NCBI RefSeq assembly: GCF_024741135.1
Contig: NZ_JANSUY010000001.1
Coordinates: 248,001-312,000 of the forward strand
DNA: 64,000 bases
Direction: 5' to 3'
Source: Aquiflexum gelatinilyticum
GTDB taxonomy: Bacteria; Bacteroidota; Bacteroidia; Cytophagales; Cyclobacteriaceae
Every line of letters begins with the position of its first letter. Positions within the stretch are counted from its first letter, which is position 1. The notes under the pieces were generated by a model that was not told the origin of the DNA, did not search any database, and saw only the letters and a program-made list of their open reading frames with translations. Below, one piece after another: positions 1 through 64,000 of this stretch. The position numbers and the translations under genes are program-made.

Positions 1-495
1 CTCCACGGTAAAAGCGGCGATTTCTTCCACTTTTTTGATTATAGATTTTTCACGGTGCTGGGTCAGAAAGTTCTTTTGAAATTTCTTATCATCCTGTGTC
101 TGCATGATTACAGGTGCTGCATTTTTAGCTTGCAAACTGCTGACCAGCCTTTTGTATTTCTGAAGCGCCCCATGGATTTCTTCTTCTTTAAAAGGCTTGA
201 GCACATAGTCTATCCCGTTGTTTTTGATCGCTTCGAGTGTATACTCATCGTAGGCGGTGCAAAACACGATGGGCACGGTTACATCCACATGTTTAAAGAT
301 TTCGAAGCTCTTCCCATCTGCCAACTGGATATCAAAAAAGAGAATATCCAGGTTTTTCTGGTATTTACTCAAGTACTGGACCGCTTCTGCTATCGACTCT
401 AGTTTTTCGATGACCATAAAGTCGTCATCTTGCTCAATGATTTCCTGTAAAAGTAAGGCGGTATGTGCTTCGTCTTCCACAATTAAGGCATTCAT
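1..495 (-). CDS. LytTR-family response regulator, partial (C-terminus beyond window)
   Basis: The start codon is at 495 and the gene runs off the left edge. The visible 165 residues form a CheY-like receiver: an acidic pocket near residue 8 (VEDEA), phospho-acceptor Asp in LFFDIQLADG, and the conserved Lys in YVLKPF. After it comes a linker and the beginning of what should be a LytTR DNA-binding domain, judged from the close match to the complete regulator at 3468-4241 (both share a FEIFKHV segment). It overlaps the upstream histidine kinase by 4 nt (ATGA), so the two are probably translationally coupled. It should act in the cytoplasm as the transcription factor of this LytS-like kinase. The output domain itself is not visible here. 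Confidence 0.9.
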   Translation of the reverse strand, partial: MNALIVEDEAHTALLLQEIIEQDDDFMVIEKLESIAEAVQYLSKYQKNLDILFFDIQLADGKSFEIFKHVDVTVPIVFCTAYDEYTLEAIKNNGIDYVLKPFKEEEIHGALQKYKRLVSSLQAKNAAPVIMQTQDDKKFQKNFLTQHREKSIIKKVEEIAAFTVE

Positions 496-1472
496 CTTTT
501 CAGCAGTTTTAATTGTACAAGAAAATGTCCGTCCGTTTCTTTAATCGTAACCCCATCCTGCTGATTCAAAAGCGCATAACGCTTTCTCAAAACATCCAGG
601 CCATAACCGGAGCTTTCAGTCTCTTCAATTTTCGGTTGGAGGTTATTGCATACTTCGATATGACCGCTATCCGTACTTAGGATCTCAATGGTCAGCGGTT
701 TTTTGGCGGTCATACTGTTGTGCTTGAAGCAATTCTCTACCACTATCTGCAATGCCATAGCAGGTAAATGCAAGGAATGCAACTTCTCGTCAACCCCAAA
801 TTTCACTTCCACGGCTGCCTCGTTGCGGTTTTTCATCAGGAAAAGGTACGACTCTAGCACCATCAGCTCTTCAGAAAGCGGTAGCGTCGAGTTATCGTCA
901 TGCCTCAATATCTGCCTGTAAAAGTCGGACAGCTTCATTATGAAAGCCTCGGCATGTTGATGCTGTTGTCGCACCATGGAACGTAGTGTGTTCAAAGAGT
1001 TGAACAGAAAGTGTGGATCGACCGTTTTTTGCAAAGCTTTTAATTGGACCCTGTAATTTTCCTTCTGTATCTGCTCCTTCTCAATCAATAACTTCGAAAT
1101 ATTTTCCTGCGTTTTGAGCGCATATTGAATAATCATAAAAATGATGGAAGCAAATATGATTCTCGGTATCGATTGGGCCCTTAATGAATTCTCTACTCCA
1201 TCTGGCATAAATAGGAAGAAAAGACCGTTTAAAACGACAATACAAGCAAGGATGCCCAACACAAATAGCAACGCCCTATATTTGGTTTTTTTTACCCTCC
1301 AAAGTTCCCAAAGCATATACCACAATGCGTAACAGGTGATGAACCCAACTATCCAGTTACCGATGAAACCCATATTAAAAATGGACTCCGTATCGGGGTT
1401 TGCATATATCCCCAGAAGGGGCAAAACCATGGATAGGGCAATGGGAAATATGGTTTTTGTGTTGAGTTTCAA
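492..1472 (-). CDS. LytS-like sensor histidine kinase (His_kinase PF06580 type)
   Basis: 326 residues. Three or four hydrophobic segments in residues 1-120 anchor it in the inner membrane. A short coiled-coil-like linker (about 121-148) leads to the phospho-acceptor motif DPHFLFNSLNTL with His154. The ATP-binding domain shows the N box (VVENCFKHN, about 245-252) and a glycine box (SGYGLDVL, about 288-295). There is no recognisable extracellular sensing domain, so the membrane segments probably sense the signal, as in many Bacteroidota LytS-like kinases. It is the upstream partner of the regulator at 1-495. The pair is divergent from, and paralogous to, the kinase-regulator pair at 2470-4241. 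Confidence 0.92.
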   Translation of the reverse strand: MKLNTKTIFPIALSMVLPLLGIYANPDTESIFNMGFIGNWIVGFITCYALWYMLWELWRVKKTKYRALLFVLGILACIVVLNGLFFLFMPDGVENSLRAQSIPRIIFASIIFMIIQYALKTQENISKLLIEKEQIQKENYRVQLKALQKTVDPHFLFNSLNTLRSMVRQQHQHAEAFIMKLSDFYRQILRHDDNSTLPLSEELMVLESYLFLMKNRNEAAVEVKFGVDEKLHSLHLPAMALQIVVENCFKHNSMTAKKPLTIEILSTDSGHIEVCNNLQPKIEETESSGYGLDVLRKRYALLNQQDGVTIKETDGHFLVQLKLLKR

Positions 1473-2469
1473 TTTTAAGAATAGAATATTTAATACAAGG
1501 ATTAGGCAACTAGTTAAGATTTTTTGGTGTATCTACCAAAAATGGGAATTCCTGATTCAGGGAGCTTCTGAGGTGTCTTCACCGACTTTCGGTTTGTCCT
1601 AAATTCACGGAAAATTTAATGCTTTTTCATGATTGATTTACCCCAAAATTACGTCCTATTACACTCCTAGTATTTATCGAACGCAGTGAACTGAACAAGG
1701 ATGTCTGTGAATTGAACAAACATACTATCAAAGGAACATATCTACTAAATCAGTTCAACTGTACCCCCGCCATCCTCAAACCTCCTTTGCGCCCATAGGG
1801 GCGAGCGCAAAATTAACCCTTCCAAATAAAAAAACTTCCTAGTTATTGGAACCTTCGCTGATCAAAACATCCCCGGGCTGCAAAGATTTGGTCTTTACAT
1901 TTCTGAGAAGGGCTAATATGCTTCTGATTTTCATGGTTCAGGTTGGCAGCGTAATAAATAATTTATACAATTTTTTCGGAAAATTGTTTTCGATCAACCC
2001 TTTTGAGGAGTTAAAAGGGGGAACTGGGATAGGCTTTGATAGTAGTTGAAGTGGCAAACTGCTTCTGTTCATGCAGGATTTTTTTTTGGATTCAATTGGG
2101 AGTATCGGTATAAAAAAGGAATGATGAAATGCCCATGATCCCGTATGTACGGGATCACACATGGAGAAGATTATCTTGACGTATTCTTCCGAAGATAAAT
2201 CGGGAAAGCCTATCTGACCTTTGAAAAACAAATTATAAACAGTTGAAATCTAGCCTTCCTGTGGCAGACAGGCATGACCTAAAGTGACACACAGAGAGAT
2301 AATTATAATCCATGCGAGATTCCATAAGGCCTATGAAGAAAAATTATAATCATATGAAATTAAAAACCGAAGAGTTCAATCCTTTAAAATCAAACTTGAG
2401 CTGTCAATTTGAAGGTTTTGAACAAAGATTTATTCCTATTTAAATGATTTTTCGTATGCTTGTTGAGCT
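1473..2469. other. Long divergent intergenic region between two two-component systems
   Basis: About 1 kb with no convincing gene; short open frames on both strands lack family similarity or signal peptides. It must hold the promoters of the two divergent kinase genes. It contains a perfect 9-bp inverted repeat with a 2-nt loop at 2137-2156 and a smaller stem (CCTGT/ACAGG) near 2259-2273. No exact TAnnTTTG promoter was found close to either start codon. A degraded gene cannot be excluded. Confidence 0.6.
2137..2156. repeat. Perfect inverted repeat, 9-bp arms
   Basis: Arms GATCCCGTA and TACGGGATC are separated by TG. There is no T-run on either side, so it is unlikely to be a simple terminator. 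Its position between two divergent regulatory operons makes an operator or short extragenic palindrome possible. No regulator can be assigned. Confidence 0.55.
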
Positions 2470-3471
2470 ATGAATAGAATTGAAAGAATATTACCCATCA
2501 TCCTTTCCTTGCTGCTGCCTGGACTCAGTATTATAAGCAATAGGGGTGATCTTGATCCGATACAAGCTTTTCCAAAATACCTGTTAAGTGTCTTATTTCT
2601 ATATTCTATTTGGCAGTTAAATGACTACCAATTCAAGCATCCGGACTGGTTCATTTTTAGAGTTGGTGAAACCAAAATGGTGAAAGCAGTATTTGTGTTG
2701 ACCAATCTCCTATACATCTGCTTTATTTTGGTCTTGGATTATTTCCTTTTGCCATCATGGATAAGTCTATCTTCTGCCGTACCCATATGGGTTGTGGCAA
2801 CCAGACTTACTATGGCCTCCTTGATCTTTGCAGTATTCCAACAAGCACTGAAAATGACCAAGAAGCAGGAGTCTCTTTATGCGCAAAACCTCCTGCTTCA
2901 GACTGAGAAGCTAAAGTCTGAATTGGAAACTATGAAGCAGCAGATCAATCCACATTTTCTATTCAACAGCCTTAACACATTGATTGATTTGATTGAAGAG
3001 GATCAAAAAAAAGCTGTTGGCTTTGTCAGGGTTTTCTCGAATCTGTACCGGGTGGTTTTACAAAGCAGCAGGCGGGATTTTGTTTTTCTCGAGGATGAGC
3101 TGACCTTTTTAAATGATTATTGGGAGTTGCTGAAAATCCGGTTTAATGGGGCGGTTCATCTCGAAGTGAATATCCCTGACGAAATGCGTAAGGTGCTGAT
3201 CCCTCCACTTTCTTTGCAACTCTTGATCGAAAATGCAGTGAAGCACAACCAAGCAACCCACGAAAATCCGCTCCGGATCGAAGTATTTGAGACCAAGGAT
3301 ACTTTAGTCATTCAAAACAATATCAATCCCAAACCATTTGTATCATACAGTGAGGGACTTGGTCTTGAAAATTTACAGAAACGTTTTTCATTGCTGGTGG
3401 CCCCAATCGAGTACGGTGAAGATAATGAGTTGTTTAAAGTGATTTTGCCATTAAAAAAGAAACAATTATGA
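2470..3471 (+). CDS. LytS-like sensor histidine kinase
   Basis: 333 residues. Hydrophobic helices lie at about 8-22, 36-50, 72-96 and 106-126. A coiled-coil linker follows (about 130-158), then the phospho-acceptor motif INPHFLFNSLNTL with His162. The N box appears as LLIENAVKHN and the glycine box as EGLGLENL. It belongs to the same His_kinase family as the gene at 492-1472, and no extracytoplasmic domain is apparent. The start of the following regulator overlaps its stop by 4 nt (ATGA), indicating a coupled kinase-regulator operon. Confidence 0.92.
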   Translation: MNRIERILPIILSLLLPGLSIISNRGDLDPIQAFPKYLLSVLFLYSIWQLNDYQFKHPDWFIFRVGETKMVKAVFVLTNLLYICFILVLDYFLLPSWISLSSAVPIWVVATRLTMASLIFAVFQQALKMTKKQESLYAQNLLLQTEKLKSELETMKQQINPHFLFNSLNTLIDLIEEDQKKAVGFVRVFSNLYRVVLQSSRRDFVFLEDELTFLNDYWELLKIRFNGAVHLEVNIPDEMRKVLIPPLSLQLLIENAVKHNQATHENPLRIEVFETKDTLVIQNNINPKPFVSYSEGLGLENLQKRFSLLVAPIEYGEDNELFKVILPLKKKQL

Positions 3472-4241
3472 ACCTCATAATTAAGATTCTAATCGTTGAA
3501 GATGAAGATATTGCCGTAAAACGCCTTTTGAAAGAGTTGGAAAAACTACCTATAAGGTTTGAAGTGATAGGTGCAGTAAATAGTGTTCAAGGTTTTCTGG
3601 ATTGGATGCGGACACGACAGGAAGCAGATTTGATTTTTATGGACATCCATCTTACTGATGGGCTTAGTTTTGAGATTTTTAAGCACGTGGAGGTTTCTAT
3701 ACCCGTAATTTTCACTACTGCTTTCGATGAATATGCCTTGCAGGCATTTAAAGTGAAAGGATTGGATTATATTCTTAAACCGATAGATCCCACAGAACTG
3801 GAGAAAGCCATTAACAATTATCTGGCATCATATAAAGATTACAACCGTCAAAATTACATGCATCAATTGATAACCTTGGCCAGGGAATTTAGGCCTGAAA
3901 GCTACCGCTCTAGCTTTCTAGTCGATTTTAAGCAAAAAATGCACCTCGTGGATGTATATGACGTGGCCTTCATTTATGTAAAGGAAAGGGGATTATTTCT
4001 TCGAAAGAAGGACCAAAAGGAATATGTCATTGATTTTTTTCTGGATGAATTGGAGAAGCAATTGGACCCGGCAATGTTCTTTAGGGCCAATCGTCAGTAC
4101 TTGGTTGCCCGATCTGCAATAGAAGAAATAGAGCCTTATTTTACGGGACGTTTATTGCTCAAGGTTCACCCCGAGCCACCTTCACCGATTATCATCAGCA
4201 AAGAAAAAGCTTCGGAGTTTAAACGGTGGGCGGATTATTGA
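3468..4241 (+). CDS. LytTR-family response regulator
   Basis: 257 residues. The receiver domain (about 5-120) has the acidic pair in VEDED, phospho-acceptor Asp59 (IFMDIHL), the Thr/Ala region IFTTAFDEY and Lys104 (YILKPID). The C-terminal part, about 148-255, fits a LytTR DNA-binding domain, including the FFRANRQYLV segment typical of this fold. It is translationally coupled to the kinase at 2470-3471. It probably activates or represses nearby membrane genes; the co-directional exporter cluster starting at 4601 is the obvious candidate target, but that is inference from position. Confidence 0.93.
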   Translation: MNLIIKILIVEDEDIAVKRLLKELEKLPIRFEVIGAVNSVQGFLDWMRTRQEADLIFMDIHLTDGLSFEIFKHVEVSIPVIFTTAFDEYALQAFKVKGLDYILKPIDPTELEKAINNYLASYKDYNRQNYMHQLITLAREFRPESYRSSFLVDFKQKMHLVDVYDVAFIYVKERGLFLRKKDQKEYVIDFFLDELEKQLDPAMFFRANRQYLVARSAIEEIEPYFTGRLLLKVHPEPPSPIIISKEKASEFKRWADY

Positions 4242-4600
4242 TTTTGACAAGTAAAGTCAACCATAAACTTTTTTGCTGCCTTGACCTTGAACATCTTTCA
4301 CTTGCTCAGCAGCAACTTTTCACCCAACATGCTGCCTAAGCAACCCTGAAGGTGCAATAGAAATTACCGGCATCCGCTGGAGCCATTTTCTAATTTTATG
4401 CCAAAGAAGCCATCCATCAGGTATCAGTTAATCCTTGTCCTGAAGTATCACCATGATGTAATACCTGAAGTGGGGAGGAGAGTCTTCTGATTTAGGCAGA
4501 TAAAGAACGGTTCAACCCTTGATTTTTCTGCTTCAGCAACCTTAGCCTACTTTAGAAAAAGTATCCCATGTTAATTTGATTAATAAATAATTCAAAATGT
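4242..4600. other. Intergenic region, no gene seen
   Basis: 359 bp with no convincing coding sequence. A small stem (TTGAC/GTCAA, near 4245-4261) follows the regulator stop but lacks an adjacent T-run. A T-rich stretch and TTAATTTG near 4570-4580 could be part of a promoter for the gene at 4601, but it matches the Bacteroidota -7 consensus only partly. Confidence 0.5.
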
Positions 4601-5029
4601 ATGGAAAAGGTGAATAAAGTAATAATAACAATCTTTTTGGTTATAGCCGCATTTCAGGCACATGCACAAGAATCAATCAATGGGATCTGGCTTACAGAGG
4701 AAGGGAACAGTAAGGTTGAAATCTACCAAAAGGGCGACAAATCCTTTGGTAAAGTGGTTTGGCTGGAGCAACCTACAGACCAAAATGGGAATCCCGTCAC
4801 CGACCGAAACAACCCAAACAAGGATTTAAGGAATCGCCAGGTTTTGGGTATTGATATGTTAAAGGACCTTCAATATCGAAACGGAAAGTGGTACGGTAAA
4901 ATCTATGCTCCAAAGCGCGGATTGGAATTGGATGTGGTATTGGTTGGCTTGGGAAAAGAAAAACTGGAGTTGAATGTGTCTTACCGAGGGTTTACCCGCA
5001 AGCAAACCTGGACTCGATCGACACTTTAA
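4601..5029 (+). CDS. DUF2147 family secreted protein
   Basis: 142 residues with a signal peptide (cleavage probable after AHA near residue 22). The mature part matches the DUF2147 pattern: GIWLTEEGNSKVEIYQ near its start, a KVVWLEQP strand, a DRNNPNKDLRNRQVLG loop, and the closing YRGFTRKQTWTR. The family is common in Proteobacteria and Bacteroidota and is thought to be a small periplasmic or envelope beta-barrel lipocalin-like protein of unknown role. It begins the co-directional cluster that leads into the tripartite exporter; the next gene starts 19 nt after its stop. Confidence 0.85.
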   Translation: MEKVNKVIITIFLVIAAFQAHAQESINGIWLTEEGNSKVEIYQKGDKSFGKVVWLEQPTDQNGNPVTDRNNPNKDLRNRQVLGIDMLKDLQYRNGKWYGKIYAPKRGLELDVVLVGLGKEKLELNVSYRGFTRKQTWTRSTL

Positions 5030-5048
5030 GCTTGCAGATTCAAGTAGA

Positions 5049-5822
5049 ATGAGAAGGATACTGGTATTGCTAGCCCTGCTGATTACCTCATGCAACTTAA
5101 TGGCCCAGACCACAGGATATGTCCCGTTCACTTATGCCAACAAAACGATAGAAGAACTGGAAAAAAGACCGGTTCTTATAGACTCTCTTAAAAGGGTTTA
5201 CAAAAAAAGATGGACTATAGGATTGGAATATGGTCTGAGGTTCGTGTCCAATTCTGGTCGGTCAACTTTACCGGATACGATCACCCTAGCAGATTTTACG
5301 AGCAAGAGATCGTTTATCGGTTTGGAGGGTGGGTATTTTGTTTCAAAAGACATCCAAGTTTTCCTCGCATTTGATTTTATGTCTTTACCTAAAAACCAAA
5401 CCATCACTTCCCTGACAATTGGCGGACCTAATGGGATACAAGTCGAGGGTAGTGGCAGTGGAGGGGCAATGGTTAATGTTGGAATTGGGGGCAAGTATTT
5501 TTTCAACGTCGGAGCTTTTAGCCGGATATATACCGGATTAAAGCTAGGGATAATAAAAGCTGTGGCTGAAGGTGGAAACGGTGGGTTTACGCTCGCACAA
5601 GGTCAGTATCAACAAACCATCCGTCAAAGCAGGAACTACAACTATGGTAATATTTTATTTGGACTTGCCCATAGACTTTCGCCAAGACTGATGATTGATA
5701 TTAACATGGGCTATCTACATGCTTCAAGTTCAAGGAATATAGGTGGGATTATTTCTCCGGGAGGAATTACTTCTACGCTTGCATTACAGTTCATTATTGG
5801 CAAATGGAATCGAGTGAGATGA
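5049..5822 (+). CDS. Outer-membrane beta-barrel protein, function unknown
   Basis: 257 residues from the ATG at 5049, chosen because it begins a clean signal peptide (MRRILVLLALL, cleavage after LMAQ or nearby). The in-frame start at 4974 would lie inside the preceding gene. The mature protein has alternating hydrophobic/polar strands with many Gly and aromatic residues (for example RSFIGLEGGYFVSKDIQVFL) and ends in a strand (STLALQFIIGKWNRVR), the usual look of an 8- to 10-strand outer-membrane barrel. No specific family was recognised. It sits between DUF2147 and the TolC gene, so it may be an accessory of the exporter. Confidence 0.75.
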   Translation: MRRILVLLALLITSCNLMAQTTGYVPFTYANKTIEELEKRPVLIDSLKRVYKKRWTIGLEYGLRFVSNSGRSTLPDTITLADFTSKRSFIGLEGGYFVSKDIQVFLAFDFMSLPKNQTITSLTIGGPNGIQVEGSGSGGAMVNVGIGGKYFFNVGAFSRIYTGLKLGIIKAVAEGGNGGFTLAQGQYQQTIRQSRNYNYGNILFGLAHRLSPRLMIDINMGYLHASSSRNIGGIISPGGITSTLALQFIIGKWNRVR

Positions 5823-5949
5823 ACTAACTAAATGGATGCCATGCCTAATGAATAATCCTGTCGAAAGACCATCTCCATTCCATAACGGAACAGGCTATTT
5901 GCAGTGGCCGGTTAAAAACAAATTTTGTAAACATGAAAAAAAACCGAGA

Positions 5950-7275
5950 ATGACTTTTAATAAGCAATTCATGCTTTTGCTTTTTATGATCATTTCCTTT
6001 AAAGCTGGTGCTCAGACCGATCCTGTTTTGGTGGAGGTTGCTTCTGTGGAAGAGCTTATCAAGCTCATAAGAACGCAAAACCCAGATCTGAAGAGCTATT
6101 TGCTCAATGTGGAAAAGAGCAGTTTTGAAGTAAAGGCTTCAAAGTCAGTATTCTTGCCTTCAGTTACCGGCAGCTTCGGTGGGCAAAAGAACTTCGAGCT
6201 GCCCGTCACTCCCGTTCCAGGCGATTTCTTTGGTCAGCCTGGCGGCACTGTAAATGCCCAATTTGGACAGGAATACGCCTACAATGCTGGCCTCAATTTA
6301 ACGATGAGTCTGATCGACTGGCAATCTATGCTGAAGGTGAAAATGGCTAAGTTGACTTATGAAGCCGCTGAGGCACAACAAGCGGCTTACCTACAACTAC
6401 TTGATCAGCAGGTACATTTCACTTATTACGCCCTGGTCATTTCCAAGCAAGCCATAGCCCTAGCTGAGAAGGATATGGAAATAGCTGACAGCATTGCTTC
6501 GTTGAGTGAGCAAAAATTCAGAGAAGGCACATTGGATGCAATAGCTGCGAACCAAGCAGGAATCAATTCCAATGTCACTAGGCAAAACCTAACTACCAGC
6601 AGACAACTATATCAAAACAATAGCAATGACCTTAAGCTTCTGTTGGGACTGCGGGAAGTGGATTCAATACATGTTGTGGCTGATATAAATTATGAATTGC
6701 CTCCAAAATATAGCGCTATTGAGCTTGTTCCTGATGAGGAAATCAGACTAGCCAGAATCGGTGCGCAGCAGGCACAGAATCAGGTCAACATCCAAAAATC
6801 CCTATTTGTTCCTAAGCTTTCTTTATATGGCTATTATGGGAAACAACAATTCAGGGAAAATTTCGGGATTGAATTTGGCAATAATTCTTGGACAAATTAC
6901 AGTTACCTCGGACTGAACTTTTCCATTCCCATTTTCACCGGTTTCTCTACTAAAAATAAACTTAGGGCCAGTAAGGTGGATCTTGAACTGGCAGAATATG
7001 AGCTGAATCAGGTAAATCTCGAGAGCCAAATTCAGGATGCCCAGCTGATTGAGGAGTATCACTCTAGTTTGATCAACGCGAATCTTGCCCTTGAGGCTTT
7101 TCGACTCTATGAAAAAAACGAAAGACTTACCCTTCAAAAGTATTCAGAAGGCTTGATCAGCCTGGATCGCTATCTCTACGCCTTTGAGGATTACCTAAAA
7201 GCTGAAAATGCATTTTTAAATTCTCTGTTGAACACTTATTCCTATTACAGCCAAATCATTCCAAGAATCCAATGA
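5950..7275 (+). CDS. TolC family outer-membrane efflux protein
   Basis: 441 residues from the ATG at 5950, which gives a signal peptide ending in FKAGAQ; an upstream in-frame ATG at 5836 would add a non-signal leader. The protein shows two repeats of long alpha-helical hairpins interrupted by beta strands (SLYGYYGKQ and YLGLNFSIPIFTGF), as in outer-membrane efflux proteins (OEP domains about 30-210 and 240-430). It forms the outer-membrane channel of the export system. The stop overlaps the adaptor start by 4 nt. Confidence 0.93.
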   Translation: MTFNKQFMLLLFMIISFKAGAQTDPVLVEVASVEELIKLIRTQNPDLKSYLLNVEKSSFEVKASKSVFLPSVTGSFGGQKNFELPVTPVPGDFFGQPGGTVNAQFGQEYAYNAGLNLTMSLIDWQSMLKVKMAKLTYEAAEAQQAAYLQLLDQQVHFTYYALVISKQAIALAEKDMEIADSIASLSEQKFREGTLDAIAANQAGINSNVTRQNLTTSRQLYQNNSNDLKLLLGLREVDSIHVVADINYELPPKYSAIELVPDEEIRLARIGAQQAQNQVNIQKSLFVPKLSLYGYYGKQQFRENFGIEFGNNSWTNYSYLGLNFSIPIFTGFSTKNKLRASKVDLELAEYELNQVNLESQIQDAQLIEEYHSSLINANLALEAFRLYEKNERLTLQKYSEGLISLDRYLYAFEDYLKAENAFLNSLLNTYSYYSQIIPRIQ

Positions 7276-8363
7276 AAACTATCCGAAACCTATCGCTTTG
7301 TTGTGGCATTTTGGCCATCCTTAGCTCCTGCAATACTTCAGAAACTACAAGTGCCCGGCAGATAGCAATAGTAGATGCGGTATTTGCAAGTGGTCATATC
7401 ATCATGGAAAATGAATACCTGGTCACAGCAAACAGTGAGGGCTACCTAGTGGCAGCACCGATTCAAGAGGGGGATTCTGTAAATGCAGGGATGCCGTTAT
7501 TTCAGCTCTCCAGTGAGGTGCAAAACGAGCAGTTGTCTGGAGCGCAAGCGACCTACCAGGACGCCCTTAAGAATCTGAATGATAACTCACCTCAACAGAG
7601 TCAACTTCGCCTGCAAATCGAACAGGCCAAAGCGCAACTTGAAATAGATGCTGCCAATTACAAACGATATCAGAATCTATCTAAGACTGGAGCGGTATCG
7701 CAGCAAGAGCTCGAGCGTGCCAAGGTGCAATATGAAAACTCCAGACGCCAAGTGGATATCCTACAAAAATCACTGAGTGATCTGGTAGAAAAATTGAGGC
7801 TTAACCTCGTCAATGCAGAAACCCAACTTAATATCCAAAAGGAAAACACCAGCGATTATTACCTCTCCTCTTTTATTGACGGTAGGGTACTGGAAGTTTA
7901 TAAAAATCAAGGGGACCTTGTAAGACGAGGAGAAACTATAGCCAGGATTGGAGGAGGAAAACCGCTGGTAAAATTGTTTGTGGGAGAGGAGGATATTGAC
8001 AAGATCAAAGTAGGGCAGCTGACCACCATCTCGCTGAATACCCAAAAAGACGACTTACTTGATGCTCGCATTTCAAAAATCTATCCCGCCTTTGATGAGC
8101 TGCAGCAATCATTTATTTGTGAAGCAGCATTTGCAGAAGCCCCCGAGCTCTATGTGAACACCCAGCTGCAGGCAAATATCATCATCGCTCAAAAAGAAAA
8201 TGCCTTGGTCATCCCTAGCAATTACCTTCTGCCGGGTGATAGTATTCTCTATAAAGACGGGGAAAAAGCAGCAGTAAAAGTAGGTATCCGCACTAGTGAC
8301 TGGGTGGAGATCATATCCGGGCTTGATCAATCCAGGCAAATTAAACAGATGAAAAAGCCATGA
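7272..8363 (+). CDS. HlyD/RND-type periplasmic adaptor lipoprotein
   Basis: 363 residues. A lipoprotein signal peptide ends in ILSSC near residue 20, so it is probably anchored in the inner membrane facing the periplasm. A lipoyl-like half-motif (GYLVAAPIQEGDSVNAGMPL) is followed by a coiled-coil hairpin (about 85-185), the second lipoyl half (IDGRVLEVYKNQGDLVRRGE), and beta-barrel and membrane-proximal parts. It bridges the permease and the TolC channel. It overlaps both neighbours by 4 nt, a tight operon. Confidence 0.93.
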   Translation: MKTIRNLSLCCGILAILSSCNTSETTSARQIAIVDAVFASGHIIMENEYLVTANSEGYLVAAPIQEGDSVNAGMPLFQLSSEVQNEQLSGAQATYQDALKNLNDNSPQQSQLRLQIEQAKAQLEIDAANYKRYQNLSKTGAVSQQELERAKVQYENSRRQVDILQKSLSDLVEKLRLNLVNAETQLNIQKENTSDYYLSSFIDGRVLEVYKNQGDLVRRGETIARIGGGKPLVKLFVGEEDIDKIKVGQLTTISLNTQKDDLLDARISKIYPAFDELQQSFICEAAFAEAPELYVNTQLQANIIIAQKENALVIPSNYLLPGDSILYKDGEKAAVKVGIRTSDWVEIISGLDQSRQIKQMKKP

Positions 8364-9604
8364 GTCGGGTGACCAATCTGAAAATATCCCGTGCCCACCT
8401 TACCTCAAGGGTCAAGCAAACCATGGTGGCGATCCTAAGCGTAACCTTCGGTATATCCATGTACATTTTTATGAATGGGTTCATGACTGGTGTCAATGAT
8501 ACACAAACTGAGCTCGCTTTCAGTACACTGGCGCACATTCATATCTATAATGATCTTCCTGAAGACAATACCAATCTTTTACAAAAGAAATATGGGGATG
8601 ATAAACTGGTAAACCTTAGAAATGCGAAGGTGATCCAATATACTGAAGGAATTAAGAATTCTGCAAAGATTATTGCTGCCATTGAAGACCATCCTGCCAT
8701 TACCGGCATTACTCCCCAAGTCAATGTCAATGTGTTCTTTAGAAATGGAGCCACCAAACTCAACGGAGTTTTATCAGGCATTGATGTGAATCAGGAGAGT
8801 GTCCTCTTCGGCACTGAAAAATACATTACACAGGGTAGCTGGAGGAGTTTGGAAGACCGAGGTGATGGAGTGGTACTGGGAGCAGGCTTGGCTGCGAAAT
8901 TAAGTTTGACCCTAGATGATAATGTGACGGTGATTACTGCTGATGGTGTCAGTCGCAATTTTAAGGTAATCGGTATCATCAAAACAACTATCGGTGGGGT
9001 AGACAATGCCAAAGGCTACGTCCGCATCAGCTCAGCAAGGCAGTTGATTTCCAAAAATCAGGGTTATGTTACTGATATTCAGATCAACATCAAAAATTTC
9101 AATGAGGCAACCAAAGTAGCCACTCAACTAGCCCCCAAAGTTGCCTATAAAGTGGAGTCCTGGAATGAGTCTAACGGCCAACTTCAAGCCGGAAATGACT
9201 TAAGGAATATCATTGCTGTAGCTGTTTCACTCACCATCCTTCTGGTAGCCGGTTTTGGAATTTTCAACATAATGAACATGACTGTGAATGAAAAAATAAA
9301 AGAGATCGCAATCCTTAAGGCTATGGGGTTTGACGGAACAGACATCATTCAAATATTCTTGGTTCAGTCTGTCATCATAGGGGTGATCGGTGGAATAGTA
9401 GGGATCATTTTCGGCTATTTAGTTTCAGTATTGGTAAGCTTTATACCCTTTCGCGTGGCAACACTGGATACACTTCCGATGGTTTACGATCCCCAGGATT
9501 ATATCCTAGCATTCATTTTTGGATTGATCACAACATTTGTAGCAGGATATCTCCCTGCCAAAAAAGCTTCTCAAGTGGACCCTGTAGAAATAATAAGAGG
9601 ATGA
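8360..9604 (+). CDS. ABC transporter permease, FtsX/LolE/MacB type
   Basis: 414 residues. One N-terminal transmembrane segment (about 22-42) is followed by a large periplasmic MacB_PCD-type domain (about 45-280) and three C-terminal transmembrane helices (about 290-312, 335-365, 380-400). The segment NMTVNEKIKEIAILKAMGF is characteristic of the FtsX family coupling helix. The ending AKKASQVDPVEIIRG is the usual FtsX-family C-terminus. With a HlyD adaptor and TolC alongside, it fits MacAB-TolC-like export rather than lipoprotein release. Confidence 0.93.
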   Translation: MSRVTNLKISRAHLTSRVKQTMVAILSVTFGISMYIFMNGFMTGVNDTQTELAFSTLAHIHIYNDLPEDNTNLLQKKYGDDKLVNLRNAKVIQYTEGIKNSAKIIAAIEDHPAITGITPQVNVNVFFRNGATKLNGVLSGIDVNQESVLFGTEKYITQGSWRSLEDRGDGVVLGAGLAAKLSLTLDDNVTVITADGVSRNFKVIGIIKTTIGGVDNAKGYVRISSARQLISKNQGYVTDIQINIKNFNEATKVATQLAPKVAYKVESWNESNGQLQAGNDLRNIIAVAVSLTILLVAGFGIFNIMNMTVNEKIKEIAILKAMGFDGTDIIQIFLVQSVIIGVIGGIVGIIFGYLVSVLVSFIPFRVATLDTLPMVYDPQDYILAFIFGLITTFVAGYLPAKKASQVDPVEIIRG

Positions 9605-10281
9605 ACGAAGAAATAGCACTATCAGCCAGAGCAATTAGCAAATACTTTCACGAACCGGAGACCTTTCAGGTGTTGAAGGATATTTCTTTTGATGTCAAAA
9701 AGGGGGAGTTCTTATCCATGATCGGTAAGTCGGGCTCAGGAAAATCAACCTTGCTCTATCTATTATCTACCATGGATACAGATTATACAGGTGAGATTAC
9801 CATCAATGGGGAATGCCTTACAGGACGGACCCAAAATCAGTTAGCAGCCTTTCGAAATGCGCACATCGGATTCGTTTTCCAGTTTCACTACCTGCTTCCT
9901 GAGTTTACAGCATTGGATAACGTGATGCTTCCGGCACTCAAACTAGGTAAAAAATCCCAAGAGGAAATCAGAGAAGATGCATATTCAAATCTAAAAATGC
10001 TTGGTCTTGAAGCCCAAGCAATGAAGCAAAGCAATAAACTATCCGGTGGACAACAACAACGGGTAGCAATAGCAAGGGCATTAATCAACCAGCCTGCCGT
10101 CATAATGGGTGATGAACCTACAGGCAATCTGGATTCGAAAAATACAGATATCGTGTTTGAGATTTTTCGCCAGCTGGCAGCCGAAAGGGGACAAACCATT
10201 ATTGCAGTTACTCACGACGATGAGTTTGCACAGAAAAGTGACAGGATTCTAGAATTGGGTGATGGCCGTCTGTTGAATTGA
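9601..10281 (+). CDS. ABC transporter ATP-binding protein, LolD/MacB family
   Basis: 226 residues. Walker A is GKSGSGKST (42-50), the Q loop lies in FVFQFHYLLPEFTA, the signature is LSGGQQQRVAIARAL, Walker B with catalytic Glu is VIMGDEPTGNLDS, and the H loop is VTHD. This is the cytoplasmic motor of the tripartite system. It overlaps the permease by 4 nt, and all four exporter genes (5950-10281) are coupled by such overlaps. The substrate cannot be told from sequence; small amphipathic molecules, peptides or lipids are all possible for this class. Confidence 0.95.
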   Translation: MNEEIALSARAISKYFHEPETFQVLKDISFDVKKGEFLSMIGKSGSGKSTLLYLLSTMDTDYTGEITINGECLTGRTQNQLAAFRNAHIGFVFQFHYLLPEFTALDNVMLPALKLGKKSQEEIREDAYSNLKMLGLEAQAMKQSNKLSGGQQQRVAIARALINQPAVIMGDEPTGNLDSKNTDIVFEIFRQLAAERGQTIIAVTHDDEFAQKSDRILELGDGRLLN

Positions 10282-10347
10282 CAGCATCAACAATAGCTGA
10301 AATTGGGGTATGTGGACTTTACTACCAAACAAAAAAATATCATTTCA

Positions 10348-11220
10348 ATGAATAAAATATTTGGGACGATCTTACTGTTGGCTATTGCTGGTAATTGCTG
10401 GAGTCAGGAATTTGAATTGCTAGAAGTGGAATACGCAAGATATCCTAAAACATCCCTTAGCAAAATTGATAGTATTGAGGCCATTATTTCAGAATACCAA
10501 GTTTCGTTTCTGTTACCTGCGATACGGAAAGAAAAATGGTTCCTCCTGGCCGGAGCCACCTATCGATTGGTAGTTCCGGAAAGCGCCGATCGTCAATCAA
10601 ATGATGACCTGTTTTTTCTTGGTTTGCGCATGGCGGGTGTTTTCAGTGTATCTGAAAATAAACAATTGATTGTTAGTGCTTTTCCAGCTATTTCCACAAC
10701 TGACGAACCAGGAAGCTTTTCCGGAAATAATTTTTTGATGCAAGGTGGAGTCTTATTTAAAACTCAAAAGACTGAAAAGTTTTCTTATAGCTTAGGCGTA
10801 ATCAGTACGTCAAGGTTTGGTAGACCTTTGATTTTACCTTCCTTAGGTATGACTAGAGTGGGAGATAAAATGAAATTGGACATTAACTTACCTTTCTTTG
10901 TGAAAACGATGTGGAATTATACCAATCGATTCTCTTATGGGTTAAAGTTTGACGTAAATGGGAGTCAGTATAATCTCAACAATGAAACATTCAATGGATC
11001 TGAAGTGGACTTGCTTCGATTCTCACGGGTAAGATTGGGACCTGAATTCCAGTATCGAATCGTCGGACCTTTATTCATCGAACTTTTTGGGGGAATTGCT
11101 GCAAGACGAACCTATGATTTCGATATAATTGGAAGTGATGATATCGATTTAAGCTTAGAAAACGGACCTTTTTTATCTGTGAGGCTTTATATTAAACCCC
11201 AGATAAGGGCTGTTCAATAG
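10348..11220 (+). CDS. Outer-membrane beta-barrel protein (DUF6268-like)
   Basis: 290 residues from the ATG at 10348, which begins a good signal peptide (MNKIFGTILLLAIAGNCWSQ); the in-frame ATG at 10303 adds a non-signal leader. The mature sequence resembles Bacteroidota DUF6268 outer-membrane proteins, with the order short N-terminal segment, FLLPAIRKEKWFLLAGATYR, repeated barrel strands, and a terminal strand GPFLSVRLYIKPQ. It is the last gene of the co-directional exporter cluster, 66 nt after the ATPase stop. The family assignment is tentative; an outer-membrane location is more certain. Confidence 0.7.
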   Translation: MNKIFGTILLLAIAGNCWSQEFELLEVEYARYPKTSLSKIDSIEAIISEYQVSFLLPAIRKEKWFLLAGATYRLVVPESADRQSNDDLFFLGLRMAGVFSVSENKQLIVSAFPAISTTDEPGSFSGNNFLMQGGVLFKTQKTEKFSYSLGVISTSRFGRPLILPSLGMTRVGDKMKLDINLPFFVKTMWNYTNRFSYGLKFDVNGSQYNLNNETFNGSEVDLLRFSRVRLGPEFQYRIVGPLFIELFGGIAARRTYDFDIIGSDDIDLSLENGPFLSVRLYIKPQIRAVQ

Positions 11221-11317
11221 CGAGTCACAAGCTTGAGAATTCTTTTGTAAGTATTCCAATCGCCAGCAAGTTGTTGGCAAGTTGAGAAAGCAGCTTTATA
11301 GAAATTAGGGTTCTTTC

Positions 11318-12469
11318 CTATTTCAACCTTATCGGTTCAAAAACCAAAGAAGTGCCATCCAATTTGGTGATGGTCATGGATTTGGGTTTGTTGGTAAATG
11401 ACCACCTCATAAAATCACAGGAATCCTCAAAATCTTCCGCCCTGCGGCCGTTCACAGAAAGGATTTCTTCTCCGATGCTGAGCATAATGTCTTCAGGGAC
11501 TGCCCCGATGGATTTGCTCATGACGACGAGTTTTCCCTCTAGGTAATGCACCCCGACTTGGATCGGATCTTTGAACTTCACCGCTTTCCGCATGCGGAGG
11601 AGGTATTTCGATTCGGAATTGTTGATGACCAGGCTGCTGCCCAAAGTTTTGAAAAAACCAATGCCGAGTTTCGCCCCGGTAATAGGCTCAAAACTTATCG
11701 GGATTTTTTCAAAATAGTTTTCGCCGATTTGGAGACTGTCCACCAAGATCGTTCTTGTGCTGTCTGTTTGGATACTCAATGCCCCCATAGAACTGCTGAT
11801 ATCGGGATTACTGAGGCCGAGGCTGTCCTTCAGTGACAGGAAATCCTGAATGGAAGGGTTGTTGGCCGGAAAACTGAAAAAATGCGTATATCCTGTATCG
11901 ATGAGGATGTTTTCAAATTCCTCCCCGGCAAACTTCACCGTAACATAAGGCCTCTTATTGAAAAAATAAACCGGAATGTCTGTCCATCCATTTTCGACTG
12001 GGAAAGGATTTTTCGAAAAACGGATCACCATGTTTTCAAAATCAATCTCCCAATTGAGCTGTGAAATGATGTCAGAGCCGAGCAGGTAATAATCCATGCA
12101 GTAGAGGTATGCCATGTCATTGACAAGACTCCGTACTTTGGGAAAGCTGACTCCGCCGATCCTGATTTCTTTTGTCAGTCCTGTCGGGACTTTGGCCACC
12201 TGCTTGTTGGAATCCCGCATTTTGATTTTTTTGCCTTTGACCTGCAGCCTTTCGGCCGGTTCGGCAAGGGAGTTTGCCAAGCCCATACTCGCACCGGTAT
12301 CGAATGCAAAATCTGTGTCCACGCCGTTCATTTGGCCTTTGAATACGAGAAGACCGGCATCGATATGGAAAGGAAGGGTGTAAACAGAATCAGATTGGGT
12401 TCTGCATTCGGCGGTTTCTCCTGATTTTAAAATCAGCAGGGCAAAGAATACAATCAGGAATCGTTTCAT
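11318..12469 (-). CDS. Retropepsin-like aspartyl protease with C-terminal PDZ domain
   Basis: 383 residues from the ATG at 12469, which starts the signal peptide (MKRFLIVFFALLIL). An upstream in-frame start at 12511 would hide it. Two aspartyl motifs are visible: DTGASMG near residue 57 and DTGYTHF near 200, so both catalytic Asp residues are present in one chain. The C-terminal part (about 305-380) reads as a PDZ-like domain (IMLSIGEEILSVNGRRAEDF). This architecture is common among envelope aspartyl proteases of Bacteroidota. It follows the split ThrE genes by 89 nt and could be in the same transcript. Confidence 0.88.
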   Translation of the reverse strand: MKRFLIVFFALLILKSGETAECRTQSDSVYTLPFHIDAGLLVFKGQMNGVDTDFAFDTGASMGLANSLAEPAERLQVKGKKIKMRDSNKQVAKVPTGLTKEIRIGGVSFPKVRSLVNDMAYLYCMDYYLLGSDIISQLNWEIDFENMVIRFSKNPFPVENGWTDIPVYFFNKRPYVTVKFAGEEFENILIDTGYTHFFSFPANNPSIQDFLSLKDSLGLSNPDISSSMGALSIQTDSTRTILVDSLQIGENYFEKIPISFEPITGAKLGIGFFKTLGSSLVINNSESKYLLRMRKAVKFKDPIQVGVHYLEGKLVVMSKSIGAVPEDIMLSIGEEILSVNGRRAEDFEDSCDFMRWSFTNKPKSMTITKLDGTSLVFEPIRLK

Positions 12470-12558
12470 AAATACCAAAATAGGGTTTTTTGAAAAGATA
12501 AATTGAAACAATATCAGAGTTTGGGTTTTTATCTTTTGCTTCTAGGAATAACAAAATA

Positions 12559-13068
12559 TCACTTTTTCCTATTACCCAAAAATGGCACAAAATAATTCAC
12601 CTTTTTCACACTCTCAATCCTAAAAAGCAACATGGGCAGAGTTACCCCCAAAGAAAGCGCGAGGATAATAAAAAAGGTCATTACCCCGTCATGGGCAGTT
12701 TTGGTCAGGACTTCCATTTCGTTATGGCTGACAAAAGAAATCAAACCCAAGATGGTCTGATAGGCAAATGATCCCGGAATAAGCGGGATGACCGAAGGAA
12801 TACTGATCACAATTGGCGGCACATGCCTCCAATGGGATACAGGAATACTCGCAAAGCCCACCGCAGCAGCACCTGCCGCTGAAGCCATGATAATTCCCCC
12901 GCCGACATGAGGGAGAAGAACGGCAAACTTTAAAAATCCTGCCAAAGACCCACATAGAAAAATAGCAAATAATGCCCGTGCGGGGCTGTTGAACAAAATG
13001 GCAAATCCCACGGCAGCACATCCGCACCAAAAGGCCTTGAATATGATATCCATCCAGTCAGTCATCAT
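12559..13068 (-). CDS. Threonine/serine exporter, ThrE C-terminal-type subunit (DUF3815)
   Basis: 169 residues, nearly all hydrophobic, with about five transmembrane segments. The order (MDIIFKAFWCGCAAVGFAIL at the start, PPIVISIPSVIPLIPGSFAY in the middle) matches the ThrE_2/DUF3815 half of threonine/serine exporters. It overlaps the N-terminal half-gene by 4 nt. Together the two would form a split version of the amino-acid exporter that is fused in Corynebacterium ThrE. It acts in the inner membrane. Confidence 0.9.
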   Translation of the reverse strand: MMTDWMDIIFKAFWCGCAAVGFAILFNSPARALFAIFLCGSLAGFLKFAVLLPHVGGGIIMASAAGAAAVGFASIPVSHWRHVPPIVISIPSVIPLIPGSFAYQTILGLISFVSHNEMEVLTKTAHDGVMTFFIILALSLGVTLPMLLFRIESVKKVNYFVPFLGNRKK

Positions 13069-13841
13069 AATACTTTAAAAATATAGAGTACTGTCGCCAG
13101 TCCGGCAGCAATGGAAAAAGCATGCAACATGGCATTGATACCGCGATCCACACCGTTGATGATATGGCCATCGATCAGGTCAATGATAGAATTGATCAGA
13201 AGTACTCCGGGAATTAAAAATAAAATACTGGTGGCAAAGGCATGATCCAGGTCGTTTTCTACCCCAATTTTCCAACAGATCCCAATGACTGCAGCAGCCA
13301 CCACAGCACTGCCATAGGTGATCATAAGGGGATTGTATTTCTTGACGACCATTTCCTGCTTAAAGAAAAGACCGATGACGGTTGCCAAAAATGTAATGGC
13401 CATTTCCAGTGGATTTCCTCCAAATGTAAAGCAGAAGGCTGATCCCGCAATTCCAGTAAATAGTAAAATGACAGGCCTTTTGTAGGTAGGGATGTCAAAA
13501 ACTTGGTTAATGATTTTTTCCGATTCCTCCAGGCTGATTTTTTTTTCCACCACATCCCAACTCAATTGGCTGATAACAGTTACAACCTTAAAGTTGGCGC
13601 CGGGTAAGGTAGCGATGCTCTTTGATCCTGAAAAGATATTCCCCCGGTTTTCCTGGTGAAGGGATATCGAAATGTTTCGGGTGCCAAGGTCTACGTTGGC
13701 TTCATAGCCATAGGCATTTGCAAACCTGGAAAGGTTGGTAATGACCCGGCTGCTTCCGGCACCTGATTTGATCAATGCGATCCCGGCCTGTAACAGGAGG
13801 TTTCCCAATCTTGCAGGTTCTTCTATGGTATGGCCTGTCAT
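13065..13841 (-). CDS. Threonine/serine exporter, ThrE N-terminal-type subunit (DUF1212)
   Basis: 258 residues. A cytoplasmic N-terminal domain (about 1-120), with LLLQAGIALIKSGAGSSRV and the following mixed alpha/beta segment, matches the DUF1212/ThrE family and is followed by about five transmembrane helices (from about 128). It is coupled by an ATGA overlap to the small subunit at 12559-13068. Split two-gene forms like this are the usual arrangement in many bacteria. Probable role: export of threonine, serine or small peptides. Confidence 0.9.
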   Translation of the reverse strand: MTGHTIEEPARLGNLLLQAGIALIKSGAGSSRVITNLSRFANAYGYEANVDLGTRNISISLHQENRGNIFSGSKSIATLPGANFKVVTVISQLSWDVVEKKISLEESEKIINQVFDIPTYKRPVILLFTGIAGSAFCFTFGGNPLEMAITFLATVIGLFFKQEMVVKKYNPLMITYGSAVVAAAVIGICWKIGVENDLDHAFATSILFLIPGVLLINSIIDLIDGHIINGVDRGINAMLHAFSIAAGLATVLYIFKVL

Positions 13842-14063
13842 TACTAGCTTGGCGGTTTGATTTATTCCTGCAAATTACGGCTAAATAAGCATAGAAGCGG
13901 TCTGACCTCCTCCAAAAAGTTTATTTTTCAAAATCCCATTTCACTTGCCTTTTTGCATAAAGATGTCTTCCAATGCTTCTGGAGGAAGTTTACAATCCTC
14001 CCATACATTTTTTACCTAGCCTTCAAAAGTCCAAAGCCTGTTTGAAAATCATCTTGATGCGGC

Positions 14064-15092
14064 TTACTTTTTTAAGATCTTGATGATTCGGCCATAAATG
14101 ATTTCTGCCAAACTCCAGTCATATCCATCGAAGTTGCTGGTATTATTAAACTGAATGACAACTGCATCAATGTCTTTATGGTACTTGGCAATACTCTGAT
14201 AGCCGGGAAGTAAACCGGTATGTTCATACACATAGATAGAGGAATAGATTTCCTTTTCTCCTTCCTTAAACACCGACCCATCGTTCAATGCTCTCAAGAA
14301 TATCCCCACGTCCTCTGCCGTTGCCAGCATTAAGCCTGTATCCTCATTCTTAAAATCTTTATCAATGCCAAAATAATAGCCGCTCATTACATCCTTTATA
14401 TTTACTTCACTGAGTGATCCGAAAGTATTTTTCAGCCCAAGAGGTATCAATATTTGCTCCTTTATATATTGCTGATGCGGATAACCTAACAATGTATCCA
14501 TGAGGTTCTCAATCAACATATAATTGGTATTTGAATAACCGTAATCTTCATCCGGTTTGAAGTCAGCAGGTAAATCCAGTCCGTAACCAAGTGTTTCTTG
14601 TCGGTTTTTTGGCGGATTTGTCCAATAATCAGGATGGTCTACAAAATTGGGAATGCCACTTCGGTGTTGGAGCATCATCCTCAAGGTTATTTTGTCTGAA
14701 TATTCAATTCTTTCAGCCAATTCCGGAAAGTATCCAGCGAGTGTTTTATCTAAAGACAAGCGCCCTTCTTTAACTAGTTTTGCGGTAGCGACCGCTACAT
14801 ACAATTTGGTGATACTGGCTATTTGGAACAATGCCTGGGGGTAAGCAGGTATTTTCTTTTTTCGGTCATGCCAGCCGGCAGCATAAAGCTCCGGTTGTTT
14901 TCCCTTTTGGTCTACATAGACAATCATTCCATCAAATCCATAGCCAATGGCCTCATCCATTTGTCCCTGTATCGTATCAGGGAGAGGTAAAATCCAAGCT
15001 TTTACAAGAACCCATGGCACGAAGTAAAGGGAGCCAATGCTTGCGAGGATAAATAAAATTCTGAGTGTTTGCTTGATATGTTGTTTTGTCAT
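14064..15092 (-). CDS. Serine hydrolase, class C beta-lactamase/PBP-like
   Basis: 342 residues from the ATG at 15092; an upstream in-frame ATG at 15200 would overlap the end of the next gene. One N-terminal membrane anchor or signal (about 8-28) places the catalytic domain in the periplasm. The catalytic Ser-x-x-Lys motif is SITK (about 93-96), the Tyr motif is YSN (GYSNTNYM), and the third motif is HTG (EHTGLLPGY), replacing the usual KTG. This is the beta-lactamase (PF00144) esterase/peptidase family; no resistance role is implied. Confidence 0.9.
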   Translation of the reverse strand: MTKQHIKQTLRILFILASIGSLYFVPWVLVKAWILPLPDTIQGQMDEAIGYGFDGMIVYVDQKGKQPELYAAGWHDRKKKIPAYPQALFQIASITKLYVAVATAKLVKEGRLSLDKTLAGYFPELAERIEYSDKITLRMMLQHRSGIPNFVDHPDYWTNPPKNRQETLGYGLDLPADFKPDEDYGYSNTNYMLIENLMDTLLGYPHQQYIKEQILIPLGLKNTFGSLSEVNIKDVMSGYYFGIDKDFKNEDTGLMLATAEDVGIFLRALNDGSVFKEGEKEIYSSIYVYEHTGLLPGYQSIAKYHKDIDAVVIQFNNTSNFDGYDWSLAEIIYGRIIKILKK

Positions 15093-15156
15093 TAAACTAT
15101 TTTTTGGAGCGGAAGCAGGACAATAAAAACACCTCCTTACAGCTACATTAATTCCG

Positions 15157-15522
15157 TCAAACTTTGATCTTTCCGGTTCGGTAGAGATCCAAAGCCTCAT
15201 TAAGTAGTCCCTTCACTTCGTCGACAGGAATATCCAAATCGGGATCAATCCTAAATATCTTCATCCTGCTTCGGTTACCTTTCTCCAGACCAGGATGCTG
15301 CAGGTGTCTTCCTTCCACCATCAAGAGGTAGGGTTCTCCTGATTTCTTTTCAGTCCAAAGGTAGCAAAACATCTTTTTCTTGTAGCAAAAGCAAGGCATA
15401 CCATACTTTACTGTTTCTGTCACCAGATCATCCTGGGCAAGGACAATATCCCGCAAGGCGAGCAGACAACCCTTCACTGGTTCAGGTTTTTTATGGTAAA
15501 AATCTTGGAGTTCGGGGTTCAT
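15157..15522 (-). CDS. DUF1801 domain protein
   Basis: 121 residues, cytoplasmic, no signal peptide. The sequence fits DUF1801: an N-terminal helix with LRDIVLAQDDLVTETVKYGMPCF, then YKKKMFCYLWTEKKSGEPYLLM, and a C-terminal helix ending DLYRTGKIKV. Function of the family is unknown; members are often single-domain proteins related to the iron-chaperone-like frataxin fold (inference from the family). It lies just upstream of the serine hydrolase in the same direction. Confidence 0.8.
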   Translation of the reverse strand: MNPELQDFYHKKPEPVKGCLLALRDIVLAQDDLVTETVKYGMPCFCYKKKMFCYLWTEKKSGEPYLLMVEGRHLQHPGLEKGNRSRMKIFRIDPDLDIPVDEVKGLLNEALDLYRTGKIKV

Positions 15523-15642
15523 TGGGGATTTCTAGATAAGATTTACAATTACAAACCTAAACTTCCAGTCAAAACTGAAAAATCGTGACCAATAGGGTCT
15601 TAAATCCAAATTAAAGCTTTTATCAGGATTGGGTGGATTCAT

Positions 15643-16200
15643 TTACTTTCCTATGGCTAATTTTCTGACTTTATGAACGAAAAACAAAATTGCAGGCCTA
15701 ATACCCAAATAAATCACGGCACCTATCAAAGCCAAAATGGTTCCGATGCCTGTCGGTAGAATAGCACCAAAGGTATATGTCATCCCAATCACAAACCCAA
15801 GCAGACACTCCGCCCGATAGGTGGGATAAAAAAGGGAAATTCCAAAAATCCCTATCAACAAATAACCGGGTACCTCTTCATTGCCAAAACTGAAAAATGT
15901 AGCCAAAGTGATCCCGTAGAGCAATGCAGCAACAAAACCGATAATGACACTTTCTGGGATTTTGGTCTTGACAGCACTTACGCCCAAAGACTTTTCTAAC
16001 CTTTTTTCTACCCGATAGGACAAAAACAAAGTCAAAAGCGGAAGCAAAATACCACCCCACCAATTGGAGATTTCGGGCAAATCTTCCCTTGCCAAAATAT
16101 GGTGGCTTGGAACGCCGCCGTGAAAATGATTCCAAAGTAACAATGACCAAATGGCAAAAGTGATAATAGTGGTTAAGTAGAGGCGTTTTTTCAGAAACAT
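15643..16200 (-). CDS. Multi-pass membrane protein of unknown function
   Basis: 185 residues with about six hydrophobic helices (roughly 7-24, 46-62, 85-105, 112-128, 132-150, 154-176). Lysine- and arginine-rich loops (YRVEKRLEKSLGVSAVKTK and the C-terminal HKVRKLAIGK) are consistent with an inner-membrane protein with cytoplasmic loops there. No family was recognised and no catalytic motif is evident. It is transcribed with the minus-strand group 11318-15522 or from its own promoter. Confidence 0.65.
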   Translation of the reverse strand: MFLKKRLYLTTIITFAIWSLLLWNHFHGGVPSHHILAREDLPEISNWWGGILLPLLTLFLSYRVEKRLEKSLGVSAVKTKIPESVIIGFVAALLYGITLATFFSFGNEEVPGYLLIGIFGISLFYPTYRAECLLGFVIGMTYTFGAILPTGIGTILALIGAVIYLGIRPAILFFVHKVRKLAIGK

Positions 16201-16464
16201 GGATTTGTGGAAATATTGTTTTAAAAATACCGCTTATTTTTTTGTTTCAACCTCTTCCCAAATTCCTTTCACAAAAGACTGACAATTGGATATCCTTTTC
16301 AAAGGTGAGAATTGTACAAGGCTCATAAAAAGTTGTGTAACATATCTCATTCCTACAAAATTTAGCTTTGCAATAGGAAGATTACTGATGGGTTTCATTC
16401 ACATTTTTTCCCAAAACAGATTCAATTCACTAAAATAAAGACAATACGCGCTGAATAAAAAAAA

Positions 16465-17349
16465 ATGAAAAACGAAAAAATAGGATCCGATTTGACCATC
16501 TCTGTAAGCAATTTCCATATGTCCTATGATGAAATGGGAGAAGGTATCATTCCGGTCATCTTCTTGCATGGCTTTCCATTTGACAAGACAATGTGGGCCG
16601 AGCAACTTGAATTTTTGAAATCTTCCTATAGGGTGATTGCGGTTGATATCCGTGGATTTGGGCAGTCGGTTGATGAGGAATCAGAGTTGAGCATAGAAAT
16701 GTTCGCAGATGATCTGATCGCCTTGATGGACGCTTTATACATTGAAAAAGCAGTAGTCTGTGGCCTTTCTATGGGAGGGTTTATCACTTTGAATGCCCAC
16801 CAAAGATTTCCTGAGAGATTTGAGGCATTGATTCTATGAGATACCCAATGCATTGCTGATACCCCAGAAGTCAAAGAAAAACGGCTGAATACCATTCTTG
16901 ATATTGAGGCTGAAGGAGTGGAAAAGTTCAATGAAAAATTTATCCAAAATGTATTTCACAAAGATTCTTTAAAAAGCAAAAAGGATCTAGTAGAAAATTT
17001 GAGTAAAGTGGTTTATGCAAATTCCCCCCAAATTATCCGCCAAGGCTTATTGGCACTTGCCGGTCGCACAGAAACCTGCGGCACATTGGCATCGGTGAAA
17101 GTTCCAACATTGATCATCTGCGGTCGGGAAGATGCAGTCACCCCACTTAGCGAATCTGAAAAGATGCATAAAAGCATTAAGGACTCTATCCTAAAGGTGA
17201 TCGATAAAGCAGGCCATGTTTCCAATTTGGAGCAACCAAAGGAATTCAACCAATATCTCGAAGAATTCTTGGGGACATTGAAAGGCTTAGACCTTCAGGG
17301 AAAAAGTGAAAGCCAAAAGGATGTCAAAAAGATTACCTTGACGAAATAG
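16465..17349 (+). pseudogene. Alpha/beta hydrolase interrupted by a single in-frame TGA
   Basis: The frame is open from ATG 16465 to TGA 16837-16839 and then continues in the same frame without interruption to 17349, 294 codons in all. Before the stop are the strand-turn GFPFDKTMW, the oxyanion region, and the nucleophile elbow GLSMGGF with Ser. After it are the cap domain, the acid strand TLIICGREDAVTPLSES and the catalytic His in KAGHVSNLEQP. All catalytic residues of a full-length alpha/beta hydrolase are therefore present, split by one nonsense codon placed right after the strand that follows the nucleophile helix (EALIL/DTQC). It may be a recent pseudogene, a read-through gene or a sequencing error. 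Confidence 0.85.
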
Positions 17350-17421
17350 ACCAAAGTTCTATCTAAGAAATCCGGACAGGATCCATTGATGTATTTACCT
17401 TCCACCAATCTTTATAAATTA

Positions 17422-18882
17422 TTAATCTTTAGCACCCTCGATCAAAGCATTGAGCGCCTGTCGGTCAAAAACGGTATTGGTCCTCCGGTCAAAAAGTCCT
17501 GAACCATTGTTGCCGGTTCCTCCTGCATCCCAATAGAATGGAATGATTCCGTTTGCGATGGCTTGCTGGGTGACGTATTTGAGGTAAAATGCCCTAGAAG
17601 CCAAGTGGAGTTCTAGGTCTGCCCCAGTCAGGTTAAGCCTTCTGCCGACTGCATATTCGCCTAGTATCACAGGGATTCCCTTGTCCACGAACTTGGTTTT
17701 CATCAACCGCATCATGCTGTCAACGATAGCTTCTTCGCCCCAGGTTGCATTGCGTGTAGGGTCTGTCAGGGAATGAAAATCCTTACCCCAGTAGTAAAAC
17801 ATATTACCCCAATCAGCATCAGTTTCCATCAAAGTGAATTGATATGGGGTATAAAAGTGGACTTCTGCCATCATCCTGTTTGGTATTTTGTCCACTGGCA
17901 AAGAAGTCATCAGGGCATTTGTTTTTTCGATATCGGTGGAGGGTCCCTGCACAACTAGTACCCGATAGCTGTTCCTGCCTCCGGTAGATCGAACAGCATC
18001 CACAAAAGTCTGAAGGTAAGAGTCGAGCACTTCCATTTCTGTGGCGTTATCGACATTGGGTTCATTGGTCCCTGCAAACATCAGGTGCTCATCAAAATCC
18101 CGTAAATGCGTAGCTATCTGTTCCCAAAAGGCTTTTTGTTTGGCATTGTTTTCAGCCTGCTTGGCGGGAGTGACATTGTTTTCCAGCCAGCCTCCATCCC
18201 AATGGATATTCAGAACGACATACATACCTTCGTCAATACTGTATTGAACCACTTGTTTAACCCGATCCAGCCATTCAGGTTTAATTTTGACAGTGGCACT
18301 GTTTTCCAAATATTGGTTCCAAGAGCAGGGGATCCGGATAGCGTTGAAGCCGTTTTGTTTGACCAATCGGATCAGTTCCGGTGTAATGAGTGGATTGCCC
18401 CAGGCTGTTTCGCTTCCGCTGGCTTCCAATGAATTACCGATATTCCAACCCAACTTTATTTTGGCAGCCAATTCAATAGCGGTACTCGGCATCCCGCTCG
18501 CATCTGGTGGGATAGGGGAGCTGTTGTAACTTGGATAGAGTTGCCCTTTCTGGCTTATTTTGATTTCTTTAGGCGCTGCATTTCCCGCTCTCAGGGTCAG
18601 ATTTCCTGTTCTGATGACATTGTCCGGATTGGTCAAAGCGGTGACTTCAATGGTAGAGGTTCCATGCGTACCGGTACTTTTACTTAGCTGTATCCATGGC
18701 AGGTTTGATGTTATTTCCCATGAATCCGCATTGGTAGTGATGGAAAAATCCGTAGTACCGCCTGCTTCTGTAAATTCAATTTTATCTTTTGAAACAGATA
18801 CCGAGATCAGGTCCTCTTTTTCACACCCGCTAAAAACAAAAAAAGCAAACACCAAATTCAATCTTACTAAAAGCCGCATCAT
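17422..18882 (-). CDS. BACON-domain GH5 family endoglucanase-like lipoprotein
   Basis: 486 residues from the ATG at 18882, which gives a lipoprotein signal ending in FVFSGC; the longer start at 18966 would mask it. A BACON-type beta domain occupies about 28-115 (SWEITSNLPWIQLSKSTGTH pattern). The GH5 TIM barrel follows (about 140-480): GWNIGNSLEA, the His in LNIHWDGGW, acid/base Glu in TNEPN (about 275), and nucleophile Glu in ILGEYAV (about 405). It probably cleaves beta-1,4-glucans at the cell surface. No SusC/SusD genes adjoin it, so it is not in an obvious polysaccharide locus. Confidence 0.93.
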   Translation of the reverse strand: MMRLLVRLNLVFAFFVFSGCEKEDLISVSVSKDKIEFTEAGGTTDFSITTNADSWEITSNLPWIQLSKSTGTHGTSTIEVTALTNPDNVIRTGNLTLRAGNAAPKEIKISQKGQLYPSYNSSPIPPDASGMPSTAIELAAKIKLGWNIGNSLEASGSETAWGNPLITPELIRLVKQNGFNAIRIPCSWNQYLENSATVKIKPEWLDRVKQVVQYSIDEGMYVVLNIHWDGGWLENNVTPAKQAENNAKQKAFWEQIATHLRDFDEHLMFAGTNEPNVDNATEMEVLDSYLQTFVDAVRSTGGRNSYRVLVVQGPSTDIEKTNALMTSLPVDKIPNRMMAEVHFYTPYQFTLMETDADWGNMFYYWGKDFHSLTDPTRNATWGEEAIVDSMMRLMKTKFVDKGIPVILGEYAVGRRLNLTGADLELHLASRAFYLKYVTQQAIANGIIPFYWDAGGTGNNGSGLFDRRTNTVFDRQALNALIEGAKD

Positions 18883-19117
18883 CAAAGCAATAGGTATGGT
18901 TGTATGGAGAATAGGTTTGTCTAGAATACTGGACCAGAATTGAAATTCCCAATATCGGATTTTCAAAGTGCAGAATGAATTTATGAAAAAGATTTAGGTT
19001 TCAGCAATGCTGCAAAGTAAATAGGCATTCCTGCAAATTTTTTCACACGGAGATAATTGACTCAGCATTTCTTTCACCATTATTAATTTATAATTCTTAA
19101 TTTTTTTTCCCGCATCA

Positions 19118-19160
19118 CAAAAAAAAAGACCTGTCTGATTTAGAGGAAGCAGACAGGTCT
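19118..19160 (-). terminator. Rho-independent terminator after the DUF2911 gene
   Basis: An 11-bp perfect stem pairs 19127-19137 with 19150-19160 (AGACCTGTCTG/CAGACAGGTCT). On the minus strand it is followed by a T-run (the A-run at 19118-19127 of the plus strand). It lies about 30 nt beyond the DUF2911 stop at 19191. Confidence 0.85.
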
Positions 19161-19190
19161 TGTATTAAAATCTTTCTCTCTTTACTTCCC

Positions 19191-19739
19191 TTAGTTAGGG
19201 ACAACCGGTATCATGAGTTGGACATTGCTCCATTCGAAATAAACAACAGCGCCTCCGGACCCTTCTTCAATCCGTGTGGTAAACTGCTCCACAGGCACCA
19301 CAGGTCGGGTTACGGGCACTTCGGTGACGAATACGTTTTTGCTAAAATCAGGCTCCCAAGCTCCCCATTGTCCGGTTTCTGTGTTGACACCGATCTGAAA
19401 TGAATCCGGGCCGGGGATGGCATACAGGCTGTAACTTCCTGCTTTCAATGGCATGCCGTTGAAAGTCACATCTTGGTTGAGGGTGATGGTGGTAGCCTCA
19501 TTTGCTCCCAATCGCCAATAGGCTCCATACGGCTGGAGGGCACCCTCATCTTCCGATCCAAAAATTACACGGCCTCTAACCGAAGGACGGCTATAGCTGA
19601 TTTCCACATGAAGTCCATTGACATCAAGATGCGCGGTGTCGGGCGGGCTCATGGATCGGTTACGGTTGTTCAGATAAATAAATGCAACGGCCAGCAACAA
19701 AGCCAATATGCCTACACCGATAAGAATCTTTTTTAACAT
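19191..19739 (-). CDS. DUF2911 family membrane-anchored protein
   Basis: 182 residues from ATG 19739; an earlier in-frame start at 19823 adds an improbable leader. One N-terminal transmembrane segment (LIGVGILALLLAVAFIYL) anchors a periplasmic domain. The segments VEISYSRPSVRGRVIFG, YWRLGANEATTITL and LKAGSYSLYAIPG are hallmark DUF2911 strands. The family is widespread in Bacteroidota; its biochemical function is unknown. It is monocistronic, with its own terminator at 19118-19160. Confidence 0.88.
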   Translation of the reverse strand: MLKKILIGVGILALLLAVAFIYLNNRNRSMSPPDTAHLDVNGLHVEISYSRPSVRGRVIFGSEDEGALQPYGAYWRLGANEATTITLNQDVTFNGMPLKAGSYSLYAIPGPDSFQIGVNTETGQWGAWEPDFSKNVFVTEVPVTRPVVPVEQFTTRIEEGSGGAVVYFEWSNVQLMIPVVPN

Positions 19740-19830
19740 GAGGATTTTGTGTTTTGAGTAAGATAGAAAATTAGGAAAATTTGGGTGAAATGGCAAAGAG
19801 GACTTGCAAGTTCCATCTACCAATTGCCAC

Positions 19831-19880
19831 CTAGGTATAGTTTAGCGATTGATGGTGGTCTGGGTGGGATTTACCCTTTT
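19831..19880. repeat. Dispersed repeat, copy 1
   Basis: This stretch aligns with 21069-21147 over its whole length: CTAGGTRTAGTTTAGCGATT at the left end, then GTGGRATTTA-like sequence, then CCCTTTT. Copy 1 lacks a 30-nt palindromic segment present in copy 2. Both copies lie in non-coding DNA flanking the DUF808 gene. Confidence 0.7.
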
Positions 19881-19969
19881 CGCTAAGTGCTTTGAATTCT
19901 TTTAATATTGCTTCAAATCTTGCAGCTGTCAAGCTGTTTTCAAGTGTTGAAATTTGGGCTTTTGAACAC

Positions 19970-20836
19970 CTATTTTTTAAACAGCGAAATAATTTTTTTA
20001 ACAATTGCTATTGAAACCAAAGCAATTATCCCACCCACTATGCCAAGTACAAATTCTTTTAGCATGGTTGGCCAATTGGGTAAAATGTGGTGTAAAAATT
20101 CAATATTATGCGCAAATATTCCACCCGACACAAGTAATAATGCTATGGTTCCTACCACAGCTAATATCCTGATAACGATCGGTAGGGATTTTACCAAAAG
20201 CAAGCCTACTGCATTGAATAGACCTTTATTATTGGATCCTTTTATCAGGCTATATCCAAAATCATCCATTCTGACAATGAGTGCTACTATGCCATAAACA
20301 CCAACAGTAGCTAAGATGGAAACAACCGATAAGGTTAAAATCTGTACACTTAGACTTTTGTCTAAAACCGTACTTAAAGCAATGATCACAATTTCTACAG
20401 AAAGAATAAAGTCGGTGGTTATGGCTGATTTTATCTTCACTTTTTCCAATTCAGGGTCTTGTTTAAGGACCTCAACTGTCAGTTTCTTTTCCGGCTTTTT
20501 TTTATGAAAAAAGTATTCTGCAATTTTTTCTACACCTTCAAAAGCAAGATAAAAACCTCCTATGATGAGTATTACTATGATGGCAGAAGGTAAAAATACA
20601 TTCAGCAATATTGTTACCGGAACAATAATTAACTTGTTAATAAATGAACCTTTTGTAATAGCCCACAAAACAGGAATTTCTCTGTTGGAAACAAAGCCCG
20701 TTGATTTTTCGGCATTAACGGCCAAATCATCGCCAAGTATTCCTGCTGTTTTTTTTGTAGCGATTTTAGCGGTGACAGCCACGTCATCCATCAAAGCAGC
20801 GATGTCGTCTAAAATTGCAAAAAATCCTGAAGCCAT
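19970..20836 (-). CDS. DUF808 family (YedI-like) inner-membrane protein
   Basis: 288 residues. The N-terminus MASGFFAILDDIAALMDDVA and the following AKIATKKTAGILGDDLAVNA are the family hallmark. The rest has about seven hydrophobic helices, with a charged cytoplasmic stretch after residue 110 (HKKKPEKKL). DUF808 proteins are inner-membrane proteins of unknown function, possibly transporters. It stands alone between the two copies of a dispersed repeat. Confidence 0.93.
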   Translation of the reverse strand: MASGFFAILDDIAALMDDVAVTAKIATKKTAGILGDDLAVNAEKSTGFVSNREIPVLWAITKGSFINKLIIVPVTILLNVFLPSAIIVILIIGGFYLAFEGVEKIAEYFFHKKKPEKKLTVEVLKQDPELEKVKIKSAITTDFILSVEIVIIALSTVLDKSLSVQILTLSVVSILATVGVYGIVALIVRMDDFGYSLIKGSNNKGLFNAVGLLLVKSLPIVIRILAVVGTIALLLVSGGIFAHNIEFLHHILPNWPTMLKEFVLGIVGGIIALVSIAIVKKIISLFKK

Positions 20837-21496
20837 ATGGGTGTTAAATATATTTTGGTGGCAAAGTAAAAAATTCTTGTTAAATATTTGGGTATGTTTT
20901 CTAAGTTAAATGTGTGTCAATTTTTCGTGTCGACTGTACCATTTGAATTAACTTCAGAATATGAATAAAGTCAATGCTGTTTTTTAGGTCACTTCTTTTA
21001 CAATCCCTTTGAAACTAGAAAATTTTTTGTATTTGGTTTCAGACCACCATCATATTTCTAAGACCCAACTAGGTGTAGTTTAGCGATTGAAAGTGAACTG
21101 AGTGGAATTACATGCCGATACCTATCGGCATGTAATTCCACCCTTTTATCTTTTCCATCCACGGTAGTAATCGGGATGCAATTGGATTTTTCAACCAAAC
21201 ACCCAAACGAAAGGTAATTCATGGCAAATTGAATTTCATCCCGACAGCTGTACGGAATCTACTAAATAAAAAGGTAGGGGCGAGCGTAAAGAGTAGCTTT
21301 GAGGAAGTTATTTAGCGAGAAGCCAGAATGCAGGGCAGGCAATCTACATCTAGAGGTTAATCCTATCTACATCCAGAGGGGTATTGTTAGATTTCGTTCT
21401 TCATAGTTATCAAGTCGTTTCTGAATTTCAGTCGGGTTATTTTTAAGTCATCAAGCTGTTCCCTTTCTTAAGTTTTTTGTCTACAAGTCTCGACTT
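20837..21496. other. Non-coding region with several short repeats
   Basis: 660 bp with no convincing gene. It contains the second copy of a dispersed repeat with an inserted palindrome (21069-21147) and a 15-bp direct repeat with one mismatch (ATCTACATCYAGAGG at 21342-21356 and 21365-21379). A GGGGCGAGCGTAAAG-like stretch near 21277 resembles one near 1797. It looks like repeat-rich extragenic DNA. Confidence 0.6.
21069..21147. repeat. Dispersed repeat, copy 2, containing a perfect long palindrome
   Basis: Same sequence family as 19831-19880, but split by an extra 30 nt (21111-21140). That extra DNA creates a perfect inverted repeat with 19-bp arms (21102-21120 and 21123-21141) and a 2-nt loop. 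There is no neighbouring gene end on the plus strand, so a terminator role is not obvious, although a weak T-run follows (CCCTTTTATC). Confidence 0.8.
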
Positions 21497-22522
21497 CTAG
21501 ATGCCCAAATACTTTTCTATATCCGAAAACCCATTTGATCTATATAGGATGAATCCTTTGCTGTCCAATATTAGGTAAGTAGGATAAACATCTATCATCA
21601 TTTTAGTCCGCATTCTGTTTTCATGTTCATCTACTTCTCTATAATTCTTCCATGGATACTGCTTTTCATTTAAAAAGCCTTTCCACTGCTCCTGATCCCT
21701 GTCTATCGATATGCCTATTATCTCTACATTTTTGTCATTTAATGAGTTAAGCTTTTTTATTATTGATTTATGGTCTTGGATACATGGTGCGCACCCAATA
21801 AACCAAAAATCGATTAGATATCTCTTGTTTTCAGAAAGACTTATAGATGTAAGTGTATTGTCTTTGTCAAAAAATTTATATTTTGAAAAGTCAATCTCGG
21901 TAACCGATAAAATATTCTCAAGTTTTCGATATGGATTAAGTAAATGATTTTTGATCAAATCATTTTGGATTGATAGGACTGTAAATAGCTTTTTCAGTTC
22001 ATTTGCATTACTGATATTTCTAATCATGAAGTTTTGAGCGATTTCAATAGAAAACGGACTATTGATTTCCTTTTTTAATTCGGCAATTAAAAAATTATTT
22101 ATAAAAGTTGAATCAGGCTTATCAGTCAATAAGTCCTCATATTTTTGTCGAAAATCAAGCGATTTGTAATATAAGTCTGAACCAATAACCGTATCGACTT
22201 GTATTTTTATTTTATCAAAGACTTTACCTTTTATTATTAAGTTCTCACCATTTAACCAAACCTGAACCATTCTATGGTCATTTCCGACAAAGAAATTAAT
22301 AGCATATAGGTCATTGATACTGTCATTTAAGTTTACATTAATATTATCGGAATATTTGAATGTATGGAACTCCCTGTCTTGAGTAATATTAGTTAATAGA
22401 ATGCTGTCTACTTTTATGTCAGAGTCGAAATAAAGAGTTAAATCTGCCGATGTTGTTTCTTGTTTGTCGAAATGGCAACCCGTCAAGGAGGCAAATAAAA
22501 TAATGAAGAATAAATATTTCAT
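21497..22522 (-). CDS. TlpA-like thioredoxin-fold lipoprotein
   Basis: 341 residues. A lipoprotein signal peptide ends in SLTGC near residue 16. The N-terminal 200 residues form a domain of unknown type, often seen before thioredoxin domains in Bacteroidota. The C-terminal part (about 215-341) is a thioredoxin/AhpC-TSA fold: LIDFWFIGCAPCIQDH with the redox pair CAPC, then IIGISIDRDQEQWKGFL and the cis-Pro region VYPTYLILDSKGFI. Probable role: periplasmic thiol-disulfide reduction, for example in cytochrome c maturation or peptide oxidation control. Its codon usage looks more AT-rich than its neighbours. Confidence 0.88.
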   Translation of the reverse strand: MKYLFFIILFASLTGCHFDKQETTSADLTLYFDSDIKVDSILLTNITQDREFHTFKYSDNINVNLNDSINDLYAINFFVGNDHRMVQVWLNGENLIIKGKVFDKIKIQVDTVIGSDLYYKSLDFRQKYEDLLTDKPDSTFINNFLIAELKKEINSPFSIEIAQNFMIRNISNANELKKLFTVLSIQNDLIKNHLLNPYRKLENILSVTEIDFSKYKFFDKDNTLTSISLSENKRYLIDFWFIGCAPCIQDHKSIIKKLNSLNDKNVEIIGISIDRDQEQWKGFLNEKQYPWKNYREVDEHENRMRTKMMIDVYPTYLILDSKGFILYRSNGFSDIEKYLGI

Positions 22523-22654
22523 ATCTTTTTTTGGTTTATCGACCTATCCACGGAGCCAGTCCAATTACTGCTAACGATTGTATGTCAACAATAGTAAAGT
22601 TATATTCCAATTATTTAAACATAGTATTTTTTAGTTAAATATCCAATTCATTCT

Positions 22655-22867
22655 TCAGCTTATTGATTTAGATTTTTTCTTTAAATCTGAATAAACAACA
22701 ATGGATATAACCAAAATGAACCATAAAATCATCAAAATCGGAAAATAGCCAATCACATAATAGGTGTCATAAATCTGGATGTCGATGCTCCTGTCGGTCG
22801 TAAAAATCCCAATTACAAAAAGTAGAATTGTAAGTATTAGAAATAATAGGCCGGGTTTGGATTTCAT
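22655..22867 (-). CDS. Small two-helix membrane protein with an oxidase subunit I-like motif
   Basis: 70 residues with two transmembrane helices (about 7-23 and 40-60) and a basic C-terminus (DLKKKSKSIS). Between the helices is the segment DIQIYDTYYVIGYF, which closely resembles the DIxLHDTYYVVAHF segment of cytochrome c/quinol oxidase subunit I. The two His ligands that follow in real oxidases (VAHFH) are absent here (IGYFP). It cannot be a functional oxidase; it may be a recurrent small protein family in Bacteroidota or a decayed fragment. It follows the TlpA-like gene in the same orientation but with a 130-bp gap. Confidence 0.65.
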   Translation of the reverse strand: MKSKPGLLFLILTILLFVIGIFTTDRSIDIQIYDTYYVIGYFPILMILWFILVISIVVYSDLKKKSKSIS

Positions 22868-22989
22868 ATTTTTGATTGAAAGAATGGCAGGTAGCTGTGA
22901 TGTATCGGCTAAATCTAACCCGTTTTCCCTAATGGTTCTCCTGCCTTTCCCCTAGACTTCTCCTTACCCCTAGTATACTTTCTCCTACT

Positions 22990-23045
22990 GATACTCCGTG
23001 TCTGTCCTAGGGATACTCCGTGTCATAGCTAAGGATACTCCGTGT
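22990..23045. repeat. Three 13-bp direct repeats
   Basis: GATACTCCGTGTC occurs at 22990-23002, 23012-23024 and 23033-23045, with starts 22 and 21 nt apart, about two helical turns. The spacers differ. This arrangement could be a multi-site protein-binding region or a small tandem repeat. No gene overlaps it. Confidence 0.75.
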
Positions 23046-23148
23046 CTGCCTTACCCTTGAGCTACTCTTGGGCCGCACGTCAACCTGAGTAAAGCGAAGT
23101 GTCTCACGTAAAGTAAATGAGATCCTTCAGTCGTACCTCCTTCAGGAT

Positions 23149-23597
23149 GACGGCTCCAGCAATTCATAATTATGAATTCAGAATTCAGCATTAACTTTTT
23201 CTCTCGCTTCTCGCCTCTCGTTTCTCGCTTCTTTTTCCCAACAAAGAGATTCTTCACCTCCGCAAGCTCCGGTTCAGAATGACGGCTCCAGCAATTTATA
23301 ATTATGAATTCAGAATTCAGCATTAACTTTTTCTCTCGCTTCTCGCCTCTCGTTTCTCGCTTCTTTTTCCCAACAAAGAGATTCTTCACCTCCGCAAGCT
23401 CCGGTTCAGAATGACGGCTCCAGCAATTTATAATTATGAATTCAGAATTCAGCATTAACTTTTTCTCTCGCTTCTCGCCTCTCGTTTCTCGCTTCTTTTT
23501 CCCAACAAAGAGATTCTTCACCTCCGCAAGCTCCGGTTCAGAATGACGGCTCCAGCAATTTATAATTATGAATTCAGAATTCAGCATTAACTTTTTC
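23149..23597. repeat. 132-bp tandem repeat, about 3.4 units
   Basis: Units start at 23149, 23281, 23413 and 23545 (GACGGCTCCAGCAATT...). The fourth is cut short as it runs into a heptamer array. The three full units are nearly identical. Each unit has an AT-rich part with GAATTCAGAATTCAGC, a short run of TCTCGYY heptamers, and a palindrome of the AGATTCTTC...CAGAATGAC type. The open frame across it on the minus strand merely repeats 44 residues and is not credible as a gene. Confidence 0.92.
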
Positions 23598-23674
23598 TCT
23601 CGCTTCTCGTCTCTCGTTTCTCGCCTCTCGCTTCTCGTCTCTCGTTTCTCGCTTCTCGTCTCTCGTCTCTCGTT
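23598..23674. repeat. Heptanucleotide tandem array, 11 units of TCTCGYY
   Basis: Eleven uninterrupted 7-bp units (TCTCG followed by CT, TC, TT or CC) run to 4 nt before the stop codon of the acyl-CoA oxidase-like gene (23679). It resembles the short tandemly repeated repetitive heptanucleotides known from cyanobacteria. The same heptamers occur four at a time inside each 132-bp unit. Confidence 0.88.
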
Positions 23675-23678
23675 TCTT

Positions 23679-25979
23679 TTAAATTGATTTTACTGCAATA
23701 GGAGCACTTATGCAGCTTTCCGGTATCCCAAAAGCATCTGTCAAAGCCAAGGCATTTTTCCTCACTTCCCAACAAAGTTGATTGACTTCCTTGCGGATGG
23801 CTTTGGATTTGACGCCTTCCATATAGCCCTGCTCGAGGTACCAAGCGCTGTTTTTCTCGATGGTGTGGAGGGCATAAAGTTGGCAGAGTTGGGCTATGGC
23901 CATTTGGCAGCTTTCGTCCTCGGTTTCATTCACCTGCTTTTGGAACTGCTCCAAAACAATCCTTTCGATATAGGCCTGTGCTACATTGACGAGGTGGTGC
24001 TGTGCGACATTGAAGGCATCAAAGGAATCCATGCCCTGCTCGATGTGCCGTTTGAGCCTTTGGGCAGCACTGCTGAGGATGGAATTTTCCCGATACCGGA
24101 AGGCGTTGAGATGGAATTCAAAATCCAAGAGGTGTTCGGTTGCGGTACTCCGGACGATAATGGGGTTTTTCTCTGTGAAAGAAGTGCGGGCTTGGCTGAC
24201 CACAAAATTGAAAATGGTGGAGATGTTCATGTCCCCAAATTCCCTCCTGAATTCCGTCAGCCTGTTTTTGGCGACCAACTGCATCAGGACGGTGTTGTCG
24301 CCCTCGAAGGTGGTATAGACATCGGTGTCGTTTTTCAGGGCATCGATCCGGTTTTCGGAGAGATACCCTTTGCCGCCACATGCTTCCCTACATTCCTGCA
24401 AAGTGGCCGTGGCAAACCAAGTAGCATAGGATTTCAGGCCTGCCGCCAAAGCTTCGATTTCCATGGCTTCTGCTTCGGTCCGGTCGAGGAACTTTTGGGT
24501 AAGGTATTTCAAAGCGAAATGGATGGCATAGGCTTCTGCCAAGGGCGGCATCAGTCTCCTTTGGTGCATGCGGTAGTTGAGGATCGGGATTTCTTCCCCT
24601 CCTTCCGGCCCAAACTGTTTCCTGTTTTCTCCATGCCGGATGGCGATAGTCAGCCCTGTTTTGGTGGCGGAGATGGCCGATCTCGGGATCCCGATCCGGC
24701 CACCGACAAGGGTTCCCAACATGGTAAAAAACCTCCGGTTGTCCGAACTGATGGAACTTTCAAATTCACCTTCTTCACTGACCGAAGCGTATTTGTCGAG
24801 CATGTTTTCTTTTGGGATGACTACTTGGTCAAAATAAATAACGCCGTTGTCAACCCCGTTGAGTCCCATCTTTCTGCCACAGTCTTCTATCCGGACACCC
24901 GGAATCATCTTGCCATCTGTAGTCCTGAGTGGTACAATAAAAGCATTGACCCCATAATCTTCTCCATCTATGATCAGCTTTGCAAAGACAGTTGCCATTT
25001 GTCCGTGCAGGGCTGCGTTGCCGATATACTCCTTTCTCGCATCCGGATTTGGCGTATGGATGGTAAAGGTTTTGTTTTTGTGATCGTAGGTGGCGGTGGT
25101 TTCCAAGCCACGGACATTGGAACCGTGACCTGTTTCGGTCATGGCAAAGCAACCGGGAAGCTTCAGACTTCCGATGTCTTTGAGGTAGTTGCGGTGGTGT
25201 TTTCCTGTTCCCAAAAAGTAAACACTCATGCCCCAAAGCCCAAACTGCACCCCAAACTTGATTACCATGCTGAGGTCATGGTAGCTGAGCGTTTCCATGA
25301 TGGTGAAGTAACCTTCCATGTCGTTTTTGCCTCCGGCATAGTCGGGAAATGCCCAGGCTCCAAAACCGTGTTTGCTGAGCTCCTGACACCAAGTCAAGAC
25401 TTGTTCCCTTTGCTCAGTCAGGGAATCATATTCCCGGTACGCAAATGAAGGTTGGGAAATTACCTGCTTTACCTTTTGGATCAGTTCAGCCTGATTGCCA
25501 TCAAGCAAAGCAGCCATCTTTTTGATGTCAAAGTTGCTTTCCTTTTTGTATTCCGTGGAGATGGTCTCATGACCAGACTTGAAGTTGTATTTGGCTTCTT
25601 TGCTCAAAAGCCCAAGGGAGAGTTCAGTTTGCTGGAAATCCTCCTTCAGACTTTCCTCAAATGATATTTCGGTATCACCGGCATGCTGTTGGGCCAAAGA
25701 TTTCCCGATTTCATACAGGTCGGTCAGGCCTTCGAGTTCCAGCTTTTGGATGATGGCTTTCCAGGATTTCAGTTCCTTGGGCTTTGGTGGTTTTGAAGGC
25801 TCGAGGTGGGATTGCAACCATTTTTTTTCCTCTGCTGACAACCAAAGCTGTTTTTCGATCAATTGCTGCATGCCTTCCGCTTCAGTTGTGGTGAGTTCGC
25901 TATCCGCCCAAAGGCTGTAATAGAGAGGAAGAAAAATGTAAAGTTTTGGGTTTTTGTTGAGTTTATCAGATCGGAGCAT
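23679..25979 (-). CDS. Acyl-CoA oxidase/dehydrogenase-like flavoprotein
   Basis: 766 residues, the length of large acyl-CoA oxidase-type proteins. After an N-terminal helical region (about 1-190) comes the flavin-binding segment GCFAMTETGHGSNVRGLETT (about 278-297), characteristic of acyl-CoA oxidases. The FAD/substrate region includes GRIGIPRSAISATKTGLTIA, and the presumed catalytic base lies in TTFEGDNTVLMQ (Glu near 561), after CGGKGYL. It should oxidise acyl-CoA to trans-2-enoyl-CoA in fatty-acid degradation; whether oxygen or an electron-transfer flavoprotein accepts the electrons is not decidable here. The gene is isolated and bounded by repeat arrays at both ends. Confidence 0.9.
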   Translation of the reverse strand: MLRSDKLNKNPKLYIFLPLYYSLWADSELTTTEAEGMQQLIEKQLWLSAEEKKWLQSHLEPSKPPKPKELKSWKAIIQKLELEGLTDLYEIGKSLAQQHAGDTEISFEESLKEDFQQTELSLGLLSKEAKYNFKSGHETISTEYKKESNFDIKKMAALLDGNQAELIQKVKQVISQPSFAYREYDSLTEQREQVLTWCQELSKHGFGAWAFPDYAGGKNDMEGYFTIMETLSYHDLSMVIKFGVQFGLWGMSVYFLGTGKHHRNYLKDIGSLKLPGCFAMTETGHGSNVRGLETTATYDHKNKTFTIHTPNPDARKEYIGNAALHGQMATVFAKLIIDGEDYGVNAFIVPLRTTDGKMIPGVRIEDCGRKMGLNGVDNGVIYFDQVVIPKENMLDKYASVSEEGEFESSISSDNRRFFTMLGTLVGGRIGIPRSAISATKTGLTIAIRHGENRKQFGPEGGEEIPILNYRMHQRRLMPPLAEAYAIHFALKYLTQKFLDRTEAEAMEIEALAAGLKSYATWFATATLQECREACGGKGYLSENRIDALKNDTDVYTTFEGDNTVLMQLVAKNRLTEFRREFGDMNISTIFNFVVSQARTSFTEKNPIIVRSTATEHLLDFEFHLNAFRYRENSILSSAAQRLKRHIEQGMDSFDAFNVAQHHLVNVAQAYIERIVLEQFQKQVNETEDESCQMAIAQLCQLYALHTIEKNSAWYLEQGYMEGVKSKAIRKEVNQLCWEVRKNALALTDAFGIPESCISAPIAVKSI

Positions 25980-26173
25980 GTTGTTGCGTTTGGTCAGTAT
26001 TTCAATTTAACGGTCTTTTTTTAATTATTGGTTAAAGGTTAAATGGTTATTTGGTTAACTGATACCACCGCTCACCATTGCTTCTTACTTCATACTTGGT
26101 ACTTGGTACTTCCAAACCTCCTAACCTCCCAACCTCCCAACTTCCCTCCCGAGAATGTATAAAATCTTGCCTT

Positions 26174-26197
26174 GTGACCTCGACGTAGGAGAGGTCT
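26174..26197 (-). repeat. REP-like palindrome, stem ACCTC/GAGGT
   Basis: On the minus strand it reads AG, ACCTC, a 9-nt loop beginning and ending in TC, GAGGT, then CAC. It has the same layout as the other palindromes of this region but different stem bases. Confidence 0.65.
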
Positions 26198-26260
26198 AAA
26201 AACACTTCTGTTTACCTGCCTTTCTTTGCGTCTCGGCGTCTTTGCGAGACTCATTTTCTT

Positions 26261-26286
26261 AGATTTCTCTCTGCGTTCGAAATGAC
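26261..26286 (+). repeat. REP-like palindrome, stem ATTTC/GAAAT
   Basis: Reads AG, ATTTC, an 11-nt loop (TCTCTGCGTTC), GAAAT, GAC. It has the same flanks (AG before, GAC after) and loop edges (TC...TC) as the other copies, with a compensated stem. Confidence 0.7.
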
Positions 26287-26451
26287 AAGGATAGGCTTAT
26301 CCTGTTTCTTGATTTCGGTCATTCCTTAACTCTTGGTACATAGTACTTAGTACTTGGTACCTCCCAACTTCCAAACCTCCCACTTCCTATCCTCCTGACT
26401 TCCCACCTTCCAAACTTCCAGCCTTCCCACTTTTTCCCTACTTTTAACACT

Positions 26452-27450
26452 ATGAAAAAGATCCAAGACCAGGAAGTCCGTTGGGGGGTGTTGGGAGTCG
26501 GCAATGTCTGCGAAGTCAAGTCCGCACCTGCTATGAAACACATCCCACATAGCAAATTGGTAGCCGTCATGCGCCGCGATGAAGCCAAGGTCAAAGACTA
26601 TGCACTCCGCCATGATGTCCCAAAGTGGTATACATCCGCTGAGGAATTGGTCCATGACCCGGAAGTCAATGCCGTCTACATCGCTACCCCGCCACACATG
26701 CACCTGCCTCTCACAAGGTTGGTGGCTGCTGCCGGCAAACCTGTCTATGTCGAAAAACCCATGGCAAGGACCTATGCCGAATGCAGGGAAATGATCGCCG
26801 TCTGTGAGGAAGCCGGAGTTCCGCTGTATGTGGCCTATTACAGAAGGGCATTGCCCCATTTTTTGAAAATTAAAGAATTGATGGATTCCGGCGCCATCGG
26901 AGACATCCGAACTGTCCACATCAACCTGAAGCAGGTCCTCAAACCCGAAGTGGTCGTACACCTGGAAAACAACTGGCGCATAAATCCTGAAATTGCCGGT
27001 GGGGGATACTTCTTTGATTTGGCTTCCCATCAGTTGGATTTGCTGGATTTCTTTTTTGGTCCGGTGACCAAGGCAAGCGGTTTTTCATCCAACCAAGCCA
27101 AAGCATACCATGCGGAAGATATTGTGACCGGAAGTTTTGTCTTTGAAAACGGTGTCTTGGGATCAGGAAATTGGTGTTTTACTACCTCCAGGACAGCGGA
27201 GATCGATGAGATTACCATCTATGGCAGTAAGGGGCTGATCCGTTTTGAGACCTTTGGCAAAGGGGAGTTTACCCTGGAATCAGATCAGGAGGATCCTATC
27301 CATTACCATGTCGACCTGCCCAAACACATCCAACAGCCTTTGATCAAATCCATTGTCGAGGACTTATTGGGAACAGGAACTTGCCCAAGCACCGGCCGCA
27401 CAGCTGCAAGGACCAATTGGGTGATGGGGGAGTTGGTGAATAAATTCTGA
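26452..27450 (+). CDS. Gfo/Idh/MocA family NAD(P)-dependent oxidoreductase
   Basis: 332 residues, cytoplasmic. The N-terminal Rossmann domain has GVLGVGNVCEVKSAPAM and, near residue 100, the family motif EKPMA that follows the NAD-binding strands (AVYIATPPHMHLPL). The C-terminal alpha/beta domain (about 130-330) includes GGGYFFDLASHQLDLLDFFFG, with the conserved Asp/His pair that often acts in catalysis. Substrate is probably a sugar or inositol-like polyol, but cannot be specified. No partner genes adjoin it; repeat arrays lie on both sides. Confidence 0.92.
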   Translation: MKKIQDQEVRWGVLGVGNVCEVKSAPAMKHIPHSKLVAVMRRDEAKVKDYALRHDVPKWYTSAEELVHDPEVNAVYIATPPHMHLPLTRLVAAAGKPVYVEKPMARTYAECREMIAVCEEAGVPLYVAYYRRALPHFLKIKELMDSGAIGDIRTVHINLKQVLKPEVVVHLENNWRINPEIAGGGYFFDLASHQLDLLDFFFGPVTKASGFSSNQAKAYHAEDIVTGSFVFENGVLGSGNWCFTTSRTAEIDEITIYGSKGLIRFETFGKGEFTLESDQEDPIHYHVDLPKHIQQPLIKSIVEDLLGTGTCPSTGRTAARTNWVMGELVNKF

Positions 27451-27483
27451 ATGGTAAATGAGTAATTAAGAATGCCGGACCTT

Positions 27484-28722
27484 AACCCGACAACCTTGAC
27501 AACCCGACAACGCGAAGTAGACAACAAATACAACAATTACAACCACTACAACAATTACAACCAATAGACCCTTCGTGCCTCAGGATGACGCATCCCAACC
27601 CGACAACCCGACAACGCGCAGCAGACAACAATTACAACAATTACAACCACTACAACAATTACAACCAATAGACCCTTCGTGCCTCAGGGTGACGCATCCC
27701 AACCCGACAACTTGACAACGCGCAGCAGACAACCACTACAACAATTACAACCACTACATCAATTAGAACCAATCTTTGAACCAAGTACAAAGTACCAAGT
27801 ACCAAGTTGCGATCCCTACAACTTGACAACCTTGACAACCCGACAACGCGAAGCAGACAACAATTACAACAATTACAACCACTACAACAATTACAACCAC
27901 TACAACAATTACAACCACTACAACAATTACAACCAAGAGACCCATCGTGCCTCAGGGTGACGGTTCCCCACCTGACAACCCGACAACCCGACAACGCGAA
28001 GTAGACAACAATTACAACCACTACAACAATTACAACCAATAGACCCTTCGTGCCTCAGGGTTACGGTTCCCAACCCGACAACCCGACAACCTTGACAACC
28101 CGCCAACGCGACGCAGACAACAATTACAACAATTACAACCACTACAACACTTACAACCAAGAGACCCATCGTGCCTCAGGGTGACGGTTCCCCACCTGAC
28201 AACCCGACAACCCGACAACGCGAAGTAGACAACAAGTACAACCACTACAACAATTACAACCAATAGACCCTTCGTGCCTCAGGGTTACGGTTCCCAACCC
28301 GACAACCCGACAACCTTGACAACCCGACAACGCGAAGCAGACAACAATTACAACAAATACAACAATTACAACCACTACAACCATTAGAACCTAGAGATTC
28401 TTCGCTGCACTCAGAATGACGAATCCCAACCCGACAACCGACAACTTGACAACGCGAAGCAGACAACAATTACAACCACTACAACAATTACAACCAATAG
28501 ACCCTTCGTGCCTCAGGGTTACGGTTCCCAACTCGACAACCTGACAACGCGAAGCAGACAACAATTACAACCACTACAACAATTACAACCACTACAACAA
28601 TTACAACCAATAGACCCTTCGTACTTTAGGGTGACGCATCCCAACCCGACAACCTGACAACGCGCAGCAGACAACAATTAGAACAACTACAACAATCACA
28701 ACCATCACAACCTCTTCCACCA
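27484..28722. repeat. Composite minisatellite array of about 11 units
   Basis: Units of about 103-130 bp are composed of three blocks: (a) 8- to 9-mers of the CCCGACAAC/CTTGACAAC type ending in GCGAAGCAGACAAC; (b) 9-mers AATTACAAC and CACTACAAC, in variable number; (c) a palindrome AGACCCTTCGTGCCTCAGGG followed by TGACG. Palindrome anchors start at 27566, 27670, 27938, 28041, 28162, 28265, 28395, 28499 and 28612. In one unit it is replaced by ACCAAGT heptamers (27779-27806). Frames are open on both strands only because the units lack stop codons. It fills the gap between the oxidoreductase and the pyrophosphatase gene. Confidence 0.93.
28395..28420 (+). repeat. REP-like palindrome, stem ATTCT/AGAAT, within the minisatellite
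   Basis: Reads AG, ATTCT, TCGCTGCACTC, AGAAT, GAC. It occupies the position held by the ACCCT/AGGGT palindrome in neighbouring units, so one unit has exchanged both stem arms together. Confidence 0.75.
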
Positions 28723-28736
28723 TTTTTTTTCAATTG

Positions 28737-28767
28737 GTTGCTAGATAAGTGAATAATAATATCTTTG
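28737..28767 (+). promoter_or_regulatory. Bacteroidota-type promoter for the pyrophosphatase gene
   Basis: GTTG at 28737-28740 as the -33 element, a 19-nt spacer, then TATCTTTG at 28760-28767, an exact TAnnTTTG match. The start codon is 37 nt further on. The promoter starts just after the repeat array ends. Confidence 0.6.
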
Positions 28768-28804
28768 TCGCATCAAAAATTTTAGGGTTAACCCAAGATA
28801 ATTT

Positions 28805-31036
28805 ATGGAACAAGCAATTGTATATCTCGTCCCCGCAATGGGGATTATCGGCCTCATCGTGATGGCCATCAAATCGGCCTGGGTGGTCAAACAAGACCCG
28901 GGAGATGCAAACATGGTTGAGTTGGCGGGTCACATCGCCAAAGGTGCCATGGCATTTTTAAAGGCAGAATGGAAAATTCTCTTCTATTTCGTAGTCATTG
29001 CCGGTATTATTTTGGCATGGTCAGGAACATTGGTTCCAAATTCCAGCTGGATCATTGCCGTATCCTTTGTGATCGGAGCGGTGCTTTCCGCTTTTGCCGG
29101 ATACCTTGGAATGAACATTGCCACCAAGGCCAATGTCAGGACTACCCAAGCTGCCAAAACAAGTTTGAAAAAAGCACTTGATGTCTCATTTACAGGAGGT
29201 TCTGTGATGGGTATCGGTGTTGCCGGTCTAGCCGTTTTAGGTATGGGCTCGCTCTTTATCGTGTTCTACAACATGTTTGTAGTCTCTACCGGAGGAGATG
29301 TCAACGGTGCGGCCATGGCAACAGCCTTGGAAGTATTGGCAGGATTTTCCTTGGGTGCTGAATCCATTGCCCTTTTTGCAAGAGTAGGTGGAGGCATCTA
29401 TACCAAAGCAGCTGATGTTGGCGCTGACCTCGTAGGAAAAGTAGAAGCAGGTATTCCTGAAGATGATGTAAGAAACCCTGCTACCATCGCGGATAACGTT
29501 GGTGACAACGTCGGTGACGTGGCAGGTATGGGTGCTGACCTTTTCGGTTCTTATGTGGCCACAATTTTGGCCTCCATGGTTTTGGGTAGAGAAATTGTTT
29601 CCAATGATAATTTTGGGGGAATCGCTCCGGTTTTATTGCCATTGGTGATCGCCGGTATGGGATTGTTGTTTTCTATCATTTCTACCTTCTTTGTTAAAAT
29701 CAGCAAAGACACTGACAGTGTTCAGGGTGCTTTGAACAAAGGAAACTGGATTTCCATTCTACTGACAGTAGGTGCTTCTTATTTCTTGATTGACTATATG
29801 TTGCCTGCAGGCGAATTGGTACTATCCAGAGGTGGATCCATAGCATTTACCAAAATGGGTGTTTTCGGAGCAGTTGTTATCGGTCTGATCGTTGGCGCAC
29901 TGATGAGTGCGATTACTGAATATTACACTTCCATGGGCAAGCGTCCTGTGAATTCAATTATCAAGCAGTCTTCCACAGGTCATGCAACCAATATTATTGG
30001 GGGTCTTTCCTTGGGTATGGAATCCACTGTTGCTCCGATTTTGGTATTGGCAGCAGGTATTTATGGTTCTTTCTTGAGTGCCGGTCTTTATGGTGTGGCT
30101 ATAGCTGCTGCCGGCATGATGGCCACCACCGCGATGCAATTGGCTATCGATGCATTTGGACCAATTGCCGATAACGCAGGTGGTATCGCTGAGATGTCCG
30201 GCTTGCCAAAAGAAGTAAGAGAAAGAACAGACATTCTTGATGCTGTAGGTAACACTACCGCTGCTACAGGAAAAGGTTTTGCCATTGCCTCAGCGGCATT
30301 GACTGCTTTGGCCTTGTTTGCAGCTTACGTGGGTATGGCAGGAATTGATTCTATCGATATTTACAAGGCAGATGTATTGTCAGGATTGTTTGTCGGGGCT
30401 ATGATTCCGTTTATCTTTTCTTCCTTGGCCATAGCGGCAGTGGGAAGGGCAGCGATGGACATGGTCAACGAGGTAAGAAGACAATTCAGGGAAATTCCCG
30501 GTATTATGGAGTACAAAGCCAAGCCGGAATATGAGAAGTGTGTGGAGATTTCTACCAAAGCTTCTTTGAGGGAAATGGTTGCTCCGGGAGCAATCGCCTT
30601 GCTTTCTCCGATCATTGTTGGTTTTGCCTTTGGCCCCGAAGTATTGGGCGGGATGTTGGCAGGTATCACTGTTTCAGGCGTGTTGATGGGTATCTTCCAA
30701 AACAATGCCGGTGGTGCATGGGACAATGCCAAGAAGTCCTTCGAAAAAGGAGTCATGATCAATGGAAAAATGGAATACAAAGGTTCTGACGCCCACAAAG
30801 CTTCAGTTACGGGTGACACTGTTGGCGATCCTTTCAAAGATACTTCAGGCCCTTCGATGAACATCCTGATCAAATTGACTTCAATCGTGGCATTGATTAT
30901 TGCGCCACACATATCAGAAGGCGATGGTCATGGACATGTGCATACAGATGCTGAGGACATTAAAGTGACCAAAGAAATTACTTACGAAGACGGAAAGAAA
31001 ATAGAGAAAACCGTTACCGTGACGATCAACAAATAA
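28805..31036 (+). CDS. hppA: Membrane-bound sodium- or proton-pumping pyrophosphatase
   Basis: 743 residues with about 16 transmembrane helices. Substrate-binding motifs are complete: [18 protein letters not shown], then [20 protein letters not shown] and the Asp-rich C-terminal site ([20 protein letters not shown]). The segment [12 protein letters not shown], near residue 479, carries Ala where potassium-independent enzymes have Lys, so the enzyme should be potassium-dependent; Na+ versus H+ pumping is not settled here. It couples hydrolysis of pyrophosphate to ion export across the inner membrane. Unusual: a charged C-terminal tail of about 40 residues with a GHGHVH cluster. Confidence 0.97.
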
Positions 31037-31058
31037 AAAAATTATCCGATTTAGAGGG

Positions 31059-31097
31059 AAGCCACCTGTGTGAAACGGGTGGCTTTTTTGTTTTTTT
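31059..31097 (+). terminator. Rho-independent terminator after hppA
   Basis: Stem AAGCCACC (31059-31066) pairs with GGTGGCTT (31078-31085), followed by a long T-run interrupted by one G. Confidence 0.9.
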
Positions 31098-31467
31098 TCA
31101 AAGTCCAAATACGGACATTTTTAAGTTTCGGATAAGTAAAGCTAAAAACGAAATTATTTTTGGACAATTGATGGTAAAAAGAAACTTGCTTCTGCAGTTT
31201 TTTTTATGTTAAAAGAATCTCTTGAATTTAATTTTTTTTAATTAAAAGTATAGGCTTTTTGTCAATTTATCGATAATATGAGTAATCAAAAGGTGAGATA
31301 TACGAAAACTTATAGAGTAAAAATCTCATTTTGGGACCTTTTTTTAAAATAATAAATAAATAGACTCAAAATAACCAAATATTCTAAATCGGATAGTGAT
31401 TCGGTCCAGGCAACTGGTATTGGCATTTAATTAAATCAACTTATTTAACCATTTTAAACCAAACTTT
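31098..31467. other. Long leader region upstream of susC-like gene
   Basis: 370 bp, very AT-rich, no gene. TATTTTTG at 31155-31162 matches the Bacteroidota -7 element but has no well-placed -33 partner. A 13-bp sequence near the 5' side of the preceding terminator (31043-31055) recurs inverted at 31383-31395. Confidence 0.5.
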
Positions 31468-34400
31468 ATGAAGAAAAGAATTACTCTTATGGTTACTTTT
31501 TTCATGTTCGTTTTGTTGTCACATCCCATGATTGCGCAGCAAAATTCAGTAACAGGTAAAGTAACAACAAAGGAAGACGGACAACCCCTTCCTGGCGTGA
31601 CGGTATTGGTCCAGAATACCACGATAGGTACGGTAACAGACATTGATGGAAAATATTCCATTAATGTACCTAGTGGCCGTAATGTTTTGCTTTTCTCTTT
31701 TATCGGCTTCAAGGAGCAGGCAGTTGAAGTCAACAACCGTTCTGTCATAGACCTTGGGATGGAAGCAGATATTGAACAATTGTCAGAAGTAGTTGTCACT
31801 GCTTTTGGCATTGAAGTAGAGAAAAAGGGCTTGGGTTATTCCGTCCAAAAAATAGGTTCAGAGGATATCATGCGAACCAAGCAGCCCAATCTGGTCAATG
31901 CCATGCAAGGGCAGATTGCAGGTGTGCAGGTAACCAATTCTGGCGGTGCTCCGGGCCAAAGTGCAAGGATCATCATCAGGGGTGTGACTTCCCTGAATCC
32001 AGGTGCAGATAACCAGCCGCTCTTTATTGTAGATGGTATTCAGATTGACAACTCTACCGTCGAATCACCCGGTACCCCAAGGGGATTGTCCAATAGGGTG
32101 GCAGATTTAAACCCTGACGATGTAGAATCCATCAACGTCCTCAAAGGTGCTGCTGCAACTGCACTTTATGGCGTAAGGGCGGCAAACGGTGCAGTAATCA
32201 TCACAACAAAAAAAGGAAAGGCAGGATCAACAAGTGTAAATGTGTCTTCTTCAATTGGTTTTGAACAAATCAACAGATATCCTGAATTTCAAGACCAATT
32301 TGGACAAGGCTTCAGTGGGGTATATGACCCAAGCAGTTTTTGGCCAGCATGGGGAGCACCTATCTCAGAGGTGAGGCAGACAGTGCCGGATCACAAATAC
32401 CAAGACAATTGGAGAAGGGCATTTGAGACCGGATCCCAAATCAATAACAATGTCAATATCTCTGGTGGAAATGAAAATGCAACTTTCTTTGGTTCATTTG
32501 GCAGACTTGACCATAAAGGTGTCATTCCTTTCAGTGACTGGAATAGGACTTCCGCTAAAGTCAACGGTCAGGTAAAAGTCTCCAATAAATTTGACTTTTC
32601 GAGTTCATTGAACTACATCAACTCAGGAGGAAACAGGGTTCCCCATGACAGATTCATGGAAAGGATGGTCTATTGGTCAGAAACTACCGATATCAGGAAT
32701 TACATCAAACCGGATGGCACGATGGTCAGCGTCGGGGGCAATACAAACCCGATTTATGATGCGCAGTTCAGTACTTTCGAAGACAATGTTAACCGTATTT
32801 TGGGAAATGTCACTTTGAATTACAAGCCTGCGGATTGGATCAATTTTACCTACCGGGTGGGAATGGACGCGTATTCAGATAGCAGAACAGAAATCACACC
32901 TGGACCTAAGGGAATTGACGGAGAAGCCCCGTTGAGTTCCACAGGTTTTATCAGGGAAATCAGAATCAACAGCAGGGACTTGACTTCCACCTTTATCGTG
33001 TCCATGCAAAAGAGATGGAATGAAAACTGGAATACTTCCCTGAGGTTTGGCAATGACATCTTCGAAAGGAAATTTGACAGGCTTTCTTCCTTAGGTGAAA
33101 ACTTCGTTATTCCCGAGTTCTTTAACCTCAACAATACCAGACAGGTATTCAGTGACCAAGGCAAAAGCATCAGGAGATTGGTCGGGTTTTACGGGGATGT
33201 GACAGCAGATTACAGAGGGACAGTATTCCTGAACATCACAGGAAGAAATGATATTTCATCCACTTTGCCTACAGAAAACAATTCCTTTTTCTATCCCTCA
33301 TTCAATTTGAGTTACCTCTTTTCAGAGTCATTTGATTTACCTGCATGGATGACTTTTGGGAAATTGAGAGCTTCCTATGCTGAGGTTGGTAAGGATACAG
33401 ATCCCCATTTATTGGGGGCAACATACCTCTCACCTTCAATTTATCCATTAAACGGGCAAGTAGGTTTTACCCGAAACGGAAGATTCGGAGATCCAAATCT
33501 AAAACCAGAAAGGACCAGCTCCATAGAATTCGGTACCCAGATCGGTTTATTTAAAAATAAGATAGAGCTCGATATTGCCTACTATAAGAACAATACAAAA
33601 GACCAGATCATACCTGTTCCGGTTTCGACCACTACCGGTTTCTCCTCTTATGTGACCAATGCAGGCGAAATCCAAAATGAAGGAGTGGAATTCATCTTAA
33701 AGGCAATGCCTATCCAACGCAATGATTTCTCTTGGACTATCAATTTCAACCTTTCCTATAACAACAACACCGTAAAGTCTATCAGGGAAGGAATTGACGA
33801 AATCATAGTAGGAAGTCAGTTTGGGTATGTTGGATCGACGGTAACCATGAAATTGGTAGAAGGAAGACCTTATGGAGACATCTATGGAAGTTCTTACCAG
33901 AGGTACTACCAAGGAGGAGTCCCTGAAGGATTGACTACGCTAAACAGAGACCAGGACTTGCTTATCGGAACAAATGGTTTTCCAATTAGAAACGGTACGC
34001 AATTGATCTTGGGAAATGCCATTCCAAAATGGATTGGTGGTATCAGGAATGATTTCAATTACAAAAACTGGGATTTATCCGTGCTTATAGATGGAAGGAC
34101 AGGCGTTCAGCAATACAACCAATTTGACAATTTCTTGGCTGCTTTTGGAATCGCTGGATATACTGCCAACAGGAATGAGACGAGAGTTTTTGAAGGATTT
34201 CTTGCTGACGGTACAGCAAATTCCCAGGAAGTGTGGCTAGGGCAGGGTGTAGGGCCCGATAACAGAAATTATGGAGCGGGATTTTACAGGAACTCCTACA
34301 GGGGTGTCAGTGAAAACTTTGTTCAGGATGCCAGTTTCCTGAAGTTGAGAAACATCACATTGGGATATACCTTGCCCCCAAGAATTTTGGAAGGAACCTT

Positions 34401-34575
34401 TATCAAGTCCCTCAGGGCATCTGTGGCTGCTAACAATATCATCCTCTATACACCTTGGGACGGGTTTGATCCGGAATCTTTCAGTGCGGGTGCCGGTGGA
34501 AATGCCATTGGATTTACCGGCCTAGGGTTTCCCGGAGTGCAAAGCCTATTCTTTACTTTAAATCTTGGTTTCTAA
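31468..34575 (+). CDS. SusC/RagA family TonB-linked outer-membrane transporter
   Basis: 1035 residues. A signal peptide (to MIAQ) is followed by a carboxypeptidase-like regulatory domain (about 25-100: VTGKVTTKEDGQPLPGVTVL). The plug domain (about 110-235) includes NAMQGQIAGVQVTNSGGAPG and NVLKGAAATALYGVRAANGA, and a 22-strand barrel runs to the C-terminal aromatic LNLGF. With the SusD-like lipoprotein directly after it, it imports oligomers (glycans or peptides) across the outer membrane using TonB. The downstream peptidases suggest a peptide substrate (inference). Confidence 0.96.
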   Translation: MKKRITLMVTFFMFVLLSHPMIAQQNSVTGKVTTKEDGQPLPGVTVLVQNTTIGTVTDIDGKYSINVPSGRNVLLFSFIGFKEQAVEVNNRSVIDLGMEADIEQLSEVVVTAFGIEVEKKGLGYSVQKIGSEDIMRTKQPNLVNAMQGQIAGVQVTNSGGAPGQSARIIIRGVTSLNPGADNQPLFIVDGIQIDNSTVESPGTPRGLSNRVADLNPDDVESINVLKGAAATALYGVRAANGAVIITTKKGKAGSTSVNVSSSIGFEQINRYPEFQDQFGQGFSGVYDPSSFWPAWGAPISEVRQTVPDHKYQDNWRRAFETGSQINNNVNISGGNENATFFGSFGRLDHKGVIPFSDWNRTSAKVNGQVKVSNKFDFSSSLNYINSGGNRVPHDRFMERMVYWSETTDIRNYIKPDGTMVSVGGNTNPIYDAQFSTFEDNVNRILGNVTLNYKPADWINFTYRVGMDAYSDSRTEITPGPKGIDGEAPLSSTGFIREIRINSRDLTSTFIVSMQKRWNENWNTSLRFGNDIFERKFDRLSSLGENFVIPEFFNLNNTRQVFSDQGKSIRRLVGFYGDVTADYRGTVFLNITGRNDISSTLPTENNSFFYPSFNLSYLFSESFDLPAWMTFGKLRASYAEVGKDTDPHLLGATYLSPSIYPLNGQVGFTRNGRFGDPNLKPERTSSIEFGTQIGLFKNKIELDIAYYKNNTKDQIIPVPVSTTTGFSSYVTNAGEIQNEGVEFILKAMPIQRNDFSWTINFNLSYNNNTVKSIREGIDEIIVGSQFGYVGSTVTMKLVEGRPYGDIYGSSYQRYYQGGVPEGLTTLNRDQDLLIGTNGFPIRNGTQLILGNAIPKWIGGIRNDFNYKNWDLSVLIDGRTGVQQYNQFDNFLAAFGIAGYTANRNETRVFEGFLADGTANSQEVWLGQGVGPDNRNYGAGFYRNSYRGVSENFVQDASFLKLRNITLGYTLPPRILEGTFIKSLRASVAANNIILYTPWDGFDPESFSAGAGGNAIGFTGLGFPGVQSLFFTLNLGF

Positions 34576-36000
34576 ATGAAGACGATCATGAAGAATATAT
34601 CAAAAATCAAAATATTAATGATGTCAGCGCTTATGCTGCTAATGGGAGCATGTGATTCGTGGATTGATGTCAATGAAAATCCAAATAATCCACAGGATGC
34701 TCCAATACAGGGGTTATTGACCAATATTACTTTTGAATCTACGCTCAATGTCTACAGGGCAGGTTCTATTTCAAGTAATTATGTCCAACATTTAGCCTCA
34801 CCCAATCCTGGTTCCTCATCAGATATCATGGAGCCATTGGATTACAGCGGGACATGGGGATCATTTTATTCAGTAATGTCAGACATTACAGATCTGGTAA
34901 GAAAATCTGAAGATCTGGGTGCAACCCATTATGCTGCAGCAGGTCAGACCTTGATGGCTTTAAACCTCGGAATGGTCGTGGATATGTGGGGAGAGGTTCC
35001 TTATTCTGAAGGTTTTGACTTCTCAACAGTCACTCCAGCATACGACGACGACCAGGCTTTATATACTGAAGTGCTTTCACTATTGGACCAGGCTATTGTT
35101 AATTTTGGACTGACTTCTACAGTAACTATTGGTACTGATGATTTTATTTATGGAGGAAATATTGAAAAATGGGTAAAATTCGCCAATTCCCTTAAAGCCC
35201 GATACCTGCTACATACGAGCGGTACTCAGGGTTATAACCCTGCAAATGTCTTGGCAGCAGCGGCAGCAGGGATGACAAATAACCTTGACGATGCCAAAAT
35301 GAATTTCTTTGACCAAAGGTTTAACCCTTGGGCCCAAGTAGCCATCAACAATGAAAACCTATTGTTGGGAGGTTGGATTTCAACCCAATTCATTGAGGCC
35401 TTGGATGGAACTTCTTACCCAACAGTTGATCCAAGATTACAGCTTATGGTTGGAACAACAGATGCAGGAGAATATATCGGCGTCGAAAATGGGGCAGGCA
35501 GGGGAAATGCTCCTGAACAAGGGGCTAGGTCTACACTCATTCCCGGCCAATATTATACATCAACATTGGGCCCTGTCTTGATCATGACCTATTCGGAATT
35601 GAAATTCATTGAAGCCGAAGCGGCATTTTCCACGGACAAACCAAGAGCATATGCAGCTTATCTTGAAGGTATCAGAGCACATATGCAAATGTTGAGTGTA
35701 CCCAATGACCAAGTTGTGGCTTATTTGGCTGACCCTTCGGTAAGTATGGGAGTCGGTGCACTAACCATCAATGATGTTTTTAAAGAAAAATGGATAGCAA
35801 CTTTCCTTCATCCTGAGACTTGGAATGATGCGAGGAGATTTAATTATGCATATAAGGACATGACTCTTCCTCAGAATTTAAACCCGGATTTGAACAATCA
35901 ATTTATTAGGAGATTGCCTTACCCTGATTCAGAAGTCAGCAGAAATGGGAACAATGTTCCTACTGTCACACTTTTGGATAGGATTTGGTGGAATCAGTAA
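34576..36000 (+). CDS. SusD-like (SusD-like_2) surface lipoprotein
   Basis: 474 residues. A lipoprotein signal ends in LLMGAC, followed by DSWIDVNENPNNPQDAP, typical of the SusD-like_2 family (PF12771). The all-helical body includes YAAAGQTLMALNLGMVVDMWGEVPYSE and the closing RLPYPDSEVSRNGNNVP. It starts directly after the SusC stop with no gap; an alternative ATG is at 34588. It is the lid and substrate-binding partner of the transporter. Confidence 0.95.
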   Translation: MKTIMKNISKIKILMMSALMLLMGACDSWIDVNENPNNPQDAPIQGLLTNITFESTLNVYRAGSISSNYVQHLASPNPGSSSDIMEPLDYSGTWGSFYSVMSDITDLVRKSEDLGATHYAAAGQTLMALNLGMVVDMWGEVPYSEGFDFSTVTPAYDDDQALYTEVLSLLDQAIVNFGLTSTVTIGTDDFIYGGNIEKWVKFANSLKARYLLHTSGTQGYNPANVLAAAAAGMTNNLDDAKMNFFDQRFNPWAQVAINNENLLLGGWISTQFIEALDGTSYPTVDPRLQLMVGTTDAGEYIGVENGAGRGNAPEQGARSTLIPGQYYTSTLGPVLIMTYSELKFIEAEAAFSTDKPRAYAAYLEGIRAHMQMLSVPNDQVVAYLADPSVSMGVGALTINDVFKEKWIATFLHPETWNDARRFNYAYKDMTLPQNLNPDLNNQFIRRLPYPDSEVSRNGNNVPTVTLLDRIWWNQ

Positions 36001-36016
36001 TTTCAACCATTCTTAA

Positions 36017-36046
36017 AGTCCTCTGCTACTGCGGAGGACTTTTTTG
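36017..36046 (+). terminator. Rho-independent terminator after susD-like gene
   Basis: A 10-bp stem with one G-U pair (AGTCCTCTGC/GCGGAGGACT) and loop TACT, followed by six T's. It separates the SusC/SusD pair from the peptidase gene, although read-through is possible. Confidence 0.88.
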
Positions 36047-36097
36047 TTTTGGATATAGATGAATTTGATTACCTTAAATAAATCTAACTGCGATGTA

Positions 36098-38194
36098 ATG
36101 AAAAAGATTTTGATATGCTTGCCCTTCTTGTTTTTGGGACTGATTTTCAGAATTTATGCCCAATCTTTCACCATGGAACAGGTGTCTTCCTTTTCTTTTC
36201 CTTCCGAATTGGTGACTTCAAAGCAGGGAAACAAAATGGCTTGGGCCATGAATGAGAAAGGTCTGAGGAATGTATATGTTGCTGAGGCCCCCGATTTCAA
36301 TCCCAAAAAAGTCACCACTTTTGACAAGGACGATGGTCAGGAAATCAGCAGTTTACAGTTTTCTCCGGAAGGTAATTGGCTGCTCTTTGTAAGGGGAGGG
36401 GAGCATGGCAGCAATTGGGATCCGAATGCTGGTTTCAATCCGGCAAACAATTCAAATATTCCTAAAGTAGAGATTTGGACTGTTTCCCTTGAAGGAGGCA
36501 ATGCCAAGGCACTGACTGAAGGAGACTATCCCACGATTTCACCTGATAACAAAACCATTACTTTCCTCAAAGGTGGACAAGTTTGGACTGTCGATTACCA
36601 AGAGGGAAAAGCTTCACAATTGTTTGAAGCCAAAGGAAATATGAACGCCATTGCCTGGTCTCCCGATGGAAAAAAACTATTGTTTGCTGCCAACAGGGGT
36701 ACCCATTCATTAATCGGAATCTTCAGTGGAAAAGCTAATCCGATCCAATGGATTGCCCCTTCTTTCAGCCGGGACGTCAGTCCGAGATGGTCTCCGGACG
36801 GTAGAAAAATTGCTTTTGTGAGATTACCCGGTGGAAAGGGTGAGGCTTTGCCTTTATTGGAACCAAGACACAGTCCTTGGGAAATCTGGGTGGCAGATGT
36901 CGTTACTGGGATTGCCTTCAAGCGATGGAAAGCTCCGGAAACCCTCAGAGGTTCTGTCCCGACAACCAACGGCGGTTTTAACCTTAATTGGGCAGCTGAT
37001 GACAAAATAGTTTACCTATCTTATGAGGATGGATGGCCACATCTCTATGCAATGAACGCTGACTCAGGACCATCCATGCAATTGACAAAGGGCAACTTTA
37101 TGGTAGAGCATATCAGCTTAAGCCAAGATAAGAAATTTCTGGTTTTTTCTGCGAATACAGGACCGGATAAAGCAGACATCGACAGAAGGCATATAGGAAT
37201 GGTTGCTGTAAATGGAGGGGAAATGACACTCTTAACCCAAGGGGAAGGCATTGAAGCCATCCCAACTGTTTTTGCTGACAACAAAGCAGTTGCCTATTTT
37301 TCAGCCACTGCAAAAAGATCACTTCTACCTTCGGTGGTGGAGATTAAAAGTAAAAAATCAAGATTGCTGGCTGAAAATCTTATACCTAATGATTTTCCTG
37401 CAAAGAGTCTTGTTGTGCCAAAACAGGTAACTTTTAAGTCCCTGGATGGCTTAACTGTCCATGGACAGCTTTTTGAAAAAGAGGGAGGACCCACCAAAAA
37501 AGCCGCAGTACTTTTTGTCCATGGAGGGCCACAGCGGCAGATGCTTTTAGGCTGGAGTTACATGGACTATTATTCCAATACCTATGCAGTAAACCAATAT
37601 CTGGCCGAACTTGGGTTTGTGGTATTGTCAGTCAATTTCAGATTGGGAATCGGCTATGGGTATGAATTTCATAAGGCGCCGCGTACCTATTGGCAAGGAG
37701 CCGAAGAATATCTTGATGTAAAGGCGGCAGGGGAATATTTGGCTGATTTACCTCAGGTGGATAAAAACAGGGTTGGGATTTATGGGGGTTCCTATGGAGG
37801 ATATCTGACAGCCTTGGCTTTGGGTAAAGATTCAGGACTTTTCAAAGTCGGTGTGGATATCCATGGTGTCCATAACCTGTCTGGCAGGTTGGAAATGCCC
37901 GAGGGATATGAAAAGGCTCCTGATTATGATGAAGCGGTAAAGACAGCTTGGTTTTCTTCTCCTATAGCCTACATAGAAACCTGGACCTCCCCAGTTCTTT
38001 TTATCCATGGCGACGATGACAGAAATGTACAGGTCAGTCAGACCACTGATTTGGTCAGGAGATTTGAGGAGCGGAAGAAGCCTTATGAATACCTGATTAT
38101 CCCGGGGGATAGCCATCATTGGATGGTATTTTCCAATATGGTCAAAGTCAACAGTGCCACAGCTGATTTTCTCAAAAAACACCTTAATCCCTGA
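36098..38194 (+). CDS. S9 family prolyl-oligopeptidase-like secreted peptidase
   Basis: 698 residues from ATG 36098, which starts a signal peptide ending in IYAQ; the in-frame start at 36059 lies next to the preceding terminator. The N-terminal half is a beta-propeller with PD40/WD-like repeats (FSPEGNWLLFVRGG, AWSPDGKKLLFAANRG, WSPDGRKIAFVR). The C-terminal hydrolase has the nucleophile in GGSYGGY (about 563), Asp in HGDDDRNVQ (about 637) and His in PGDSHHWM (about 670). It should cleave short peptides in the periplasm. The next gene overlaps by 1 nt (TGATG). Confidence 0.94.
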   Translation: MKKILICLPFLFLGLIFRIYAQSFTMEQVSSFSFPSELVTSKQGNKMAWAMNEKGLRNVYVAEAPDFNPKKVTTFDKDDGQEISSLQFSPEGNWLLFVRGGEHGSNWDPNAGFNPANNSNIPKVEIWTVSLEGGNAKALTEGDYPTISPDNKTITFLKGGQVWTVDYQEGKASQLFEAKGNMNAIAWSPDGKKLLFAANRGTHSLIGIFSGKANPIQWIAPSFSRDVSPRWSPDGRKIAFVRLPGGKGEALPLLEPRHSPWEIWVADVVTGIAFKRWKAPETLRGSVPTTNGGFNLNWAADDKIVYLSYEDGWPHLYAMNADSGPSMQLTKGNFMVEHISLSQDKKFLVFSANTGPDKADIDRRHIGMVAVNGGEMTLLTQGEGIEAIPTVFADNKAVAYFSATAKRSLLPSVVEIKSKKSRLLAENLIPNDFPAKSLVVPKQVTFKSLDGLTVHGQLFEKEGGPTKKAAVLFVHGGPQRQMLLGWSYMDYYSNTYAVNQYLAELGFVVLSVNFRLGIGYGYEFHKAPRTYWQGAEEYLDVKAAGEYLADLPQVDKNRVGIYGGSYGGYLTALALGKDSGLFKVGVDIHGVHNLSGRLEMPEGYEKAPDYDEAVKTAWFSSPIAYIETWTSPVLFIHGDDDRNVQVSQTTDLVRRFEERKKPYEYLIIPGDSHHWMVFSNMVKVNSATADFLKKHLNP

Positions 38195-39477
38195 TGAAAA
38201 AAGCATTTTTACTTGTCTTTCTGTCTGCTTTGTTTTCAATACAGACAACAGAAGCACAGAAACTAAACACAAGAAAAGTCCGAAAGATGTTTGAGCAATC
38301 CGACATTATGCAGGAGCATTTCGTGGGATTTATCCTTGAAGAACAGGGAGGCAAAATCATTTATGAACAGAATCCTGACAGGTATTTTGTTCCGGCTTCC
38401 AATACCAAACTTCTGACATTGTATGCAGCATTAAATATCCTTGGGGATTCAATTCCCGGATTGAAATACCATGTCAACGGAGATTCATTGGTAATTTGGG
38501 GTACAGGAGACCCTTCTTTTTTACATCCAAAACTTGATAACCGCAAGGTATTTGATTTTTTGGCAGACAGTCCCTATTCGATATACTTGGCAAAAGATCC
38601 TGATGTTGAATTTGAACCAAGTCCCTGGCGTGCGGATTTGAGCCATTTCCCAATGTATGGTAATGAAACAATAATTAAATCAGATTCTAGCCATAAATTG
38701 ATAGTAAGTCCAATAGGCATATCAAACTATATTAAAATCGATTCTACGCTTATAACCAACAGATTTACACTTCGCAGGTCCAAATCCGGAAAGGAATTAC
38801 TGATGCCAAGTCTTCCGGTTCCTGTTGGTTTTGAAAGCCAAATACCATTTCCTATGGATTTGGAGGTAACCAGAATATTGTTGCAGGATACTTTAAAACG
38901 CGATGTCACGCTGATCAGAAGGCATAGGCCTGCAGGTATCAAGACCCTTCTGAGTATTCCTTCAGATAGCTTGTACAGGCATATGATGCTGCCGAGCGAT
39001 AATTTTCTTGCTGAGCAGATTTTACTTCTTTGTTCAGGTCAATTGGGAGATACTCTGGATGTGAATAAAACAATTGAGTATAGCCTTAAAAACTATTTGG
39101 TTGATCTTAAAAACAAACCGATTTGGGAAGATGGGTCAGGTTTGTCAAGATTTAATCTTTTTACTCCCAATACGGTATTGGAGGTATTGCATAAACTCGA
39201 ACAAAAAATAGGAGATACCGAAAGGTTAAAGACTTTCTTGCCTGCAGGAGGGGTGTCGGGAACGATTAAGAATGCCTATAAAACTGACAATGGAAAACCT
39301 TTTGTTTGGGCCAAAACAGGTTCGCTCAGGTACATGCACCTTCAGAGTGGCTGGATAGAAACCAAGAAGGGGAAAGTCTACCGATATGTCTTTATGAACA
39401 ATAATTTTATCAGACCAACTTCTGAAATAAGAGCCGAAATGGTAAGGTTGATGACAGAAATCCATGAAAAATATTGA
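38194..39477 (+). CDS. dacB: D-alanyl-D-alanine carboxypeptidase/endopeptidase, PBP4 (S13) type
   Basis: 427 residues with a signal peptide (to TEAQ). The active-site motifs are Ser69-x-x-Lys72 (SNTK), SDN (PSDNFLAEQ, about 270) and KTG (WAKTGSLRYM, about 369). It is shorter than E. coli PBP4 (477), with a reduced insert between the SxxK and SxN motifs. It trims or cleaves peptide crosslinks in peptidoglycan in the periplasm. Its start overlaps the S9 peptidase stop by 1 nt, so the two are translationally coupled. Confidence 0.93.
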   Translation: MKKAFLLVFLSALFSIQTTEAQKLNTRKVRKMFEQSDIMQEHFVGFILEEQGGKIIYEQNPDRYFVPASNTKLLTLYAALNILGDSIPGLKYHVNGDSLVIWGTGDPSFLHPKLDNRKVFDFLADSPYSIYLAKDPDVEFEPSPWRADLSHFPMYGNETIIKSDSSHKLIVSPIGISNYIKIDSTLITNRFTLRRSKSGKELLMPSLPVPVGFESQIPFPMDLEVTRILLQDTLKRDVTLIRRHRPAGIKTLLSIPSDSLYRHMMLPSDNFLAEQILLLCSGQLGDTLDVNKTIEYSLKNYLVDLKNKPIWEDGSGLSRFNLFTPNTVLEVLHKLEQKIGDTERLKTFLPAGGVSGTIKNAYKTDNGKPFVWAKTGSLRYMHLQSGWIETKKGKVYRYVFMNNNFIRPTSEIRAEMVRLMTEIHEKY

Positions 39478-39578
39478 AAGAAGAATATTTGTTTAACCCT
39501 CCATATATTGAATTTTTTAAAATCAAACTTTGACTTTTACCATCTTTTTTTATATCTCTTTTTACTTTTTATGAAATA

Positions 39579-39629
39579 AATACCCAGTTCTGGGTATTGT
39601 TTTGAACTAAAGGGTAAATTAAATTTACC
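39579..39629. promoter_or_regulatory. Two adjacent perfect palindromes upstream of the zinc-ribbon gene
   Basis: AATACCCAG-TT-CTGGGTATT (39579-39598) and GGTAAATT-A-AATTTACC (39613-39629) lie in the 190-bp gap before the gene at 39668. Neither has a following T-run strong enough for a good terminator. They look like operator sites for a dimeric regulator, although the first may also end transcription of dacB. Confidence 0.5.
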
Positions 39630-39667
39630 ATAATTAGTTATTAAGTTATTGTTTAAAATTGACTTTT

Positions 39668-40066
39668 ATGGATCTGGAAAAAAAGCAATGCTACTATTGT
39701 GGTAAATCAATTTTAGGAAGAATAGATAAGAAATTCTGTGATGACTACTGCCGCAACAGCCACAACAACCAAAGAAGGATAGGTGACAGTACTGAAGTCA
39801 GAAACATCATGGGATACCTGAAAATAAACAGGAATATTCTTGAAAGGATTCTTGTAGATGGAATTGAAAAAGTAAAGATTCCAAAAGAAAGACTCCAACA
39901 ATTAGGCTACCATTTCAAATACCATACCCACACGTATATCAATTGGAAAGGAAATGTTTATACCTATAGTTTTGAATACGGATTTGTGGAAATGGAAGGA
40001 GGCTGGATTTTAGTGGTAAGGGATTTGGGAGATAACCTTTCGCGAAAGGAGAAAAATATTGAATGA
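39668..40066 (+). CDS. Small zinc-ribbon protein, conserved in Bacteroidota
   Basis: 132 residues from ATG 39668. The N-terminus has a zinc-ribbon-like CYYCGK...KFCDDYC (Cys8, Cys11, Cys24, Cys28), in a GRIDKKFC context seen in many Bacteroidota hypothetical proteins (DUF2116-like). A helical middle and a C-terminal domain with alternating aromatic strands (YTYSFEYGFVEMEGGWILVV) follow. It is probably cytoplasmic and may bind nucleic acid, but that is only inferred from the zinc ribbon. Confidence 0.8.
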   Translation: MDLEKKQCYYCGKSILGRIDKKFCDDYCRNSHNNQRRIGDSTEVRNIMGYLKINRNILERILVDGIEKVKIPKERLQQLGYHFKYHTHTYINWKGNVYTYSFEYGFVEMEGGWILVVRDLGDNLSRKEKNIE

Positions 40067-40155
40067 TTGAAACTTTCAGGTTTTTAAAAACAAATTTCAT
40101 AAATAGAACCCTAAGGCATCTGATTATGTATACATAAGGGAAAATAAACAATACT

Positions 40156-40899
40156 ATGTCTCAATCTTTGTCAAAATCAATGTATGATGACATTGCCACA
40201 GCCGAACTTAATGCATGGCTTGTAAAAACCAGAAAGAAACCTGGATTTATCAATAAGCTGACAAAAAGCACTCAGGAAGGCATCAATAGCATGATCCCTG
40301 AAAAAGTCCATCAGGTTATCACCTATGCGATTGAAAAAATGGTAAAAGGTGTATTATTTGGAACCAAATATATTACCCCTTCACCTTTGATTGGTTCATC
40401 ATTGGAACAAAGGGAAATTAAAGTAAAAAAAATCATTAAAATATACCAAAACACTGCCTCTGCAGAGGGGGCGATTACCGGTGCCGGAGGAATTTTATTG
40501 GGTTTGGCTGATTTCCCTGCATTTCTCACCATCAAAATGAAGATGCTTTTTGAGATTGCTGCAGCATATGGTTATGATGTAAAAAAATTTGAGGAGCGGC
40601 TTTACCTCTTGTATATCTTCAAATTGACATTTTCAAGTCAGGAAACCCGAAATCAGACTTTGTCCCTACTTGAAAACTGGAATGATTATATCGCCAAACT
40701 CCCTGCTGATGTCTCCGATTTTGATTGGAGGGATTTTCAGCTACAGTACAGAGATTACCTGGATCTCGTAAAACTTGCCCAACTAATCCCCATCATAGGT
40801 GCAGGTGTTGGAGCAGTAGCCAACTATCAATTGGCAAATAAACTTGGACAAAATGCCATCCAATGTTATCGTTTAAGGTATTTTGATTGGGAAATTTAG
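40156..40899 (+). CDS. EcsC family protein
   Basis: 247 residues, no signal peptide. The glycine-rich amphipathic segments AEGAITGAGGILLGLADFPA and LIPIIGAGVGAVANYQLANK, the FLTIKMKMLFEIAAAYGYD stretch and the final YRLRYF are typical of the EcsC family, whose function is unclear (first seen near an ABC transporter in Bacillus). It is probably membrane-associated. A 12-bp palindrome TATGTATACATA lies 20 nt before the start codon. Confidence 0.9.
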   Translation: MSQSLSKSMYDDIATAELNAWLVKTRKKPGFINKLTKSTQEGINSMIPEKVHQVITYAIEKMVKGVLFGTKYITPSPLIGSSLEQREIKVKKIIKIYQNTASAEGAITGAGGILLGLADFPAFLTIKMKMLFEIAAAYGYDVKKFEERLYLLYIFKLTFSSQETRNQTLSLLENWNDYIAKLPADVSDFDWRDFQLQYRDYLDLVKLAQLIPIIGAGVGAVANYQLANKLGQNAIQCYRLRYFDWEI

Positions 40900-40940
40900 A
40901 GGATGAAATACTTTAAGGGTTTTTCAATATCTTGAAATTG

Positions 40941-40970
40941 TTGATTTTAAGTTCTTTTATATTAACTTTG
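40941..40970 (+). promoter_or_regulatory. Bacteroidota-type promoter for the DUF1566 lipoprotein
   Basis: TTG at 40941-40943, 19-nt spacer, and TAACTTTG at 40963-40970, an exact TAnnTTTG match, 57 nt before the start codon. Confidence 0.6.
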
Positions 40971-41027
40971 TGGTTATTCAGCAATGTCTTGTTGATTAGC
41001 TTAATACCCACCTAAATTAAAATTAGT

Positions 41028-41651
41028 ATGTTAAAGTCCGTGATATTATCGTCAAAATCGGTACTGCCTTTTTTGGTATCTTTATTTATTATTTTCTCTT
41101 CATGTGTGAAAGAAGAGAGTCCTGAAAACGTTATTGTAGGTGAACCTTATCAAGGTGGAGTTGTGGCACATATTTTCGAGCCAGGAGAAGAGGGATTTGT
41201 AGAAGGTAAGAAAACAGGAATAATCATTGCCCCTGTAGAGGAAGTATTTCAATCGCAATGGGGTTGTCAAGGAACAGCCGTAGGCGGAACTTCCCCGGAA
41301 GTTGGATTTGGTAGATCCAACACTGAATTAGTATTGGCGTTTCATGATGCTTTACCGGACTACTACAACAATCCCACCCAATGCCATCCCGAAAATGATG
41401 GGTCTGTAGCGGCACGGGTCACTTTGGATTTTAATGTGGGAGGATACGATGACTGGTTTATGCCAAGTCAGGAAGAAATGAATTACTTATATAAAAACAG
41501 AGATTTGATTGGCGGTTTTTCATCAGTTGAATATTGGAGTTCATGTGAAAGTAATGCTTCCAACGCCTGTGTGATGTCTTTTGTAACTGGAGAATTGTTG
41601 TCAAAACCTAAGAGTGAGGTTTTGAATGTCAGGGTAATCCGATTCTTTTGA
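41028..41651 (+). CDS. DUF1566 (Lcl C-terminal) domain lipoprotein
   Basis: 207 residues. A lipoprotein signal peptide ends in IIFSSC (near residue 26). The mature domain has the usual DUF1566 layout: GEPYQGGVVAHIFEPGEEGF near the start, NVGGYDDWFMPSQEEMNYLY as the central hallmark, then EYWSSCESNASNACVMSF and a final VRVIRFF. The family is common on Bacteroidota cell surfaces and may bind glycans or proteins. It is monocistronic, with its own promoter and terminator. Confidence 0.87.
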   Translation: MLKSVILSSKSVLPFLVSLFIIFSSCVKEESPENVIVGEPYQGGVVAHIFEPGEEGFVEGKKTGIIIAPVEEVFQSQWGCQGTAVGGTSPEVGFGRSNTELVLAFHDALPDYYNNPTQCHPENDGSVAARVTLDFNVGGYDDWFMPSQEEMNYLYKNRDLIGGFSSVEYWSSCESNASNACVMSFVTGELLSKPKSEVLNVRVIRFF

Positions 41652-41667
41652 TTTGAAAAAAATAAGA

Positions 41668-41702
41668 AAAACCTGTGGGTAAATCTCACAGGTTTTTTTT
41701 TT
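41668..41702 (+). terminator. Rho-independent terminator after the DUF1566 gene
   Basis: Stem AAACCTGTG (41669-41677) pairs with CACAGGTTT (41687-41695), followed by a run of T's. It is located about 18 nt after the stop. Confidence 0.9.
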
Positions 41703-41739
41703 GTCAAAAAATGGGTTAAAATTCATAAAGTATAAGCTT

Positions 41740-42153
41740 ATGTCATTTCAAATTCCCGATTGCTTTTACAGGGTGTCTGTAAAAGCCCTTGTGGTGGATT
41801 CTACACAAAGGTTTCTTCTTGTCAGGGAAGAAAATGGTCTTTGGGAACTTCCCGGAGGTGGATTGGATTTCGGAGAAAGCCCACAGGAAGGGTTACGAAG
41901 AGAATTGAAAGAGGAAATGGCTTTGGAAGCAAAATTCATTTCAGACCATCCCCATTATTTTTTTTCTGTAATCAATCCTAAAGGTCAATATATTGTGAAT
42001 GCCGTTTATCCAACATCGCTTTTTCACCTTGAATTCAAACCTTCACCTGAATGCCAGGAAATCAGATTCTTTAGTCCTTCGGAAGTATTTGAAATCAAAG
42101 AATGGATGTATCCTAATGTATTGGAGTTTGCCAGGCTATATAAAATCCATTAA
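41740..42153 (+). CDS. NUDIX hydrolase
   Basis: 137 residues from ATG 41740; an in-frame start at 41701 would lie in the preceding terminator. The Nudix box is clear (GGLDFGESPQEGLRRELKEE), with Ala instead of the second conserved Gly. It has an N-terminal strand with VKALVVDSTQRFLLVREENG and WELPGGGLDFGE. It should hydrolyse a nucleoside diphosphate linked to another group; the substrate cannot be named. It converges with the DUF1080 gene with 8 nt between stops. Confidence 0.92.
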   Translation: MSFQIPDCFYRVSVKALVVDSTQRFLLVREENGLWELPGGGLDFGESPQEGLRRELKEEMALEAKFISDHPHYFFSVINPKGQYIVNAVYPTSLFHLEFKPSPECQEIRFFSPSEVFEIKEWMYPNVLEFARLYKIH

Positions 42154-42161
42154 TTGAAGAA

Positions 42162-42929
42162 TTAGAAATCTGTTCCCATTTCACCAAGATCAGTGGCTTT
42201 GATCCAGATATTCCTATATAGCACATTATGTCCTTCAGCTTGTAATTTGATACCTCCCGGACGGTCTGTAATTCCTTTTCCTCCGTCATTTCCTCCATCC
42301 TGACCTGAATTTGGACCTCCCCATACCTGGCTAATTGATTTGTCTTCATGGATTTTTTTGCCATTGAAGTAGATGGTCACCCTTGCCTTTTCTACCAACT
42401 TCCCTTCTTTGAACCTTGCAGCCTTGAAGTTGATGTCATAGGCATTCCATTTCCCCAATCCATTGTAAGCCTGTACGGTAGGTATGTGCTCGTTGATAAT
42501 TGCCGCCAATCCATGGTCGCCATAGTCTCCATCGAGAATCTGGATTTCATATCTGTTTTGTAAGTAAACTCCCGAGTTGCCTCCTGCTTCTTGGATTAAA
42601 AATTCGACATGTAACCTGAAATCCCTGAATTCCTCTTTGGTGACGATATCGGCAGCACCATACAATCCTCCTGCGGCTGCCGGGTCATTACTGTTCATCG
42701 CTGTGCCTTTGTCTACCGGATCTTTCACGATTTCCCATTTGATGGGTAGCGCTGCTTTGAATCTTGGGCCTTCCCAATAAGTCCATTTTTGATCCAGCAT
42801 TTTCCTGCTTCCATCAAAAAGTTGCTTTGCACCTTTGGGTTTTTTGGTTCCCACGCCTGTTTGGGAGAAAGCCAACATCGGGGTCATAAGGCACATTGCA
42901 ATAATTGTAATTCTTTGAAATACGTTCAT
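42162..42929 (-). CDS. 3-keto-disaccharide hydrolase/DUF1080 domain secreted protein
   Basis: 255 residues with a signal peptide (cleaved after AFSQ). The mature protein is a concanavalin-like beta-sandwich of the DUF1080 family: AKQLFDGSRKMLDQKWTYWE, FRDFRLHVEFLIQEAGGNSG, VYLQNRYEIQILDGDYGDHG and a C-terminal GGIKLQAEGHNVLYRNIWIK. Family members hydrolyse 3-keto-glycosides and occur beside Gfo/Idh/MocA dehydrogenases; here the nearest such oxidoreductase is 15 kb away, so a direct link is uncertain. Confidence 0.9.
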   Translation of the reverse strand: MNVFQRITIIAMCLMTPMLAFSQTGVGTKKPKGAKQLFDGSRKMLDQKWTYWEGPRFKAALPIKWEIVKDPVDKGTAMNSNDPAAAGGLYGAADIVTKEEFRDFRLHVEFLIQEAGGNSGVYLQNRYEIQILDGDYGDHGLAAIINEHIPTVQAYNGLGKWNAYDINFKAARFKEGKLVEKARVTIYFNGKKIHEDKSISQVWGGPNSGQDGGNDGGKGITDRPGGIKLQAEGHNVLYRNIWIKATDLGEMGTDF

Positions 42930-43106
42930 GGTTATTTTGGTTTGAATAATAGATCAAGATACTTACCATTCAGTTCAAATCGAAAAATTTTTATTCAGCT
43001 GGAAATTATTTGCTGTTATCACAGTTTCAATCAGGTTAATTTTTTTGGCTAGATGTTTTTGGACGATAAGATTTTTAAATTGCCTTGAAAACCTAGCATA
43101 CAACCT

Positions 43107-44009
43107 ATGAAACTATCCCGATTCTTATTGATTTTAGCCTATTTCACTTTTGTTTTATCTTGTGGAAAAAAAGAATCCCAAATCAATCCCGAAGAGCATG
43201 CCGCAGAGGTGGAAGCTTGGTACCAGGATCGGGTTAATTCTGTAAAGTCAGAAGAAGGTTGGCTAAACCTCATAGGATTACATTGGCTTGATGCAGGCGA
43301 AACTACTTTTGGAACCGGTGCAGGATCCAGGTTCCGGTTGGAATCTCAAGGTTTTCCTGATTCGATCGGTGTATTTTTCTTAGAAGAAGGAAAAGTTTAC
43401 TTCACGCCCCAAACAGACAGTATATTCTTGGGAGAAAATGAGTTAAAAGAGAAAGTAAAGATTTTTGATGTGGAAACTCAGGAGTTTGAAAAGCTATCAT
43501 TTAAGAGCCTTAGATGGAATATTATTAAAAGGGCTGATGCCTATGGAGTCAGGTTGAGGGATTTAGAGACGGCTGCTGTCACCCAATTTGAGGGCATTAA
43601 AAGGTATCCGATAGACTTGGAATGGAGGCTTGAAGCTAAATTCATTCCCTATTCCCCGATTAGGGAAATCCCGATTACGAACGTTTTGGGACAGACAACA
43701 CCAAATCCATCACCAGGCTACCTTGAATTTCAAAAAGATGGCATAACCTACAAAATCGATGCTTTGGATGCTGAGGATGAATTATATCTGATCATAGCTG
43801 ACAACACGAGTGGGGGAGAGACCTACGGTGGAGGAAGGTATATGTATGTCAAAAAGCCTGTTTCAGGAGATATTGTGATATTGGATTTTAACAAAGCCTA
43901 TAATCCTCCCTGTGTATTTACGCCACATGCCACTTGCCCACTGCCACCACGACAGAATATGCTTGATCTGGCAATTACAGCTGGGGAAAAGACATTTGGA
44001 GAACATTAG
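43107..44009 (+). CDS. DUF1684 family lipoprotein
   Basis: 300 residues. A lipoprotein signal peptide ends in FVLSC (near residue 19). The body matches DUF1684: LNLIGLHWLDAGETTFGTGA, VTQFEGIKRYPIDLEWR, GGGRYMYVKKP and the C-terminal signature FNKAYNPPCVFTPHATCPLP. The family is widespread with unknown function. Its last codons are followed at once by a degenerate heptamer repeat (44017-44051). Confidence 0.88.
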   Translation: MKLSRFLLILAYFTFVLSCGKKESQINPEEHAAEVEAWYQDRVNSVKSEEGWLNLIGLHWLDAGETTFGTGAGSRFRLESQGFPDSIGVFFLEEGKVYFTPQTDSIFLGENELKEKVKIFDVETQEFEKLSFKSLRWNIIKRADAYGVRLRDLETAAVTQFEGIKRYPIDLEWRLEAKFIPYSPIREIPITNVLGQTTPNPSPGYLEFQKDGITYKIDALDAEDELYLIIADNTSGGETYGGGRYMYVKKPVSGDIVILDFNKAYNPPCVFTPHATCPLPPRQNMLDLAITAGEKTFGEH

Positions 44010-44016
44010 TAGAACC

Positions 44017-44051
44017 GGGAAGCGAGAAGCAAGATGCAAGACATGAGAAAT
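44017..44051. repeat. Degenerate heptamer repeat
   Basis: GAGAAGC, AAGATGC, AAGACAT, GAGAAAT follow one another with period 7, in opposite orientation to the TCTCGYY array at 23598. It lies just after the DUF1684 stop codon. Confidence 0.55.
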
Positions 44052-44087
44052 GTTTAAACTTTTTGATAAAACAATGATTCCTATTAA

Positions 44088-44219
44088 ATGAAGAAATCGG
44101 AATTGCCAACCAAGACTTGCCCTGTCTGCAATCGTCCATTTACATGGAGAAAAAAATGGGAGAAGAATTGGGTGAATGTGAAATACTGCTCCAAAAAATG
44201 TGCGGGGACAAAAAAGTAA
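44088..44219 (+). CDS. DUF2256 family small zinc-finger-like protein
   Basis: 43 residues. Two CxxC-like pairs (Cys11/Cys14 and Cys34/Cys38) flank a tryptophan-rich [20 protein letters not shown] segment, the signature of DUF2256, small proteins often encoded near photolyase or cryptochrome genes in other genomes. None is nearby here. The start at 44088 is the only ATG that includes the whole motif. A strong terminator follows 8 nt after the stop. Confidence 0.88.
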
Positions 44220-44226
44220 GAGAATT

Positions 44227-44275
44227 AAAAACCCGGCTGAAATTGAGTTCAGCCGGGTTTTGTATTTTTTTTTAA
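44227..44275. terminator. Bidirectional terminator between convergent genes
   Basis: A 13-bp perfect stem (44229-44241 with 44248-44260, AAACCCGGCTGAA/TTCAGCCGGGTTT) with loop ATTGAG. T-runs lie on the plus side (TTTTGTATTTTTTTTT) and A-runs on the other, so it can serve both the DUF2256 gene and the metalloprotease ending at 44272. Confidence 0.88.
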
Positions 44276-46734
44276 TATTCAAAGTCACATCTCAGATCGG
44301 TAGTTCCGATAGGAGCTCCATCAGGTATAGCAAGTTCCGCCGGGATACTGAATTCTTCTTTTTCGTTGAAGAAATGGTTGATTTTGTCAGCCAAGTATCG
44401 GTGGAAGTCGTCAGAAGTACTTTTGGCCGCAGTGGATTTGGATGGTCCTGTTTTGTTTTGACCTTTATTCCAATTCCAGTAAGCAATCTCCCTCAATTGG
44501 TTTCTTGTGATTCCTTTCACTGTTGCCGTAGCTTTTGGGTCTTTGGCAAGATTGATCAGGTGTTCTGTCAGCTTGTTTTGAACCATCAAGCGGATTTCCC
44601 CCTGATAAGTCCCATCATAGCCACTCCCAAAAACCTGTGCGGTAACTTTTTCCAAAACATCTGAAAAAGAAGGTAAACTTGCATCAAACAATTGCTGCTG
44701 ATGTAATCGGTTTGCTCTGCCTGCTTCAAAAAGTAGTCCAAAAGTCAGGTCGACCACATTTTCTCCCGGAGCCAAAGGATCAAAGTTCAGTCCGTTTCTG
44801 GAAGGGAAAGTTTCACGGTTTCTTGAATATCCCATAGGACGTGGAGGCATCCGGTCCAGAATCTGGGTAGGAATGGCAAGCTTTTCCGGCTGAACAGCAT
44901 AAAGCAAGGCCTCCAATGCTCCGTTTTGCTTGGTAGCTTCCAGCCTGGATTGTACTCTTTGGTTATCTCCTTTGACTTTATAGGTGTAATCCAATCCTCC
45001 GACAAGCTTGGTCGTAGCTTCCAATTGATACCTGTGCATCAAGAAAAGGGGAGCCAAAACTTCCTCCATCAATGCTTCAGGTTGGTTTTCATCAATTGAA
45101 TTTAACCCAAATGAATTCAGCTTTTTGGAACGCATGGCCATCATCCTCATCAATTCATCAGGGGCTGAAGCGCCATTATCCCAAAGATGGGAAGTAGGGT
45201 GACTTCCGCTCGGATGCCTGGAATCCATGTCTGAAATAAAAGTATGTCCTGCCGCATAGGTATCTTCTAGGAGCTTGTTCAGGTGGGCTTTTTCTGATTG
45301 TCCGGCTGGAATGGTTTCATAACCATAGCGGATTGCCCATTTGTCCCATTCTCCGATTTTGTCATCATAGGCATCAGAGATATCAATGTTTCCATTGTCA
45401 TCCATCTTGATCATAGGATAAGGATAATCCATGACAGAGGCACGGTTGGTGGGGGAGGAAGCATAAGCATGCGCCAAACCCAAAGTATGTCCGATCTCAT
45501 GTGCAGAAAGTTGTCTCAACCTAGCCAATGCCAATTCAAGCATTTTGGGGTTTTTTGGCTTTCCGTCCTCAAATGGCTGTATCAGGCCCTGTGCTATCAA
45601 AAAATCCTGCCTTACCCTGAGACTTCCCAAAGTCACATGGCCTTTGATGATTTCGCCTGTCCTAGGATCTGTGACCGAGGAGCCATAAGACCAACCTCTA
45701 GTGGAGCGGTGTACCCATTGGATGACATTGTACCTAACGTCCATCAGGTCTGCACCTTCAGGCATCAATTCAACTCGGTATGCATTTTTAAAGCCTGCGG
45801 CTTCAAAAGCCTGAGCCCACCAGTTTCCTCCTTCCAACAAAGCCGACCTGACTGGTTCAGGCGTACCTCTATCCAGGTAATAGACGATCGGTTCAACTAC
45901 CTCTGAAACTGCGGCTGTTGGATCCTTTTTTTCTAACCTATGTCTTGAGATATACTTTTTGACCATTGGTTCACCAATTGGACTGGTGAAATCCATGTAA
46001 TCAATATGGAAATATCCTGCCCTTGTATCGAATTCCCTTGGGGTATATTTATTGTCAGGCAGTTCGATGAAAGAATGGCGTTGCCTTACAGTTACAGATT
46101 CCGGAGAAGGAGTTACAGACCTGATATAGGCTCCGGTAGGAGTTCCTGTCAAAGTCACGATGGCTTCCACTTCTGTGTTTTTTGGGAAGTTCTTGGTCAT
46201 TGGAAAATGAAGTGCACTGCGTGAAGGATCTGGTTTATATGACCCTTGTCTGGCAGAACCCAACTTCTCTCCAACCATATGGGCGTCCTGCATGTAGAAG
46301 GAGGTTGCGTCGACAAGGTATTTGCCATTTTCACTGTTTGCGATTTCAAAGCCCCAAAGGACAGACTCTGCGAAAGCGTCTCTTACTGATTTGACTTCAG
46401 CAGGATTGTCGCTGTAAGCCCTGAACTCGTAATTTTTGTGAACCAATAAAAGTTTGTTGCCGGCTTTTCTGAATTCTACGATGCGAGTCCTTCCTAATTG
46501 TCCTCTGTCCAAACCTATGTCATTAGAACCTATACCTGCTGGCATTGAATTCACATAGAGGAATTCAAAATCAAGTTTGTCTACTTCAAGATAGATTTTT
46601 CCTTTGTCCTCATCGGTGTAGAATGTAAAGAAACCTTCATTTTTGCTGAATTTGCTTTTATCTACTATCTGACCAAAAATAGGTGCAGAAAGGAGGATCA
46701 AACAAAATAATTCTAGTAAAAACAGTTTTTTCAT
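44272..46734 (-). CDS. Zinc-dependent metalloprotease (DUF5117/DUF4953)
   Basis: 820 residues with a signal peptide (to IFGQ). The N-terminal DUF5117-type domain (about 85-280) includes EFRKAGNKLLLVHKNYEFRA. The metzincin-like catalytic site is SAHEIGHTLGLAHAY (HExxHxxGxxH, about 411-421), and a later SVMDYPYP provides the typical Met-turn. The remaining C-terminal part is the DUF4953 region. It is a secreted or surface endopeptidase, function unknown, common in Bacteroidota. It shares the terminator at 44227-44275. Confidence 0.93.
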   Translation of the reverse strand: MKKLFLLELFCLILLSAPIFGQIVDKSKFSKNEGFFTFYTDEDKGKIYLEVDKLDFEFLYVNSMPAGIGSNDIGLDRGQLGRTRIVEFRKAGNKLLLVHKNYEFRAYSDNPAEVKSVRDAFAESVLWGFEIANSENGKYLVDATSFYMQDAHMVGEKLGSARQGSYKPDPSRSALHFPMTKNFPKNTEVEAIVTLTGTPTGAYIRSVTPSPESVTVRQRHSFIELPDNKYTPREFDTRAGYFHIDYMDFTSPIGEPMVKKYISRHRLEKKDPTAAVSEVVEPIVYYLDRGTPEPVRSALLEGGNWWAQAFEAAGFKNAYRVELMPEGADLMDVRYNVIQWVHRSTRGWSYGSSVTDPRTGEIIKGHVTLGSLRVRQDFLIAQGLIQPFEDGKPKNPKMLELALARLRQLSAHEIGHTLGLAHAYASSPTNRASVMDYPYPMIKMDDNGNIDISDAYDDKIGEWDKWAIRYGYETIPAGQSEKAHLNKLLEDTYAAGHTFISDMDSRHPSGSHPTSHLWDNGASAPDELMRMMAMRSKKLNSFGLNSIDENQPEALMEEVLAPLFLMHRYQLEATTKLVGGLDYTYKVKGDNQRVQSRLEATKQNGALEALLYAVQPEKLAIPTQILDRMPPRPMGYSRNRETFPSRNGLNFDPLAPGENVVDLTFGLLFEAGRANRLHQQQLFDASLPSFSDVLEKVTAQVFGSGYDGTYQGEIRLMVQNKLTEHLINLAKDPKATATVKGITRNQLREIAYWNWNKGQNKTGPSKSTAAKSTSDDFHRYLADKINHFFNEKEEFSIPAELAIPDGAPIGTTDLRCDFEY

Positions 46735-46798
46735 ATGATGGTGGTTTGATGTCTCAATTTATCAAAAACCCATATGAAGGTTGTACCGATGGTGGAAA

Positions 46799-48901
46799 TT
46801 ATCTATTGAACTGGTATTGAAGTTGAAAAACCGTTTCTGTAATCTTTTTGCCATTTATTTCTTGGAGGCCACTTCCTATGACTTCTCGATCAGTAAAAAT
46901 TGTTCTGCCTATTCTTGCCCAAAAAGTCAGTTTGGGATTGATTTTATATTGACCCAAAAGATAATACCGCATCCCCTGACCGTTAAGCGCTGGAATAGAG
47001 AATAGCCACAAGACATTCCTTTCATAAATAAATTGCCTGTTGTCATAATCTTCTGTATCGAAAAGTACGATTCTTCCCGAGAGCCTCCATTTTTCATAGT
47101 CTACATTGATATCTTGACTGATGGCAAAACCTCTTGTGGTTTTATTGTTGAAGTCAAACCTGCTAGACATGATTCTAGATTTGATACTCCAATGTTTGTC
47201 TAGACTATAATCCAGGTTGAAGGCATAATTCCATTTTTTGCCTTGGGAAAGTTGGTAGCCTGATTGAAAATTATTTTGGAGTTCTGAAATATTTCTTGAT
47301 TTGGATTCTTCACGGATTTGGGCAAAAAGCAGAATTTTTCTGGATGGTGAGTAAGTGAACCGAGTAAGCCACTCGTTTCCTGCTGATAGTGCATATACCC
47401 GGTATTTAAGCCATGGAAACCTGAAATAGTCATAATAAACTGACCAGGTTATCTTTTGATTGGGTTTGTAATTCAAGCCAAAATAGAGTCCATGTTCGTT
47501 GATCGGTCTCGTTCCTTCGGAAAAGGCATTGCCGTAAAAGCTGTGAAAATCTCTGTCAAAACGTCTCCACAATACCGAAAATCCAAGCTTTGGATGCAGG
47601 CTGCTCATCATTCCTAAAACCGAACCTTTTCCTCCGCTTTTCGATATTGCAGTTTCTCCGAAGAAAAAATAATTTTGATAGTTGTATGCAAAATAGAGAC
47701 TGTGCAGGTGGTTTGCTTTTCCGTAAAACTCATATTGGTTATAAACCTGCCTGTTTCTTTGAAATGCCTGTCCAAATTGGGTATAAAGGGAATTGACCCC
47801 AATTTGAAAATCCCGCTTCCTGCTTTGGTAATGGATATTGGCTCCGAGATTTTTCTCACGGATCCTGTTTTTGTAAGTGATCTCGGTAGCTGTGCGATGG
47901 AGCCCGCTGCTTTGCAGTGAAGTGATGATTTCCTCCGTAGTTTCTATGGTGTCAATTTGGACCTGAAGATTTCCATCCCGTGGCGCATTTGAAGCCATTA
48001 AGGTAACATTCAATGGGCCTGCTTTATAAGTGGCAGCCATGCCCCTGAAAAAGCCAAATTCTAAGGCTGCAGTGTAAGGTCTTATGCCTATGGTACTTCG
48101 CCTGACTGTAGTGATGGTTTCGGCTCCTTTTCCCACCCCAAATCCTGCACCAAACACCAAACCTTGCCCGGTCTGCATCTGAAAATCCCCCAGCGAAATT
48201 GCCTTAAAATTACCTTGGTTGTATAAAGTAAAATGATATGATAAAAAATTGAAGCCAAACCTTTTTGAATTGGGATTCCAAATGAATTGCTCCCCGGAAT
48301 CTTTGTCAATCGTAAATCCAAGACTGAAATCTTTTGAATGTTGGATTCTAAACCTGCCGTAAAGGCTATTGGGATCACCAAGATACCTGCTTGTCAGCTC
48401 CCCATTTCCCAAAGTATCAGGAGGAGTATACCCCTTTCGGGTTTCCCAAACCCTATTTTGCCTGAAGATAAAATATGCATCTTTTGAAGACAGAACCCTT
48501 TCTTTCAACGAGCCCTGCATCTTTTCTGAATCATCCAAAACGACAAATGGTAATAGTTTATAGATAGTTTCCAGGTCAAAATCAGGAATGGCTTGTAATT
48601 CATAGATTGAAATAAATTCCCCAAATTGATTTTGGTATGCAATAAAGCTATTGACCTGTGAAGGCGTCAAAATGAATATCGACTTTAATTCCTCTGCGTT
48701 TGTTTTGTTCAGGTTTATGGGATTTAGAAATACCTGCAAAAGACTTTCATAAAGATCCTCATAATTCTCATCTGACCTTTGCATTCCAAAAAGCTCCTCT
48801 ATAAAATTTTCGATATTAATCTCGTCCTTCCGGTAGGTTTGGGCTTGGCTTTGATGGACTACCATAAGCACCAATATTCCTATAGAAACCAAGGTTTTCA
48901 T
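46799..48901 (-). CDS. Helix-hairpin-helix domain outer-membrane barrel protein
   Basis: 700 residues with a signal peptide (to SQAQ). Residues about 52-115 form tandem helix-hairpin-helix motifs (INLNKTNAEELKSIFILTP then SIYELQAIPDFDLETIYKL) of the ComEA type. The rest (about 150-700) is rich in alternating aromatic strands and ends in FQLQYQFNR, a typical outer-membrane barrel C-terminus. Such HhH-barrel proteins recur in Bacteroidota; DNA binding at the cell surface is conceivable but not shown. It overlaps the upstream gene by 4 nt. Confidence 0.85.
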   Translation of the reverse strand: MKTLVSIGILVLMVVHQSQAQTYRKDEINIENFIEELFGMQRSDENYEDLYESLLQVFLNPINLNKTNAEELKSIFILTPSQVNSFIAYQNQFGEFISIYELQAIPDFDLETIYKLLPFVVLDDSEKMQGSLKERVLSSKDAYFIFRQNRVWETRKGYTPPDTLGNGELTSRYLGDPNSLYGRFRIQHSKDFSLGFTIDKDSGEQFIWNPNSKRFGFNFLSYHFTLYNQGNFKAISLGDFQMQTGQGLVFGAGFGVGKGAETITTVRRSTIGIRPYTAALEFGFFRGMAATYKAGPLNVTLMASNAPRDGNLQVQIDTIETTEEIITSLQSSGLHRTATEITYKNRIREKNLGANIHYQSRKRDFQIGVNSLYTQFGQAFQRNRQVYNQYEFYGKANHLHSLYFAYNYQNYFFFGETAISKSGGKGSVLGMMSSLHPKLGFSVLWRRFDRDFHSFYGNAFSEGTRPINEHGLYFGLNYKPNQKITWSVYYDYFRFPWLKYRVYALSAGNEWLTRFTYSPSRKILLFAQIREESKSRNISELQNNFQSGYQLSQGKKWNYAFNLDYSLDKHWSIKSRIMSSRFDFNNKTTRGFAISQDINVDYEKWRLSGRIVLFDTEDYDNRQFIYERNVLWLFSIPALNGQGMRYYLLGQYKINPKLTFWARIGRTIFTDREVIGSGLQEINGKKITETVFQLQYQFNR

Positions 48902-49728
48902 TTGGTCAAAAACAGGTAGCTGAATGAAAAATGATGCGTATTTCCCAGACTGGAATGCTGGGTCAATGCATAATCGATGTAGTATCTTTTGGGACGGAAA
49001 CCTATACCAAAAAAGAATTTATTGGGTTGTGTATTCATTCCAACCCTGGCCCATACCCTTTCCAAAATATTATATTCCAATCCTAATTTCAATAATGGGT
49101 CTAATAGGATGTCTTTTTCGGCTTCAAGGTTTACCATGACCTTTGAGGCAGGTCGATAAGAAATCCCCGCTTTGATGGTAGTAGGCAAGCGGTCATTCGA
49201 ATTTTTGCCATATTTCGCACGGGTGATATTGTAGGCATGGGCTCCAAAAAACAATTCTGGTGTCAATTCTGCCACCCCTCCAAATTCTATGATTGCTGCC
49301 CCGCCCCTTCCAAATCCTTCAATGCTCGTCTGTAAGTAATTTACTTTTAATCCAAGACTAGCAATGCCCAATTGATTTGAAAAACCAATCCCGATTTGAT
49401 TTTGGGAAAAACTCTCCGAACCAAAACTTGAAATTCCTAACCCAAAAGCCTTTTGATTACCTTTAATTGCCACAGCGGCACCCAATGTGGTGAGTTCATT
49501 GATGCCAAGACGGTGGTCGTAAGAAAATGTAGCTTGGGTATAATCAATCTTTGAGAGTCCCCCAATGTTATTAAAAATGCTCCAAACATCTCCGATTGTC
49601 ACATTTGAATTTCCCAAACCCATGCTTCTTCCGCCTCTAGGCAATGCTTCTGTACCGGTTTGTCCTTTAGCTTGAGCACAGCCTAAAATCAGACTTAAGA
49701 GAAACAAAAATTTGAGAGGACTTGTCAT
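48898..49728 (-). CDS. PorV/PorQ-like outer-membrane protein
   Basis: 276 residues from ATG 49728; the start at 49761 adds an unlikely leader. The signal peptide ends near CAQAKGQ. The mature start RGGRSMGLGNSNVTIGDVWS and the FNNIGGLSKIDYTQATFSYD segment resemble PorV/PorQ (FadL-like barrel) proteins of the type IX secretion system. The last strands end with HHFSFSYLFLTK. It is translationally coupled to the HhH barrel gene downstream. A direct type IX role is possible but no T9SS gene lies nearby. Confidence 0.75.
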   Translation of the reverse strand: MTSPLKFLFLLSLILGCAQAKGQTGTEALPRGGRSMGLGNSNVTIGDVWSIFNNIGGLSKIDYTQATFSYDHRLGINELTTLGAAVAIKGNQKAFGLGISSFGSESFSQNQIGIGFSNQLGIASLGLKVNYLQTSIEGFGRGGAAIIEFGGVAELTPELFFGAHAYNITRAKYGKNSNDRLPTTIKAGISYRPASKVMVNLEAEKDILLDPLLKLGLEYNILERVWARVGMNTQPNKFFFGIGFRPKRYYIDYALTQHSSLGNTHHFSFSYLFLTK

Positions 49729-49830
49729 GTCATTAAAAAAACCGGAGGAAAATCGATTCAATTAAAAATACAAGTACAAAAGGAAAGGAAAAAATAACTA
49801 CCCGATCTTAAACGTTTAAATTCGACTAAC

Positions 49831-51288
49831 TCAAAAAGGTGCCCTAAAGTTGACAAAAAATGCCTGTTCACCTTGGTTGTTGAGGGAGTATTCAAACCTG
49901 AATACCATGTCATAAAGCGTCACGATATCAAGGCCTGCTCCATAGCCAAAAAGGTATTTATTCGTCAGACGGGCATTGTCAGGCAGGTTGTTTCGGTCAT
50001 TGACGAATCCATGGTCAAAATTAAAACCAAGATACATTTTGAGCGGTAGGTAAGAAAATTCTTCCAATGGGACATATTTTCCAATATCATATCCCACGTC
50101 AATAAATTTGAATCTGAAGCTGTTTTTGTGTACAAGGATCTGTTGACCTTCCACTACGTTCAGTTCATAACCCCTGATAAAATTGGGATTATATCCGATT
50201 CCTCTTACCAAAGTGAAAGGCTGTCTTTTTTGAATAAATGAATTGAGTGACAATCCGGAAACAAAATTGAATTTATCGCTTACTTTGATATACTTATTGG
50301 CATTGATAGAGATTTCGGTATCATCCATATCATCTGATGCAAAGATGCCATACTTTGTCACACTGATGTTCAATAATTCACCCTCAGTGGCATATTGGAT
50401 ATTATTCCTTTTATCATGTCTAAAAGTATATCCTAGTACAAAGTAATTGAGTTTGTTGCTTTCATTCAGTAAATAGTCAGGATTTTGGACAAAAACATCA
50501 GGGTTGATGGTGGTATTGTTGTATCCAAAAGTTACAAAATGAAAATTGTAATAACTCCCTCTATAACTATATCTGAAATAGGCGGAAGAATTTTTTCTTA
50601 AAACTTCTTCTTTTTCGTTGGTATAAAAAACCTGTTTGTTGAATGCTGATTTGACGGGAATGGTCTTTTGGGTGAAATAGGTAAATTGGCCGGAGATGCC
50701 ATGGTTTTGATTTTTGTCCAGATAAGGGATGCTGTACAGTACTTCAAATGCTTTCACAAAACCAAATTGTGCTCCGACTTTCAGCTTTTCATTCCTGCCG
50801 CCAACGTTGTTGTGAACCAACCTTGCTCCGTAATTTACCCTGGAAAAATCCCGGTTTTGGTTAGTCCACCATTCTGCAATGTTACGGTCAGCAAGGTTGA
50901 AAATGATGTTTGGGATGATATACCACCTTTCGGTTACTGAGACCAATAGTTCAATCTGTTCATTGTCCGTGATGAGTGGTGTGATTTCCACACTGTTAAA
51001 CAACTGCAGGTTATAGATTTTTTTTTGATCAGCCTGTATCATCGAGATCAATTCATCCCAATCATAACTGACTCCTGTTTTAAGGTCTATTTCCCTAAGG
51101 ATTATATTCTTTCGAGTCTTTTCATTTCCTACAATAAAAATATTATTGATGACCACCTTTTCCGGATGGCTGACCGTTGTTGTACTGTCTTTTTCTACTG
51201 CTTCAGTCTGGGCAACAGCATAATTTACCTCAAAAAATCCAAGCAATGGAAGGAGGAAAAGAAAGCTATATTTGCGAAAATCTTTCAA
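49831..51288 (-). CDS. POTRA-domain Omp85/BamA-like outer-membrane protein
   Basis: 485 residues with a signal peptide (to YAVAQ). A single POTRA domain (about 44-118: VINNIFIVGNEKTRKNIILR) precedes a 16-strand barrel carrying the conserved RGYELNVVEG stretch (VRGF/IRGY element of Omp85). The end GEQAFFVNFRAPF is typical. Shorter than BamA (one POTRA instead of five), it fits the single-POTRA Omp85-type proteins of Bacteroidota; substrate unknown. It is divergent from yidD. Confidence 0.88.
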   Translation of the reverse strand: MKDFRKYSFLFLLPLLGFFEVNYAVAQTEAVEKDSTTTVSHPEKVVINNIFIVGNEKTRKNIILREIDLKTGVSYDWDELISMIQADQKKIYNLQLFNSVEITPLITDNEQIELLVSVTERWYIIPNIIFNLADRNIAEWWTNQNRDFSRVNYGARLVHNNVGGRNEKLKVGAQFGFVKAFEVLYSIPYLDKNQNHGISGQFTYFTQKTIPVKSAFNKQVFYTNEKEEVLRKNSSAYFRYSYRGSYYNFHFVTFGYNNTTINPDVFVQNPDYLLNESNKLNYFVLGYTFRHDKRNNIQYATEGELLNISVTKYGIFASDDMDDTEISINANKYIKVSDKFNFVSGLSLNSFIQKRQPFTLVRGIGYNPNFIRGYELNVVEGQQILVHKNSFRFKFIDVGYDIGKYVPLEEFSYLPLKMYLGFNFDHGFVNDRNNLPDNARLTNKYLFGYGAGLDIVTLYDMVFRFEYSLNNQGEQAFFVNFRAPF

Positions 51289-51361
51289 GTTAGACAGTAC
51301 TTATTTTAAATTAAATGAACTTTAGCTTGCTATATTTTTTTATCCCTGAAATATCACTGCT

Positions 51362-51583
51362 TTGAAAACAATTATCCGAAAGATCGCCATATTTCCGGTT
51401 TTGGTGTACCAATATGTGATTTCTCCACTTTTTCCTGCTTCATGCAGGTATACACCCACTTGTAGCCAATATACCAAAGAAGCGATATTGAAACACGGAA
51501 TATTCAAAGGAGGTTGGCTAGGAATCAAAAGAATAGCAAGTTGCCACCCTTGGGGAGGTCATGGACACGACCCGGTTCCTTAG
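51362..51583 (+). CDS. yidD: Membrane protein insertion efficiency factor YidD
   Basis: 73 residues. The complete family signature is visible: IYQ-like [20 protein letters not shown], the cysteines in [10 protein letters not shown] and the ending [20 protein letters not shown]. It is a small amphipathic protein that associates with the inner membrane and helps YidC-dependent membrane insertion. In many genomes it lies between rpmH/rnpA and yidC; here it is instead convergent with lgt, with 6 nt between stops. Confidence 0.96.
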
Positions 51584-51589
51584 CTTATT

Positions 51590-52687
51590 TTACCCTTTGA
51601 AGCCTTTTTTTAAAGCCAATCCCACTAATATAAAGCCACCGATCACCAATGGAATGCTCAGCCATTGGCCCATGTTTAGAGAAAGTCCCTGCTCAAAGTC
51701 AACCTGATTTTCTTTCAGGTATTCCCAGACAAAGCGCATTCCAAATACCGAGATCAAAAACAATCCCAAAAGCAAACCATCAGGAAGCCTTGACTTGTAA
51801 GTCATCCATAGCCAAAGTAAAACAAGGAAGATTATAAAATAAGATGCCGATTCATAAATTTGGGTAGGATACCGGGCTATACCAAAAGTATAAATTGTAG
51901 CCAGAAAATGGTCTCCCTTATCAGAAAGGTCAAAATTCAAGGGAGTATTGGGGTTTTCCGCCATGTATTTCTGAGAACTCTTGAATTTGGTCAAAACATA
52001 CTTGACATCGGTATTCAATGTAGCCTTTAGATCACCCTCACTGAATCCTCCCTTATCTATTTTAATATCAATATTGACAGGAACTATTCCGGTCCCGGTA
52101 AGTTCAGATTCTCTGTTATCAGGTTTGTACGCGCTGACTTCTAAAACCGGAATGCGTAAAGTTTCCAAAATTTCTTCACTATCTCTAGCATATACAAAAC
52201 CACTATCAGTACCGGTCGGTTTTCCACCTATTTCAGAATTCATCAGGTTCCCCATTCTGATCATGGCACCTGTCATGGCTGTTACAATCACAATGCGGTC
52301 TACCACCCATAAATATGTTTGAGTGGGAACCTTCCTTGCATACAGGTATAAGGAAAACAATATTGCAATGGCTGCCCCATGACTCGCAAGTCCTCCTTCC
52401 CAAACTTTTAGGATTTCGAGGGGATTACTGAGGTATTTTTCGGGTTCATAAAAAAGTACATGGCCTAATCTTGCACCGATAATAGTGGCCAATACCATGT
52501 AAATAGTCAGCTTGTCAACAAGCCTGTCATCCTGACCTTCCTTGCGGTAGATGTAGATCATCACCTGTTGTGATATTATAAATCCAAAAGCAAACAATAG
52601 GCTGTACCACCTTAACCTTTCAAAACTTGGAAAAACCGCCGGGTTGGGACTCCAAACGATATAGTCTACTATCAGTTGTAATGTCAT
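51590..52687 (-). CDS. lgt: Prolipoprotein diacylglyceryl transferase
   Basis: 365 residues, seven transmembrane helices. The family signatures are present: SHGAAIAILF with the conserved His, MIRMGNLMNSEIGG (the R-x-GN motif), and ARYPTQIYESASYF. The C-terminus has FVWEYLKENQ. A soluble insert of about 95 residues (roughly 160-255), rich in charged residues and absent from E. coli Lgt (about 290 residues), sits before the ARYPTQ segment; longer Lgt proteins occur in Bacteroidota. It adds the diacylglyceryl group to lipoprotein Cys at the inner membrane, needed by the lipoproteins in this window. Confidence 0.95.
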   Translation of the reverse strand: MTLQLIVDYIVWSPNPAVFPSFERLRWYSLLFAFGFIISQQVMIYIYRKEGQDDRLVDKLTIYMVLATIIGARLGHVLFYEPEKYLSNPLEILKVWEGGLASHGAAIAILFSLYLYARKVPTQTYLWVVDRIVIVTAMTGAMIRMGNLMNSEIGGKPTGTDSGFVYARDSEEILETLRIPVLEVSAYKPDNRESELTGTGIVPVNIDIKIDKGGFSEGDLKATLNTDVKYVLTKFKSSQKYMAENPNTPLNFDLSDKGDHFLATIYTFGIARYPTQIYESASYFIIFLVLLWLWMTYKSRLPDGLLLGLFLISVFGMRFVWEYLKENQVDFEQGLSLNMGQWLSIPLVIGGFILVGLALKKGFKG

Positions 52688-52723
52688 ATTGTTGTTTTTT
52701 TGGGTCAGGTGATTTTATTTAAT

Positions 52724-54571
52724 TCAATATTCATCCAATTCTTTCAATTCTTCCGCATATCCTCCTGATAATATCGGGAATCTGTACCAGGTTTTTGGAT
52801 CGACATTGAATTCATCCAAATGAAAAGAAGGCGCCAAGCGTTCTCTTTTCCATTGGTTTTGGGACCAAAGCCGAAAGAATTTTTTGATATAACTTTTTAG
52901 CAATTCTTTTTCTACGTTCAATTCCTCCTTTAGGATTAAAAAGATGTCAAGCGGTGACCTTTTGTCCCGAATAGCTAGCCGCTCGATTTCGACAATTACA
53001 GCATAAGGCATGAGGTCAGTCTCGTCTGTCTGTTGGTTTTCAGAAGGTCGGAGTTCAGCTGTAGGTTGGAGACCATTCACTTTATTCAAGCCGGAATAAT
53101 TAAGTTCTGTTTCGGCCCAACGAAGCCATTGGATGACAAAATGCTTGTCAACCCCAGCTATAGGTGAGATGCTTCCACTTGTGTCTCCGTCCATGGTTGT
53201 ATACCCTACATCTCCTTCACTTCTGTTTGAAGTGCTCAAAAGAAGGGCGTTTTTTATGTTGGCAAGCATCCAAATGATGGGAGACCTCGTCCTCGCCTGA
53301 ATGTTTTGGAGAGCTATGTCATCTTCTTTCCAAGAGAGTTTTCTTCCAATGGCTTTTTCTATTTTTTCTGTATAAGATTTGACTTCATCGGTGATTTCCC
53401 AATGAAGGAATTCAGCGCCCATACTTTCGGCTAAGAACTTTGCACTTTGGAAAGTGACAAATGAAGAATTGTCGGACGCCTGATAAGCTGTTGTAAGTAG
53501 CTGTCCGGTGATTTCTTTGACCGGATTATTTGTCGACGGCACAAAGGATAATCCCAATTTTTGAGAAAAGAGAGTAACTCCCAGTTCTTCAACGCCACGT
53601 CTGACCATTTCCGATACCAAAACCGCAATTGTGGAAGAATCCGCCCCACCGCTAAGGGATAACACAAAGCCTTTGCTTTTACTTTTTCGAAGGTAATCAA
53701 AAAGAGCCAAGGCTGAGGCCTTTACAAATTCCTCGTTTTTATCATGCAGGCTTTTAATTTCAGGGTATTCTTCCTTTTTCTTGTCATAGCCAAAAACCAA
53801 AACCTGAAAATCTTCAAAGGAAAGAAGCTCGTTTTTTAAAATCAGCTTTCCATGTTTTGAAGCAAGGATTTCTCCATCAAAGATCATTCTTCCTGCTTCA
53901 TTGCCAAGGAGATTGACATAAAAATAAGTAGCTGCAAATTTCTTGGAGCTTTCATTGACTAGCTGTTCTCTAAGGATACTTTTGCCCATGGCAAAGTGAC
54001 TTGCACTTGGATTGAAGATAAGGTCTACATTTCTGTCTTTGAGTCTAAAGCCCGGTCTGAGGTCTCCTCTCCAGGCATCTTCACAGATTTCAAAACCATA
54101 TTTTATCCCGTTTTTCTCCAGGACAAGGTCTCCAAAAGGAATCTGATTTCCCTGAAATTCAAACTGGATCACTTTCCCGTGTTCCCAAGGGGTAAACCAA
54201 CGAAACTCATAATGCACCCCGTCTATGGCCATAAATTGCTTGGCTACAAAACCCAAAACTTTTTGGTTTTCCAGGACTGCCACACAATTGTAAACCTTTT
54301 CTTGGATCCTGACAGGCAAACCAACAGCTACTGTAATTCCTTCTGAATAGGGAAGGAGGTGTGCCAATTGACTGATTGCTTTTTGTGGATACCAATAGCT
54401 TAAAAAAAGATCTTCACTACCATAGCCTGTGATTGCTAATTCAGGAAAACATACAAATTCTACATTCAGGGATTTTGCCTTTATTATCGCCTGCTTGATA
54501 TGATCAAGATTTCCTGTCCAGTCTAAAGGTGTTTGGTTGACAGTTGCACAAGCGATTTTTAATGTTGACAT
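52724..54571 (-). CDS. nadE: Glutamine-dependent NAD+ synthetase
   Basis: 615 residues from ATG 54571. The N-terminal nitrilase/CN-hydrolase glutaminase domain (about 1-270) has the Glu in FPELAITGYG, and Cys in GFEICEDAW. The C-terminal synthetase has the P-loop SLSGGADSST and the ASNRSEGDVGYTTMDGD-like segment (STSNRSEGDVGYTTMDGD). It amidates nicotinic acid adenine dinucleotide using ammonia released from glutamine. It follows rnc by 43 nt and is probably in the acpP-fabF-rnc transcript. Confidence 0.96.
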   Translation of the reverse strand: MSTLKIACATVNQTPLDWTGNLDHIKQAIIKAKSLNVEFVCFPELAITGYGSEDLFLSYWYPQKAISQLAHLLPYSEGITVAVGLPVRIQEKVYNCVAVLENQKVLGFVAKQFMAIDGVHYEFRWFTPWEHGKVIQFEFQGNQIPFGDLVLEKNGIKYGFEICEDAWRGDLRPGFRLKDRNVDLIFNPSASHFAMGKSILREQLVNESSKKFAATYFYVNLLGNEAGRMIFDGEILASKHGKLILKNELLSFEDFQVLVFGYDKKKEEYPEIKSLHDKNEEFVKASALALFDYLRKSKSKGFVLSLSGGADSSTIAVLVSEMVRRGVEELGVTLFSQKLGLSFVPSTNNPVKEITGQLLTTAYQASDNSSFVTFQSAKFLAESMGAEFLHWEITDEVKSYTEKIEKAIGRKLSWKEDDIALQNIQARTRSPIIWMLANIKNALLLSTSNRSEGDVGYTTMDGDTSGSISPIAGVDKHFVIQWLRWAETELNYSGLNKVNGLQPTAELRPSENQQTDETDLMPYAVIVEIERLAIRDKRSPLDIFLILKEELNVEKELLKSYIKKFFRLWSQNQWKRERLAPSFHLDEFNVDPKTWYRFPILSGGYAEELKELDEY

Positions 54572-54614
54572 TTTGATGATATAAATACTATAAACTGACC
54601 CCAAAGATACATTA

Positions 54615-55355
54615 CTATACTGCTATCTTGAGAATTTCACAAGCATTTTTAGCAGCTTCTTGCTCTGCTTTCTTTTTGGTGGCTCCTTTTCCTTCTGCCA
54701 AAAGTTTTCCGCTGACATGGAGTTCGACTATAAATTCCTTGAACCGTTGTTCTCCATTTACAGAAATTGTTTTAAAATCAATTTCAGCATTTTCTCTTTG
54801 ACCCCATTCGATGATTTTACTCTTAAAATTTGTCGTGGTGCTGATAATGTTGTCCAGATCAAAATGGATAATAATCCTTTTTAAGATGAATTTTTTACAA
54901 AAATGGAAATCTCTATCCAAATAAATCGCGCCAACCATTGCTTCCAACGCATCTCCGTACAAAGATTTATGAGCACTTAGATTTTTGCCTTTGTATTCCT
55001 CACTAATGATTTTCGAAAGTCCGATTTTGATGGCGATTTGATTGAGGGCTTCCCTGTTTACCATCCGGCTTCTTGTTTCTGTAAGAAAGCCCTCATCTCT
55101 GTAGGGATACTTAATAAATAAAAATTCTGCAACTACTGCTCCCAAAACTGCATCGCCGAGGTATTCGAGCCTTTCATTGGAAATTTTCATCCCATTGATG
55201 GATTCCTCTGCCACAGAAGCGTGTTTGATGGCAAGTTTATAAAGGGTCAAATTAAAAGGCTTGCTTCCGACCATATGTTTGATGGAGGAAGCAAGCCTTT
55301 TTTCGTATTTATTATAAAACAGAGACCTAAGCCTAAGTAATCTTGACAGTTTCAA
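54615..55355 (-). CDS. rnc: Ribonuclease III
   Basis: 246 residues. The RNase III signature ERLEYLGDAVLGAVVAEFLF and downstream GDALEAMVGAIYLD (catalytic Glu/Asp) are intact; the C-terminal double-stranded-RNA-binding domain (about 170-245) ends with GKGATKKKAEQEAAKNAC. It processes rRNA and regulates structured RNAs. The start lies 2 nt after the fabF stop. Confidence 0.97.
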   Translation of the reverse strand: MKLSRLLRLRSLFYNKYEKRLASSIKHMVGSKPFNLTLYKLAIKHASVAEESINGMKISNERLEYLGDAVLGAVVAEFLFIKYPYRDEGFLTETRSRMVNREALNQIAIKIGLSKIISEEYKGKNLSAHKSLYGDALEAMVGAIYLDRDFHFCKKFILKRIIIHFDLDNIISTTTNFKSKIIEWGQRENAEIDFKTISVNGEQRFKEFIVELHVSGKLLAEGKGATKKKAEQEAAKNACEILKIAV

Positions 55356-55357
55356 AA

Positions 55358-56611
55358 TTATCCTGTTATTTTTTTGAAGATGATGGAAGCATTATGCCCA
55401 CCAAATCCAAAGGTATTACTCAATGCAGCCCTGATTTCTCGTTTTTGTGCTTTATTGAAAGTCAGGTTTAATCTAGGGTCAAACTCCTCATCATCTGTAA
55501 AATGGTTGATAGTGGGGGGAATGAGGCTGTTTTTGATGGCAAGGATTGAAGCAATCGCTTCAATGGCACCTGCCGCACCCAGAAGGTGACCTGTCATCGA
55601 TTTGGTGCTGCTTATATTGATGTTATAAGCATGCTCACCAAATACCTTTTGAATCGCTTTTACTTCACTGATATCCCCGAGAGGAGTGGAAGTCCCGTGT
55701 ACATTGACGTAATCAATATCTTCAGGCTGCATTTCTGCATCCTCTAAAGCGTGCTTCATCACGTTGCTTGCTCCTTCTCCTTCAGGATGGGGAGCAGTGA
55801 TATGGTAAGCGTCTGCAGTCATTCCGCCACCTACCAATTCGGCATATATTTTTGCTCCACGTGCTTTGGCATGTTCATAATCTTCTAAGATCAAACACCC
55901 GGCTCCTTCACCAAGGACAAAGCCATCTCTGTCTTTGTCAAAAGGTCGGGAAGCAGTAGTAGGAGAATCATTTCTTTGGGAAAGTGCTTTCAAGGCATTA
56001 AACCCGCCAACACCCGCTTCAGTAATGGTAGCTTCAGTGCCCCCGGTGATGAAGATGTCCGCTTTGTTTAACCTGATATAATTAAAAGCATCAATGATGG
56101 CGTTTGTGGCAGAAGCACAAGCCGAAACTGTTACAAAATTTGGCCCTCTGAATCCATATTTAATTGAAATGAAGCCTGCGCAGATGTCAGCTATCATTTT
56201 GGGAATAAAGAAGGGGTTGAACCTTGGGGTACCATCACCTCTGGCAAAATCAGTGACCTCATCCTGAAAGGACCTGAGACCGCCGATACCTGAACCCATG
56301 ATGACTCCGGCTCTGTGTAAGTTGATTTTTTCTAGATCAAGACCTGCATCTTTGATCGCTTCATCTGCAGCTATAAGCCCCATTTGAGTAAAAAGATCCA
56401 TTTTCCGGGCTTCTTTTCTGTCAATAAACTGTTCGACTTCAAGATTCTTGACCTCACATGCAAACTGGGTTTTGAAAAGGGAAGCATCGAACCTAGTAAT
56501 AGGCGCAGCACCGCTTACACCATTTGATAGACCATTCCAGAATTCGGGAACGGTATTTCCAATCGGTGTAAGGGCACCTAAACCAGTTACTACAACTCTT
56601 CTTAAATTCAT
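55358..56611 (-). CDS. fabF: Beta-ketoacyl-ACP synthase II
   Basis: 417 residues. The catalytic triad is complete: Cys165 (VSACASATNA), His in NVHGTSTPLGD (about 305) and His in KSMTGHLLGAAGA (about 342). It elongates acyl-ACP in type II fatty-acid synthesis. It lies 22 nt after acpP and 2 nt before rnc, the standard Bacteroidota order. Confidence 0.98.
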   Translation of the reverse strand: MNLRRVVVTGLGALTPIGNTVPEFWNGLSNGVSGAAPITRFDASLFKTQFACEVKNLEVEQFIDRKEARKMDLFTQMGLIAADEAIKDAGLDLEKINLHRAGVIMGSGIGGLRSFQDEVTDFARGDGTPRFNPFFIPKMIADICAGFISIKYGFRGPNFVTVSACASATNAIIDAFNYIRLNKADIFITGGTEATITEAGVGGFNALKALSQRNDSPTTASRPFDKDRDGFVLGEGAGCLILEDYEHAKARGAKIYAELVGGGMTADAYHITAPHPEGEGASNVMKHALEDAEMQPEDIDYVNVHGTSTPLGDISEVKAIQKVFGEHAYNINISSTKSMTGHLLGAAGAIEAIASILAIKNSLIPPTINHFTDDEEFDPRLNLTFNKAQKREIRAALSNTFGFGGHNASIIFKKITG

Positions 56612-56633
56612 AAATGAATTTTGAATGAATATT

Positions 56634-56870
56634 TTATTTTACGTTTGCCTCCAGGTAGCTGATAGCTTGACCAACGGTGCCGATTTGCTCAGCCTGGTCA
56701 TCTGGAATAGAAAGGTTGAATTCTTTTTCGAATTCCATAATGAGCTCAACTGTATCCAGCGAGTCTGCACCAAGATCATTAGTGAAGCTAGCCTCAGGAG
56801 TTACTTCAGATTCTTCTACGCCTAATTTATCAACGATAATGGCTTTAACTTTTTGTGCAATTTCAGACAT
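56634..56870 (-). CDS. acpP: Acyl carrier protein
   Basis: 78 residues, acidic. The phosphopantetheine attachment Ser37 lies in [17 protein letters not shown], the invariant DSL motif. It carries the acyl chain for FabF and other fatty-acid synthesis enzymes. It is the first gene of the five-gene minus-strand run acpP-fabF-rnc-nadE-lgt. Confidence 0.98.
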
Positions 56871-56900
56871 TTTTCGAACAGTTTAATTTAAAACACTTCG

Positions 56901-56932
56901 CAAAGAAATAGATTTAAAACCTTATTGCCAAA
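56901..56932 (-). promoter_or_regulatory. Candidate promoter of the acpP operon
   Basis: On the minus strand TTTG (56929-56932) is followed after 18 nt by TATTTCTTTG (56901-56910), a near match to the Bacteroidota -7 element. The acpP start codon is 31 nt further on. Confidence 0.45.
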
Positions 56933-57021
56933 AAAATGCCTCACCTAAATTGAAGATATTATTTAGGGTGTCAGAAGTTGTAAGATTATTTTTAATTTTG
57001 TTTGAGCAAATTCTTCCCCAA

Positions 57022-57450
57022 ATGAAGAAAAATAAATTAGTCGTCGAACACCTGTATGAGTTTGAACTTCTTGGTTTTGTAGCCCCTGTTAAAGACTATA
57101 AAATGGCCTGGATCATCAATAATGCCTTGGATTTAAAATTAGCAAAAACAGATGATTATGAGTTGGAATTTATCAGCGGCACCCGCCTTTGCATTTCTCA
57201 GTATAAAAGTGAAAAGGAAAATGGATTTATCCAGTTGCTAAAAAACAAATCCTTTGGCCTTGATACCAATTCATTATACCTGATTCCCGAATTAAAAATC
57301 ATAGACTACTTCCTACTCATCCAAGATTTTACTTCCGAAGTGGATATTAATGACTATATTGAGCGCCTTTCGGGGAATGGATTAATCCAAAATGTAGTCA
57401 AACTCGACATCGACAAAATCAAATCAAAAGAAAATCTATTAACCTATTAA
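57022..57450 (+). CDS. IPExxxVDY family protein
   Basis: 142 residues from ATG 57022; the start at 56950 lies in the promoter region and adds a hydrophobic leader. It carries the name-giving motif as IPELKIIDYFLLIQ near residue 95, with flanking segments typical of this Bacteroidota-specific family. Function unknown. It is divergent from acpP and precedes pyk by 13 nt, the standard arrangement for the family. Confidence 0.93.
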   Translation: MKKNKLVVEHLYEFELLGFVAPVKDYKMAWIINNALDLKLAKTDDYELEFISGTRLCISQYKSEKENGFIQLLKNKSFGLDTNSLYLIPELKIIDYFLLIQDFTSEVDINDYIERLSGNGLIQNVVKLDIDKIKSKENLLTY

Positions 57451-57463
57451 AACCCAATATTCT

Positions 57464-58894
57464 ATGAGTATTGCTCTTTATAATAAGACAAAAATATTAG
57501 CCACCATCGGTCCAGCATCAAACAATATTGATACTTTAAAAAGTCTCGCCAACGCAGGAGCCAACGTATTCAGACTTAATTTTTCGCATGGTACTCACGC
57601 CCAGCATGCTGAAGTCATCAAGATGATACGCGAAATCAATGACAAACTCACCGTCAAAATCGGTATTCTTCAAGATTTACAAGGCCCAAAAATCAGGGTG
57701 GGTGAGATGGAAAACGGGGGAGTCCAAATAGTGCCTGGAGGTAAAATCACCATTACCAATGATTCCTTGGTAGGAAACGCTGACATAGTGAGCACAGTCT
57801 ATGAAAACCTTCCCAATGATGTGAAATCAGGAGACCGAATTTTGATTGATGATGGGAATATTGAACTTGCTGTGAACAGCACAGATGGCAAGAATGTCCG
57901 ATGCGTAGTAATTCACGGAGGAATATTGAAATCACGAAAGGGTATAAACCTACCCAACACCAAAGTATCGGCACCTTCCCTTACTGAAAAAGACCTTGAA
58001 GACCTTGAATTTGGTTTGGCCAATGACGTGGACTGGATTGCACTTTCTTTTGTAAGGTCTGTGGATGACATCATCGACTTAAGAGAAAGAATCACCAAGG
58101 CCGGGAAAAACTGCAAAATAGTAGCGAAAATAGAGAAGCCAGAAGCTTTGCAAAATATTGAATCCATCATTGAGGCGACCGATGCGATCATGGTAGCAAG
58201 AGGAGACCTTGGTGTGGAAATGCCTATGGAAACTGTTCCGCTTTGGCAAAAGAAAATGGTTTCGCTTTGTAAAGTTGCCTGCAAGCCGGTAATCATCGCC
58301 ACACAGATGCTTGAAAGTATGACCACGCATCCAAGACCTACAAGAGCTGAAACCAATGACGTCGCTACAGCAGTATTGGATGGAGCAGATGCAGTAATGC
58401 TTTCTGCTGAAACTGCCTCAGGACAGTTCCCGGTCAATGCTGTCAAAGCCATGAGTACCATTATCAACTACATTGAAACGAACGAGGATGTTTTCCATCA
58501 CCTTTATAAAATAGAAGATAGCGATCCGAACTTCTTGAGCAAAAATCTCACCTTGATGGCAGCTAGACTTTCCAGAAATGTGAAAGCAAAAGCATTAGTT
58601 GGTATTACAACTTCAGGCCAGACTCCTTTGAGATTGGCGTCTTTCAGGCCACTTGCCAACCTTTTGATTTTTACCAGAAACAAAAACCTTTTGACCCAAT
58701 TGAGTTTGGTTTGGGGAGTCAGGGCTTATTATTATGAGAGCAACACTTCTACAGATGCCACTTTTATGGATATCCAAGACCAGTTGAAAAAGGACGGCTA
58801 TGTTAAAAACGGTGATATCATCATCAATACTGCCAGTATGCCTTTGAAGGAAAAAGGAAAAACCAATATGCTTAAAATCCACCTGGTGGAATAA
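57464..58894 (+). CDS. pyk: Pyruvate kinase
   Basis: 476 residues. Substrate and cofactor motifs are all present: KILATIGPAS, FRLNFSHGTHAQH, the catalytic Lys in KIVAKIEKPEAL, the metal site MVARGDLGVEMP and ATQMLESM. The C-terminal domain is present. It makes pyruvate and ATP from phosphoenolpyruvate and ADP at the end of glycolysis. Confidence 0.98.
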   Translation: MSIALYNKTKILATIGPASNNIDTLKSLANAGANVFRLNFSHGTHAQHAEVIKMIREINDKLTVKIGILQDLQGPKIRVGEMENGGVQIVPGGKITITNDSLVGNADIVSTVYENLPNDVKSGDRILIDDGNIELAVNSTDGKNVRCVVIHGGILKSRKGINLPNTKVSAPSLTEKDLEDLEFGLANDVDWIALSFVRSVDDIIDLRERITKAGKNCKIVAKIEKPEALQNIESIIEATDAIMVARGDLGVEMPMETVPLWQKKMVSLCKVACKPVIIATQMLESMTTHPRPTRAETNDVATAVLDGADAVMLSAETASGQFPVNAVKAMSTIINYIETNEDVFHHLYKIEDSDPNFLSKNLTLMAARLSRNVKAKALVGITTSGQTPLRLASFRPLANLLIFTRNKNLLTQLSLVWGVRAYYYESNTSTDATFMDIQDQLKKDGYVKNGDIIINTASMPLKEKGKTNMLKIHLVE

Positions 58895-58914
58895 ATTAAT
58901 CAGATTACATCATA

Positions 58915-58946
58915 AAAGGCTTCCACCTCGGAGGCCTTTTTTGTTT
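58915..58946 (+). terminator. Rho-independent terminator after pyk
   Basis: A 10-bp stem with one G-U pair (AAAGGCTTCC/GGAGGCCTTT) and loop ACCTC, followed by T's. It lies between pyk and the convergent NFACT gene. Confidence 0.88.
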
Positions 58947-58977
58947 GTCTTAATGCCGAATTATTTTCTTTCTGATG

Positions 58978-60549
58978 TTATTTATTGTCCTCTTTTGGTC
59001 CGGTAGGCTTTACCATTAGCACATTTTCTTTTTCAACCATTACTGCTCCGGGTGGTGTTCCTTTTACTTTTCTCACAAACTTTGCAGGAGTATACATCAC
59101 AGGAGAAAGGCTTTCATTTTTGTTTTTTGAATAATACGCTGCCAATTCAGCTGCCCTTTCCAAAACTGTTTTCGGAAAATTGATGCCCGAACGGTATTTG
59201 ATCAGCACATGTGACCCGGATACGTCTTTGGCATGAAGCCATAAATCTTCCTTCCAGGCAAAATTGCGAAGCATATCGTCATTGGATTTTGCTGATTTTC
59301 CGACAAGAACCTCAAATCCTTCGATTTCAAATCTCTTGAACGGTACCTGTTCCTCATGTTCCTTTGATTTTGGAGTCAGGTGGTTGTTTTTGATAAAATC
59401 CCGAAGGCTCCTAAAGTCTTTAAACCCTTCGATTTCTTCTAGCCACGAAGCTGTATGTAGGGATAGTTTTTCTTTTTCCGCAAGGTTTTGGGAAAGTTGT
59501 TCAATTTCTTTCTTTCTGTTTTTGGATTTGCGATAGAGGTTTTCGGCATACTTTTGAGGACTTTGTCCCACCTTGAGTTTGAAAATTTCCTCTTTTCCTG
59601 AGTAGAAATTAAAAAGCGCAATCTGTTCGGTATTGGATTCTATCGCATGGAGATTGGCCATGATTACATCTGCCACTTGAGAAGGCGGTGTTTCAAGGAG
59701 AAGTTGCTCCAATCTTTCCCCGGTCTTTTGGATGTAGGACTTCGTTCTCTTTTGTTGTTCCTGAAGTTGCTTCAGCCAAGAATGTTTTTCTTTTTCAAAT
59801 GACTGGATGACTACCCTATATCTGAAAAGTTCATTACATGCTTTGATAGGATCAGAAGTCGTAAATATTGCTTCCTTCTCAGGGAGCAAAGACAGAAGAT
59901 ATTCATTTTCATCGCTGATGATGGCATAAAGCGGGCTTTCCAAAATATCCAAAAGTTCCTTCATCAACTCCCATTTCTCTTCTAATCCAGCCTCTATATA
60001 GCCTTGTTTTTTGAGCCATTCTCTTGGGATTTTTCCCAGAGTCGGCAAGAATTTTGAGGCATTTCCTTCCACTGAGGAGAAAGTGTTCCAGTCTAAATGG
60101 AGGTTTTTTGAAAGATCGGAGACCAACAGGTTTTTGTCATCCCTCAGTTCATTTCTAAACAACAAAGACGGTAAGGTTTCATCTTTAGGATAAAAAAGGA
60201 TGTTACTTCTCGTTCCGTGAAGCTTGAAGACTATTTTGTCACCGGAATCCAAATAGGCTATAAATGCCCTTTCAAAATTGACGACATCGATCTTGCTGAT
60301 CTTTTTTCCGATGATTTGAGGGAAAAGGGAGACAGTATTTCTTTTGCTTCTTTTGAAATTGTCGGGAAAGGAAAGACAGGAAATTGAAGGAAGCAGGTTG
60401 GCCCGGATGAAAATATCCTCTTCATCTTTCGTACAGCCGATTACCAATTCGTCTTTATTTTGGGAAAAACATTCCACAATCTCAGCGCCTGAAAAGGTTT
60501 TATCCAGCTCTGGGCAAAGGAATTTTAAAAAATGGAAATTGAAGTGCAT
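58978..60549 (-). CDS. NFACT family protein (RqcH-like ribosome quality control factor)
   Basis: 523 residues. NFACT-N domain (about 1-200), a coiled-coil middle (about 270-380: WLKQLQEQQKRTKSYIQKTGE), and the NFACT-R/DUF814 domain (about 400-520: LWLHAKDVSGSHVLIKYRSG and KFVRKVKGTPPGAVMV). In Bacillus RqcH this protein recruits alanyl-tRNA to add alanine tails on stalled 60S-like 50S subunits. The key D-R pair of RqcH appears here as E-R (VVNFERAFIAYL), and the N-terminal Asp as Asn (MHFNFHF). It starts 2 nt after the stop of the MBL hydrolase gene. Confidence 0.9.
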   Translation of the reverse strand: MHFNFHFLKFLCPELDKTFSGAEIVECFSQNKDELVIGCTKDEEDIFIRANLLPSISCLSFPDNFKRSKRNTVSLFPQIIGKKISKIDVVNFERAFIAYLDSGDKIVFKLHGTRSNILFYPKDETLPSLLFRNELRDDKNLLVSDLSKNLHLDWNTFSSVEGNASKFLPTLGKIPREWLKKQGYIEAGLEEKWELMKELLDILESPLYAIISDENEYLLSLLPEKEAIFTTSDPIKACNELFRYRVVIQSFEKEKHSWLKQLQEQQKRTKSYIQKTGERLEQLLLETPPSQVADVIMANLHAIESNTEQIALFNFYSGKEEIFKLKVGQSPQKYAENLYRKSKNRKKEIEQLSQNLAEKEKLSLHTASWLEEIEGFKDFRSLRDFIKNNHLTPKSKEHEEQVPFKRFEIEGFEVLVGKSAKSNDDMLRNFAWKEDLWLHAKDVSGSHVLIKYRSGINFPKTVLERAAELAAYYSKNKNESLSPVMYTPAKFVRKVKGTPPGAVMVEKENVLMVKPTGPKEDNK

Positions 60550-60551
60550 CG

Positions 60552-61313
60552 TTAAAGGGAGATTTTCAATCCATCAAAAGCCAGATGGATATTTGGAGGT
60601 AATGTTTTTCCCACCTCTTGGTGCGTGCCTAGGCGATGGCTGATGTGTGTAAAATAAGCCAATTCAGGCTTGATCAGGTGCACGAGTTGGATGGCCTCCT
60701 CCAAGGTGAAGTGGGAAAGATGGTGTGATTGCTGCAGGGCATTCAGCACAAGGACTTTGGTTCCTTTTATTTTTTCAAGTTCAGTGTCATCGATGTATTT
60801 GGCATCTGTGATATAAGTAAAATCCCCAAACCTAAACCCAAATACAGGTAATCTATAATGAAGCACCTGAATCGGGACGACCTGGATTCCTTCTGCGGAA
60901 AAAGGTTCGTTGACGATTTCATGGGTAATCACCGAAGGAACTCCGGGGTACCTCACTTCCTCAAATATGTAGGCAAATTCACGCTTGATCTGATTGAGGA
61001 CTTTTTTGGTCCCATAGATTGGCATGTCTTTTTTTTGAAGGAAATTATAGGAGCGGATATCATCCAGTCCGCCCGTGTGGTCTTTATGCTCATGGGTAAA
61101 AAGTACCGCATCCAGATGATGGATTTTTTCCCTGATCATCTGTTGTCTGAAGTCGGGACCTGTATCTACGACAAGGCTTTTGCCTTCTATTTCCAGGTGG
61201 ATCGAACTCCTCAATCTTTTATCCCGGTAATCAAGTGAACTGCACACCGGACAGTCACAGGCTATCACGGGTACGCCCTGAGAAGTGCCTGTGCCTAAGA
61301 ATGTGACCTTCAA
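60552..61313 (-). CDS. MBL-fold metallohydrolase, PhnP-like
   Basis: 253 residues. A GTGTSQGVPVIACDCPVC start with a Cys cluster that resembles the structural zinc site of PhnP, then the active-site motif THEHKDHTGGLDD (HxHxDH). Further ligands lie in TDAKYID and the C-terminal FTHISHRLGTH. It is a phosphodiesterase of the RNase Z-related superfamily; cyclic phosphates are the likely substrates by analogy. It overlaps the small gene at 61310 by 4 nt. Confidence 0.93.
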   Translation of the reverse strand: MKVTFLGTGTSQGVPVIACDCPVCSSLDYRDKRLRSSIHLEIEGKSLVVDTGPDFRQQMIREKIHHLDAVLFTHEHKDHTGGLDDIRSYNFLQKKDMPIYGTKKVLNQIKREFAYIFEEVRYPGVPSVITHEIVNEPFSAEGIQVVPIQVLHYRLPVFGFRFGDFTYITDAKYIDDTELEKIKGTKVLVLNALQQSHHLSHFTLEEAIQLVHLIKPELAYFTHISHRLGTHQEVGKTLPPNIHLAFDGLKISL

Positions 61314-61588
61314 AGTTTTAGTTCGGTTTGTTGTAATTCGGAAATTAAATCCTGCAGTTTTCTATCTGAAAAATCTTTAGGGCTGAACCCCAACTCTTTG
61401 ATAATATCGAGCAAGGCATTGATCTTGCCTTCTAAGGTATAATATTTATTGACGATGACGATCTTGTTTTCTTTGAGAACACAATATCCTGATTTGAAAT
61501 TTCCTTTTTCATACCTCAAAATATATTCTGATGAGGCAAAGAGATCTTCGATTTTGTCCAGAAAGTTTTTTGTGTATTTGACTGTCAT
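61310..61588 (-). CDS. Small conserved protein of unknown function
   Basis: 92 residues, no signal peptide, mixed alpha/beta; one basic strand-rich half (YILRYEKGNFKSGYCVLKEN) and a helical end (DLISELQQTELKL). No family name was recognised. It overlaps the PhnP-like gene by 4 nt and follows the receiver gene by 15 nt, so it is likely co-transcribed. Its position between signalling and phosphodiesterase genes may hint at a related role. Confidence 0.7.
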   Translation of the reverse strand: MTVKYTKNFLDKIEDLFASSEYILRYEKGNFKSGYCVLKENKIVIVNKYYTLEGKINALLDIIKELGFSPKDFSDRKLQDLISELQQTELKL

Positions 61589-61603
61589 TCCGGTTCTTTC
61601 TAT

Positions 61604-61981
61604 TTAAGAAAGGTGTTTTCTTACAGTTGCAAGTAACAAATCATAATCCAATGGTTTTTGGATGTAGTCATTGAGGCCTGCTTTTTTGAAATCATCCAGC
61701 GTGTAGTTTTTGTAATTCCCTGTAATGGCGACGATCGGAATGTTTGCTTTGTTTTTGTCCTCCAGGGCCCGGATGGTTTTGGTACATTCTATCCCGTCCA
61801 TGACAGGCATGTTGATATCCATCAAAATCAAATCAAAATCCTCATTCAAAAGTTTTTCCAAAACTTGTTTGCCGTTTTTGACAGCTGTAATTCTATATTT
61901 CTCGAAAAGGAGTACGTTCTTGGTAAGGTTTATTATAACAGAACTGTCTTCTGCTACCAAAACTTTCTTATTTTCCGTCAT
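61604..61981 (-). CDS. Stand-alone receiver (CheY-like) protein
   Basis: 125 residues, only a receiver domain: acidic pair EDSS, phospho-acceptor Asp55 (LILMDINMPVMDG), Thr in VAITGNY and Lys in YIQKPLDY. With no output domain it probably shuttles phosphate in a phosphorelay. It overlaps the preceding receiver-HPt gene by 4 nt, and the two are very likely to act together. Confidence 0.93.
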   Translation of the reverse strand: MTENKKVLVAEDSSVIINLTKNVLLFEKYRITAVKNGKQVLEKLLNEDFDLILMDINMPVMDGIECTKTIRALEDKNKANIPIVAITGNYKNYTLDDFKKAGLNDYIQKPLDYDLLLATVRKHLS

Positions 61982-62721
61982 GGATTGAGTAATTGAGATG
62001 AGATGATTTTTAAGCGAAATGATTGAACTATACTCTTCAAATATATATAATCTTCTAAGGTATTCTCAAAATTGGAAGATTTAATGCTTTTTTCAAAATT
62101 CTGACAAAAATTGTAAATTTTCAATGCGCCTAGGGTACCGGAATTACCTTTGATAATATGTATTTTCTCTCCGATTTCGGGATAGTTTCCTGAATCAATT
62201 AAGGATTTGGTTTCAACCAATAAATTAATACATTCTTCAATAAACTCCTCATATACTGAACGGATGTTTTCGGCATTGTTAAATTTCAATAAAGTATTTA
62301 CCACTTTAGGATCCAGTTCTATTTCGTTTGGATTATCAATTCTAATCGGCACTTCATTTTTCCGTAAATGTCTGTCGATGGTTTCTAACAGATTTCGAGG
62401 CTTGATAGGTTTGGAAATAAAATCATCGAAACCCGTAGAAATAAAGTAATCCCTGTCTTTTTCATTGGCAAAGGCTGAAACGGCGATAACAGGGATATTA
62501 GCAATTTTTTCGTTTTTGATAACATTCAGGGTGTTGATTCCGTCAAGTACAGGCATTTGTATATCCATTAATACTAGATCAAATTTCCCGGTTTTGATTT
62601 TTTCCAATGCCTCCCTTCCGTCAGAAGCAGTTCCAAATTCGTAGATTTGGCCGATGATATGCTCAAAAACTTTCCTGTTGAGAGAATTGTCATCTACAAT
62701 AAGTACTTTTTTGGCTTTCAT
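61978..62721 (-). CDS. Receiver-HPt hybrid response regulator
   Basis: 247 residues. An N-terminal receiver (about 3-120; Asp53 in LVLMDIQMPVLDG, Lys in FISKPIKP) is joined to a C-terminal histidine phosphotransfer domain (about 140-240). His188 lies in the motif KIHIIKGNSGTLGA (HxxKGxxxxxG). It could pass phosphate from an unlinked kinase through the HPt to the stand-alone receiver at 61604. No histidine kinase gene is adjacent. Confidence 0.92.
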   Translation of the reverse strand: MKAKKVLIVDDNSLNRKVFEHIIGQIYEFGTASDGREALEKIKTGKFDLVLMDIQMPVLDGINTLNVIKNEKIANIPVIAVSAFANEKDRDYFISTGFDDFISKPIKPRNLLETIDRHLRKNEVPIRIDNPNEIELDPKVVNTLLKFNNAENIRSVYEEFIEECINLLVETKSLIDSGNYPEIGEKIHIIKGNSGTLGALKIYNFCQNFEKSIKSSNFENTLEDYIYLKSIVQSFRLKIISSQLLNP

Positions 62722-62742
62722 TGTTTATAATTGATAATTTTG
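62710..62742 (+). promoter_or_regulatory. Bacteroidota-type promoter for miaA
   Basis: TTTG at 62710-62713, a 21-nt spacer, then TAATTTTG at 62735-62742, an exact TAnnTTTG match. The predicted transcript would start about 25 nt before the TTG start codon, supporting that start. Confidence 0.55.
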
Positions 62743-62773
62743 AAATTTACTTATTGCCTTTCTGACACACGCT

Positions 62774-63685
62774 TTGGATTCTAAAAATAAACATTTATTG
62801 GTAATTGCAGGCCCTACTGCTGTGGGCAAAACTGAAATCTGTCTCAAACTCGCTAAAATATTTCAAACCGAAATAATTTCTTCGGATAGTAGGCAGTTTT
62901 ACAGAGAAACTGAAATCGGTACCGCCAAGCCTACCGTCAATGAAATGGCAGAGGTCAAACATCATTTTGTCAATTCACTTTCAATTTTTGATATGTATGA
63001 TGTCCGAAAATTTGAAATAGAAACACTAGAGTTGTTGGAAAAGCTTTTTGCCAAACACGATTTGGTAATCCTGACAGGAGGTTCAGGATTATACATTGAT
63101 GCCATTTGTTTTGGATTTGATGAAATCCCGAATGTAGACCCTTCCATTAGGGAGCAATTGATTTTGGATCATAAAGAGAAAGGAATCCAAAATTTACAAT
63201 CAAGGCTCAAAAACCTTGATCCTGTATACTTTGAAGAGGTCGATATTCATAATCCCCAAAGGCTGATGAGGGCTTTGGAAGTCTGTATAGGTACAGGTAA
63301 GCTTTACAGTTCATTCAGAAAAAAGAAAAAAAATACCAGATTTTTCAATTGTATTTTGGTAGGACTCGAAAGAGACCGAGAAGACCTCTATGAAAGAATT
63401 GACAGGAGGATGGACTCCATGATCACAGAGGGGATTTTTGAAGAAGCCGAAAAATTATTTACCCACAGACATCTGAATGCACTTCAAACTGTGGGATATT
63501 CTGAGATATTTGGATATTTAGAAGGAAAATACGACAGGGAAGAGGCTGTAAGGTTACTCAAGAGAAATTCCCGGAGATATGCCAAGAGACAAATGACTTG
63601 GTTCAAAAAATACAGTGAAATGAAATGGTTTCATCCTTCAGATCTTCAAGGGATACTGGCTTTGGTTGCAAATACCAAAGAATAA
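62774..63685 (+). CDS. miaA: tRNA dimethylallyltransferase
   Basis: 303 residues. Walker A GPTAVGKT at 13-20, then ISSDSRQFYRE and GTAKPT, the DMAPP-binding and anticodon-arm regions, and the later ALQTVGYSEIFGYL and RRYAKRQMTWFKKY, all typical of MiaA. It prenylates A37 in tRNAs reading codons that begin with U. The start is TTG at 62774; the first in-frame ATG is only after the Walker motif (in VNEMAEVKHHF), so an unusual start is required. It is divergent from the receiver-HPt gene. Confidence 0.95.
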   Translation: MDSKNKHLLVIAGPTAVGKTEICLKLAKIFQTEIISSDSRQFYRETEIGTAKPTVNEMAEVKHHFVNSLSIFDMYDVRKFEIETLELLEKLFAKHDLVILTGGSGLYIDAICFGFDEIPNVDPSIREQLILDHKEKGIQNLQSRLKNLDPVYFEEVDIHNPQRLMRALEVCIGTGKLYSSFRKKKKNTRFFNCILVGLERDREDLYERIDRRMDSMITEGIFEEAEKLFTHRHLNALQTVGYSEIFGYLEGKYDREEAVRLLKRNSRRYAKRQMTWFKKYSEMKWFHPSDLQGILALVANTKE

Positions 63686-63750
63686 GAAAACCGGTTTAGG
63701 GCTTTTGGAAATCAAGAAGACCATTAATTGAGAATTTTAAAATTATACAA

Positions 63751-64000
63751 TCATCCAAGCTGTTTATGCCCCATTCCTTTTGCCACAAAGCTATAGGGTT
63801 TTTGGACAATTAGTTTGTTGTATTGGGAAACGGTGATTTTCAATGATTGGTAGATAGGCTTGATTTCCTTTTGAAACGTGGGTTCTGTCTTTGAAGTAAG
63901 GTTTGATTTTACCTTTTGGTATTCTGAATCAATCAAACGTAGAGATTCTTTGCTGAGGTTGGCATTGTTTTTTGTCAAAGAACCTGACTTTTCCAAACCA
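63751..64000 (-). CDS. 3' end of an unknown gene running off the window
   Basis: Eighty-three codons are visible, from beyond position 64000 down to a stop at 63751-63753. The sequence is hydrophilic with long helices (LRLIDSEYQKVKSNL) and ends in KPYSFVAKGMGHKQLG. No family was recognised from this fragment. The frame stays open to the edge, so the true start is outside. Convergent with miaA, with no obvious terminator in the 65-bp gap. Confidence 0.6.
   Translation of the reverse strand, partial: GLEKSGSLTKNNANLSKESLRLIDSEYQKVKSNLTSKTEPTFQKEIKPIYQSLKITVSQYNKLIVQKPYSFVAKGMGHKQLG

Follow-up and report, generated by a model that had tools for sequence, protein, structure and literature searches.

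Described systems

The palindromes analyzed here belong to the CGTC-tagged REPs, which are known small dispersed bacterial hairpins. The part of Di Nocera 2013 (PMC3733652) drawn on here describes short palindromes, mostly intergenic and reported in Bacteroidetes, in which one end is an unpaired CGTC (or TGTC/CCTC) and the other a 3-nt tail, mostly CCA; the criterion was a stem of 8–9 bp with a loop of 4–5 nt. Head-to-head dimers predominate and tail-to-tail dimers are rare, with unlike partners in CGTC-2 and CGTC-3. The same part equates dRS3 with CGTC-1 and reports, as of 2013, no association with a transposase.

Two other systems were compared. The GTAG REPs and REPINs, as far as the portions used of PMC3116915, PMC8266576 and PMC6006769 describe them, share inverted pairs and a tag at the hairpin foot with the present elements, but the tag here is CGTC/TGTC instead of GTAG/GTGG, and no cognate RAYT was found. 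For E. coli REPs, the excerpt of PMC8266576 states that TnpA-REP needs mispairing in the stem, a conserved irregularity that has its parallel in the present elements. The section of PMC3898611 on Neisserial dRS3/NIME describes CGTC hairpins that accompany short non-coding repeats and serve as an integration site, as do those studied here, although the present stem sequences differ from the dRS3 consensus ATTCCC(N8)GGGAAT.

Elements in the window

The window was a stretch of 64,000 nucleotides from Aquiflexum gelatinilyticum. The original prediction, made from its letters alone, had proposed a dispersed palindrome family with stems of the ATCCT, ATTCT, ACCTC, ATTTC and ACCCT types, and all of these were present where it placed them. 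The features are as follows.

23078–23105, plus strand: S-type CGTC element (28 nt) with degenerate stem; left half of a head-to-head inverted dimer
23119–23152, minus strand: M-type CGTC element (34 nt), stem ATCCT/AGGAT; right half of the dimer, after a 13-bp spacer
23141–23628: tandem array, 3.7 copies of a 132-bp unit, L-type elements with CTCTCGCTTCTCGC-type simple sequence
23246–23284, minus strand: L-type CGTC element (39 nt), stem ATTCT/AGAAT, in a 132-bp unit
23378–23416, minus strand: L-type CGTC element, ATTCT/AGAAT, second 132-bp unit
23510–23548, minus strand: L-type CGTC element, ATTCT/AGAAT, third 132-bp unit
26173–26197, plus strand: related hairpin ACCTC-GA-CGTAG-GA-GAGGT, with tag TGTG, not TGTC
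26260–26287, minus strand: related hairpin TGTC-ATTTC-GA-ACGCAGA-GA-GAAAT-CT
27498–28711: array with units of about 95–113 bp, from TRF rows that overlap; includes simple sequence ACAACAATTACAACCACT / CCCGACAACC
27565–27590, minus strand: XS-type element (26 nt), ACCCT/AGGAT, one uncompensated change
27669–27694, minus strand: XS-type element, ACCCT/AGGGT
27937–27962, minus strand: XS-type element, ACCCA/AGGGT, uncompensated
28040–28065, minus strand: XS-type element, ACCCT/AGGGT, tag CGTA
28161–28186, minus strand: XS-type element, ACCCA/AGGGT, uncompensated
28264–28289, minus strand: XS-type element, tag CGTA
28394–28421, minus strand: S-type element, ATTCT/AGAAT
28498–28523, minus strand: XS-type element, tag CGTA
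28611–28636, minus strand: XS-type element, ACCCT/AGGGT, loop variant

The inverted partner at 23078–23105 had been overlooked in the first reading. Within the second array, the predicted ACCCT/AGGGT pairing held for five of eight copies, and the other three (27565, 27937 and 28161) carried an uncompensated change. The predicted TGACG end was replaced by TTACG in 3 of the 5 paired ACCCT-type copies. The TC...TC loop edges were found as described; on the opposite, CGTC strand, the same steps read GA...GA. The window was scanned with [CT]GTC-N5-G[AT]..GA-N5'-(CT/TT/CC), allowing at most one stem mismatch; this yielded 10 matches within the window, compared to 0, 0, 1, 0 and 1 for five permuted tags.

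The tandem arrays distinguish this locus from the CGTC REPs of the 2013 account (PMC3733652), which, in the part used, calls clusters rare. At the matching place in a congener (G003), about one array unit lay between the aligned flanks (462 bp vs 1137 bp here), and ACAACAATTACAACC occurred 19 times here vs twice in the whole G003 stretch. The arrays may be later local duplications of a hairpin together with its flanking simple sequence.

Genome census and stem covariation

The genome was searched with a pattern that leaves four positions free in each arm; it returned 58 copies, against 0 and 1 for its reversed control. The count depended on the pattern used (53, with a control of 0; 58; 56). 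Location was mostly intergenic, and divergent-gene gaps held 2 of 32 element loci vs 48 of all 220 gaps. The 58 copies include 11 close inverted pairs, every one of them head-to-head and made up of unlike partners. The elements resemble CGTC REPs in these dimers, in the terminal CGTC/TGTC, for which permuted tags gave background, and in having no linked transposase (Y1) in their own genome. They may depart from the described form in the stem, which here consists of five Watson-Crick pairs, GA/GA and a variable inner part, and in the tail, which is CTC here, although the search patterns demanded GAGA/CTC and CCA is described for most elements only. The earlier description of the family as REP-like was borne out: in their tag, in dimer form and in genomic position, the elements match the CGTC REP superfamily as presented in the part used of Di Nocera 2013 (PMC3733652).

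For the covariation test, seven identical neighbors were removed from the 58 copies (n = 51), and the commonest base pair at each position served as the reference. There were 147 unchanged stem cells and 48 that had changed on both sides to another Watson-Crick pair; these cells are not independent events, as the copies share kinship. The 9 non-Watson-Crick cells comprised three one-sided G-T pairs, three one-sided mismatches and three two-sided mismatches. Full pairing was found in 43/51 copies; 2000 arm shuffles gave a mean of 9.8 and a maximum of 23, and 5000 shuffles restricted to loop-length classes gave a mean of 27.9 and a maximum of 37. That the stem changes match between arms shows conservation of the hairpin fold. 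The proposals that both arms change together and that the hairpin is under selection were accordingly upheld genome-wide: compensated changes (48) exceeded one-sided mismatches (3) and one-sided G-T changes (3), and the number of paired copies lay above the shuffled maximum.

Tag, GA steps and fold

On the CGTC strand, the rule reads YGTC-N5-GA-(inner part)-GA-N5'-CT. In 41 own stretches, largely picked for element matches, [CT]GTC with GA/GA was counted 67 times; other dinucleotide pairs with the same tag gave 1–5, three permuted tags with GA gave 0–5, and the top control cell (a permuted tag with AA) gave 13. When no condition was placed between the paired arms, the own-genome/congener set, which includes a few loci from G005, a genome of the same family but another genus, had GA/GA in 80 of its 115 distinct elements (next pair type, 2). 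In 117 genome_contigs stretches, which also contain Bacteroidota, some of the own genus, the count was 194 of 242 (next pair type, 7).

Inner pairs were assessed in 27-mers having the tag and GA/GA, with pairing not demanded. Outer cells were Watson-Crick in 231/270 cases in the first set (shuffled, 148; maximum, 165) and in 194/245 in the second (135; maximum, 156). Given an outer hairpin, inner cells were Watson-Crick in 51/88 (34; maximum, 43) and 65/78 (48; maximum, 58). The 27/28-nt type has five Watson-Crick pairs, GA/GA, two inner pairs and a 3-nt apex, or nine steps counting GA; the second inner pair is often T-G, and longer types have extra inner parts.

One 75-nt dimer folded at -17.5 kcal/mol (z = -4.2), a value equaled by 0 of 200 shuffles. 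Monomers on the CGTC strand, evaluated with a DNA energy model, were no better than shuffles (z = 0.08 for S, -0.22 for XS, 0.34 for M and -0.89 for L). Tandem G-A and GNA motifs can stabilize short hairpins and, because the energy model gives monomers no fold advantage, their stability would rest on these motifs. Under stricter peeling, GNA triloop ends were seen in only 30/80 and 65/194 of the GA/GA elements.

Mode of spread

The explanation that we favor, and consider probable, is that the CGTC-tagged REPs are small pieces of non-autonomous DNA, spreading as short hairpins of one strand (5'-CGTC) and moved in trans. The observations behind it are the tag, the conserved GA/GA steps, the covariation of outer and inner pairs, the fold of the dimer, the head-to-head dimers of unlike partners, the mostly intergenic location, the expansion of the array relative to the congener, and the site-specific insertion of unit X. 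An enzyme acting on single-stranded DNA would recognize the fold and the tag; because it would read these features, any base pair could serve in the stem and the arms would change together. Against this explanation stand the monomer folds, no better than shuffles, the limited share of GNA triloop ends, the T-rich tails, the finding of empty sites for unit X but none for a dimer alone, and the three array copies with broken stems.

Unit X

IS1397 and IS621 target REPs. The CGTC hairpins also act as precise landing sites, in their case for a small non-coding repeat, unit X. The unit measures roughly 120–390 bp where both ends were found, ends in CGTC half-hairpins and can carry a CGTC dimer as cargo. 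Its insertion point in the hairpin is fixed, and two empty/filled pairs were found between congeners; empty sites were seen for unit X and none was found for the dimer alone. No phage was noticed by eye at the compared sites. The ACCTC-stem hairpin (as at 26173–26197) hosts unit X in G005 (L304), and the ATTTC-stem type (as at 26260–26287) does so in G001 (L291).

Parsing gave 57 right ends, of which 42 had a downstream tag, 42 a left end and 34 both; 23 right ends were dropped before hosts were counted, and a host foot of AG, GG or AA was allowed. Complementary arms were kept in 12 of the 34 interrupted hosts (shuffled mean, 4.0; maximum, 10); a few of these 34 go back to a single insertion passed on by descent (e.g. 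L246 and L287). Site-specific insertion of unit X into CGTC hairpins is new here. REP-targeting insertion sequences such as ISPpu9, in the excerpt used of PMC8450116, likewise insert site-specifically into REPs, but unit X differs from them in being non-coding, in its size and in its half-hairpin ends.

A bolder and less likely reading, which we hold only tentatively, is that CGTC hairpins serve an unrecognised single-strand system as the sites of recombination, and that this system joins unit X cassettes to them without linked Y1 or IS110-type enzymes; the enzyme would be new or an unsuspected host enzyme, and heterodimers and X arrays would be its products. Host hairpins with five or more different stem sequences would take up unit X, which often brings a further CGTC dimer, within the first GA step and 10 nt 3' of the CGTC end, so that two hybrid hairpins result.

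Candidate enzymes

The original prediction had offered mobilization by a RAYT-type enzyme, and this found no support in the genes covered. That a RAYT/TnpA-REP (Y1) enzyme moves the elements in trans, as for GTAG REPs, is in our judgment unlikely. Y1 genes were present in 43 of the 50 CGTC-bearing genomes searched and absent in 7, whose records are possibly incomplete. The dimer geometry resembles that of REPINs, and the unit X join follows CT at 19/34 sites, CT being where E. coli TnpA-REP cuts according to the excerpt of PMC8266576. The own genome, however, has two Y1 genes only, each flanked by its own unrelated palindromes. Among 85 Y1 stretches from CGTC-bearing genomes (84 places, one gene having been taken twice; a sample of these genomes' Y1 genes), a relaxed scan marked seven, of which five were judged chance by eye (L263, L271, L320, L379 and L387). 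The two genuine cases were both in the Omnitrophota genome G029. In L280, a dimer lies about 40 nt after the Y1 stop, with another 1.3 kb upstream beyond other ORFs; in L398, an element lies about 0.2 kb from the 5' side of a second Y1 match. A third G029 Y1 stretch (L397) had no element, and this genome is element-rich (94 in 2.3 Mb). Around 31 Y1 genes, CGTC hairpins of any kind were no more frequent than hairpins with permuted tags, Y1 and element numbers showed no relation by eye in six genomes, and Di Nocera 2013 (PMC3733652), in the part used, reports no transposase association. RAYT linkage as a general rule was therefore rejected.

An IS110-type recombinase was ruled out as mover in the six related genomes G000–G005, in which no PF02371 match was found (E up to 1e-5), a result that also bears on the NIME comparison. 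PF02371 was present in 12/32 genomes. A relaxed scan of 20 IS110 stretches gave four matches: L359 and L358 are clear elements, L366 holds an element with tail CG, and L356 is probably chance. All-vs-all comparison of ORFs (≥90 aa) in 80 of the 117 stretches revealed no gene family shared near dimers (at most five loci per cluster). Y1 linkage, PF02371 and ORF clustering thus yielded no mover enzyme; under the favored explanation, it would act in trans and be something other than a linked RAYT or an IS110-type recombinase. The written fold rule, the exact insertion point, the empty sites between named congeners and the Y1/PF02371 negatives make the mover question experimentally testable.

RNA and descent

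The hairpins might instead act mainly as RNA at transcript 3' ends, serving stability or termination, and this role would then account for the covariation; we regard this, too, as improbable. A T-rich stretch (at least 5 T in 8) directly followed the CTC end on the CGTC strand in 17/51 non-duplicate copies, where the background is 8% of positions, and followed the GACG end in 0/51; such tails would be expected of an RNA role more than of a DNA one. The scarcity of loci between divergent genes and the common T-G pairs beside the apex (20/44 and 11/39 distinct) point the same way. On the other side, G-T made up 5/39 and 12/51 of the non-Watson-Crick outer cells, near the 2/12 expected; terminator-like sites in 22900–28800 numbered 7 vs 6.2 in shuffles, two of the seven being the copies at 27937 and 28161 in the array; both orientations occur within each dimer; and Rfam gave no element match at the gathering threshold. 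The evidence on DNA vs RNA is mixed and leans to DNA.

Descent without selection on the stem, in which a few ancestral variants simply multiplied, is the least credible account: four stem types (ATTCT, ATCCT, ACCCT and ACTCT) do cover 40/51 copies, but the 28-nt class contains several stem types, with the 3' arm varying in step with the 5' one, the ATTTC, ACCTC, ATCTT and ACACT stems pair (as does ATGCT elsewhere), and inner pairs switch from G-C to A-T together.

The dimer pattern was also found in records, many of them metagenome bins, from what we take, by their names, to be at least 12 phyla.

Copy census and covariation of the stem arms

The draft genome of A. gelatinilyticum (5.0 Mb, 57 contigs; the window occupies C1:248001-312000) was scanned with a hairpin pattern that required the tag, TC at the edges, and a set first pair of the stem, while four positions per arm could vary. 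It matched 58 times, 29 on each strand; its reversed control gave 0 and 1 matches. The original prediction had described a dispersed palindrome family whose two arms change together; every stem that it quoted was found in the window, and its observation was confirmed by the following analysis. Seven identical neighbors were removed, and 43 of the remaining 51 copies were fully paired at the free positions. Shuffling of the 3′ arms (n = 2000) yielded a mean of 9.8 fully paired copies (maximum 23); when shuffles were confined to loop-length classes (n = 5000), the mean was 27.9 and the maximum 37. The commonest pair occupied 147 stem cells. In 48 cells, both sides had changed and were paired, versus three one-sided mismatches and three one-sided G-T pairs; three two-sided mismatches were also present. 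A broken pair occurred in 3/8 ACCCT-type array copies of the window.

Fold rule and stability

The hairpins (hereafter CGTC elements) were also read on the opposite strand, where the types originally described follow the rule YGTC-N5-GA-...-GA-N5′-CT; the ACCTC copy is an exception in the tag, carrying TGTG. With the paired arms unconstrained, 80 of the 115 distinct elements from this genome and its congeners (a set including a few loci from G005, a genome of another genus in the family) carried GA/GA, as did 194 of 242 from 117 genome_contigs stretches (Bacteroidota included). When 27-mers were selected solely for the tag and GA/GA, covariation was seen in the outer as well as the inner pairs, the latter exchanging G-C and A-T, and a GNA apex was present in 36/44 and 30/39 distinct hairpins of the two sets. 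Strict peeling of all types ended in a GNA triloop in just 30/80 and 65/194. In DNA, tandem G-A pairs are stable, as are loops of the GNA type. The energy model gave CGTC monomers no advantage over shuffles; one 75-nt dimer (a close inverted pair) folded strongly (z = −4.2). A small palindrome, TCCCGA...CGGGA, was located inside the loops of M′, S (28-nt), and L (39-nt) elements (stretches L065, L042, L327, and others), forming a hairpin within a hairpin; it is apparently a third inserted unit.

Insertion of unit X

Comparison of congeners revealed a non-coding insert of roughly 120–390 bp, unit X, inside CGTC hairpins (e.g. L100 and L327 on contig C4 of Cognataquiflexum rubidum, and L236, A. 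gelatinilyticum C14:106239-106312). Its left end is ACCAATGACR, and its right end is YGTCATTNC..GAACATT..AATGTTGRRGACT. The right end occurred 57 times in six genomes (reversed control, 0) and was present in 8/78 genomes of the family. In 34 cases, both ends and the tag were found. The join lies 10 nt from the CGTC end, between the two bases of the first GA dinucleotide; the preceding base was T in 31/34, and the following base, next to the 3′ arm, was C in 31/34. The interrupted host arms were exactly complementary in 12/34 (shuffles, n = 5000: mean 4.0, maximum 10), and these 12 hosts represented five stem types (ATTCT, ACTCT, ACCCT, ATTTC, and ACCTC). Two sites filled in C. rubidum were empty in congeners: the first in A. 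gelatinilyticum and C. aquatile (the host hairpin being absent there in C. nitidum and Aquiflexum sp. TKW24L), the second in C. aquatile. The cargo is variable, comprising a CGTC dimer or other palindromes. The ACCTC/GAGGT hairpin type (window 26173-26197) was also seen in G005 (L304, L234, L249, and L253), where it is either a host of unit X (L304) or its cargo.

No earlier report of unit X was found in the open-licence literature, among the matches listed. Unit X sites resemble the NIME arrays of Neisseria, in which a CGTC hairpin (dRS3) accompanies short repeats and dRS3 is a phage integration site (PMC3898611). In the 2013 scheme, dRS3 is CGTC-1 (PMC3733652).

Occurrence across bacteria

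CGTC elements are a known superfamily, for which a fold rule is newly formulated here; their range is wide and their insertion behavior precise. The exact dimer pattern is equivalent to about 28 bases, with some 0.002 chance matches expected in the whole collection (hand estimate), and at least 117 stretches matched it. Many were from metagenome bins; isolates included Bacteroidota and Sedimentibacter saalensis. Judging from record names, the stretches presumably span at least 12 phyla, which we take to include Omnitrophota, Acidobacteria, Patescibacteria, Chloroflexi, Planctomycetota, Cyanobacteria/Melainabacteria, Proteobacteria, and Bacillota.

Search for a mover

The original prediction offered REP-like elements mobilized by a RAYT-type enzyme as an explanation. 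The REP-like reading was right in kind; the RAYT link was not supported. Genes for Y1 transposases, the class that includes RAYT, were present in 43/50 CGTC-bearing genomes. Neither of the two in A. gelatinilyticum was bordered by CGTC elements. Each of these genes (L009 900-2100 and L010 1100-2020) is bordered by its own palindromes, of the ACCCCGAAGGGGTGAT and GACCTCGAAGGTC types, respectively, which have no relation to the CGTC elements. Linkage was sampled in 85 Y1 stretches (84 places), a part of the Y1 genes in these genomes. A relaxed scan marked seven, and elements judged genuine by eye were present in 2/85, both from the Omnitrophota genome G029. In L280 (C24, Y1 match 1501-1827), one dimer lies ca. 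40 nt past the gene and a second 1.3 kb upstream, with other ORFs between; in L398, an element lies ca. 0.2 kb off the 5′ side of the match. A third G029 stretch, L397, contained none. Because G029 carries 94 elements in 2.3 Mb, this proximity may be due to chance, yet it is the sole lead to a mover. A search of G000–G005 (A. gelatinilyticum, its four congeners, and G005) for IS110-type recombinases (PF02371) returned no match. Three successive Y1 genes with equal scores, ca. 0.9 kb apart, were observed in Aquiflexum sp. TKW24L (L269, C1:281349-283525).

Position and possible function

By simple ORF calls, 31/32 loci were intergenic, in 23 unidirectional, 6 convergent, and 2 divergent gaps; all gaps >60 bp in the same stretches numbered 127, 45, and 48, respectively. 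The remaining locus was inside an ORF that was taken as spurious. G-T pairs were not enriched in the outer stem; a T-G pair was common beside the apex. T-rich sequence (≥5 T in 8 nt) followed the CTC end in 17 of 51 non-duplicate A. gelatinilyticum copies (background 8%) and the GACG end in 0/51. Tails at the CTC end only would suit hairpins read as RNA and count against a pure DNA reading. Such a tail may belong to the element itself, contribute to a terminator, or simply be flanking sequence. Terminator-like sites in the hairpin-bearing part of the window (22900-28800) were at chance level.

Dimers and arrays

All 11 close inverted pairs among the 58 matches were head-to-head, with CGTC outermost and spacers of 7–8 or 12–13 bp. 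In ten, a 28-nt element faced a partner of 34, 38, or 39 nt; the members of the remaining pair measured 38 and 35 nt. The originally described copy at 23119-23152 is the right half of a dimer whose partner is at 23078-23105. In C. nitidum (C12:114279-116023), alternating elements make up a long array. The flanks of the 27.5–28.7 kb array align to a counterpart in Aquiflexum sp. TKW24L, with 462 bp between them versus 1137 bp in the window; roughly one unit of the array type is present in the counterpart, together with an L element that contains unit X. This alignment indicates that the array probably expanded locally inside the genus. Low-complexity dispersed texts (CTCTCGCTTCTCGC, ACTTGGTACTTAGTACTTGG, ACAACAATTACAACCACT, and CCCGACAACCTGACAACG) adjoin many elements, at window 23190-23680, 26090-26420, and 27480-28720, at C2:47884-48438, and in the flanks of other copies.
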